A stretch of DNA of 32,127 nt, from contig CALLVG010000190.1 of the NCBI GenBank assembly GCA_938010715.1, positions 1 to 32,127 of the forward strand, read 5' to 3'. This stretch comes from an uncultured Saprospiraceae bacterium. GTDB taxonomy: Bacteria > Bacteroidota > Bacteroidia > Chitinophagales > Saprospiraceae. Positions within the stretch are counted from its first letter, which is position 1. Each line of letters opens with the position of its first letter. Made by a program: the position numbers and the translations under genes. Positions 1 through 32,127 of the stretch are shown here, in pieces. The notes under the pieces were generated by a model. It saw only the letters and a program-made list of their open reading frames with translations, had not been told where the DNA came from and ran no database searches.

Positions 1-1077
1 AGCTACTTCTGGCCAAGTATAAACAACGCCAGGAATCAAATTATAATCAATATGTGGTTTTTGACCAACAATTTGCTCAGCAACGAGGGTTCCTTCTTCC
101 TCCGCTTTATGCGCTAACATCGCACCTTTTATAACATCTCCAATCGCATAAATACCAGGAACGCTTGTTTCTAAATGTCCATTGACTTCGATTCTTCCTT
201 TGTCATCTTTTCCGATGCCGACATTTTCTAAACCTAAATTATCGGTATATGCTCTACGGCCAATGGCAACCAAGCAGTAATCTGCTTTTAATTGAAAAGT
301 ATCTTCGCTATCTCTTTTTTGAACGCCAACCGTCACACCTTTTGCAGTACCTTTTACTTCGGTAACCATGTGTTTCAAGTGGAATTTCATTCCTAACTTT
401 TTCAACGAACGCATCAATTCTTTTCCACAATCTTTATCCATTGAAGCGATACATCGGTCTGCGTATTCAACCACTTCTACCTCTGTTCCCAATCGAGCGA
501 AAACAGAACCTAACTCCAAACCAATAACTCCTGCACCGATGACCACCATTCGTTTTGGTAGTTTATCAATGTTCAATGCCTCGGTTGAAGTGATGACTCT
601 CTTTTTATCATAATTGAAAGAGGGTGGTGTGATAGGTTTTGAACCAGTAGCGATAATCACTTTATCAGTAGTGATTTCTTCTGTCTTGCCGTCATCCTTT
701 GTGATGGTAATGGTGTTTTTATCTTTAAAACTACCATGACCGTGGTGTACATCAATTTTATTTTTTTTCATTAAAAAGTTGATGCCACCTGAAGTTTGTT
801 CCACCACCTCTGATTTCCGTTTGATCATCTGTGGCATATTTAATTTTACACCACCTTTGATGTCTATACCGTGTATATCAAATTTATGAACAGCATTGTG
901 AAAATGTTCTGAAGAATCTAAAAGCGCTTTAGAAGGGATACATCCTACATTCAAACAAGTACCACCCAATGTACTGTACCTTTCAATGATAGCAGTTTTT
1001 AGTCCTAATTGAGCGCATCTAATTGCTGCTACATATCCGCCTGGGCCAGAGCCAATTACTGTTACGTCGTATTGCAT
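1..1077 (-). CDS. lpdA: Dihydrolipoyl dehydrogenase (E3), 3' end cut by the window
   Basis: Not in the ORF track because it runs off the left edge. Reading the minus strand from ATG at 1077 gives 359 codons without a stop. The protein starts with a Rossmann FAD-binding motif (IGSGPGGYVAA, residues about 8-18). The redox-active disulfide GGTCLNVGCIPSK (Cys41 and Cys46) follows. A second dinucleotide-binding segment (VVIGAGVIGLELGS) and the FAD-binding AIGDV segment come later. This is the E3 subunit of the pyruvate, 2-oxoglutarate or branched-chain 2-oxoacid dehydrogenase complexes or the glycine cleavage system; it reoxidises dihydrolipoyl groups with NAD+. The C-terminal dimerisation domain with the His-Glu pair lies outside the window (families are usually about 465 aa). 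No E1 or E2 gene is nearby, so the partner complex cannot be told. The gene follows ricT on the same strand after a terminator and a repeat-rich gap, so it is probably transcribed alone. Confidence 0.95.
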   Translation of the reverse strand, partial: MQYDVTVIGSGPGGYVAAIRCAQLGLKTAIIERYSTLGGTCLNVGCIPSKALLDSSEHFHNAVHKFDIHGIDIKGGVKLNMPQMIKRKSEVVEQTSGGINFLMKKNKIDVHHGHGSFKDKNTITITKDDGKTEEITTDKVIIATGSKPITPPSFNYDKKRVITSTEALNIDKLPKRMVVIGAGVIGLELGSVFARLGTEVEVVEYADRCIASMDKDCGKELMRSLKKLGMKFHLKHMVTEVKGTAKGVTVGVQKRDSEDTFQLKADYCLVAIGRRAYTDNLGLENVGIGKDDKGRIEVNGHLETSVPGIYAIGDVIKGAMLAHKAEEEGTLVAEQIVGQKPHIDYNLIPGVVYTWPEVA

Positions 1078-1351
1078 TTTGTATTATTTAAGAAGAGAGA
1101 AATATGGAGTCATCAACCTTCGGAGGAATAGCCACGTAGTGGCGGCTCTGTTTGTAGAAAAGATGTAAACATAATATTTGAGGGGGTTAGCCCTGACACC
1201 GTCAAATTTGAATTAACGGGGACGCCCCGCCGCGGCGGGGCTTAAAAACATAATGTTAATCATGTTGCTACAAACGGTATCGGGGCTAACGTCCCTTTTT
1301 ACTTCAAATTCGTATGACTTATTTTTCTCTGCTTTTGAGAAATTGTTATTC
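1078..1351. repeat. Repeat-rich gap upstream of lpdA with GC-rich palindrome
   Basis: No gene is seen. Around 1182-1200 and 1275-1295 lie imperfect inverted arms (GGGGTTAGCCCTGACACC against GGTATCGGGGCTAACG). They flank a perfect 18-bp palindrome, GCCCCGCCGCGGCGGGGC at 1224-1241, which is very GC-rich for this AT-rich background. A second small palindrome, GCCACGTAGTGGC, with CTTCGGAGG and TTTGTAGAAA nearby (about 1120-1160), resembles the CGTAGGAG...TTTGTAG repeats near 9.0 and 25.0 kb. I read it as a mosaic of REP/BIME-like elements. The ORF predicted at 1253-1540 on the plus strand is the shadow of ricT. Confidence 0.6.
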
Positions 1352-1384
1352 AAAAAAAGCCCAAAAGTAAATCCTTTTGGGCTT
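1352..1384 (-). terminator. Rho-independent terminator of ricT
   Basis: Perfect 9-bp stem (GCCCAAAAG / CTTTTGGGC) with a 6-nt loop. On the minus strand the stem is followed by seven T residues. It lies just downstream of the ricT stop codon, so it should end the holB-ricT transcript before lpdA. Confidence 0.85.
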
Positions 1385-1389
1385 GTATT

Positions 1390-2871
1390 CTATTTTTTCG
1401 GATTCGAATTATTGTTGTTTCGATTCTTATTATTGTTGTTATTCCGATTTCTGTTTTTATTCGGGTTTGGTTTACCACCGCCACCTTCCTTACGTGGACC
1501 ACCCGTTTTTTTAGGGCCGCCAGATTTGGACTTAGCTTGAGGCGGTTTAGGGCCACCCTTAGCCTGTGGTGGTTTAGCCTTACCCGTTTTTGGCCTCGGC
1601 TTCGGTTTACCTTGACCGCCTTCTTTTTTAGGAGGACGTGCACCTGATTTATTGCTTGGTCGGCTTCCACCTTTGGCGTTTCCTCTATTGTTTCCGCCTT
1701 TGCGATTATTGTTTCGGTTACGATTATTGCGGCTTTTCTTTTTGCGTTTTTCGGCAGGTAATTCAATTACACCTGTCAAATCGCTTGCCTCAAAATCGAA
1801 TTCATCTTGATCTGCTTTGGTTTCATCAACAAATTGGAGACTCGTGAAATCAATAGGAGCTTCTCCTTTTTTATTCATTTCCAAAATCTTCTTGACACTC
1901 TCGATGTCCAAGGCAAATGTCAATCGACGGCCACCTTCCACTTTCAACATGTAATACATGATTTGTTTGAAAATGTCCGTTTTGAAAAGGGTCGCAGTTC
2001 CTGATTGTGCTCGTAGTTTATCCGCTCTTTTTGGAAATTTTGAAAAGGCATCCATATAAGCATCCAACTCAAAGTTGAGGCAACATTTTAATCGTCCACA
2101 TTGACCAGACAACTTCGCTTGATTGATTGCTAAGTTTTGGTAACGTGCTGCAGTCGTATTCACTGACTTGAAATTAGTCAACCAAGTCGAACAACACAGC
2201 TCCCGTCCACATGAACCCAAACCACCAATACGAGCAGACTCTTGGCGAATCCCAATCTGACGCATTTCGATTTTAACACGAAAGTCTTTCGCAAAGTGAC
2301 GAATCAATTCACGAAAATCTACGCGTCCATCTGCTGTGTAAAAGAAAGTTGCTTTTTTACCATCGGCTTGATATTCAACATCACCGATTTTCATTGCTAA
2401 GTCGAGTGAGCGAGAAATAACTCGCGCTTTGACCATAGTTTCTTTTTCTTTATGGCGCACATCAAATAAGCGCTCCATATCCCTTTCGTTGGCAATACGA
2501 ATGATTTTATTCTTTGTACGTTCTTCACTGACTTTCTTCTTCTTCATCTGAAGGCGCACCAATTCACCCGAAAGGGAGACTTTTCCAATATCATATCCAT
2601 TGCCAGTTCCTGTATCAACCACAACGGTATCGCCAGTAACTGCATTGGCATAAGGAGGGTTGAAATAAAAGTCCTTTCGCGAACCATTTTTGAAACTAAC
2701 TTCAACCGTATCGAATCTTTCTATGTCGTGAATTTCATTGGCAGAAAGCCAATCGTAGGTATTTAATCGGTTGCAACCGCCGGAGGAGCATCCGTTGCTA
2801 TTGCAGCCACCTGCTTTATCGTCTCCGCTACTTGTACCACAGGAGGTACAGCCGCCACTAGAACAGCCCAT
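1390..2871 (-). CDS. ricT: PSP1-domain protein, RicT/YaaT homologue
   Basis: 493 aa. The core (about 115-320) is a PSP1 domain with the family cysteines in GSCGRELCCSTW and GQCGRLKCC. In Bacillus, RicT (YaaT) uses such cysteines for an Fe-S cluster in the RicA-RicF-RicT complex that helps RNase Y-dependent mRNA maturation. No RicA or RicF is seen here, so the Bacteroidota role is open. Two parts go beyond the core. The N-terminus (1-34) is Cys-rich with repeated GCSSGGC-type motifs (Cys 3, 8, 11, 23, 28, 33). The tail after about residue 378 is a low-complexity Lys/Arg/Asn/Gly/Pro stretch, likely disordered and possibly RNA-binding. The gene follows holB on the same strand. The holB-yaaT order is also known from Firmicutes, and in many Bacteroidota gldH follows; here lpdA follows instead. 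ORFs at 1253, 1350, 1638 and 1807 are shadows. Confidence 0.9.
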   Translation of the reverse strand: MGCSSGGCTSCGTSSGDDKAGGCNSNGCSSGGCNRLNTYDWLSANEIHDIERFDTVEVSFKNGSRKDFYFNPPYANAVTGDTVVVDTGTGNGYDIGKVSLSGELVRLQMKKKKVSEERTKNKIIRIANERDMERLFDVRHKEKETMVKARVISRSLDLAMKIGDVEYQADGKKATFFYTADGRVDFRELIRHFAKDFRVKIEMRQIGIRQESARIGGLGSCGRELCCSTWLTNFKSVNTTAARYQNLAINQAKLSGQCGRLKCCLNFELDAYMDAFSKFPKRADKLRAQSGTATLFKTDIFKQIMYYMLKVEGGRRLTFALDIESVKKILEMNKKGEAPIDFTSLQFVDETKADQDEFDFEASDLTGVIELPAEKRKKKSRNNRNRNNNRKGGNNRGNAKGGSRPSNKSGARPPKKEGGQGKPKPRPKTGKAKPPQAKGGPKPPQAKSKSGGPKKTGGPRKEGGGGKPNPNKNRNRNNNNNKNRNNNNSNPKK

Positions 2872-3016
2872 ATTTTATATTTTGCAAAGTCGGCTTCTGT
2901 TATCTTTGGGATATTATATATCGAATATCGAAGCTCAACTTCTAATTAATTAAATTGCCGGAAGTATCTGCTATTCAATGATTATCATTCAAATACCGGC
3001 AGTGTTTCAATTGACA

Positions 3017-3116
3017 GAGTTTGAGAGTTTGAGAGGAATGAGAATTTGAGAGTTTGAGAGTTTGAGAAGGCATTTGCGCTCTCAATCTCTCATTTCTCTC
3101 AATCTCTCATTTTCCA
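3017..3116. repeat. GAGTTTGA tandem octamers with a complementary TCTCAATC arm
   Basis: In the 246-bp gap between holB and ricT the left arm (3017-3068) holds about six degenerate 8-bp units of GAGTTTGA. The right arm (about 3079-3112) holds CTCTCAATCTCTCATT units that are roughly complementary. Together they could fold into a long imperfect hairpin in the holB-ricT transcript. It has no even spacers and is not a CRISPR. The rest of the gap (2872-3016) shows nothing recognisable. Confidence 0.6.
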
Positions 3117-3117
3117 C

Positions 3118-4227
3118 TCACTTTCTGTTCTTAAAAATTTTGTTCAATTGAATCGATGCATCTAAGAAGAGGATTTTGGGATTCGCATTCCGTTCCACAT
3201 GAAAGATGCAATCTGAAAACAACTGAGCAATTTTTTCGACTTTTTCAAAATCGAGGACTTTCATCATTTTACGAGCCGTTTCCAATTCTGTTGGTAATAA
3301 TCGCACTTTTTCTGTATTCGTTGTTTTTAGGAATAAAAACTCGCGTAAAAAGTGCAAACCATACCTTAAAAAGAATTTTTGAGGCTCTCGTCCTTCTTTG
3401 GCAAAGGTCTCGGCCCATTTGGCCATCGCAATACCGTCGCCAAGATAGCACTTTCGTAGCCAGTCTAAAAACATTGTGCTACGATTCGTACCAGATTCGT
3501 CATTTGAGAGTGCTAAAATGCTCAAAGCTTCATTAAAACTGCCATTTGCGAGCTGTGCAATCGATTGAGCTTCCTCGTTTGAAATCTCTTTGCGTTGCAC
3601 CAATGCTTCGGCAATTTGTGAATCTGACAGTGCATTATATTTTATTAATTGACACCTCGATAAGATGGTATTCAAAATATCTTCGGTGTTATGTGCTACT
3701 AACAGGAAAAACGTGTTTTCGGGCGGCTCTTCTATCAATTTTAACAGTCGGTTACCCTCTTGTCCCAAATATTCAGGTCGCCAGAGTATTAAAATTTTAT
3801 TGGGATTTTCAAATGATTTTAAACTTAATCGGCTGATGATTCGGTTACATTCATTTTTGGTGATGTTCCCTTGTTTGCCTTCTCCGCCAATTTTTTGCAA
3901 CCATTGAAAAGCATTGATGTACGGGTTTTCTAGAATCGTTGTCCGCCATTCTTTCATATATTCTTCACTCGTGACCTTACTTCCAACCGTTGGAAAGGTG
4001 AAATGAATATCTGGATGAATGTTTTTTGCGGCTTTGAGACAAGAACTACATTTTCCACAAACGCCATCTTCTTGTTTGTCCTTGCAAACTAAATAACGAG
4101 CGGTTTCCAATGCCAATGCTAAACCACCTGCTCCTTCTGGCCCGAGCAATATTTGGGCATGCGCCATGCGGTTGCTGTGGGCTGTTTTGAAAAGTTGTTG
4201 CTGGACTTTGATTTGTGCTATTAGCAT
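3118..4227 (-). CDS. holB: DNA polymerase III delta' subunit (clamp loader)
   Basis: 369 aa. The N-terminal AAA+ fold has a degenerate P-loop, LLGPEGAGGLALA (residues about 27-39), as is common in delta' subunits. The zinc-binding cysteines are CKDKQEDGVCGKCSSC (about 48-63). Later come the Walker B-like region LILWRPEYLG, the sensor region EEPPENTFFLLVAHN and LSRCQLI, which fits the SRC motif of clamp-loader subunits. The product is a stator subunit of the clamp loader that places the beta clamp on primed DNA. The start ATG (4225-4227) is only 3 nt from the palindromic element at 4231-4330, so the 5' leader, and perhaps the promoter, is repeat sequence. It lies upstream of ricT on the same strand. 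ORFs on the opposite strand at 3156, 3546 and 3665 are shadows. Confidence 0.92.
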   Translation of the reverse strand: MLIAQIKVQQQLFKTAHSNRMAHAQILLGPEGAGGLALALETARYLVCKDKQEDGVCGKCSSCLKAAKNIHPDIHFTFPTVGSKVTSEEYMKEWRTTILENPYINAFQWLQKIGGEGKQGNITKNECNRIISRLSLKSFENPNKILILWRPEYLGQEGNRLLKLIEEPPENTFFLLVAHNTEDILNTILSRCQLIKYNALSDSQIAEALVQRKEISNEEAQSIAQLANGSFNEALSILALSNDESGTNRSTMFLDWLRKCYLGDGIAMAKWAETFAKEGREPQKFFLRYGLHFLREFLFLKTTNTEKVRLLPTELETARKMMKVLDFEKVEKIAQLFSDCIFHVERNANPKILFLDASIQLNKIFKNRK

Positions 4228-4230
4228 ATG

Positions 4231-4330
4231 TAGAACCCAAATTTATTTGGGTTAGATTGTATTTTAGAAAAAAACATTTAGAAAATCTGGCGCAGGCGCT
4301 GATTTTTAACCCAAATAAATTTGGGTTCTA
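4231..4330. mobile_element. 100-bp palindromic element with 24-bp perfect inverted repeats
   Basis: The left arm (4231-4254) begins TAGAACCCAAATTTATTTGG. The right arm (4307-4330) is its exact reverse complement. Each arm is itself nearly palindromic (CCCAAATTTATTTGGG). A 52-bp core includes GGCGCAGGCGC. One edge sits 3 nt from the holB start codon; the other supplies the TAG that ends the gpx-like fragment. A shorter relative with a different middle lies at 25425-25468. No transposase is encoded, so this is a non-autonomous REP/BIME- or MITE-like element. Confidence 0.8.
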
Positions 4331-4452
4331 CTTGAGCCAACTCAAAACCTCCTCTGTAACCGGAGCCACTTTCGGCCCAGCCATCTTCACATATTCTCCT
4401 TTCTCATTCGAAAGGTATTTTTGGAAATTCCATTATACTTCGCTGCTTTCTA
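4328..4452 (-). pseudogene. Duplicated 3' fragment of a glutathione peroxidase gene
   Basis: Read on the minus strand, this stretch gives ESSEV, a TAA stop, then WNFQKYLSNEKGEYVKM, GPKVAPV, and ends with TAG. It matches the last 41-42 codons of the intact gpx at 5134-5610. By eye about 15 of 105 nucleotides differ. The in-frame TAA replaces an Ala codon next to the catalytic Trp. The fragment has no start and begins exactly at the stop codon of the hepT-like gene. It ends at the edge of the palindromic element. It is therefore a remnant, left either by insertion of the toxin-antitoxin module or by decay of a gpx paralogue. Confidence 0.85.
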
Positions 4453-4797
4453 TTTTTCCTCAATTATCCTTTTAATTTTCGATTTTAAATCAGGAATATC
4501 TGAGGTTACCACTCTCCAAACAAGCCCAACAGTAACACCAAAATATTGATGAATAACTACGTCTCGCATACCCGCAATTTCTCTCCATCTAACATTAGGA
4601 TATTTTGTTCTCGTAACTTTTGATATATTCTTGACAGCTTCACCAATGATTTCAATTCGACGAATTACTGCATCTTGCTTTTCAGTATTTTCCTCAAATT
4701 CTTTTTCGGAAAGACCTTCGGTATAATCTTCAATTCTTTGGATGCATTCAAGAATATCTTCGAAAAAAATAAGTTCGTCTCTTTTCTTCTTAGCCAT
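4450..4797 (-). CDS. hepT: HepT-like ribonuclease toxin (HEPN, DUF86)
   Basis: 115 aa, a usual length for the family. The all-helical HEPN domain carries the RX4HXY motif as Arg78-DVVI-His83-Q-Tyr85. Arg and His are the RNase active site in characterised HepT toxins, and the Tyr is the residue AMPylated by MntA. Upstream of the motif, RIEIIGEAVKNIS is also typical of DUF86. It overlaps the mntA-like gene by 8 bp (4790-4797), so translation is probably coupled with the antitoxin made first. Its TAG stop lies at the junction with the gpx-like fragment, so its C-terminus may have been set by the insertion point. Activity is inferred from motif conservation only. Confidence 0.9.
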   Translation of the reverse strand: MAKKKRDELIFFEDILECIQRIEDYTEGLSEKEFEENTEKQDAVIRRIEIIGEAVKNISKVTRTKYPNVRWREIAGMRDVVIHQYFGVTVGLVWRVVTSDIPDLKSKIKRIIEEK

Positions 4798-5092
4798 AGA
4801 TTCTGATTTCTTCAGCTAATATCCTTTCCTTTAAACGAGGTTTAATTGCTTGATATTCAACTAAATCTACTGCCCTACCAAGTAAGTCTTCCAATTCTAA
4901 TTTTATTCCCACAAAATCCAGTAAGCTAATCTTTGTTCCAAGTTCAACTAAAATATCAATGTCACTTTTTGATGTTGCATTGCCTTTTGCAGTCGAACCA
5001 AACAAACCAGCCTTCTTTATCTGATGTCGAATTAATATAGGAATGATTCTATCCTTTATTTCTAAAACATTCATTGTTTGAATTTTTGACAA
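4790..5092 (-). CDS. mntA: MntA-like nucleotidyltransferase antitoxin (MNT domain)
   Basis: 100 aa, a minimal nucleotidyltransferase. The signature GSX10DXD is present as Gly32-Ser33, ten residues, then Asp44-Ile-Asp46, inside LFGSTAKGNATSKSDIDILV. In characterised HepT-MntA pairs the MNT protein transfers AMP to the HEPN tyrosine and silences the RNase; the intact catalytic motif here fits that mechanism rather than simple binding. It precedes hepT with an 8-bp overlap on the minus strand. It lies 41 bp downstream of the gpx stop codon. The start ATG at 5092 is the only good one in the ORF. Confidence 0.9.
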   Translation of the reverse strand: MSKIQTMNVLEIKDRIIPILIRHQIKKAGLFGSTAKGNATSKSDIDILVELGTKISLLDFVGIKLELEDLLGRAVDLVEYQAIKPRLKERILAEEIRIYG

Positions 5093-5133
5093 TTTACGGC
5101 TTTTTCTATTAATTAGTCGGTAAAAATGGACGA

Positions 5134-5610
5134 CTATCTATTAACCCAACCCATAATCTCTTCCTCAACCGGAGCCACCTTCGGCCCAACCATCTTCACA
5201 TATTCCCCTTTTTCATTCAAAAGGTATTTTTGGAAATTCCAGGCAACTTCGCTGCTTTCTACTCCATTTTGGCTTTCTGTTCTTAGCCACTTATAAATAG
5301 GGTGTGGATCATCTCCAACGACATTGACTTTTTCCGTTAAGGGAAAAGTAACGCCATAATTGAAAACGCAAAATTTTTCAATCTCTTCTTCACTGCCAGG
5401 TTCTTGACCACCAAAATCATTGCATGGGAAACCGATGATGACGAGTTTTTCGTGGAATTTCTCGTGTAATTCTTGCAATTGCTCGTATTGTGGCGTTAAA
5501 CCACATTCGCTTGCAGTGTTGACAATCATTATCTTCTTTCCAGCGAAAGCAGAAAAATCTATCTCTCCCTCACGGAGACCTTTTATCTTAAATTGATGTA
5601 TTGAACTCAT
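5134..5610 (-). CDS. Glutathione peroxidase family protein (cysteine type)
   Basis: 158 aa, normal for bacterial Gpx (BsaA/BtuE type). The peroxidatic residue is Cys36 in NTASECGLTPQY, not selenocysteine. The other tetrad residues are Gln69 in FPCNDFGGQEPG and Trp124-Asn125 in AWNFQKY. Such enzymes reduce hydrogen peroxide or lipid hydroperoxides; bacterial Cys forms mostly use thioredoxin rather than glutathione, so the name is a family label. No signal peptide is seen, so it should be cytoplasmic. It faces away from the membrane-protein gene at 5657, with 46 bp between the starts. Its last 125 bp are duplicated, with divergence, on the far side of the mntA-hepT pair. Confidence 0.93.
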   Translation of the reverse strand: MSSIHQFKIKGLREGEIDFSAFAGKKIMIVNTASECGLTPQYEQLQELHEKFHEKLVIIGFPCNDFGGQEPGSEEEIEKFCVFNYGVTFPLTEKVNVVGDDPHPIYKWLRTESQNGVESSEVAWNFQKYLLNEKGEYVKMVGPKVAPVEEEIMGWVNR

Positions 5611-5636
5611 TTCGCGAAGGTATTGAATTGGAATTG

Positions 5637-5644
5637 TATTTTTG
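5637..5644 (+). promoter_or_regulatory. Possible -7 box (TATTTTTG) for the 5657 gene
   Basis: TATTTTTG fits the Bacteroidota -7 consensus TAnnTTTG. It ends 12 nt before the ATG at 5657, which would give a very short leader. No good -33 TTTG was found at the usual spacing, so the call is weak. Confidence 0.3.
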
Positions 5645-5656
5645 TAAAAAAAGAAA

Positions 5657-6037
5657 ATGAAAGAAGTCTCTCAGAATCTAAAAAAATGGTTTGTTGCACA
5701 TTTTATTATTGATTTGCTGTTTGCGGTTCCATTATTTCTTTTTCCTGCTACATTTTTGGGCTTTGTTGGTTGGGAGTATTTCGATCCAGTAACGGCTCGA
5801 TTGGTTGCCGCAGCTTTATTTGGGATTGGGTTAGAGTCATATTTAGGTAGAAATGGAAATGCCGAACAATTCAAGGGGATGTTGCGACTAAAGATAATTT
5901 GGTCTGGATTTGCTACGTTTGGTATCTTGATTACAATGTTCTCAATTGAGACAAAACCATTGATTGGTTGGTTTTTGGCAGCTGTTTTCCTCGCATTCAA
6001 TACAGTCTGGGTTTACTGGTGGCGAAAATTGGAGTAA
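5657..6037 (+). CDS. Small four-helix membrane protein, function unknown
   Basis: 126 aa. Four hydrophobic segments are visible at about 12-38, 48-60, 76-96 and 104-122, the last followed by WWRKLE. There is no signal peptide other than the first helix and no enzyme motif. Similar small inner-membrane proteins are widespread in Bacteroidota as hypothetical proteins. I do not recognise a named family with confidence. It stands alone on the plus strand, 39 bp before the longest phoH reading frame, so co-transcription with phoH is possible. The ORFs at 5671 (minus) and 5964 (plus) are shadows. Confidence 0.75.
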   Translation: MKEVSQNLKKWFVAHFIIDLLFAVPLFLFPATFLGFVGWEYFDPVTARLVAAALFGIGLESYLGRNGNAEQFKGMLRLKIIWSGFATFGILITMFSIETKPLIGWFLAAVFLAFNTVWVYWWRKLE

Positions 6038-6076
6038 CTTTACAATGGAACAAATATTGACTAACTTATGTTTTAA

Positions 6077-7174
6077 ATGGTATTGTTTGCATTTCAGAAT
6101 GAAACTTCAAACAACTTTTTCGTCTTATTCACAAAAAACAAATATAATTTGAGTGAAATCAATTTAACGGTTGACGACCTGGATTTAATGCAATTGTATG
6201 GTCGTAATAATCAAAATCTAAACTTGCTCACCAGAGCATATCCTGAGGTAACGATCACTTCTCGTGGAAATAGTATCAAATTAGCAGGCGACAAGAAAAC
6301 TGCTCAAAAAGTAAAATCTAAGTTTGAATTGATGATTCGTCTTTTGCGAGAGCATAAAGAATTACCAAAACAAATGGTCGAAGATTTATTGAACGGCGAC
6401 AATCCATTTCAAACCAAATTGAGCAATGGGAGTAATAATCCAACCATTGTGCATGGTCGAGGCGGCAAGGAAATTAAAGCTAAAACGGTCAATCAAAAAT
6501 TCCTTTTTGAAGCAAGTGAGGAAAATGATATTGTGTTTGCCATCGGGCCAGCTGGTACGGGTAAAACCTATACTGCTGTTGCTATGGCCGTTCGTGCTTT
6601 GAAAAATAGATTAGTTAAAAAAATAATTCTAACGCGTCCAGCAGTAGAAGCAGGAGAGAATCTTGGTTTCTTACCTGGTGATTTGAAAGATAAAGTTGAT
6701 CCATACTTGCGTCCATTATATGACGCATTGGATGATATGCTTCCTGGAGATAAACTCGCTAAATTCATGGCAGAGCGTACTATCGAAATCGCTCCTTTAG
6801 CATTTATGCGTGGTCGTACTTTGAATGATGCGTTCGTGATTTTGGATGAAGCGCAGAACTGTACCAATGCTCAAATAAAAATGTTTTTGACGCGTTTGGG
6901 GCCTTCTGCAAAATGTATCATCACAGGTGATTTGTCTCAGATTGATTTACCATATCGCGTTCAGTCAGGTTTGAAAGTCGCTTTAGATTTGTTAGGTAAT
7001 GTCAACGGGATCGCTCGTGTAAACCTTAGTGCAGAAGACGTGGTTCGTCACCGATTAGTAAAAGAAATTATCCGCGCATACGAGCGTGAATCCGATCGAA
7101 AAAAGCAAGAAAGAGAAGCTGCTTATCAGGCAGAACAGGCGGAGAGACGAAAGGACAATGGAGAGGAAGAGTGA
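6077..7174 (+). CDS. phoH: PhoH-like ATPase
   Basis: 365 aa from the first ATG. The N-terminal part (about 25-110) is the KH-like region of PhoH proteins. The ATPase domain has Walker A GPAGTGKT (about 157-164), Walker B FVILDEAQN (about 252-260) and LTRLGPSAKCIITGDLSQIDLP. The C-terminal tail is Lys/Glu/Arg-rich. PhoH-like NTPases are linked to RNA metabolism, often beside ybeY, but ybeY is not here. The first 24 residues (MVLFAFQNETSN...) look unlike family members. A TTG at 6149 would give LSEINLTVDDLDL, which fits the family N-terminus better, so the true start may be 6149. A 34-bp palindrome lies after the stop and may end transcription. Confidence 0.93.
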   Translation: MVLFAFQNETSNNFFVLFTKNKYNLSEINLTVDDLDLMQLYGRNNQNLNLLTRAYPEVTITSRGNSIKLAGDKKTAQKVKSKFELMIRLLREHKELPKQMVEDLLNGDNPFQTKLSNGSNNPTIVHGRGGKEIKAKTVNQKFLFEASEENDIVFAIGPAGTGKTYTAVAMAVRALKNRLVKKIILTRPAVEAGENLGFLPGDLKDKVDPYLRPLYDALDDMLPGDKLAKFMAERTIEIAPLAFMRGRTLNDAFVILDEAQNCTNAQIKMFLTRLGPSAKCIITGDLSQIDLPYRVQSGLKVALDLLGNVNGIARVNLSAEDVVRHRLVKEIIRAYERESDRKKQEREAAYQAEQAERRKDNGEEE

Positions 7175-7207
7175 GATTAGTTGATCAAGTTAATTGAATA
7201 TCTATAG

Positions 7208-7241
7208 TTGTTTGATTGTTGAAATTTCAACAATCAAACAA
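7208..7241. terminator. Perfect 34-bp palindrome between convergent genes, likely bidirectional terminator
   Basis: The sequence reads the same on both strands around the centre GTTGAAATTTCAAC, with arms TTGTTTGATTGTTGAA and its complement. It lies 33 bp after phoH and 15 bp before the stop of the convergent thioredoxin-like gene. The position fits a shared terminator. It lacks a clean T-run, so an RNA-stability or protein-binding role remains possible. Confidence 0.6.
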
Positions 7242-7256
7242 TTATAACAAACAATT

Positions 7257-7811
7257 TTACTTCCACTTAATATTACATCCCATGCTTGGAAATTGTTTCT
7301 CTACAATTTTTCCATCTTCCAAAACTGCATCAATGGCCTCACTCAAATCTGCACCCGTCAAAGGTTGACCATTTCCAGGTGAGGAGTTATCTAAACGGCC
7401 TCGGTAAGCTAAATCCATATTTCCATCAAAAAGATAAAAGTCTGGGGTGCAAGCGGCATCGTATGCTTTTGCGACATCCTGTGATTCGTCGTATAAATAC
7501 GGAAACGGATAGCCAACAGCAGCAGCGTGAGTTTTCATTTTGTCGGGGCCATCTTGAGGATAGTTTTCTACATCATTACTACTAATTGCCACAAATGCAA
7601 CACCTTTTGCTTGATACTTGTTAGCCACTTCAACAATCGTTTGGTTGATGTGGATCACATAAGGACAGTGATTGCAAATGAACATAACCACCGTTGCCTT
7701 GTCTGACTTTACATCATTTAATGAGATCGTTTTTCCTGAAATAGTATCAGGCAATTCGAAAGTAGGTGCTTGAGTACCAATTGGGAGCATGTTAGATTCT
7801 GTAAGTGCCAT
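7257..7811 (-). CDS. Thioredoxin-like (redoxin/AhpC-TSA fold) protein
   Basis: 184 aa from the ATG at 7811. The ORF track starts 12 codons earlier at 7847, but MALTESNMLPIGTQAPTFELP is the usual N-terminus for this group. The fold is peroxiredoxin/thioredoxin-like, with LPDTISGKTISLND and the CxxC motif Cys46-Asn-His-Cys49 in MFICNHCPYV. Later AYDAACTPDFYLFD contains the conserved cis-Pro (TPDFYLFD). Family members are thiol oxidoreductases or thiol peroxidases of uncertain substrate, annotated as redoxin domain proteins. No signal peptide is visible, so it is probably cytoplasmic. It converges with phoH across a palindromic terminator. Confidence 0.87.
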   Translation of the reverse strand: MALTESNMLPIGTQAPTFELPDTISGKTISLNDVKSDKATVVMFICNHCPYVIHINQTIVEVANKYQAKGVAFVAISSNDVENYPQDGPDKMKTHAAAVGYPFPYLYDESQDVAKAYDAACTPDFYLFDGNMDLAYRGRLDNSSPGNGQPLTGADLSEAIDAVLEDGKIVEKQFPSMGCNIKWK

Positions 7812-7953
7812 ATTTTTTTTATTGAAAGTTTGATGTTGAAAGTTCAAAAAATGATTTGTATAATTTTCATTTCTTTTACAATGCTCAAAATTATTTTAAG
7901 TTTTTGAAAAAGAATGATTTTGAGAAAATAATTTTCAATTAATTGATTTTCAA

Positions 7954-8065
7954 TAGACTTCATTCTGAAATAGTTTGTAGTGCAACGAATGCTTAGATTT
8001 TTTAACGATAAGTAGCGGAAAAAAAAGTATTTGCTTGCATACTAAATATTTTAGAATAAAGTCTA
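7954..8065 (+). mobile_element. MITE-like repeat, copy A (112 bp)
   Basis: It begins TAGACTTCATTCTGAAATAG and ends ATTTTAGAATAAAGTCTA, giving about 18-bp terminal inverted repeats bounded by TA. The inside contains GTTTGTAGTGCAACGAATGC and AAGTAGCGGAAAAA. It aligns end to end, in opposite orientation, with copy B at 12616-12725, and its first half aligns with copy C at 25268-25317. It has no coding capacity. TA at both ends fits a Tc1/mariner (IS630)-type non-autonomous element; this class call is inference. Confidence 0.75.
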
Positions 8066-8322
8066 ATGTTTTATAAAATTTAAATTATTTTAAATATGTT
8101 TTGAAAATCAAAAAGAAAAAATAATCTGTATCCAACTGGAACTAAATACGACTAAGTTACTGTTCGAGATGGCGTGAATAAAATCATGCGCAACAATTTT
8201 ATTCATCGGACAGCAAACAGGGTGTCAATTTAAAAAGTGATAGACGCATAGAATTTCAAAATGTATTGCCTACCAACACTGATTTTTTTCGATTCTTTAA
8301 AAATAAAATTGATTTATTAACA
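8066..8322. other. Non-coding gap upstream of the phosphatase gene
   Basis: No gene is seen. A hairpin with perfect 10-bp arms (TGAATAAAAT at 8175-8184 and ATTTTATTCA at 8196-8205, 11-nt loop) lies in the middle; its role is unknown. The stretch 7848-7953 before the MITE is AT-rich and shows nothing recognisable. Confidence 0.45.
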
Positions 8323-8997
8323 ATGAAAAAATACGCAATTTCAGACATTCACGGATGTGCAAAGACATTCAAAGCACTTTTGGAAAAAATCAATTTTTCG
8401 AAAGAAGATGAGCTTTATATTTTGGGCGATTACTTCGATCGCGGACCTGATGCGAAAGGCGTGATTGATCACATTTGGAAGTTGCAGGAGGAAGGACACA
8501 GAGTCAAATGTCTATTGGGAAATCATGAAGTGATGCTCGTATCAGCAATAAGAGACGAATCTTTATACACTGTTGAATATGATGATGTTTGTAAAAATTT
8601 CGGCATCAACCAAATTTCGGAAATGCCTAAAAAATATCAAGAATGGATTAAAACCTTGCACCTTTACATGGAGGTAGATGAGTACCTTTTGGTACATGCT
8701 GGTTTTAATTTTAAAGCAAAAACGCCTTTCTCAGATTTGGAAGCCATGCCGTGGATTCGACATTGGTATGGAAACATTGATAAAGAATGGTTGGGCGACC
8801 GATTGATTATCCATGGTCATACGCCAACGCGTTATTTAGAAATTAAAAACAGCCTCAGAACCTTAGATGATATTCCTGCGATTGATATTGATGCGGGTTG
8901 TGTTTATCAAGCTTTTGGCTTGGGGCATCTTTGTGCGTTTGAAATGACGGAGCGAGCGTTTACGTTTATGGCGAGGGTGGATGAGTTGAAAAAATAA
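8323..8997 (+). CDS. PPP-family metallophosphatase (serine/threonine phosphatase-like)
   Basis: 224 aa from the ATG at 8323. The ORF track starts 19 codons earlier, but MKKYAISDIHGCAKTF is the typical family start. Metal and phosphate ligands appear in order: DIHG (about 8-11), GDYFDRGPD (about 43-51), LLGNHE (about 70-75), HAGF, and IHGHTPT. This is the PPP fold of PrpA/PrpB-like protein phosphatases and of the ApaH (diadenosine tetraphosphatase) relatives. Length and motifs fit bacterial PPP protein phosphatases best, but the substrate cannot be told. No signal peptide is present. It stands alone between two repeats. Confidence 0.88.
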   Translation: MKKYAISDIHGCAKTFKALLEKINFSKEDELYILGDYFDRGPDAKGVIDHIWKLQEEGHRVKCLLGNHEVMLVSAIRDESLYTVEYDDVCKNFGINQISEMPKKYQEWIKTLHLYMEVDEYLLVHAGFNFKAKTPFSDLEAMPWIRHWYGNIDKEWLGDRLIIHGHTPTRYLEIKNSLRTLDDIPAIDIDAGCVYQAFGLGHLCAFEMTERAFTFMARVDELKK

Positions 8998-9004
8998 ATA
9001 TATG

Positions 9005-9110
9005 CTTCTTAGGAGCAATATCTTTGTAGCGTTTAAATATGAATTCTGTTTCCAATCCGTAGGAGAGGCATCTCAAAAAGCAAATTTAGATATCACTCCT
9101 ACGGAGTAAG
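9005..9110. repeat. CGTAGGAG-type palindromic repeat, copy 1
   Basis: Three short units are visible: TTAGGAGCAATATCTTTGTAG, ATCCGTAGGAGAGGCATCTC, and the inverted GATATCACTCCTACGGAG. The order and spacing match those in the larger element at 25031-25192. It fills the space between two convergent genes. It may form a hairpin that ends both transcripts. No coding sequence is seen. Confidence 0.7.
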
Positions 9111-9144
9111 GTGAAATTGAAAAATTTCAAGTAGCTCATTTAAC

Positions 9145-9921
9145 TCACAACTTTTTAGAAAACAACCATTCCAAAAAATCAGGCTCCTCAAAAGCAGGCA
9201 CCCAACTCAAATGATCCACATCTTTGTACTCCGTATATTTCACATCCGCTTTGAATTTTTTCAACTGCTTGGCCATGCGTCGTGAGTGCCGAACGCCTAC
9301 TACTGGATCAGCATCGCCATGAAAAATCCAGAGGCTGGTTTTCTTTGCATATTTGAAAGTATGGTTCGGATTGCCACCTCCACAAATTGGGATGGCTGCG
9401 GCGAATTTGTCAGGGAAGCGAGCGAGCATTTCAAAAGTGCCCATGCCGCCCATCGAGATACCTGCGATGTAAATTCGTTTTGGGTCAACCGACTCTTCGT
9501 TTATCAATTTTTGAATTAAATGGTAAGCTAATTTTAAACTGGTCGTTGGCTTTCCAACCGAAAGTGGAAACTTAAAACGTTTGCCAATTTTTTTCTTTTC
9601 GCGGTATTTGACTTTGGCCCAATAGTCCTCTTTTGCACATTGTGGAAAGACTACAATGGCAGGGTATCTTGTTCTGTTTTCTAAAAACAAATTGGCACCC
9701 CATTGGAGTTGAGATTCATTGTCATTGCCGCGTTCGCCCGCTCCATGTAAGAAAACTACGAGTGGATATTCTTTCGTTTTATCATAATTTTTGGGGAAAA
9801 GAATACGATAAGGTAACGCGTCTTCTTTGTGCTCAAAGTATGCTCGTTGGTACAATGCTCTATCTTGGGTGAATCCCAAAATTGGAATAATAAGTAGCAG
9901 CAAAATAATTGATTTGTTCAT
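9145..9921 (-). CDS. Secreted alpha/beta hydrolase (esterase, dienelactone hydrolase-like)
   Basis: 258 aa. A signal peptide MNKSIILLLLIIPILGFTQ suggests export to the periplasm. The alpha/beta hydrolase core shows the oxyanion region FLHGAGERGNDNESQLQWGA and the nucleophile elbow GISMGGMGTFEM. The acid candidate lies in FHGDADPVVGVRHSR and the catalytic His in DVDHLSW. This layout matches the prolyl-oligopeptidase-like/phospholipase-carboxylesterase group, often attached to carbohydrate-esterase modules in Bacteroidota. The substrate is unknown. The start lies 27 bp after the LytTR regulator stop on the same strand, so it may be in the lytS-lytR operon. ORFs at 9286, 9387 and 9633 are shadows. 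Confidence 0.88.
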   Translation of the reverse strand: MNKSIILLLLIIPILGFTQDRALYQRAYFEHKEDALPYRILFPKNYDKTKEYPLVVFLHGAGERGNDNESQLQWGANLFLENRTRYPAIVVFPQCAKEDYWAKVKYREKKKIGKRFKFPLSVGKPTTSLKLAYHLIQKLINEESVDPKRIYIAGISMGGMGTFEMLARFPDKFAAAIPICGGGNPNHTFKYAKKTSLWIFHGDADPVVGVRHSRRMAKQLKKFKADVKYTEYKDVDHLSWVPAFEEPDFLEWLFSKKL

Positions 9922-9948
9922 GAAAGAATTTTGTTGTTAAAATATGGT

Positions 9949-10668
9949 TTAAAGAAATTCCTTAAAGTCTTGTCGTTGGTTTTTACCAATCGGCAGTAGT
10001 TTTTTGTTTTTCATAACAACTGAATTTCCCTCTACATAATCAATGTGATTTCTATTTAGAACAAATGATTTATGTATTTTGAAAAAGGTGTTATTAGGAA
10101 GTTCTTCGTCAAAGCTTGTTAACGTACGAGGAGTCAAATGAAATCGATCTTGCAACCAAACTTTGACATAATTGCCATAACTTTCTAAATAGAAAATTTC
10201 ATCTAAATTAATTTGAATTAAACGCTTTTCAGATTTTATGAAAATCTTATTGGATTGCTTTTCTTCTACTGATTTTGATTCTTGAACGGCAGTTGGAGTC
10301 TGGTTTTTAAATTGAAAAATTTCTAAAGCTTTATTCACTGCTTTCAAAAAACGGTCGAATCGAAATGGCTTCAATAAATAATCACAGACATCCAATTCAA
10401 AACTTTCCAAAGCATATTCTTCATAAGCCGAAGTGATAACCACAATCGGTTTTTTAGAAAGTGTTCTCAAGAAATCCAAGCCTTTCAATTTGGGCATATT
10501 GATGTCCAAAAAAATGAGATCAATTTCTTGATTGCTCATGACAGAAAGTGCTTCTGTCGCCAAGTGACACTGACCAACAATTTCAATAAAAGGAACATCA
10601 CTCGCATATTGCAAAATGACTTTGTGAGCGAGTGGTTCGTCGTCGATGATAAGAGCGCGTAGATTCAC
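9949..10668 (-). CDS. LytTR-family response regulator
   Basis: 239 aa. The receiver domain (1-120) has the acidic pair Asp9-Asp10, the phosphoacceptor Asp55 in IFLDINMPKLKG, a Ser/Thr switch in VVITSAYEEYA and the conserved Lys in LLKPFRFDRF. A linker (about 121-145) leads to a LytTR DNA-binding domain (about 146-239) with IFYLESYGNYVKVW and FFKIHKSFVLNR. It should bind direct repeats upstream of its targets once phosphorylated. It sits 15 bp downstream of a LytS-type kinase, its likely partner, and 27 bp upstream of a secreted hydrolase that may be co-transcribed. Confidence 0.95.
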   Translation of the reverse strand: MNLRALIIDDEPLAHKVILQYASDVPFIEIVGQCHLATEALSVMSNQEIDLIFLDINMPKLKGLDFLRTLSKKPIVVITSAYEEYALESFELDVCDYLLKPFRFDRFLKAVNKALEIFQFKNQTPTAVQESKSVEEKQSNKIFIKSEKRLIQINLDEIFYLESYGNYVKVWLQDRFHLTPRTLTSFDEELPNNTFFKIHKSFVLNRNHIDYVEGNSVVMKNKKLLPIGKNQRQDFKEFL

Positions 10669-10683
10669 AGAATGATTATTTCG

Positions 10684-12153
10684 TTATTTTTTGAGTAATA
10701 CTAAGTTTGCTGTAAAGCTGTTTTTACTTTCTTTAAACTCCAACTCATGCCGCTCAGGAAAACGCAATTCCAATCTACGTTTTAAATTTTTCAAACCTGT
10801 CCCATCTGTTGTGTTTTCTTTTTCTTCAAAAGAATTTTTACAAACAAAAGTTAAATTTCCATCAATACATTTTAAGCGGAGATGCAAAAAACAATCACTT
10901 TGAGCTGGTTCGATTCCATGCTTAAACGCATTTTCAACCAAGTTGATAAAAAGCAAAGGCGGTACTTTTATATCTAAATCACCAATGTCTTTTTCAAATT
11001 TGAAATCTAATTTTTTTGCTAATCGAATCTCCTGCAATTGAATATAATCTTCGATGTATTTGACTTCTTCTTTTAAGGAAACTTCCTGTTCTTTTCCTTT
11101 ATAAATCACATAACGCATCAACTCCGAAAGTTGCAATATAACCTCTGGCGTTTGTTCATCTTTGGTGAGACTGAGCGCATATAAGTTATTCAAAGTATTA
11201 AAAAAGAAGTGTGGATTGATTTGCTGTTTGAGTAAGTTGAGTTCTGTTTCTGATTTTTCTTTTTCTAAAGTAGCGATTGCTTTTGACTGTTTCATCCATT
11301 CGAAAAATATAATTATGGGAGCAGTAATAATTAGAAAAATAAGGATATTAAAATAGGATTGCCTTCCAAAAAACACAGGAATTTCTGTAAAAGGTTTGAG
11401 ACCGATTAACGCTTGTAACGAGTTCGTCATCTGTGTTAAAATGGGAGATGCCATCAATGAAACAGCAAAAATGCCTGCACCATAATAGACGATTCCTTTC
11501 TTCTTCAGGAGACTCGGAATTAGAAATCGTCTATTCATCAAATACAATAAAAACCCCGAAAAAAATGAGAAATAACCAAGAGCAATTACCTTAATCATTT
11601 CAGAAATGATTAAAGGTTTATTTGCTGCGTCGAGATATACTTTCATTCCTTGGGCTTGAACGAAAGGTATAATGATAACTAAGAGAAACATAATGTGATC
11701 CAAGTCAATTTTTTTAAAAAAAGAACTGCCCGATGTCTTTTGAACAATAAAATTATTGGAGAGCAAAACCAACTCCGTGAGCAAAAACAAACCACACATA
11801 ATAAATGGTATAAATCCATCGTGCATCGGAATAGAGCCAAAGGCATTAATTCCTAACATTTCATAGACGTATGGATGGTTTAGGAAAAGAAATCCAATAA
11901 AAGTCATAAACCACAATGCCCAGTATCCTAAAGTTGGTAACTTTTCGCGAAGGTAATTTCTGAAAAAAGCGAATAGAAGAATGGGTGAAAATTGTACTAT
12001 CATCGAAAAAGTATATCCCATGAAATCTCTCCAGGTTTCGCCTCCGAAATCGGGCATTAGCCATCCAGTTACAATCAAAAGAATGCTGGTAAAGAAAAAC
12101 CAAACCGTATTGGTTAGTAGAAAATGCTCTATTTTTTTTACGTACCTATTCAT
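10684..12153 (-). CDS. LytS/YehU-type sensor histidine kinase
   Basis: 489 aa. The N-terminal half is hydrophobic, with about seven or eight transmembrane segments (for example VWFFFTSILLIVTGWLM, FNILIFLIITAPIIIFF). A short coiled region follows (QSKAIATLEKEKSETELN). The His_kinase domain (PF06580 type) has the phosphoacceptor His in LLKQQINPHFFFNTLNNLYA. The HATPase part has the N-box VENAFKHGI and the G-box region TTDGTGLKNLKRRL. No periplasmic sensing domain is visible, so the membrane bundle is probably the sensor. It lies 15 bp upstream of the LytTR regulator gene and forms a classic pair with it. Confidence 0.94.
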   Translation of the reverse strand: MNRYVKKIEHFLLTNTVWFFFTSILLIVTGWLMPDFGGETWRDFMGYTFSMIVQFSPILLFAFFRNYLREKLPTLGYWALWFMTFIGFLFLNHPYVYEMLGINAFGSIPMHDGFIPFIMCGLFLLTELVLLSNNFIVQKTSGSSFFKKIDLDHIMFLLVIIIPFVQAQGMKVYLDAANKPLIISEMIKVIALGYFSFFSGFLLYLMNRRFLIPSLLKKKGIVYYGAGIFAVSLMASPILTQMTNSLQALIGLKPFTEIPVFFGRQSYFNILIFLIITAPIIIFFEWMKQSKAIATLEKEKSETELNLLKQQINPHFFFNTLNNLYALSLTKDEQTPEVILQLSELMRYVIYKGKEQEVSLKEEVKYIEDYIQLQEIRLAKKLDFKFEKDIGDLDIKVPPLLFINLVENAFKHGIEPAQSDCFLHLRLKCIDGNLTFVCKNSFEEKENTTDGTGLKNLKRRLELRFPERHELEFKESKNSFTANLVLLKK

Positions 12154-12615
12154 AATTTAAAATTTTTGTTGTTGCAAACATGAACAACAAAGACCTTTTT
12201 GGTGATAAATGGATGATGAACGGACAAATACTAATGATGAAGGTCGCACAATTCAATTATTCATTGAAATTTATTTGCACAATGAGTTTTTAAACAACCT
12301 CAATACTTAAGTTATGAGAAAGGTTCTATAAATTAGGCTTGGGAAAAATTTCATTTTCATGATGGCATTGGATGAAATGCCAATTGACTCTGATTTTTGG
12401 ACGGCGATGGCTTGTAGCAGAAACTGAAAAGAAAAGACAATTTTGAAACAAATACCCACGAATAAAGACTCCTTCGGGTTGGCCGATTGGGTTGAACATT
12501 GCATTCAATGCAAAACGTACAAAAATACATTTTTGAAATGGAGCAAGATAGAGTTGAGTGAGAAGCCAGCAGGTTTCTGGAGGAAATAAACTGATTACTC
12601 ACCCAACCTAATTAT
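12154..12615. other. Gap between the kinase gene and MITE copy B; no gene recognised
   Basis: Only short, overlapping minus-strand ORFs (12307, 12326, 12357) occur, and none resembles a known protein or has a clear start. A run of poorly coding sequence at about 12330-12590 could be a decayed gene, but I cannot assign it. The promoter of the kinase gene should lie next to 12154, yet no clear TAnnTTTG box was found. Confidence 0.4.
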
Positions 12616-12725
12616 TAGCCTTTATTCTAAAATTTTTAGTTTGCAATCGAATACTTCTTTTTTCGCTACTTTTCGTTAAAAAATAATCACTCGTTGCTCT
12701 ACAAACTATTTCAGAATAAAGTCTA
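12616..12725 (-). mobile_element. MITE-like repeat, copy B (110 bp), overlapping a stop codon
   Basis: The plus strand begins TAGCCTTTATTCTAAAA and ends TTTCAGAATAAAGTCTA. Its reverse complement aligns over the full length with copy A at 7954-8065, with roughly four in five bases identical by eye. Shared internal blocks are GTTTGTAGAGCAACGA, TTTTTTAACGA and AAGTAGCG. Its right edge (CTA at 12723-12725) is the TAG stop codon of the GEVED/T9SS gene on the minus strand. Confidence 0.75.
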
Positions 12726-14747
12726 TTGAACAAAAAACCGTTTAGTTTTATACCGAATTCCGTCCTTGTCAAAAATTCTAATCCAGTAGATTCCTGATTC
12801 CCAACTAGCAGTGTTAACCGAAATGTTTTGACCAATTACTTTTGTGGTGTATTGAATTTTTCCTATTGAATTGAATATTTCAATAGAAGACTCACTATTA
12901 GTAACTTCGACAAGTTCCAAATATAGAATATCAGACACTGGGTTAGGAAAGAGGTTGTAACTCAGAGTTTTGACTTCGTTCACATTACTATTGCCAGAAA
13001 TATTGACCGTATAATCTTCAACTTCTCCAATGTATTCATTACAAGGATCTATGATGCCACTCTGACTGAATAGGTTTCGTACCCTCAGTCTGAAAGAAGA
13101 ATTGTTGAGAATTTCTGGAACGGTAAAAAATCCTGCTGCTAACGTATCATCTACAAAAGAACCCATTTCTATAAATTCACCCTCTTCAAATGACCGACTA
13201 TTGTCCCAATCTACCCATGCTTGAGGAATGTCAAGTCCTGTCCCTTGCTCAATATTAATGAACAAAAAATAATTTTCATTTTGAACTAAATTTGCGTTGA
13301 GCATAGAGAAATCAGAGTATGTACTTTCACCAGACGGGTTGGTAAAGATGGTATCAAAGTTCTCGTTTAGGATTGCAACTTCTTTGATGAAATTATTATC
13401 CAAACTTTCAATTCCTTGGGCTAAACAATAATCTTGGCAGTCAAGGATACCATTGTTGTTCAGGTCTGCAAAGTCATCTTCGCCTGGACAAATATCGTCT
13501 TGGTTACAAACACCATCAAAGTCATCATCCTCAATTTCGCCACGACAGTTACAGTTTGCATCAATGACATCATTGATACTACAGGCTAAACCATCATCAC
13601 AGGTATCGCCCATATTTGGACAGTCACTAGCGACAATATCAATTTCATAGTCTTCGACTTCGCCGAATTGTTCATTGCAGGCAGGGTTCTCTATGTTTTC
13701 ACCATAAATTATCCGAACCCTCATTCTTGTCGAACCCAAAAGGGCATCATCTGGCACATCAAAGTTTCCCGTACTGATGAGTCCAAAAAATTCGCCCATG
13801 TTCAAGGATTCCGATTCTTCAAATTTATTATTTTGGTTAAAATCAATCCAAGCATAGGCTACATCAAGGTCAAATACTGCGGCGCCATGAATGTCGATGT
13901 CATAAGAAACACCCTGAACCAATTCTGTTCTAATATTTGTAAAATCAGAGTATCTGGTTTTTCCACTAAAATTATTTATGTCATATAGACGAACGCGCTC
14001 AATGAAATCACCACCTGTATTCGTCGAACCACTGGCTTCGCAATAGTTTTCCAGAATGTCCGGTATGCCATTGTTATTTATGTCTAAATTATCATCCTCA
14101 CCAGGGCATTGATCTTCTTCGTTACAAATACCATCAAGGTCATCATCCTCAAAATCACCACGACAATTGCAATTTGCATCAATGGTATCATCAGTAGTGC
14201 ATTCGATACCATCGTCACAATTGTCGCCTACGTTTGGACAATCGTTAGCGATAATATTTACAGTATAGTCTTCTACTTCTCCAAAAATACTACCGCAGGA
14301 ATAGTTATCAACCGGATTATTAATATAAATGGATCTGACCCTCATCCGGGTAGCTCCTAAAGTCGCATTTGCAGGTACAGTAACTAGTGATTCTGCTACT
14401 GTTTCACCCACTTCAAATCCGCTGTAAAGTACTCTTTCATTTGGTTCAAAAATCTCATTTTGATTGTAGTCTATCCAAACAAAAACAGTATCAAGGTCAA
14501 ATGTATTATTCATGTGAACAAACAACGGATAATCAGCCTCTTGTGCCAGTTCTATCTCAATGTTTGTAAAATCAGAATATGCTGTTTTACCAGAAGACTT
14601 TACGACATCGTATATACGAACTTTGCTTATCCAGTCTGTGGTAGTTCCACTGGCACCTACAGCATCGCAGTATTGCGCATTCGATATTGGATTGAATAAA
14701 AAGAGGGAGAAAAAAATAAAAATGAAGTTGTAGTTATTTCGTTTCAT
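12723..14747 (-). CDS. Secreted GEVED-repeat protein with T9SS sorting domain
   Basis: 674 aa. A signal peptide (MKRNNYNFIFIFFSLFLFNPISNAQ) is followed by three GEVED modules of about 140 aa, each ending in GEVEDYTVNI or a variant (about 160, 350 and 575). Between them are Cys/Asp-rich linkers with NCDDGIECTTDDTIDANCNCRG and DDLDGICNEEDQCPGEDD, resembling thrombospondin type 3-like calcium-binding repeats. The last 75 residues form a type A T9SS sorting domain (YNLFPNPVSDILYLEL ... GIYWIRIFDKDG). The protein should cross the outer membrane by T9SS and be attached or released at the cell surface. GEVED modules are common in adhesins and secreted peptidases, but no catalytic domain is seen. The stop codon comes from MITE copy B. 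Plus-strand ORFs inside are shadows. Confidence 0.92.
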   Translation of the reverse strand: MKRNNYNFIFIFFSLFLFNPISNAQYCDAVGASGTTTDWISKVRIYDVVKSSGKTAYSDFTNIEIELAQEADYPLFVHMNNTFDLDTVFVWIDYNQNEIFEPNERVLYSGFEVGETVAESLVTVPANATLGATRMRVRSIYINNPVDNYSCGSIFGEVEDYTVNIIANDCPNVGDNCDDGIECTTDDTIDANCNCRGDFEDDDLDGICNEEDQCPGEDDNLDINNNGIPDILENYCEASGSTNTGGDFIERVRLYDINNFSGKTRYSDFTNIRTELVQGVSYDIDIHGAAVFDLDVAYAWIDFNQNNKFEESESLNMGEFFGLISTGNFDVPDDALLGSTRMRVRIIYGENIENPACNEQFGEVEDYEIDIVASDCPNMGDTCDDGLACSINDVIDANCNCRGEIEDDDFDGVCNQDDICPGEDDFADLNNNGILDCQDYCLAQGIESLDNNFIKEVAILNENFDTIFTNPSGESTYSDFSMLNANLVQNENYFLFINIEQGTGLDIPQAWVDWDNSRSFEEGEFIEMGSFVDDTLAAGFFTVPEILNNSSFRLRVRNLFSQSGIIDPCNEYIGEVEDYTVNISGNSNVNEVKTLSYNLFPNPVSDILYLELVEVTNSESSIEIFNSIGKIQYTTKVIGQNISVNTASWESGIYWIRIFDKDGIRYKTKRFFVQ

Positions 14748-15462
14748 TGAAAACAGATTTTATTGGAAATTATTTATGCCAAGAATCCTTGCAGTTACTT
14801 TTTCGTCTAAGGAACTGGAAAAATTAAGTCGTATTAAAAATTCACTAATTTTTTCAAATTTAAACCTGTGCCACCGTCAAATCTAAAACCATTGGGTAAT
14901 GCACTTCTTTGTTTAACTCTAAGTTAATTTTTTTTATTAAATTAATAATACGAATCAGGAGTTTAAGATAAAAATGATTTAGAGTTTCAGAATTTTGTGC
15001 TTTTTGTCGCTACGCGCCACGATGGAAAATTTCAACGCCTGTTCGCATTAATAGTGGTTATTAACGAAGTTGTTAAAAAAAAATTCATTGATTGGCTGCA
15101 AGCGGTAAATTTCCTCACTTTCCCTCAATCATAGAATTTTAAAAAGCTCTAAGGCATCCACTGTGGCTTTGCCTTGTACAGGGGCAAAAGAGCAAGTTAC
15201 GCTAAGAAGCCTCAGAGAGGCGACAATATTTACAGGATGAATTTTAATTGAGTTTTGTTAGCTCCAGATACTAGTCTAAAGAGACATTTTTTTTAGCAAA
15301 AAATTTATGTAATTTTTTGATGCGTTTGCCCTCAATAAAGTCTAAATAGTCTTGTTTTTTCAAATAAGTTTGTAGAGCAATCGATGCAAAGTATTTACAC
15401 TTGATGGGAATGACTATAATTGTGGCTCGTTTAATCCACATTACTTAAAAAATTCCTTTAAG
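14748..15462. other. 715-bp AT-rich gap with repeat debris
   Basis: No convincing gene. At 15361-15387 AAATAAGTTTGTAGAGCAATCGATGC resembles the inner part of the MITE (GTTTGTAGAGCAACGAATGC), a possible degenerate fourth copy. At about 15208-15240 GCCTCAGAGAGGCGACAATATTTACAG has the same plan (short hairpin, then CAATATnTTnACAG/GTAG) as the CGTAGGAG repeats. On the minus strand near 14845-14905 a short frame reads LPNGFRFDGGTGLNLKK, which could be a gene remnant but is unassigned. Promoters for both flanking genes should lie here, but none is clear. Confidence 0.4.
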
Positions 15463-16470
15463 ATGCTAATCGTCAATGCCTACGCTGCCCAAAAAAGTAA
15501 AGAGAAATTACAGCCATTTCAATACGAATTACCTGACTTGTCAGATGAGCAGGTTGATATTGAAATTGAATACTGCGGTGTTTGTCATTCTGATTTGAGT
15601 ATGATAAATAATGAGTGGGGGCGTTCCAAATATCCACTCGTCCCTGGGCATGAAATCGTTGGGACAATAATCAATGCAGGCAAAGCAGTTAAAAATTTAA
15701 AGATAGGAGACAAAGTTGGTTTGGGTTGGAATTCAGCTTCTTGCATGCACTGTTTTCAATGTATGGATGGCGCACATCACCTTTGCGGAAACGCTGAAGA
15801 AACCATCGTCAGACGGCATGGCGGATTTGCGGACAAGGTACGTGCGCATTGGTCATGGGCGATTCCATTGCCTGAAGGAATTGATATGGCAAAAGCAGGC
15901 CCATTGCTCTGTGGAGGAATCACGGTTTTCAATCCAATCATTTTGGCCGGTGTGAAACCAACCGATAAAGTGGGAGTCATTGGCATCGGTGGTTTGGGTC
16001 ACATGGCTTTAAAATTTCTGAAAAATTGGGGTTGCGAAATCACTGCTTTTAGTTCCAATCCAGCGAAAGAAAAGCAGATTTTAGAAATGGGCGCACATCA
16101 AGTTGTCAACTCAAGAAGTAAAACTGAGTTAGCAAAAATGCGAGGTCAATTAAATTTTATTTTGAATACGACCAACGTTACACTTGATTGGAATGCCTAC
16201 ATTTCATGCCTTGCGCCAAAAGGAAAATTTCATAATGTAGGCGGTGTTTTAGAACCCATGGCCATCGCTGGTTTTAGTTTGATTGGAGGCGAAAAATCAG
16301 TCAGCGGAAGTCCTTTGGGAAGTCCTGCGTTGACTCGGACGATGCTCGATTTCTGTGTAAGACATAATATTTATCCAACCGTCGAGGAGTTCCCAATGGA
16401 AAAGGTAAATGAAGCATTGGAACATTTGGAAGAAGGGAAGGCACGTTTTCGAATTGTTTTAAAAGCGTAA
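15463..16470 (+). CDS. Zinc-dependent NAD(P) alcohol dehydrogenase, CAD/YahK type
   Basis: 335 aa, a medium-chain dehydrogenase. Catalytic zinc residues are in YCGVCHSD (Cys41-His42) and PGHEIVG (His63-Glu64). The structural zinc site is CMHCFQCMDGAHHLC (Cys94, 97, 100, 108). The Rossmann motif GIGGLGHMALKF begins near 173, followed by ITAFSSNPAKE, where the Ser in place of an acidic residue suggests NADPH preference. Closest types are cinnamyl-alcohol dehydrogenase-like aldehyde reductases (YahK, YjgB, AdhA). The physiological substrate is probably an aldehyde reduced to an alcohol; this is inferred. It lies upstream of repeats and a transporter gene on the same strand. Confidence 0.94.
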   Translation: MLIVNAYAAQKSKEKLQPFQYELPDLSDEQVDIEIEYCGVCHSDLSMINNEWGRSKYPLVPGHEIVGTIINAGKAVKNLKIGDKVGLGWNSASCMHCFQCMDGAHHLCGNAEETIVRRHGGFADKVRAHWSWAIPLPEGIDMAKAGPLLCGGITVFNPIILAGVKPTDKVGVIGIGGLGHMALKFLKNWGCEITAFSSNPAKEKQILEMGAHQVVNSRSKTELAKMRGQLNFILNTTNVTLDWNAYISCLAPKGKFHNVGGVLEPMAIAGFSLIGGEKSVSGSPLGSPALTRTMLDFCVRHNIYPTVEEFPMEKVNEALEHLEEGKARFRIVLKA

Positions 16471-16478
16471 AAGTTGTT

Positions 16479-16553
16479 CCCTGAGCGAAGTCGAAGGGTA
16501 CAGAGCAAAGTACGATTTCCATGCTTGTTGACTTCGGCTTCGCTCAGCCAACG
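16479..16553. repeat. CCCTGAGCGAAGTCGAAGGG repeat pair
   Basis: CCCTGAGCGAAGTCGAAGGG at 16479-16498 is a short palindrome-like repeat known to me as very common in Bacteroidota genomes. A related inverted unit, TTGACTTCGGCTTCGCTCAGCC, follows at about 16527-16549. The two could pair into a hairpin between the dehydrogenase and transporter genes. Just before the transporter start there is also a short ACCAGT tandem (about 16595-16609). Confidence 0.75.
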
Positions 16554-16610
16554 CATAGTTTCGCTTAGTCAACGCATAGCTCTCAACTTTTAATACCAGT
16601 ACCAGTACCT

Positions 16611-17450
16611 ATGACCAATCGCAAAGCCATTCTATTTATGTTCATCAGTGCAGCATTGTTTGCGGTGATGAATGCTGTTGTGAAATCTGTAGAAGAGTAT
16701 CATACTTTTCAAATTGTATTTTTCAGAGCTTTGGGTTCAGTCGTTTTTGGAATGTCCTACTTACTTAAAAACAAAATCAATATTTTGGGAACACATCGAA
16801 AATTACTCGTTTTGCGTGGGATGGTTGGTGTGACCTCACTGATTTTCTTTTTTATGAGTTTGAAATTATTGCCACTTGGAACGGCAGTTTCGCTTCGATA
16901 TTTAGCGCCCATTTTTGCGGCTATTTTTGCAGTTTGGCTTTTGAAAGAACGCATCAAGCCGATTCAATGGTTTTACTTTTTAATTGCTTTCGCAGGAGTC
17001 GTGATGCTCAAAGGTTTCGATGCCAATGTGTCTCTTTTAGGATTGGTTTATGTTTTGATTTCTGCAGTCTCGGTAGGGATGGTTTTTGTACTTATTCGAA
17101 AAATAGGAACGAGCGAACATCCATTGGTAATCATTAATTACTTTATGGTGATAGCAATGTTGATCGGTGGTATTTTTATGATTCCTTTTTGGAAAACACC
17201 CGATGGTAATGATTGGTATTATTTGTTGAGTCTTGGTATTATTGGCTTTTTCGGACAGGTGTTTATGACCAAAGCTTTTCAATTAGAAGATGCCTCCCGC
17301 GTCGGCCCCATCAAATATGCAGAAGCCATTTTTGCATTAATAATTGGATGGGTTTGGTTGGGAGATACATATACATTTTTCGGTTTGGTAGGAATTGGTT
17401 TGATAATGGCCGGTATGTTTTTGAATGTTTTAGTAAAAAAGGAAAATTAG
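16611..17450 (+). CDS. EamA/DMT-family transporter
   Basis: 279 aa with about ten transmembrane segments in two EamA halves (about 1-130 and 140-279). Typical features are the first-half motifs RALGSVVFG and SLRYLAPIFAAIFAVWLLKERI, and in the second half AEAIFALIIGWVWLGDTYTFFGLVGIGLIMAG. DMT-family members export metabolites or amino acids through the inner membrane; the substrate cannot be told from sequence. The stop is 1 bp from the start of the next gene, so the two are probably translated together. Confidence 0.9.
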   Translation: MTNRKAILFMFISAALFAVMNAVVKSVEEYHTFQIVFFRALGSVVFGMSYLLKNKINILGTHRKLLVLRGMVGVTSLIFFFMSLKLLPLGTAVSLRYLAPIFAAIFAVWLLKERIKPIQWFYFLIAFAGVVMLKGFDANVSLLGLVYVLISAVSVGMVFVLIRKIGTSEHPLVIINYFMVIAMLIGGIFMIPFWKTPDGNDWYYLLSLGIIGFFGQVFMTKAFQLEDASRVGPIKYAEAIFALIIGWVWLGDTYTFFGLVGIGLIMAGMFLNVLVKKEN

Positions 17451-17451
17451 A

Positions 17452-17907
17452 ATGGACAACGATATAAAAATAAAACTAATACAACAACTCAATGAGCAAC
17501 TTGATACTCAAATCGAAACCGCTCAATCTGCCATCAACTCCGCCAAAGAATCAAAGAACAACGAGACCAAAAGCTCCGCTGGTGACAAGTTCGAGACAGG
17601 TCGCGCTATGATGCAAATCGAGCAAGAAAAAAACGAAATGCAACTCGGAAAAACCTTGCAACTCAAAAGTCTCCTCAAACAAGTTGATCTCAAAAAACAA
17701 CACGAAACTGTCGGTTTCGGAAGTCTCGTGATCACCAATCGCGGAAAATACTTCATCGCCATCGGTATTGGTAAGGTTGAAGTGGATGGTGAAATTTGTT
17801 TTGCTATTTCGGTCGATTCTCCAGTTGGGAAATTGCTTTTGGGTAAGCGAGTAGGGGAGGAGGTAGCATTTCGAGAGAATCACTTTTTGGTGGAGGGAAT
17901 TGTTTGA
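17452..17907 (+). CDS. GreA/GreB C-terminal-like domain protein
   Basis: 151 aa. The first half (about 1-80) is a charged helical region (QLDTQIETAQSAINSAKESKN ... MMQIEQEKNEMQLGKTL) that could form a coiled coil. The second half resembles the C-terminal FKBP-like domain of transcript cleavage factors, with ISVDSPVGKLLLGKRVGEEVAF. The N-terminal acidic tip residues of true GreA are not evident, so it may bind RNA polymerase without stimulating cleavage. Related Bacteroidota proteins are sometimes misnamed 3-oxoacyl-ACP synthase. It begins 1 bp after the EamA transporter stop. Confidence 0.7.
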   Translation: MDNDIKIKLIQQLNEQLDTQIETAQSAINSAKESKNNETKSSAGDKFETGRAMMQIEQEKNEMQLGKTLQLKSLLKQVDLKKQHETVGFGSLVITNRGKYFIAIGIGKVEVDGEICFAISVDSPVGKLLLGKRVGEEVAFRENHFLVEGIV

Positions 17908-18000
17908 GTGCAATGTAGAATTTTGTACAGATTTGAGTTCATTTTTTGGAAAACTACACTTTAGAATAGTTAATTTGAATTGTGGATTTTAAGAGGAGGA

Positions 18001-18075
18001 GTCATCTGGAGATGACTTGATATTTGGGTGTAGTCTCCAGACTGCACCCAAATATCCATTCGTCTCCAGACGAAA
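18001..18075 (+). repeat. REP hairpin cluster upstream of the RAYT gene
   Basis: Three hairpins follow one another: GTCATCTGGAGATGAC (18001-18016); a long one with arms GATATTTGGGTG and CACCCAAATATC around AGTCTCCAGACT (about 18019-18056); and CGTCTCCAGACG (18061-18072). The first two recur in the same order and orientation after the RAYT gene. This is the expected layout of REP sequences recognised by their neighbouring RAYT. Confidence 0.85.
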
Positions 18076-18138
18076 CAACAACCCAAATCAAAAACAAAAA
18101 AAAACATTATATTCACACCTAATAAAACAAACCATACT

Positions 18139-18732
18139 ATGCCAAAACGAAAAATTTTAGATCAGCGTGGACTTAACTATTTGACATTGACAGTAGTCGG
18201 CTGGGTAGATGTGTTTACAAGAAAAAGATATCGAGACATTATCATTGAAAGCCTAAACTTTTGCCGCAAAGAAAAAGGGTTGATAATCTGCGCTTATGTC
18301 ATCATGAGTAATCACCTACACCTCATCGCCCAAGTTGAAGAGGGAAATAAATGGACACTTTCAGATGTGCTTCGTGACTTTAAAAAATATACTGCTAATA
18401 GAATTTTGGAATCCATTATCAACGAACCCGAGTCACGCAGAGATTGGATGTTGATAGTATTTGGGTATCATGGAAAGTATAAAGAGCAAAATCGAAATTA
18501 TCAGTTTTGGGTGCATGGCAATCATCCCACTGCGTTGTATTCACCAAAAGTGATTTGGGAAAAGATTGCCTACATTCATGCTAATCCAGTTCGAGCAGAT
18601 ATCGTTGATCGCGCAGAGGATTATATCCACAGCAGTGCGCGTCAATATTCAAATGAACATTTAGGTGGGCCTTTAGAAATTGATTTGTTGCCGCCGTTGA
18701 TGCCGGGTGGATTTATTTATGTTCCTTCTTGA
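18139..18732 (+). CDS. REP-associated tyrosine transposase (RAYT, IS200-like Y1 family)
   Basis: 197 aa, complete. The HUH motif is His-Leu-His in VIMSNHLHLIAQ (about 55-66). The likely catalytic Tyr is in DFKKYTANRIL (about 74-84). The C-terminal family segment YIHANPVRADIVDRAEDYIHSSA is present. RAYTs are single-copy domesticated relatives of IS200/IS605 transposases that cut and join single-stranded REP sequences. REP hairpins flank this gene on both sides (18001-18075 and 18759-18812), so gene and REPs appear to be a working unit. No IS605-type TnpB is nearby. It converges with the DUF6089 gene. Confidence 0.93.
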   Translation: MPKRKILDQRGLNYLTLTVVGWVDVFTRKRYRDIIIESLNFCRKEKGLIICAYVIMSNHLHLIAQVEEGNKWTLSDVLRDFKKYTANRILESIINEPESRRDWMLIVFGYHGKYKEQNRNYQFWVHGNHPTALYSPKVIWEKIAYIHANPVRADIVDRAEDYIHSSARQYSNEHLGGPLEIDLLPPLMPGGFIYVPS

Positions 18733-18758
18733 TATTTTTTTCGTCAGCCACGGCGGAT

Positions 18759-18812
18759 GTATCTGGAGATGACTTGATATTTGGGTGCAGTCTGGAGACT
18801 ACACCCAGCGGG
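18759..18812 (+). repeat. REP hairpin copy downstream of the RAYT gene
   Basis: GTATCTGGAGATGAC followed by GATATTTGGGTGCAGTCTGGAGACTACACCC repeats the first two hairpins of 18001-18056 in the same orientation. The long stem is shorter here: ACACCCAGCGG replaces CACCCAAATATC, so the outer base of the stem is lost. It ends 6 bp before the stop of the convergent DUF6089 gene. Confidence 0.85.
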
Positions 18813-18817
18813 TATAA

Positions 18818-19720
18818 TCAAAAATTATTAGGGCAAGCGATTCTTCTTTCACTCGAAAAATTTAGTTTTTTAAACTTGTACGCAATGGTGATGCTCGCAG
18901 TTAAATACCAGTCATCGTGTAAAATGTCGCCTCTTTTTGAAGAAGGATAACTATTGGCTGGCGTAAAATTATTGCAATTACATTGTGCGTTTAGGTACTC
19001 CCAATTTCGAGCGGATAACTGACCAGCGAGCACCCCATTATTGCTGATTAATTGGTCAATATTATCTGCATAAGAACCGCTTACATCGTCGAGATAATCT
19101 GTAAAAGTTTTACGAGCGGAGCCTTCCACTGAAAGCGTCCATCGATCATTTAGGAAGATTTTTACGCCTCCTCCCATGGGTATCGAAATTTGAGTGAGTG
19201 CATATTTATCTTTGTTGCCTTCAATGCCTTGCCCTTCAGTGCCGAGCGGCTGTAGCCTCACTTTTGTATCATTTAATTCGGTGTATGGATCAAATTGAAA
19301 AAGTGCAACACCACCATAAACGAATCCAGAAAATTTGCCCAAAAAACTCTTCCGATCGAAAAAAGCTAAGTTCAATTCTGGCATGATCGAAAATTCTCTA
19401 ATCTTACTTTCAAAAGATAAATTGCGTTCGAGCCGACCTGCATCTAATAGACTATTGGCATCACTTCCCGAAATCTTCGTTGCCATTATTTGCGCCCTAA
19501 TGGCTAAGTAGCGATTAAAGTTTAACCTGAAAAAAGCACCAGTAGCGGGATGCGTTTCAGTTGGTACAAAAAGGAAAGGAGACAAATCTCCTTCATAATT
19601 TCCTAAACCTCCAGTCAGACCAATTTCAAACGATTGTGCAAAAATGCTTTTTGAATTTATTCCAATAAAACTGAATAGGAAGAAAAATGACAAGTACAAA
19701 AAGGTCTTCTTTGAAAACAT
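18818..19720 (-). CDS. DUF6089-type outer-membrane beta-barrel protein
   Basis: 300 aa. A signal peptide of about 28 residues ends at SIFAQ. It is followed by FEIGLTGGLGNYEGDLSPF, LNFNRYLAIRAQIMATKISGSD and repeated alternating hydrophobic strands such as FSGFVYGGVALFQFDPYTEL and ISIPMGGGVKIFLNDRWTLSVEGSARKTFTDYLDDV. This pattern matches the DUF6089 porin-like barrels of Bacteroidota. The last strand ends in a mature cysteine-containing tail (SERRIACPNNF). Function is unknown; the family is often seen with outer-membrane assembly genes, but none adjoins here. The ORF at 19198 is a shadow. Confidence 0.85.
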   Translation of the reverse strand: MFSKKTFLYLSFFFLFSFIGINSKSIFAQSFEIGLTGGLGNYEGDLSPFLFVPTETHPATGAFFRLNFNRYLAIRAQIMATKISGSDANSLLDAGRLERNLSFESKIREFSIMPELNLAFFDRKSFLGKFSGFVYGGVALFQFDPYTELNDTKVRLQPLGTEGQGIEGNKDKYALTQISIPMGGGVKIFLNDRWTLSVEGSARKTFTDYLDDVSGSYADNIDQLISNNGVLAGQLSARNWEYLNAQCNCNNFTPANSYPSSKRGDILHDDWYLTASITIAYKFKKLNFSSERRIACPNNF

Positions 19721-19992
19721 AATAGGTGGATTAAATTTGAAAATTCTGTGTTTACACCTACTGGTATATCGAAAGAATATTATCCCCTATTTATGTTTGA
19801 AAAAAAGTCAGAATTCATAGGGGTGTTGAACTTAAAGACTAAATCCAGCAATAAGCAAAGAAGGTGAGATTGCTTAAAGAAGATGAAGATTTGGTCGTTT
19901 GATGCAATCAAGAAGAGTGTGTCGTTTTTATTTATGAAAAAAATAATCAAAAAAATTATATATTTCAATTTAAAATGAACAACTTACGGATT

Positions 19993-20036
19993 AGCGCTTT
20001 TTAAAAAAGTGCGAGGTGTCAAAATTATCTGACACC
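19993..20036. promoter_or_regulatory. Two hairpins upstream of the small ORF
   Basis: GCGCTTTTT/AAAAAGTGC (about 19994-20012) is followed by GGTGTCA (20015-20021), 8 nt, and TGACACC (20030-20036). The second is a perfect 7-bp inverted repeat 25 bp before the ATG at 20062. It could be an operator or part of a repeat; the sequence alone cannot decide. The rest of 19721-20061 shows nothing else. Confidence 0.4.
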
Positions 20037-20061
20037 GATATTTTCTAACTAAAAATTATTT

Positions 20062-20280
20062 ATGAACGACGTATTAAAAGATGAATCAGATTTTCAACCT
20101 AATCAATCTGGAGGACTTCCAGAAAACCTTTCTAAGGCAGATCACCCTTCCCAAAAAACTTCCGAATCTATTTTGAAAAATCAGTTTTCAGGTATTCCAT
20201 CTAAAGATGAGATAGGAACAGAGCTAAGAAGTGCTCATCGAAATTGGAAAAATGAGAATCGTGCGACACGTAGTCTTTAG
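20062..20280 (+). CDS. Small polar protein, function unknown
   Basis: 72 aa: hydrophilic, rich in Ser, Asn, Glu and Lys, with no hydrophobic segment. Fragments such as QSGGLPENLSKADHPSQKTSES and GIPSKDEIGTELRSAHRNWKN suggest a disordered N-terminal part and a short C-terminal helix. I recognise no family. Support for being real comes from a hairpin region just upstream and a strong terminator 28 bp after its stop. The ATG at 20062 is the only plausible start. Confidence 0.55.
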   Translation: MNDVLKDESDFQPNQSGGLPENLSKADHPSQKTSESILKNQFSGIPSKDEIGTELRSAHRNWKNENRATRSL

Positions 20281-20306
20281 ACGATTTTCTAATTGATTTT
20301 TCGACT

Positions 20307-20346
20307 AAAAAAAAGTCCTCCGTTTAAATAATGGAGGACTTTTTTT
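20307..20346 (+). terminator. Rho-independent terminator of the small ORF
   Basis: Stem AGTCCTCC/GGAGGACT with an 11-nt loop, A-run before and T-run after, so it can work in both directions. It lies 28 bp after the 20280 stop. Confidence 0.88.
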
Positions 20347-20384
20347 GTAAAATCTTATAAATTTTAGAGTTCTTCTAAAAACAG

Positions 20385-20414
20385 AAAAAGCCCAGCATCT
20401 CTGCTGGGCTTTTT
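20385..20414 (-). terminator. Rho-independent terminator of the cold-shock gene
   Basis: Perfect 9-bp stem AGCCCAGCA/TGCTGGGCT with loop TCTC, flanked by A and T runs. On the minus strand it follows the cold-shock gene by 27 bp. Confidence 0.88.
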
Positions 20415-20440
20415 CAATTTCAAATATCAAAAAATAGTAA

Positions 20441-20629
20441 TTAAACTATACTGACATTAACGGCACTCAATCCTTTTTGGCCTTCCTCTGTATCAAACTC
20501 CACTTTGTCATCCTCACGGATTTCATCATTAAGACCTGTTTGGTGTACAAATACATCTTTGCCACCTCCATCAGGAGAAATAAAACCAAAACCTTTTGTT
20601 TGGTTGAAGAACTTAACTGTTCCAGTCAT
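20441..20629 (-). CDS. Cold-shock domain protein (CspA family)
   Basis: 62 aa, slightly shorter than E. coli CspA (70 aa) and usual for Bacteroidota. [33 protein letters not shown] contains both RNA-binding motifs, RNP1 (KGFGFI) and RNP2 (VFVHQ). The protein binds single-stranded RNA or DNA and acts as an RNA chaperone. It is monocistronic, with its own terminator at 20385-20414. A box TAAGTTTG on the minus strand lies 28 bp upstream. Confidence 0.95.
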
Positions 20630-20657
20630 TATAAAAATTTAAAAGATAAATAAAGCG

Positions 20658-20665
20658 CAAACTTA
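20658..20665 (-). promoter_or_regulatory. Candidate -7 box (TAAGTTTG) of the cold-shock gene
   Basis: CAAACTTA on the plus strand reads TAAGTTTG on the minus strand, a match to TAnnTTTG. It would give a leader of about 20 nt. No clear -33 box was found. Confidence 0.35.
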
Positions 20666-20811
20666 TTCTTATTAAACGCTAACTTCCTGATTTCTGCCTT
20701 TTAAATTCACTATGAAAAGTTAATGATTTGCGTTTTGGCTATTTTAGAGTTGAAATCAGTGATTTATTGGCATTAATACCCAAATTTGAGAAATATGATT
20801 TGGTACTTGGA

Positions 20812-21255
20812 CTATAGATTCGCCCAAAAATAAAAGTTATTCCCCTCCAACTCAAAGCCAACACTTGGGTATAGTTGATTTCCAATATCATTATTTTTTT
20901 CAGTTTCTAATAAAATGCCACTGGCGTTATTGGAACGAGCAAGGTCTTTTGCTTTTTCAATTAATGCCTTTGAAATTCCTTTCCCACGATGATCTGAGTG
21001 AACAAAAAGGTCATTTAATAACCATGATCTTTGCATACGTGTGGAAGAGAAAGTTGGGTAGAGTTGCGTAAAACCGACCAATTGCTTAGCATCGTTTTCA
21101 CAAACAAAAATGACGGATTCTTTTGCATAAATCCTTTCCAACAAAAAAGCTTTGGCTGCTGCTTTATCAGATGGTTTTCGATACCAAACGCGGTAGGCGT
21201 CAAATAATTCAACGACTTGATCAATGTGTTGGGAAGTAGCTTGAAAGATTCTCAT
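20812..21255 (-). CDS. GNAT-family N-acetyltransferase
   Basis: 147 aa. The acetyl-CoA binding motif A is VHSDHRGKGISKALIEKAKDLA (R/Q-x-x-G-x-G/A form). It is preceded by the beta-4 strand SWLLNDLFV and followed by GILLETEKNNDIGNQLYPSVGFEL (motif B), which is standard GNAT architecture. The substrate (protein, amine or small molecule) cannot be told. The gene stands alone, divergent from the gene at 21326, with 70 bp between the starts. ORFs at 20865 and 21015 are shadows. Confidence 0.92.
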   Translation of the reverse strand: MRIFQATSQHIDQVVELFDAYRVWYRKPSDKAAAKAFLLERIYAKESVIFVCENDAKQLVGFTQLYPTFSSTRMQRSWLLNDLFVHSDHRGKGISKALIEKAKDLARSNNASGILLETEKNNDIGNQLYPSVGFELEGNNFYFWANL

Positions 21256-21270
21256 ATTATGGTAATTTTG
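21241..21270 (+). promoter_or_regulatory. Bacteroidota-type promoter for the 21326 gene
   Basis: TTG at 21241-21243, a 19-bp spacer and TAATTTTG at 21263-21270 match the -33 TTG / -7 TAnnTTTG pattern. Transcription would start near 21277, giving a leader of about 49 nt. The -33 part overlaps the first codons of the divergent GNAT gene. Confidence 0.55.
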
Positions 21271-21325
21271 TAATTGCGAAGCTAAAGAATTATGTAGCTT
21301 TATTTAAAACGAATGAATAGGCATT

Positions 21326-22249
21326 ATGAAAAAAATAATCGATAAGATAACTTCCATGTTTGACTCCAACGATTCAGATAATGGAGAGGAAAAACATCTT
21401 TACTTGTCTGGTTGGGAAGTTAATTTTGACGGCTCTGAGGATTGCATGAATTTCATCAAAACACAAGCCGTCAGTAAAGAAGATGCGATGACGCAGTACT
21501 CCGCGATGGAACTAATTTTCCGTAAAGGAAAATTGGCTGAAATAGTCGAGTATGAAGAAGGTGAAGAAATGGGAGCGCGCGAACTCAAATCAGGAGAGGA
21601 CAATTTCAAATATATCGAAGTCGCTCCAAATAAGCTCTATCAACTCGAAGTCGGGGAGGGTGGGCATAGCTATTTAGGAGGTGAAATCCCAATGGGTATC
21701 ACGACACCAAAATTTGATTTTGTGGCACCAATTCAATATCTGGGAATGTTATCGCCCGATGACAAAGCATTCGAATGGTTGCCCTATGATTTGCACTTAA
21801 TTTGTCCTATTTATTTGAATATCGAAAATTTTTATGTCGATTATTCAAATCCAAACATGCCCAATGTTTTTGATATTGATGACTTAGAAACAACCGATAA
21901 TGCTTATGAGGAAGAGTTGAAATTTGACTCAGAAGTTGTTTTTGAAAAAACGCCCATCCATGCAACGAAGGTAAATGTTGAATCAGCAAATGTAGGAAGC
22001 ACTGGCGCACCAAATTGGATTCAATATCCCGATATTCCCAAATGCCCTAAGAGTGGAAAGCTCATGAAATTCGTTTGCCAATTGACCAGTGAGTACCATG
22101 ATATACCTGTGATACATACTAACGTGAAGGCACGCAATGATTCTTATCAACACTACTTCGATCACATGAACTTTTGGGCAGATGGAGATCTGTTTGTCTT
22201 TTTTGAGCCGGAGTCGCAGATTGCTTGTTATCTGATTCAGCATACTTAA
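21326..22249 (+). CDS. DUF1963 (YwqG)-like protein
   Basis: 307 aa, no signal peptide or membrane segment, acidic. The C-terminal third reads GAPNWIQYPDIPKCPKSGKLMKFVCQL and ends with NFWADGDLFVFFEPES, which resembles the DUF1963/YwqG pattern of a substrate-free beta fold with a CPxSG motif. The N-terminal half (about 20-170) is different, with YLSGWEVNFDGSEDCMNF and a GGEIPMGI segment. Function is unknown for the family; some members sit with polymorphic toxin or phage-defence genes, but nothing of that sort is here. The call is from memory of the pattern and moderate. It has its own candidate promoter at 21241-21270. Confidence 0.6.
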   Translation: MKKIIDKITSMFDSNDSDNGEEKHLYLSGWEVNFDGSEDCMNFIKTQAVSKEDAMTQYSAMELIFRKGKLAEIVEYEEGEEMGARELKSGEDNFKYIEVAPNKLYQLEVGEGGHSYLGGEIPMGITTPKFDFVAPIQYLGMLSPDDKAFEWLPYDLHLICPIYLNIENFYVDYSNPNMPNVFDIDDLETTDNAYEEELKFDSEVVFEKTPIHATKVNVESANVGSTGAPNWIQYPDIPKCPKSGKLMKFVCQLTSEYHDIPVIHTNVKARNDSYQHYFDHMNFWADGDLFVFFEPESQIACYLIQHT

Positions 22250-22436
22250 GAAAGTAGATAGGGTGGTCTCTTTTGAGTGTATTTAAATTTCTATTAGTGA
22301 AGTTTATTTTTTTGTAAGAATCTGGTTTATATTAAAATAATTTCTCTAAATTAGCAGAACAAAGTTTGGAGTTTGTTCTTTTATTCAAACTTTTAATTCG
22401 TAAAATTATTTTTTTTAAAAACGAAAATTCTACACC

Positions 22437-22715
22437 ATGGAGATTCTATTTATGGCGCTATCAGGCGTTTTAGCATTAGTACTTATTTGGTCACTTTTTA
22501 ATGCATCAAAACTTAGTTCCAAAAAAAAGGAGTTAGAGCAAATGGTTGAGGAATCGAAAAAGTCGATAAAAAAGCTTTCTGAAGATTTGGATTTAAGTTC
22601 AGAAGAGTTCAAAAATCTTCGAATGAGGCAAGGACAAATAACGATAAAATACAAATCAGAAATCGAGGGATTGAATGCAAAGATTAGAGAGTTGGAGAAA
22701 GCGACAGTGGGGTAA
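22437..22715 (+). CDS. Small membrane-anchored coiled-coil protein
   Basis: 92 aa. One transmembrane helix at about 3-24 (LFMALSGVLALVLIWSLF) is followed by a charged coiled-coil region (about 30-90) with heptad-like KKELEQMVEESKKSIKKLSEDL. It probably sits in the inner membrane with a cytoplasmic coil. I recognise no named family. A terminator follows 22 bp after the stop. The minus ORF at 22430 is a shadow. Confidence 0.65.
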   Translation: MEILFMALSGVLALVLIWSLFNASKLSSKKKELEQMVEESKKSIKKLSEDLDLSSEEFKNLRMRQGQITIKYKSEIEGLNAKIRELEKATVG

Positions 22716-22737
22716 GATTTTACTTGTATTTTGATTT

Positions 22738-22779
22738 AAATTGGGGTTAGGTCTTTATTGGCTTAACCCCAATTTTATT
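22738..22779. terminator. Bidirectional terminator between convergent genes
   Basis: Stem AATTGGGGTTA / TAACCCCAATT (11 bp) with a 14-nt loop, T-run on the plus strand and A-rich sequence before it. It serves the coiled-coil gene. It overlaps the stop codon (TTA at 22775-22777) of the convergent yraN gene, so it can also end that transcript. Confidence 0.8.
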
Positions 22780-23143
22780 TTAACCCTAAAAAGAAAGCAT
22801 CCTCTATATGCTCCACGACTGGCTGTTTATTTTTTCTATCCACCACTGATACTACATCAAATCGAATCTCCCAATCATGATTAATTTTTTCTGAATAAAA
22901 AGAAGCAGCTTGCGTCAATAATTTCATTTTCTTTTTGGTTACAAAAGCTTCTGGCCGTCCAAATGAAGTTGAAGTTCGCGTTTTCACTTCCACAAAAACT
23001 AAAACCTTTTTATCCCAAGCAATAATGTCCACCTCTGCTCTGGAAAATTTCCAATTCGTTTCCAAAATTTTAAAACCTTTTGCTTTGAGGTGTTCGCAAG
23101 CAAGTTCTTCTCCGTAGTTTCCAATGTCGTTGTGTAATGCCAT
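22775..23143 (-). CDS. yraN: YraN/UPF0102-family endonuclease-like protein
   Basis: 122 aa, the standard length. The family signature is present: GNYGEELACEHLKAKGFKILETNWKF, EVDIIAWDKKVLVFVEVKTR and SFGRPEAFVTKKKMKLLTQAA. The Glu...Asp-Ile...Glu-Val-Lys arrangement (EVDII, FVEVK) is the Holliday-junction-resolvase-like nuclease core. The exact biological role of the family is unsettled. It is on the minus strand, alone, with AAATTA hexamers directly before the start codon. Confidence 0.93.
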   Translation of the reverse strand: MALHNDIGNYGEELACEHLKAKGFKILETNWKFSRAEVDIIAWDKKVLVFVEVKTRTSTSFGRPEAFVTKKKMKLLTQAASFYSEKINHDWEIRFDVVSVVDRKNKQPVVEHIEDAFFLGLK

Positions 23144-23146
23144 TTT

Positions 23147-23174
23147 AAATTAAAATTAAAATTAAAATTAAAAT
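23147..23174. repeat. AAATTA hexamer tandem before yraN
   Basis: About 4.7 copies of the six-base unit AAATTA start 4 nt from the yraN start codon. It lies where the ribosome-binding and leader region would be. Copy-number change would alter spacing, not frame. Confidence 0.8.
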
Positions 23175-23489
23175 GAAAAATCAAAAATCAAAAAAATAGA
23201 ATCGCTCTTTTTTATTACTAAGAAACGCTCAAAAAATAAGTTCCCGATTTCAAAAAATTAGTGAAGGAAAAGTGATTGATAATGAGGTTTTTCGAGCTAA
23301 TTTTTTGAATTGAAGAGGGAAGTTATTTTTTGAGTAATACTAAATGTAAAAAGAAATTTCAATTTAAGGAAAATAACAAATTGCTCAGCGATCCTTTCAA
23401 AAATGAAATTAAAGTGATTTAGATTTTAAAAGTTATAACTGACTGATTAGCAGTGACTTTTTGATTTTAATTGCTCATTTTAATTTTGA
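23175..23489. other. AT-rich gap before the dipeptidase promoter
   Basis: No gene is seen. The sequence is strongly AT-rich with many short stops. Apart from the palindrome GTCCCTTAAAGGGAC at its end (23493-23507) I see nothing that can be named. Confidence 0.4.
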
Positions 23490-23521
23490 TTTGTCCCTTA
23501 AAGGGACAGAGGGTATATTTG
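23490..23521 (+). promoter_or_regulatory. Strong Bacteroidota promoter for the dipeptidase gene with palindromic spacer
   Basis: TTTG at 23490-23493, a 20-bp spacer and TATATTTG at 23514-23521 match the -33 TTTG / -7 TAnnTTTG pattern. Transcription would start near 23528, about 50 nt before the ATG at 23578. The palindrome GTCCCTTAAAGGGAC fills much of the spacer. Confidence 0.65.
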
Positions 23522-23577
23522 CGAAATTTTAAAATCCGTCGCATCACACAAAGCGACCGTAAATCGTTTATAAGAAT

Positions 23578-24969
23578 ATGAAAAATACGCAAGCCTACAT
23601 CAAAAAAAATAAAGATCGTTTTCTTGATGAACTTATGGAGACTTTGAAAATTCCATCCATCAGCGCAGATCCAAAGTATGCGAAGGATGTGAAGAAAATG
23701 GCAGAGTCCATCAAGAAGCATTTGAAAAAAGCAGGTTGTGACAAAGTAGAAGTACACCCAACGGCGAAGCACCCAATTGTGTATGGCGAGAAAATGATTG
23801 ATAAAAAACTGCCAACGGTTTTGGTTTACGGTCACTACGATGTGCAGCCACCTGATCCATTAGATTTGTGGGATTCACCACCATTTGAGCCAGTTATCAA
23901 AAAAACAAAATTGCACCCCAAAGGAGCAATTTTCGCTCGTGGCGCATGCGATGATAAAGGACAGGCATTTATGCACGTCAAAGCATTCGAGGCAATGTTG
24001 AAAAGCAAAGAATTGCCCTGTAATGTCAAATTCATGATAGAAGGAGAAGAGGAAGTAGGCTCGACCAATCTTTATGATTTTGTAAAAAAGAACAAAAAGA
24101 AACTCGATTGTGATGTAATCTTGATTAGCGATACTTCCATTATCAATAATAAGACGCCAAGTATCACAACTGGCCTCCGTGGTTTGGCATATATGGAAGT
24201 TGAAGTAACTGGTCCAAATCGAGATTTGCACTCAGGTGTTTATGGAGGAGGAGTCGCCAATCCAATCAATACCTTGTGTAAAATGATTGCTTCCTTGCAA
24301 GACAAAAACGGAAAAATCACGGTCAAAGGTTTTTATGATAAAGTCGAAACAGTAAGCAAAAAAGAACGTGCTTTGATGAATCAAGCACCGCACAACGAAA
24401 AAGCTTACGCCAAAGATTTAGGTGTGAAAGAAACGCACGGTGAAAAAGGATACACTACTCTAGAAAGAACATCCATACGCCCAACGCTCGATTGCAACGG
24501 AATTTGGGGTGGCTACACTGGAGCAGGTGCTAAAACTGTTTTGCCATCAAAAGCTTACGCAAAAATCTCAATGCGTTTGGTTCCAAATCAAAGTTCAAAA
24601 GAAATTGCAAAGTTATTCACCAAACACTTCAAAGCAATCGCTCCCCCTTATGTTAAAGTAAAAGTCACAGACTTACACGGTGGAGAAGGATCCGTAACAC
24701 CAACTGACACACCAGAATATAAAGCTGCCGAAATCGCAATGGAAAAAACTTTCGGCAAAAAGCCACTTCCAAGTCGCGAAGGTGGAAGTATTCCAATCGT
24801 CGCACTTTTCGAAAAAGAATTAAAAGTAAAAACCGTCCTCATGGGATTCGGATTGAACAGCGATGACATCCATTCACCAAACGAACATTTCGGACTGTTC
24901 AACTACTATAGAGGGATAGAAACGATACCGTATTTTTATGAGGCATACGCGAATTTGAAAAGCTCCTAA
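23578..24969 (+). CDS. M20-family dipeptidase (metallopeptidase)
   Basis: 463 aa. Metal ligands of the M20 peptidases are present: His86 in VYGHYDVQPP, bridging Asp125 in ARGACDDKGQA, and the Glu pair in MIEGEEEVGS (about 156-165), followed by Asp in LISDTSI. The dimerisation domain follows (LHSGVYGGGVANP), with the later REGGSIPIV and the final HSPNEHF (His). This is the CNDP-like dipeptidase group, which splits dipeptides with two metal ions, probably zinc or manganese. There is no signal peptide, so it acts in the cytoplasm on imported peptides. It has a textbook promoter upstream and stands alone; a repeat cluster follows. ORFs at 23467, 23835, 23875 and 24648 are shadows. Confidence 0.95.
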   Translation: MKNTQAYIKKNKDRFLDELMETLKIPSISADPKYAKDVKKMAESIKKHLKKAGCDKVEVHPTAKHPIVYGEKMIDKKLPTVLVYGHYDVQPPDPLDLWDSPPFEPVIKKTKLHPKGAIFARGACDDKGQAFMHVKAFEAMLKSKELPCNVKFMIEGEEEVGSTNLYDFVKKNKKKLDCDVILISDTSIINNKTPSITTGLRGLAYMEVEVTGPNRDLHSGVYGGGVANPINTLCKMIASLQDKNGKITVKGFYDKVETVSKKERALMNQAPHNEKAYAKDLGVKETHGEKGYTTLERTSIRPTLDCNGIWGGYTGAGAKTVLPSKAYAKISMRLVPNQSSKEIAKLFTKHFKAIAPPYVKVKVTDLHGGEGSVTPTDTPEYKAAEIAMEKTFGKKPLPSREGGSIPIVALFEKELKVKTVLMGFGLNSDDIHSPNEHFGLFNYYRGIETIPYFYEAYANLKSS

Positions 24970-24985
24970 GCAATTCATTAAAACA

Positions 24986-25237
24986 TGAGTCATCCGTATT
25001 GGCGGATAAATCCTGAATTTTTGAAACACTCTGCTCCGTAGGAGCAATATCTTTGTAGAAATGTATTCATATTAGGCTTATTCCGCGCCGTAGGTGTGGT
25101 ATCTTATTTTCGACTTTAAGATTCCCCTTCTACGGAGCGGTTTTCCTTCGTTTTTAGATGATATTCTACAAAGATGCTGCTCCTACGGAGCAATTTTGAC
25201 CAAAATTCGGGATTTATCCACCAATACGGGCGACTCA
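24986..25237. repeat. Nested palindromic element (about 252 bp) containing CGTAGGAG repeats
   Basis: Outer arms TGAGTCATCCGTATTGGCGG... (24986-25023) and the inverse ...CCACCAATACGGGCGACTCA (25201-25237) enclose inner units. Inner inverted units are CTGCTCCGTAGGAGCAATAT / GTAGAA (25031-25060) and TTCTACAAAGATGCTGCTCC (about 25164-25192). Between them are GCGCCGTAGGTGTGGTATC and CTTCTACGGAGCGG. The inner part from about 25036 to 25140 is related to the repeat at 9005-9110. It has no coding capacity. Confidence 0.8.
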
Positions 25238-25267
25238 TATGGATGCTTAGAATTTTGCCTCAATTAG

Positions 25268-25317
25268 CAAAAAAATAAGCATTCGTTGCTCTACAAACTA
25301 TTTCAGAATAAAGTCTA
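25268..25317 (-). mobile_element. MITE-like repeat, truncated copy C
   Basis: The plus strand AAAAATAAGCATTCGTTGCT ... TTTCAGAATAAAGTCTA matches half of MITE copies A and B. The other half, with its terminal repeat, is absent. The RAYT remnant begins at its edge, so the two events may be linked. Confidence 0.7.
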
Positions 25318-25319
25318 AT

Positions 25320-25427
25320 GAATTTTTAAAAATCGAAAAATATATTTTACAGAATCCGGTTAAAGCAGGTATTGTAAGTAATTGGAAAGATTACTTTTTT
25401 AGTTTTACCGATAACTCAGATTTTTAA
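25320..25427 (+). pseudogene. Remnant C-terminus of a second RAYT/Y1 transposase
   Basis: A frame without a start reads EFLKIEK, then YILQNPVKAGIVSNWKDYF, then FSFTDNSDF and stops at TAA. The YI(L/H)xNPVKAG(I/L)V segment is the C-terminal signature of REP-associated and other IS200-like Y1 transposases. The HUH and Tyr parts are gone. The sequence differs from the intact RAYT at 18139 (YIHANPVRADIV), so it came from another RAYT. Its TAA stop is the first three bases of the palindromic element at 25425-25468. Confidence 0.8.
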
Positions 25428-25468
25428 CCCAAATAAACCTGCCCGATGTCAGGCGGGTTTGGGTTCTA
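25425..25468. mobile_element. Short relative of the 4231-4330 palindromic element
   Basis: It reads TAACCCAAATAAA, then CCTGCCCGATGTCAGGCGGG, then TTTGGGTTCTA. The ends match the right arm of the 4231-4330 element exactly. The middle has been replaced by a GC-rich hairpin (CCTGCC...GGCGGG). It overlaps the stop of the RAYT remnant and ends 4 nt before the ATG of the permease gene. Confidence 0.8.
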
Positions 25469-25472
25469 CTAC

Positions 25473-27023
25473 ATGAAAAAAATAGATAAGCTTCTCATAC
25501 AATCCTTTATAGGTCCATTTTTCGTGACCTTCCTCATTGCGATATTCGTTTTGATGATGCAGACGTTGTGGTTGTATGTCGATGATATTGTGGGGAAAGG
25601 AGCGGGGCTACTTTTATTGATCGAGTTGCTGAGTTATATGACGGTTTCGTTGGTGCCGATGGCCTTGCCGATTGCGGTATTAATTTCTTCGGTAATGGTG
25701 ATGGGAAATTTGGCAGAGCATTATGAGTTGTCGAGTTTCAAGTCTGCAGGAGTTGGGCTGCCACGAGTGATGCGTCCATTGATATTTATTGCTTTTGGGA
25801 TTGCGGTTCTTTCATTTTTTGTCAATGATAGTTTGATACCTATTTCCAATTTGAAATTCAAATCTCGATTGCACGACATAAGAAAACAAAAACCGACGCT
25901 GAGCATAGAGGAAGGGCTGTTCAACGATGACTTTGGCGACATTATAATAAGAGTTGATAAAAAAGTCGATGAAGATGGAACCGTTGAGAAAGTATTAATT
26001 TATGATCATAGTTCGAATACTGAAAATAGAATGTCTCAAATCAATGCCAAACGCGGTAGAATGTACACTACGAACGAGGGCAAATATTTTGTGATGGACT
26101 TGGAAGACGGCAGCCAATTTAACGAAGTCAAGCCTGAATTCAAAGATGGTAAACGAAATTATCCTTTTGTAAGAACGCAGTTTAAAACTTGGTCAAAGGT
26201 TTTTGACATGAGTTCATTTGAAATTAGTGGTACTGATGAAGAGTTGTTTAAGTCTCACCATACAATGTTGAGTTCTCGTCAGTTGTCGTCCGCGATAGAT
26301 TCGATTGATGTAGAAATGAAAAAGCGAATGACCAATTTTGATGAATATGTCGCTCGTTATATTTCAATATTAGAACAACCAGAAGCAAGCGAAGAAGAAG
26401 AAGTCCCAATTACAAAAGGCTCAGAAAGGAAACCTAAAAAGAAAAAGCAGGGTCGTGATTTTGCTATAAATAATATCCCAAAATCAGTTGCTAAAGATGC
26501 CTTCAAACCAGCTCAACAATTTATCGATAAAGATTTGAAAGAATATGATTCATTTGCGGAGTTGTTTTATAAAGATGAAACTTTAAAGTATTACGATAAG
26601 TCAAAAACCTTTATCAGAGCAGTGTTGACCCAATCGGAAGCGACTTATAATAGTTTGCGACGAACCGCAGAAAAGCGAGTGAAGCATTTATACGAATTAC
26701 ATTTTAAATTCAGTTTAGCTGCATCCTGTCTTATTTTTCTTTTCATTGGCGCGCCGATGGGAGCGATAGTTCGCAAAGGAGGATTTGGGTATCCGATTTT
26801 GATATCAATTGTTTTTTTTATGATATTTATTACGCTAAATATCATGTGTAAAAAATTGGCAGAAAGTCATACGTTGCCAACCGTTTTAGCAGCTTGGACT
26901 CCTTGTTTGATTTTATTGCCTATCGGCATATTCCTGACGACCAAAGCAATGAACGACAGTCAAATTTTTGAAGGAATATCACTTGACCGAATCCGTTCAC
27001 TTTTTAAAAAATCTGAAGGGTAA
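25473..27023 (+). CDS. LptF/LptG-family lipopolysaccharide export permease
   Basis: 516 aa from the ATG at 25473. The ORF track starts at 25446, but those nine codons (MSGGFGFYY) are palindromic-element sequence, while MKKIDKLLIQSFIGPFFVTF is the normal family start. Three N-terminal membrane segments (about 10-35, 50-80, 95-120) precede a large periplasmic beta-jellyroll region. A charged Glu/Lys-rich insert follows (EASEEEEVPITKGSERKPKKKK, about 310-335). Three C-terminal membrane segments (about 415-435, 445-465, 475-495) complete it. LptF and LptG with LptB form the inner-membrane transporter that drives LPS to the outer membrane. A single gene of this kind is seen; no partner is in the window. 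The stop shares one base with the next gene's start. Confidence 0.9.
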   Translation: MKKIDKLLIQSFIGPFFVTFLIAIFVLMMQTLWLYVDDIVGKGAGLLLLIELLSYMTVSLVPMALPIAVLISSVMVMGNLAEHYELSSFKSAGVGLPRVMRPLIFIAFGIAVLSFFVNDSLIPISNLKFKSRLHDIRKQKPTLSIEEGLFNDDFGDIIIRVDKKVDEDGTVEKVLIYDHSSNTENRMSQINAKRGRMYTTNEGKYFVMDLEDGSQFNEVKPEFKDGKRNYPFVRTQFKTWSKVFDMSSFEISGTDEELFKSHHTMLSSRQLSSAIDSIDVEMKKRMTNFDEYVARYISILEQPEASEEEEVPITKGSERKPKKKKQGRDFAINNIPKSVAKDAFKPAQQFIDKDLKEYDSFAELFYKDETLKYYDKSKTFIRAVLTQSEATYNSLRRTAEKRVKHLYELHFKFSLAASCLIFLFIGAPMGAIVRKGGFGYPILISIVFFMIFITLNIMCKKLAESHTLPTVLAAWTPCLILLPIGIFLTTKAMNDSQIFEGISLDRIRSLFKKSEG

Positions 27024-27694
27024 TGATACGAGCTGCAAAGGAGAACCTCGGATTCCTAATTCCTTTTTTATGGTTTTTGCTCGGAGGAGTCATCCTTCTT
27101 TTTTTTATCGAAAAAGGTGATGTTATATTATATTTCAATGAAAATCGAACCGATTTTTGGACTACCTTCTTTTATTATTTTACGAAAATTGGGGAGGAGT
27201 GGTCTTATATTCTACTCGCTTTATTGTTTGCTTATTTTATAAATTACCGCGCAGCTTTTTCGTTAGCACTTGCTGGCTTAATGACTGGAGTCGTTAGTTT
27301 TTTATTAAAAACGTTTTTTGCACACCCACGTCCCAAGACGTTTTTTCATCAAGAGGGACTGTTAGATCATATCATTTTACCAGAAGGTTATTCACTTTAT
27401 CAAGGATTGACCGCTTTTCCAAGTGGGCATACGATGTCTGCATTTGCACTTTTTGGCTTGGTTGCGCTGTCACTTTCTGGCAGGAATTTTTTAGGACTAT
27501 GCCTTTTTGCCATTGCCTTGCTCATAGGTTTTTCTCGAATTTATCTTTTCCAACATTTCTTTGAAGACGTTTTTTTAGGTGCAATTTTGGGTACTTTAAT
27601 TGCAGTTTTTCTAAAGTATATTTTAAAAAAGCCATGGTTTCTGCCAAAGAAATTTTGGAGTGAATCCATCCAGAAAAAGAAAGAGATTGCTTGA
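27023..27694 (+). CDS. PAP2-family membrane phosphatase
   Basis: 223 aa with about six transmembrane segments. The three-part phosphatase motif is present: KTFFAHPRP (about 96-104), PSGH (about 134-137) and SRIYLFQHFFEDV (about 172-184). The enzyme acts on lipid phosphates or pyrophosphates at the periplasmic face; lipid A phosphatase or undecaprenyl-pyrophosphate phosphatase roles are the main options. The gene overlaps the permease stop (TAATG), so the two are translated together. That link favours a role in LPS or lipid carrier metabolism. Confidence 0.93.
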   Translation: MIRAAKENLGFLIPFLWFLLGGVILLFFIEKGDVILYFNENRTDFWTTFFYYFTKIGEEWSYILLALLFAYFINYRAAFSLALAGLMTGVVSFLLKTFFAHPRPKTFFHQEGLLDHIILPEGYSLYQGLTAFPSGHTMSAFALFGLVALSLSGRNFLGLCLFAIALLIGFSRIYLFQHFFEDVFLGAILGTLIAVFLKYILKKPWFLPKKFWSESIQKKKEIA

Positions 27695-27965
27695 AATTCC
27701 TTTTAAATAATAACTTTTCGCTAAAAAAACGGGTTTGTTCCCTACTTGGTATAGATTTTGGGTTGTGGGTATTAGCTGGTCTAAACCCCCAATTTAAAAG
27801 AAGAAGTCTAAACCCAACTCCCCGTTGGATTTCCTACCTTATTTTTTAGTTCTAAGCTACCCATCCCCCCGATCTTTTGGTTGTGAATAGTAAATATTCA
27901 CGCACGATTTTTATTAGGTTATATAAAAAAAAGTTCACAGCCAGGATTAATCACATTCTTCGATA
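27695..27965. other. Gap before the DUF11 protein, with a hairpin
   Basis: No gene is seen. TCTAAACCC occurs twice (about 27780 and 27808) near short poly-C and poly-T runs. A perfect 7-bp inverted repeat, GTGAATA (27883-27889) and TATTCAC (27895-27901), lies 65 bp before the first ATG of the DUF11 gene. It might be an operator or terminator; the promoter of the large gene should also lie here but no clear TAnnTTTG box was found. Confidence 0.4.
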
Positions 27966-30900
27966 ATGCAAACGGTTGCAATTATGAACTCAAGAAGTAC
28001 GTATTCTTCTATCTTGAATTTAATGAAATACACATCATTATTTTCTTTCCTGTTTTTCTATTCTGTATCAACTTTTGGGCAGCATGATTTCTCCCTGGTG
28101 AAATCTGTTGATAGTCCAGTTGCTGCTATTGGTGATGTTATAAACTTCGAAGTTTGTTTGGCCAATGATTTATCAAGCAATGTTACAGGAGTTGAGGTAA
28201 CTGATTTACTACCTGCAGGTCTCACTTATCTGGGATATGCCGCTGATCAAGGTACTTACGATGACGCTACTGGCGTCTGGAATATAGGAACAGTTACATC
28301 CTCTATGGATACGCTATGTCTCACAATTGGGGCAACAATCACACAAGATGGTGTAATTTATAATCAGGCGGAAGTCACTGCTCCAGCCACTGGCGATATC
28401 GACAGTACTCCCGGAAATGGGGATACACTCGAAGATGATATTGCTAATGCTTGCGTCAGTATTCCAATTGAATTATACTGTGGCAATACACTTACTTTGA
28501 CTGCTCCATCTGGTTATACTGGATATCAGTGGTTCAAAGACGGACTCGTAATTGATGGCGAAACGATGGAAACCCTGGTAGTTGATACTACTGGGAATTT
28601 TACGTTTACGACGAATGAGATAACCACAGGTTGTGAAACTGGTCTTTGTTGTCCAGTTATTGTGACAGAAGATTGTCAGTTTGACTTAGCATTAGATAAA
28701 ATGTTGACCTCAACTGGTCCTTTCGCTCCAGGTGATACTTTAACTTTTACAATTACGGTTTATAATCAAGGAACAATCGACGCGACCGATGTAGAGGTGA
28801 CTGATTATGTGCCAACAGATATGACCATGGTGCCAGACCCGAATTGGGTTGCTGGCGTATATACTATTCCGACTTTAGCTGCGGGTATGGATTCTTCTTT
28901 CACGATTGATTTGATTATTGATCCTACTTTCATGGGAACAACTATCACCAATAATGCGGAAATTACCAATGCGGATAATTCATTGGGGCAAGTAGATGAA
29001 GATGGTGACATCGCTACAATTGATGGAGCTGTAGATGATACTTCTGAACTCGGAACGGATAATGATATTGATGATGAGTTTGATGGAACTCCTGGAACTG
29101 CGGACAATCCAGCGGATGCCGATGATTATGATCCTGCACAATTTATGGTAGAACAAACTTTCGATTTGGCTTTGACTAAAGTTTTGGATGCAGCAGAAAC
29201 GCCTGGTCCATTTGCTCCAGGAGATATTGTAACTTTCGAAATAGAAGTTTATAATCAAGGAACTTTAGATGCGTATGATATTCAATTGAGTGATTATATG
29301 CCAGCCGATATGACTTTGACCGATGCTGACTGGGAAGATAATGATGGTGATGGTATCGCCAATTTGGTTAACGGTTTGCCTTTCCTTGCAGCAGGGGATA
29401 GCCTAACAGTTGATATCACGTTTACGATTGACGCTGGTTTTATGGGAACTTCTATTACCAACGAAGCGGAGATTTCTTATGCTTCTGATACTGATGGAGG
29501 ACCCAATACACCTGATACGGATTCAAACGCTGACGGCGTGAATGATGATGTGCAAGGTGGCGACAACGTAACTGATAATAGCAACGGTGATGAAGACGAT
29601 CATGACCTTGCTGCTATAATGGTCGGACAGGTATTCGATTTAGCTTTAGTAAAAACTTTAAATGCTGCTGGAACTGACATGCCAATCGTTCCGGGTTCAA
29701 CAGTTGTTTTTGACCTTGAGGTGTATAATCAAGGTTCTTTGGATGCCTATGACATTCAACTTTCTGATTACATTCCTGCTGGATTGACTTTGGCAGATGT
29801 AAATTGGACAGCAACTGCTGGCGTAGCAAATCTTCAAAATGATATTCCTTTCTTAGCGGCGTATGATAGCACCACAGTTCAAATCACTTTCACAGTCGAT
29901 GCGGACTTTATGGGCACGAGCATTACCAACAATGCTGAAATAGAATATGCAGCCGCAACTGATGGTGGTCCAAATGAACCAGATGCAGATTCTGTATTTG
30001 GTGATCAAGATGGAACGACACCTGATCCAAACGATAATGATAATGCAGACACCACTGGTGGCGATGATTATGATCCAGAAACCATTACGATAGGACAAAC
30101 ATTTGATTTGGCTTTGACCAAAATGATGAGTTCTTACAATGATGTAAACGGTGATGGAATGATCAGCCCAGGTGATTCTGTAATTTATGATATAACAGTT
30201 TATAATCAAGGTACGATTGATGGAACTAACATTGACGTGACAGATTATGTACCTGCTGGTTTGAATTACAATATAGCTGACCCATTAAATGCGGCGTTTG
30301 GTTGGGGTGCAACGCCAACGATGACGATTGCTACTTTGGGTGCAGGTATGGATTCAACCGTTCAGATTAGATTGGAAATTGACCCAATGTTTATGGGGAT
30401 GTCTATCATCAATAATGCTGAAATTACGAGCGCAGATAATGTACTCGGTTTGGCAGATGAAGACTCAACTCCTGGTGATGACATGGGCAATCCATCTGAA
30501 ACTGGAACTGACAACGACATTGCTGATGACAGTAATGGTGGAGTGGACAACCCAGCAGATTCGGATGACTTTGATCCAGCAGAAGTAATGGTTGGACAAG
30601 TATTCGATTTGGCTTTGAGAAAAACATTTTTCAATGCAGGTGCATTTCCTATAGTGCCTGGGACTAATGTGATATTTATGATTGAAGTACTCAATCAAGG
30701 AACATTAGATGCCTATGATGTACAACTTAGTGATTATATTCCACAAGGATTAATTTTAGCGGATGCAGCTTGGGAAGATAATGATGGTGATGGTATTGCT
30801 AATTTATTAAACCCAATCACGCAAGTTGAGGCAGGAACAATTGATACTGCTTATATCACCTTTACGGTTGATCCTTCTTTCCAAGGTACTTCTATTACAA

Positions 30901-32127
30901 ATGAGGCAGAAATATCTCATGCGGCAAGTGAGCCAGGTGGACTGACGGAGGAGGATGTTGATTCTACACCTGATGGTGTAAATGATGATATCCAAGGTGC
31001 GGATAACACGGTGGATAATACCGGTGGTGATGAGGATGATCATGATCCCGCGACATTTGGGGTAACCCAAACCTTTGATTTAGCTTTAACAAAAACATTT
31101 AATAGTGCAGCTCCTACGCCAATCGTTCCGGGGTCAACAGTTACATTCGATTTAACTGTTTACAATCAAGGAACGTTGGATGCCTACGATGTGCAGTTAA
31201 ACGATTATATCCCTGCGGGATTAACGTTGACCGATGCAAATTGGGTGGAAACAGCAGGTGTTGCCAATCTTGTAAATGATATTCCTTTCATCTCTGCTGG
31301 TGGAGACCATACGGTTCAAATCACTTTTACAGTTGATGCAGACTTTATGGGTACTTCAATCACTAATAATGCGGAGATTGCTTATGCAGCCGCAACAGAC
31401 GGTGGTCCAAGTGAACCTGATGTAGATTCTACTTTTGGTGATGAAGATGGAACGACTCCTGATGGTAACAATGACGATACTGCCGATACACTGGGTGGTG
31501 ATGATTACGATCCAGAGACGATTCCAGTCAACCAAACATTTGATTTAGCACTTACAAAAATGTTTGGTAGCTATGTCGATAATGATATGGACGGAATGAT
31601 CAGCCCAGGCGATGATGTAATTTACAACATCACAGTTTATAATCAAGGTACGCTTGACGCAACTATGGTTAGCGTGACTGATTATATTCCAACGGATATG
31701 AATTATGACCCAACAGATGCCTTAAATATGGCATTCAACTGGGGAGCGGGTCCAAATCCAAATACTACGATTGCAATGTTGGCTGCTGGTGCAGATTCAA
31801 CTGTTCAGATTCAGTTAGAAATTGATGCAGCCTTCATGGGCAGCTCAATTATCAATGACGCTGAAATCATTGGTGCAATGGGTGGTGTTGATGAAGATTC
31901 AACTCCTGGTGATAATGCAGGTACACCATCTGAAACTGGGACTGACAACGACATTACTGATGACAGTAATGGTGGAGTGGACAACCCAGTAGATTCGGAT
32001 GATTTTGATCCAGCGGAGATTACATTGGATCAAACATTTGATTTAGCATTGACGAAAGTCTTTACTTCTTCTGTTGATAATGATATGGATGGGGCGATCA
32101 GCCCTGGCGACGATGTTACCTTTACTA
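27966..32127 (+). CDS. Giant DUF11-repeat surface protein, 3' end outside the window
   Basis: Open from ATG 27966 to the window edge (1387 codons), so it is not in the ORF track. Alternative starts are 27984 and 28023; the last gives the clean signal peptide MKYTSLFSFLFFYSVSTFGQ. A first DUF11 module (about 28083-28470) and an Ig-like module with YCGNTLTLTAPSGYTGYQWF (about 28465-28677) come next. Then seven full DUF11 repeats of 155-167 aa and part of an eighth begin at 28680, 29160, 29634, 30102, 30603, 31074, 31539 and 32037. Each starts FDLAL(T/D)K, has VYNQGT(L/I)DA and (S)ITN(N/E)AEI, and ends in an Asp/Gly/Asn-rich acidic stretch before QT(F). DUF11 arrays form long stalks; acidic linkers may bind calcium. 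A T9SS domain at the C-terminus is expected but not seen. Minus-strand ORFs here are shadows. Confidence 0.93.
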   Translation, partial: MQTVAIMNSRSTYSSILNLMKYTSLFSFLFFYSVSTFGQHDFSLVKSVDSPVAAIGDVINFEVCLANDLSSNVTGVEVTDLLPAGLTYLGYAADQGTYDDATGVWNIGTVTSSMDTLCLTIGATITQDGVIYNQAEVTAPATGDIDSTPGNGDTLEDDIANACVSIPIELYCGNTLTLTAPSGYTGYQWFKDGLVIDGETMETLVVDTTGNFTFTTNEITTGCETGLCCPVIVTEDCQFDLALDKMLTSTGPFAPGDTLTFTITVYNQGTIDATDVEVTDYVPTDMTMVPDPNWVAGVYTIPTLAAGMDSSFTIDLIIDPTFMGTTITNNAEITNADNSLGQVDEDGDIATIDGAVDDTSELGTDNDIDDEFDGTPGTADNPADADDYDPAQFMVEQTFDLALTKVLDAAETPGPFAPGDIVTFEIEVYNQGTLDAYDIQLSDYMPADMTLTDADWEDNDGDGIANLVNGLPFLAAGDSLTVDITFTIDAGFMGTSITNEAEISYASDTDGGPNTPDTDSNADGVNDDVQGGDNVTDNSNGDEDDHDLAAIMVGQVFDLALVKTLNAAGTDMPIVPGSTVVFDLEVYNQGSLDAYDIQLSDYIPAGLTLADVNWTATAGVANLQNDIPFLAAYDSTTVQITFTVDADFMGTSITNNAEIEYAAATDGGPNEPDADSVFGDQDGTTPDPNDNDNADTTGGDDYDPETITIGQTFDLALTKMMSSYNDVNGDGMISPGDSVIYDITVYNQGTIDGTNIDVTDYVPAGLNYNIADPLNAAFGWGATPTMTIATLGAGMDSTVQIRLEIDPMFMGMSIINNAEITSADNVLGLADEDSTPGDDMGNPSETGTDNDIADDSNGGVDNPADSDDFDPAEVMVGQVFDLALRKTFFNAGAFPIVPGTNVIFMIEVLNQGTLDAYDVQLSDYIPQGLILADAAWEDNDGDGIANLLNPITQVEAGTIDTAYITFTVDPSFQGTSITNEAEISHAASEPGGLTEEDVDSTPDGVNDDIQGADNTVDNTGGDEDDHDPATFGVTQTFDLALTKTFNSAAPTPIVPGSTVTFDLTVYNQGTLDAYDVQLNDYIPAGLTLTDANWVETAGVANLVNDIPFISAGGDHTVQITFTVDADFMGTSITNNAEIAYAAATDGGPSEPDVDSTFGDEDGTTPDGNNDDTADTLGGDDYDPETIPVNQTFDLALTKMFGSYVDNDMDGMISPGDDVIYNITVYNQGTLDATMVSVTDYIPTDMNYDPTDALNMAFNWGAGPNPNTTIAMLAAGADSTVQIQLEIDAAFMGSSIINDAEIIGAMGGVDEDSTPGDNAGTPSETGTDNDITDDSNGGVDNPVDSDDFDPAEITLDQTFDLALTKVFTSSVDNDMDGAISPGDDVTFT
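29160..32036 (+). repeat. Two copies of a three-unit DUF11 block
   Basis: Units starting at 29160, 29634 and 30102 (474, 468 and 501 bp) match, in order, those at 30603, 31074 and 31539 (471, 465 and 498 bp). Examples are WEDNDGDGIANL in unit one, DGTTPD after AAATDGGP in unit two, and NGDGMISPGD / DNDMDGMISPGD in unit three. Block lengths are 1443 and 1434 bp. The preceding unit (28680) resembles unit three, as does the start of the last partial unit (32037). Confidence 0.88.

Follow-up and report, generated by a model that had tools for sequence, protein, structure and literature searches.

The window, i.e. the whole 32,127-nucleotide stretch analysed here, is contig C190 of a Saprospiraceae MAG (3.6 Mb in 314 contigs, 77% complete). 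An earlier note on this DNA had described a 112-bp MITE-like family bounded by TA dinucleotides and had proposed that it is a non-autonomous element of the Tc1/mariner-IS630 type. The questions raised by this locus are whether such an element is mobile, which part of it is conserved and what moves it.

Copies, length classes and target sites

The focal copy, at positions 7954-8065 (+ strand), belongs to subfamily A, characterized by TAGAC ends. Both of its ends are TA, and its left and right terminal repeats are TAGACTTCATTCTGAAATA (7954-7972, +) and TATTTTAGAATAAAGTCTA (8047-8065, +). The second short copy, of 110 bp, is located in the opposite orientation at 12616-12725 (- strand); the two are genuine full copies that align over their whole lengths with 88% identity. 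Both start and end with TA, as the earlier note had it, but the pair of terminal repeats that it quoted is a composite of the start of the first copy (TAGACTTCATTC) and the end of the second (AATTTTAGAATAAAGGCTA). Each copy is predicted to form one long hairpin (-21.4 kcal/mol, z = -6.6, and -19.1 kcal/mol, z = -6.4, respectively), with 0/200 dinucleotide-preserving shuffles doing as well in either case. For one neighbouring gene, the named relatives come from MAGs of Saprospiraceae. The genes adjoining these copies are unrelated, and the TAG stop codon of the GEVED/Por-tail ORF at 12723-14747 (- strand) is formed by the first three bases (12725-12723) of the 110-bp copy.

Two partial copies had been detected with too narrow limits. 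The half copy reported at 25268-25317 extends over 25243-25317 on the - strand; it corresponds to the 5' half of a 163-bp long form (97% identity over 76 nt) and ends at the hairpin tip. The possible trace at 15361-15387 is a real match, which covers 15347-15387 (+ strand; 88% over 41 nt, E 2e-7) and derives from the left end, now degraded, of a TAGTC... variant known from congeners. Elsewhere in the window, two adjacent small genes at 4450-5092 (- strand) have translations resembling those of an MNT-type nucleotidyltransferase and of a DUF86/HEPN protein, which together would make up a common toxin-antitoxin pair.

Further copies, as expected by the earlier note, are numerous, and the terminal repeats mark their boundaries. 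Searching the MAG at the DNA level yielded 78 matches. A covariance model (R1) built on 19 BLAST-collected copies from six genomes yielded 124, corresponding to ~115 loci after removal of nine that were the same palindrome on the other strand. In contrast with the proposal of a 112-bp unit, most full copies in the MAG and nearly all of those in its relatives are 160-168 bp long. Copies of 110-112 bp are a minority in the MAG, where the common form has 163-166 bp, and the difference of ~53 bp is located between two ATTTTTT runs. A comparison of the two forms indicates that the short one is best read as an internal deletion of the long one, a point missed by the earlier note. The short copies of the window would have lost these ~53 bp of core by slippage or recombination, and hence the core would not be strictly required for the persistence of a copy. 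In a third length class, of 182-192 bp, the core contains an additional small hairpin, CGTGTCCCGATTTTAATCGGGG. The element has no coding capacity.

Mobility was demonstrated, first by comparison with a sister MAG. One of its contigs (L057) aligns with the window to the left and to the right of the focal copy but is devoid of the element, and its TA site is uninterrupted, which provides, at this one site, the TA-flanked empty site that had been sought. The empty site reads GATTTTCAGTA-TTTTATAAAATT, and the filled site reads GATTTTCAATA, the element, then TA-ATG-TTTTATAAAATT; the three bases ATG beside the insertion site differ between the two. Moreover, elements of subfamily B (TAAGTAGC ends) are inserted into A elements of the window's MAG, at the TA of GCAAATACTTC. 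Thus, at locus L226 the A sequence is split as GCAAATA...TACCTCTTTTT, and the nested B element has a TA at either side. A TA target duplication, a feature of IS630/Tc1-mariner derivatives, is therefore seen at this locus as at the focal site, although a TA belonging to the element itself would be indistinguishable from a duplication. Assembly breaks occur inside B copies in 11 contigs, as expected of multicopy repeats. This is, then, a dispersed multicopy element whose insertion at a TA leaves TA on either side, and the description as non-autonomous and TA-bounded holds. With its short length, lack of coding sequence, terminal inverted repeats, many dispersed copies and empty target site, it has the features of a MITE.

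Among 298 genomes of the GTDB family Saprospiraceae, whose members are abundant in sea water and waste-water plants, 135 genomes from 63 of the 112 genera have R1 matches; at most nine matches were scored per genome in this survey, so that per-genome copy numbers are lower bounds. Two congeners (G002 and G005) have 0 matches at the R1 threshold. A broader covariance model (R2) was run on 396 genomes drawn from the phylum Bacteroidota, and 10 were positive, six of them outside Saprospiraceae: the window's MAG, three more Saprospiraceae, five members of a single further family in the same class and, from another part of the phylum, one high-GC genome. Near-complete genomes contain 109, 58, 45 and 39 matches, the 109 being in one 8.8-Mb genome, and near-identical copies are found in G064, G027 and G156.

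A high-GC element of the same length, with a CAAGGC...AACG core and TAGTGCTGCGTCAAG ends, was seen at L366:1501-1665 in a genome of a distant family of the phylum (G494); it suggests that the class extends past Bacteroidia. Searches of plasmid collections returned no match to the window element or to L363, and searches of plasmid and phage collections none to L366. A scan of viral contigs with the core pattern gave 8 hits, which were rejected as chance as all read through phage-like coding genes.

Central core and terminal repeats

Subfamilies whose terminal repeats are unrelated have two things in common, their length and a hairpin core at the centre (GCTAATCAAGGC ... AACGAAGAGTAGC). In ~120 elements printed out for inspection, the length is 160-168 bp almost throughout, and several groups of outer repeats, unrelated to one another, can be distinguished (TAGACTTTATTC, TATACCGAATT, TAGAAGCTGTTTGAATTT, AAGTAGTGAGACAAAAATAA, TATACCTGAAACG, TAGAGTTTATG and others). 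This length remains constant across dozens of genera while ends and stems turn over. The part that is kept is the centre, ATTTT...AATCRAGGC followed by a hairpin, with AGCCNTAGCT often at its tip, and by AACGAAGAG...AAAAGA, at ~50 nt from either end. Among the best-conserved parts in 50 representatives is an asymmetric internal loop, in which AATCAAGGC is mismatched with AACGAAGAG. The earlier note had thus overlooked that the conserved part is the inner structured core, not the ends.

Five elements of the window's MAG (L197, L199, L210, L215 and L220) are mosaics, with the left half of one subfamily and the right half of another joined at the core. In addition, the left arm of L287 contains the exact reverse complement of its right core arm, and the tip of L073 is a perfect palindrome. 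End-swapping by such recombination or arm copying would explain the association of one core with many ends.

Two other repeats of the window's MAG (G000) are worth describing. Subfamily D (TAAAGTTGAAATAATAAC... / ...GTTATTTTTTCAACTTTA; loci L006, L029, L013 and L220) has the CGTGTCCCGATTTTAATCGGGG insert of the 182-192-bp A copies. A second high-copy palindromic repeat, of ~124 bp with AAGGAACGCTCAAAAAATAAG / GTTATTTTTTGAGTAATACTTA ends (e.g. L036:1223-1345), is devoid of the core.

Folding of one strand and its possible role

We aligned the 50 representatives with MAFFT and looked for covariation. Compensatory changes are found in 35 of the 39 consensus pairs. Two-sided changed cells number 434, compared with 116 +/- 9 in shuffled and at most 162 in slid alignments, and 92% of cells are paired, compared with 67.5% and at most 55%, respectively; owing to the relatedness of elements from one genome, these cells are not independent events. 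The arm-copied perfect palindromes of L287 and L073 also indicate that some of the covariation may be mutational.

The fold is strand-specific. When the core is used to define the + strand, this strand gives the better fold in 42 of 42 elements. We counted G.U and A.C oppositions over the first 42 nt in arm-to-arm alignments that score both alike, and found a ratio of 129:23 for the 50 representatives, whose model-assigned orientation might favour G.U. The 19 BLAST-defined copies, which are free of that concern, gave 63:3, with the same direction in 19 of 19 elements. Such an excess of G.U points to RNA or single-stranded DNA, since recognition of double-stranded terminal repeats predicts no difference. 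We infer that selection maintains the folding of one strand along the entire element, with RNA as the most likely form and single-stranded DNA as a less likely one. A search of the window against Rfam 15 returned 0 matches at the gathering threshold, and a search with five loci at E values up to 1 returned no relevant match.

We favour, with a probability of roughly 0.6, the view that these are TA-targeting non-autonomous elements of ~164 bp, of the MITE type, which are moved in trans and carry a selected single-strand, probably RNA, fold. An alternative that we regard as rather improbable is that they are ordinary MITEs, i.e. long inverted repeats left by deletion within an IS, with a functionless fold, whose arms are kept complementary by template switching and whose core reflects descent and recombination. 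Arm-to-arm copying is visible in L287 and L073, recombination at the core is frequent, and long hairpins are also formed by known bacterial MITEs (PMC2229807, PMC10969869). However, arm copying would erase the mismatched AATCAAGGC/AACGAAGAG loop, which is well conserved, and this scenario offers no reason for the 129:23 ratio; the preservation of length in spite of the turnover of ends and stems also argues against it.

According to crude ORF calls, 0 of 148 elements are inside called genes, and 41 are located between divergent genes as opposed to 10 between convergent genes. Elements between codirectional genes are in sense orientation in 50 cases and antisense in 37, an excess restricted to the first set analysed (33 vs 16). 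If the element acted as RNA within the mRNAs of its neighbours, its orientation with respect to genes should be biased; the independent set has no such bias (17 vs 21), and the sense bias was dropped. The strictly intergenic location and the predominance of divergent gene pairs would be in keeping with a domesticated regulatory RNA, such as a 5' UTR element or a terminator, spread by a transposase that is now lost. We nevertheless find this very unlikely: the sense bias is inconsistent between sets, the focal copies neighbour unrelated genes, the near-identical copies in G064, G027 and G156 point to recent spread rather than conserved sites, and the focal copy is missing from the orthologous site of the sister MAG.

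Candidate transposases and known systems

In the genomes studied, IS630-like (DDE_3) elements have TA-ended repeats. One of them, L146 (TAAGTAGTTTGACAAAATCAT), from the congener G004, has ends that match the outer repeat (TAAGTAGTATGACAAAATTAT) of the core-bearing element at L077:1334-1494 in the window's MAG. In G156, an element with TAGGGAGTAGGC ends and the same core pattern is nested in an A element, and its ends resemble those of L166, another G156 locus, which has a weak match to DDE_3. The outer repeats would thus seem to be specific to the transposase, with the core being shared. For the window's own ends, the assignment to the Tc1/mariner-IS630 type is thus supported indirectly, through a sister subfamily for which there is a candidate transposase gene with matching ends. 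No IS with TAGACTTTATTC (TAGAC) ends was found in the genomes examined, and G027 and G064, which have near-identical copies, have no DDE_3 match.

Other leads to a transposase were abandoned. A larger TAGAC-ended element in G156 (contig C15) is not an IS, as its ends enclose an esterase-like ORF, and following the unpaired TAGAC ends of G027 and G156 did not yield a transposase either. An IS630 copy on contig C307 of the window's MAG has different ends of its own (TACTAAGTACA) and sits within the ~124-bp palindromic repeat.

The strand-specific fold and the tolerance of G.T would also suit an element recognized as single-stranded DNA. Its strand would fold during replication or transfer and be moved by an HUH enzyme (Y1/RAYT, IS200/IS605-like) or by an attC-type recombinase that reads the hairpin. 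Integron attC sites similarly have a conserved fold and a variable sequence, and Y1 genes are common in these genomes, with one in the window. Several results make this alternative unlikely. G120, G218 and G311 harbour high-scoring copies and have no Y1_Tnp match, and hence Y1 transposases are not needed. No core was found in the flanks of the 34 Y1 loci checked. Copies are distributed 35:35 between replication strands on the 8.37-Mb contig of G153, according to a weak GC-skew map, and DDE elements typically have long terminal repeats bordered by TA on each side.

Regarding Y1 genes in the window, a RAYT-like transposase gene is located at 18139-18732 (+ strand; PF01797, E 3e-5, over the cut-off), with no element copy adjoining it. 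A remnant at 25338-25428 (+ strand), YILQNPVKAGIVSNWKDYFFSF, resembles a RAYT C-terminus and is directly beside the half copy; it is too short for a Pfam match.

Under the favoured reading of elements moved in trans with a selected fold, mobilization would occur by cut-and-paste catalysed by TA-duplicating DDE transposases, of the IS630/Tc1-mariner type for at least one subfamily, and each subfamily would have the terminal repeats of a different transposase. The ends enclose the conserved core hairpin with its fixed asymmetric internal loop, the part common to the subfamilies, at which, as the mosaics show, halves bearing different ends recombine. Most likely, the core would act in the transcript, for instance as a binding site for a host factor or an RNase or as insulation for the genes nearby, which would make insertions tolerable. 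More tentatively, these elements may form a Bacteroidota-wide mobile class whose identity lies in the fixed-length single-strand hairpin core itself; as RNA or single-stranded DNA, the core might aid mobility or persistence, and it would swap ends and transposases by recombination.

It is well established that bacteria contain MITEs of 100-200 bp that have TA ends and RNA hairpins (PMC2229807; reviewed in PMC10969869). The Correia elements, or NEMIS, of Neisseria occur as classes of ~107 and ~155 bp that differ by a ~50-bp internal segment, with TA-ended repeats and an RNA hairpin (PMC2229807). They resemble the elements described here in their two size classes, TA ends and hairpin, but they differ in ends, host phylum and sequence, and we found no report of their having a core common to families with unrelated ends across a phylum. 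RUP of Streptococcus pneumoniae is likewise a small non-autonomous element at TA targets, with terminal repeats similar to those of IS630-Spn1 (PMC2229807), as one Saprospiraceae subfamily has IS630-type ends. Unlike RUP, the Saprospiraceae element has a constant core and outer repeats that vary with the subfamily, and no TAGAC-ended IS was found for it. The enterobacterial ERIC/IRU, a 127-bp repeat with TA ends and an orientation-dependent RNA effect on transcripts (PMC2229807), shows no sequence relation and differs in length, core and hosts. Finally, MITECca01 of Cardinium is also a high-copy MITE in a Bacteroidota genome, but it is unrelated, being ~240 bp long, derived from IS982 and lineage-specific (PMC9769881).

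In the open-access literature, we came across no description of families that differ in their ends yet share a conserved core; this is weak evidence of absence. The elements described here represent a large natural set of insertions, with tens to >100 per genome, and make the function of a MITE's folded strand directly testable. MITEs are usually defined by the ends of their parent IS, and their interior is deemed dispensable, whereas here the interior is conserved across genera and the ends change. MITEs as such are familiar, and what is new here is a strand-specific core that is conserved while the ends can be exchanged.
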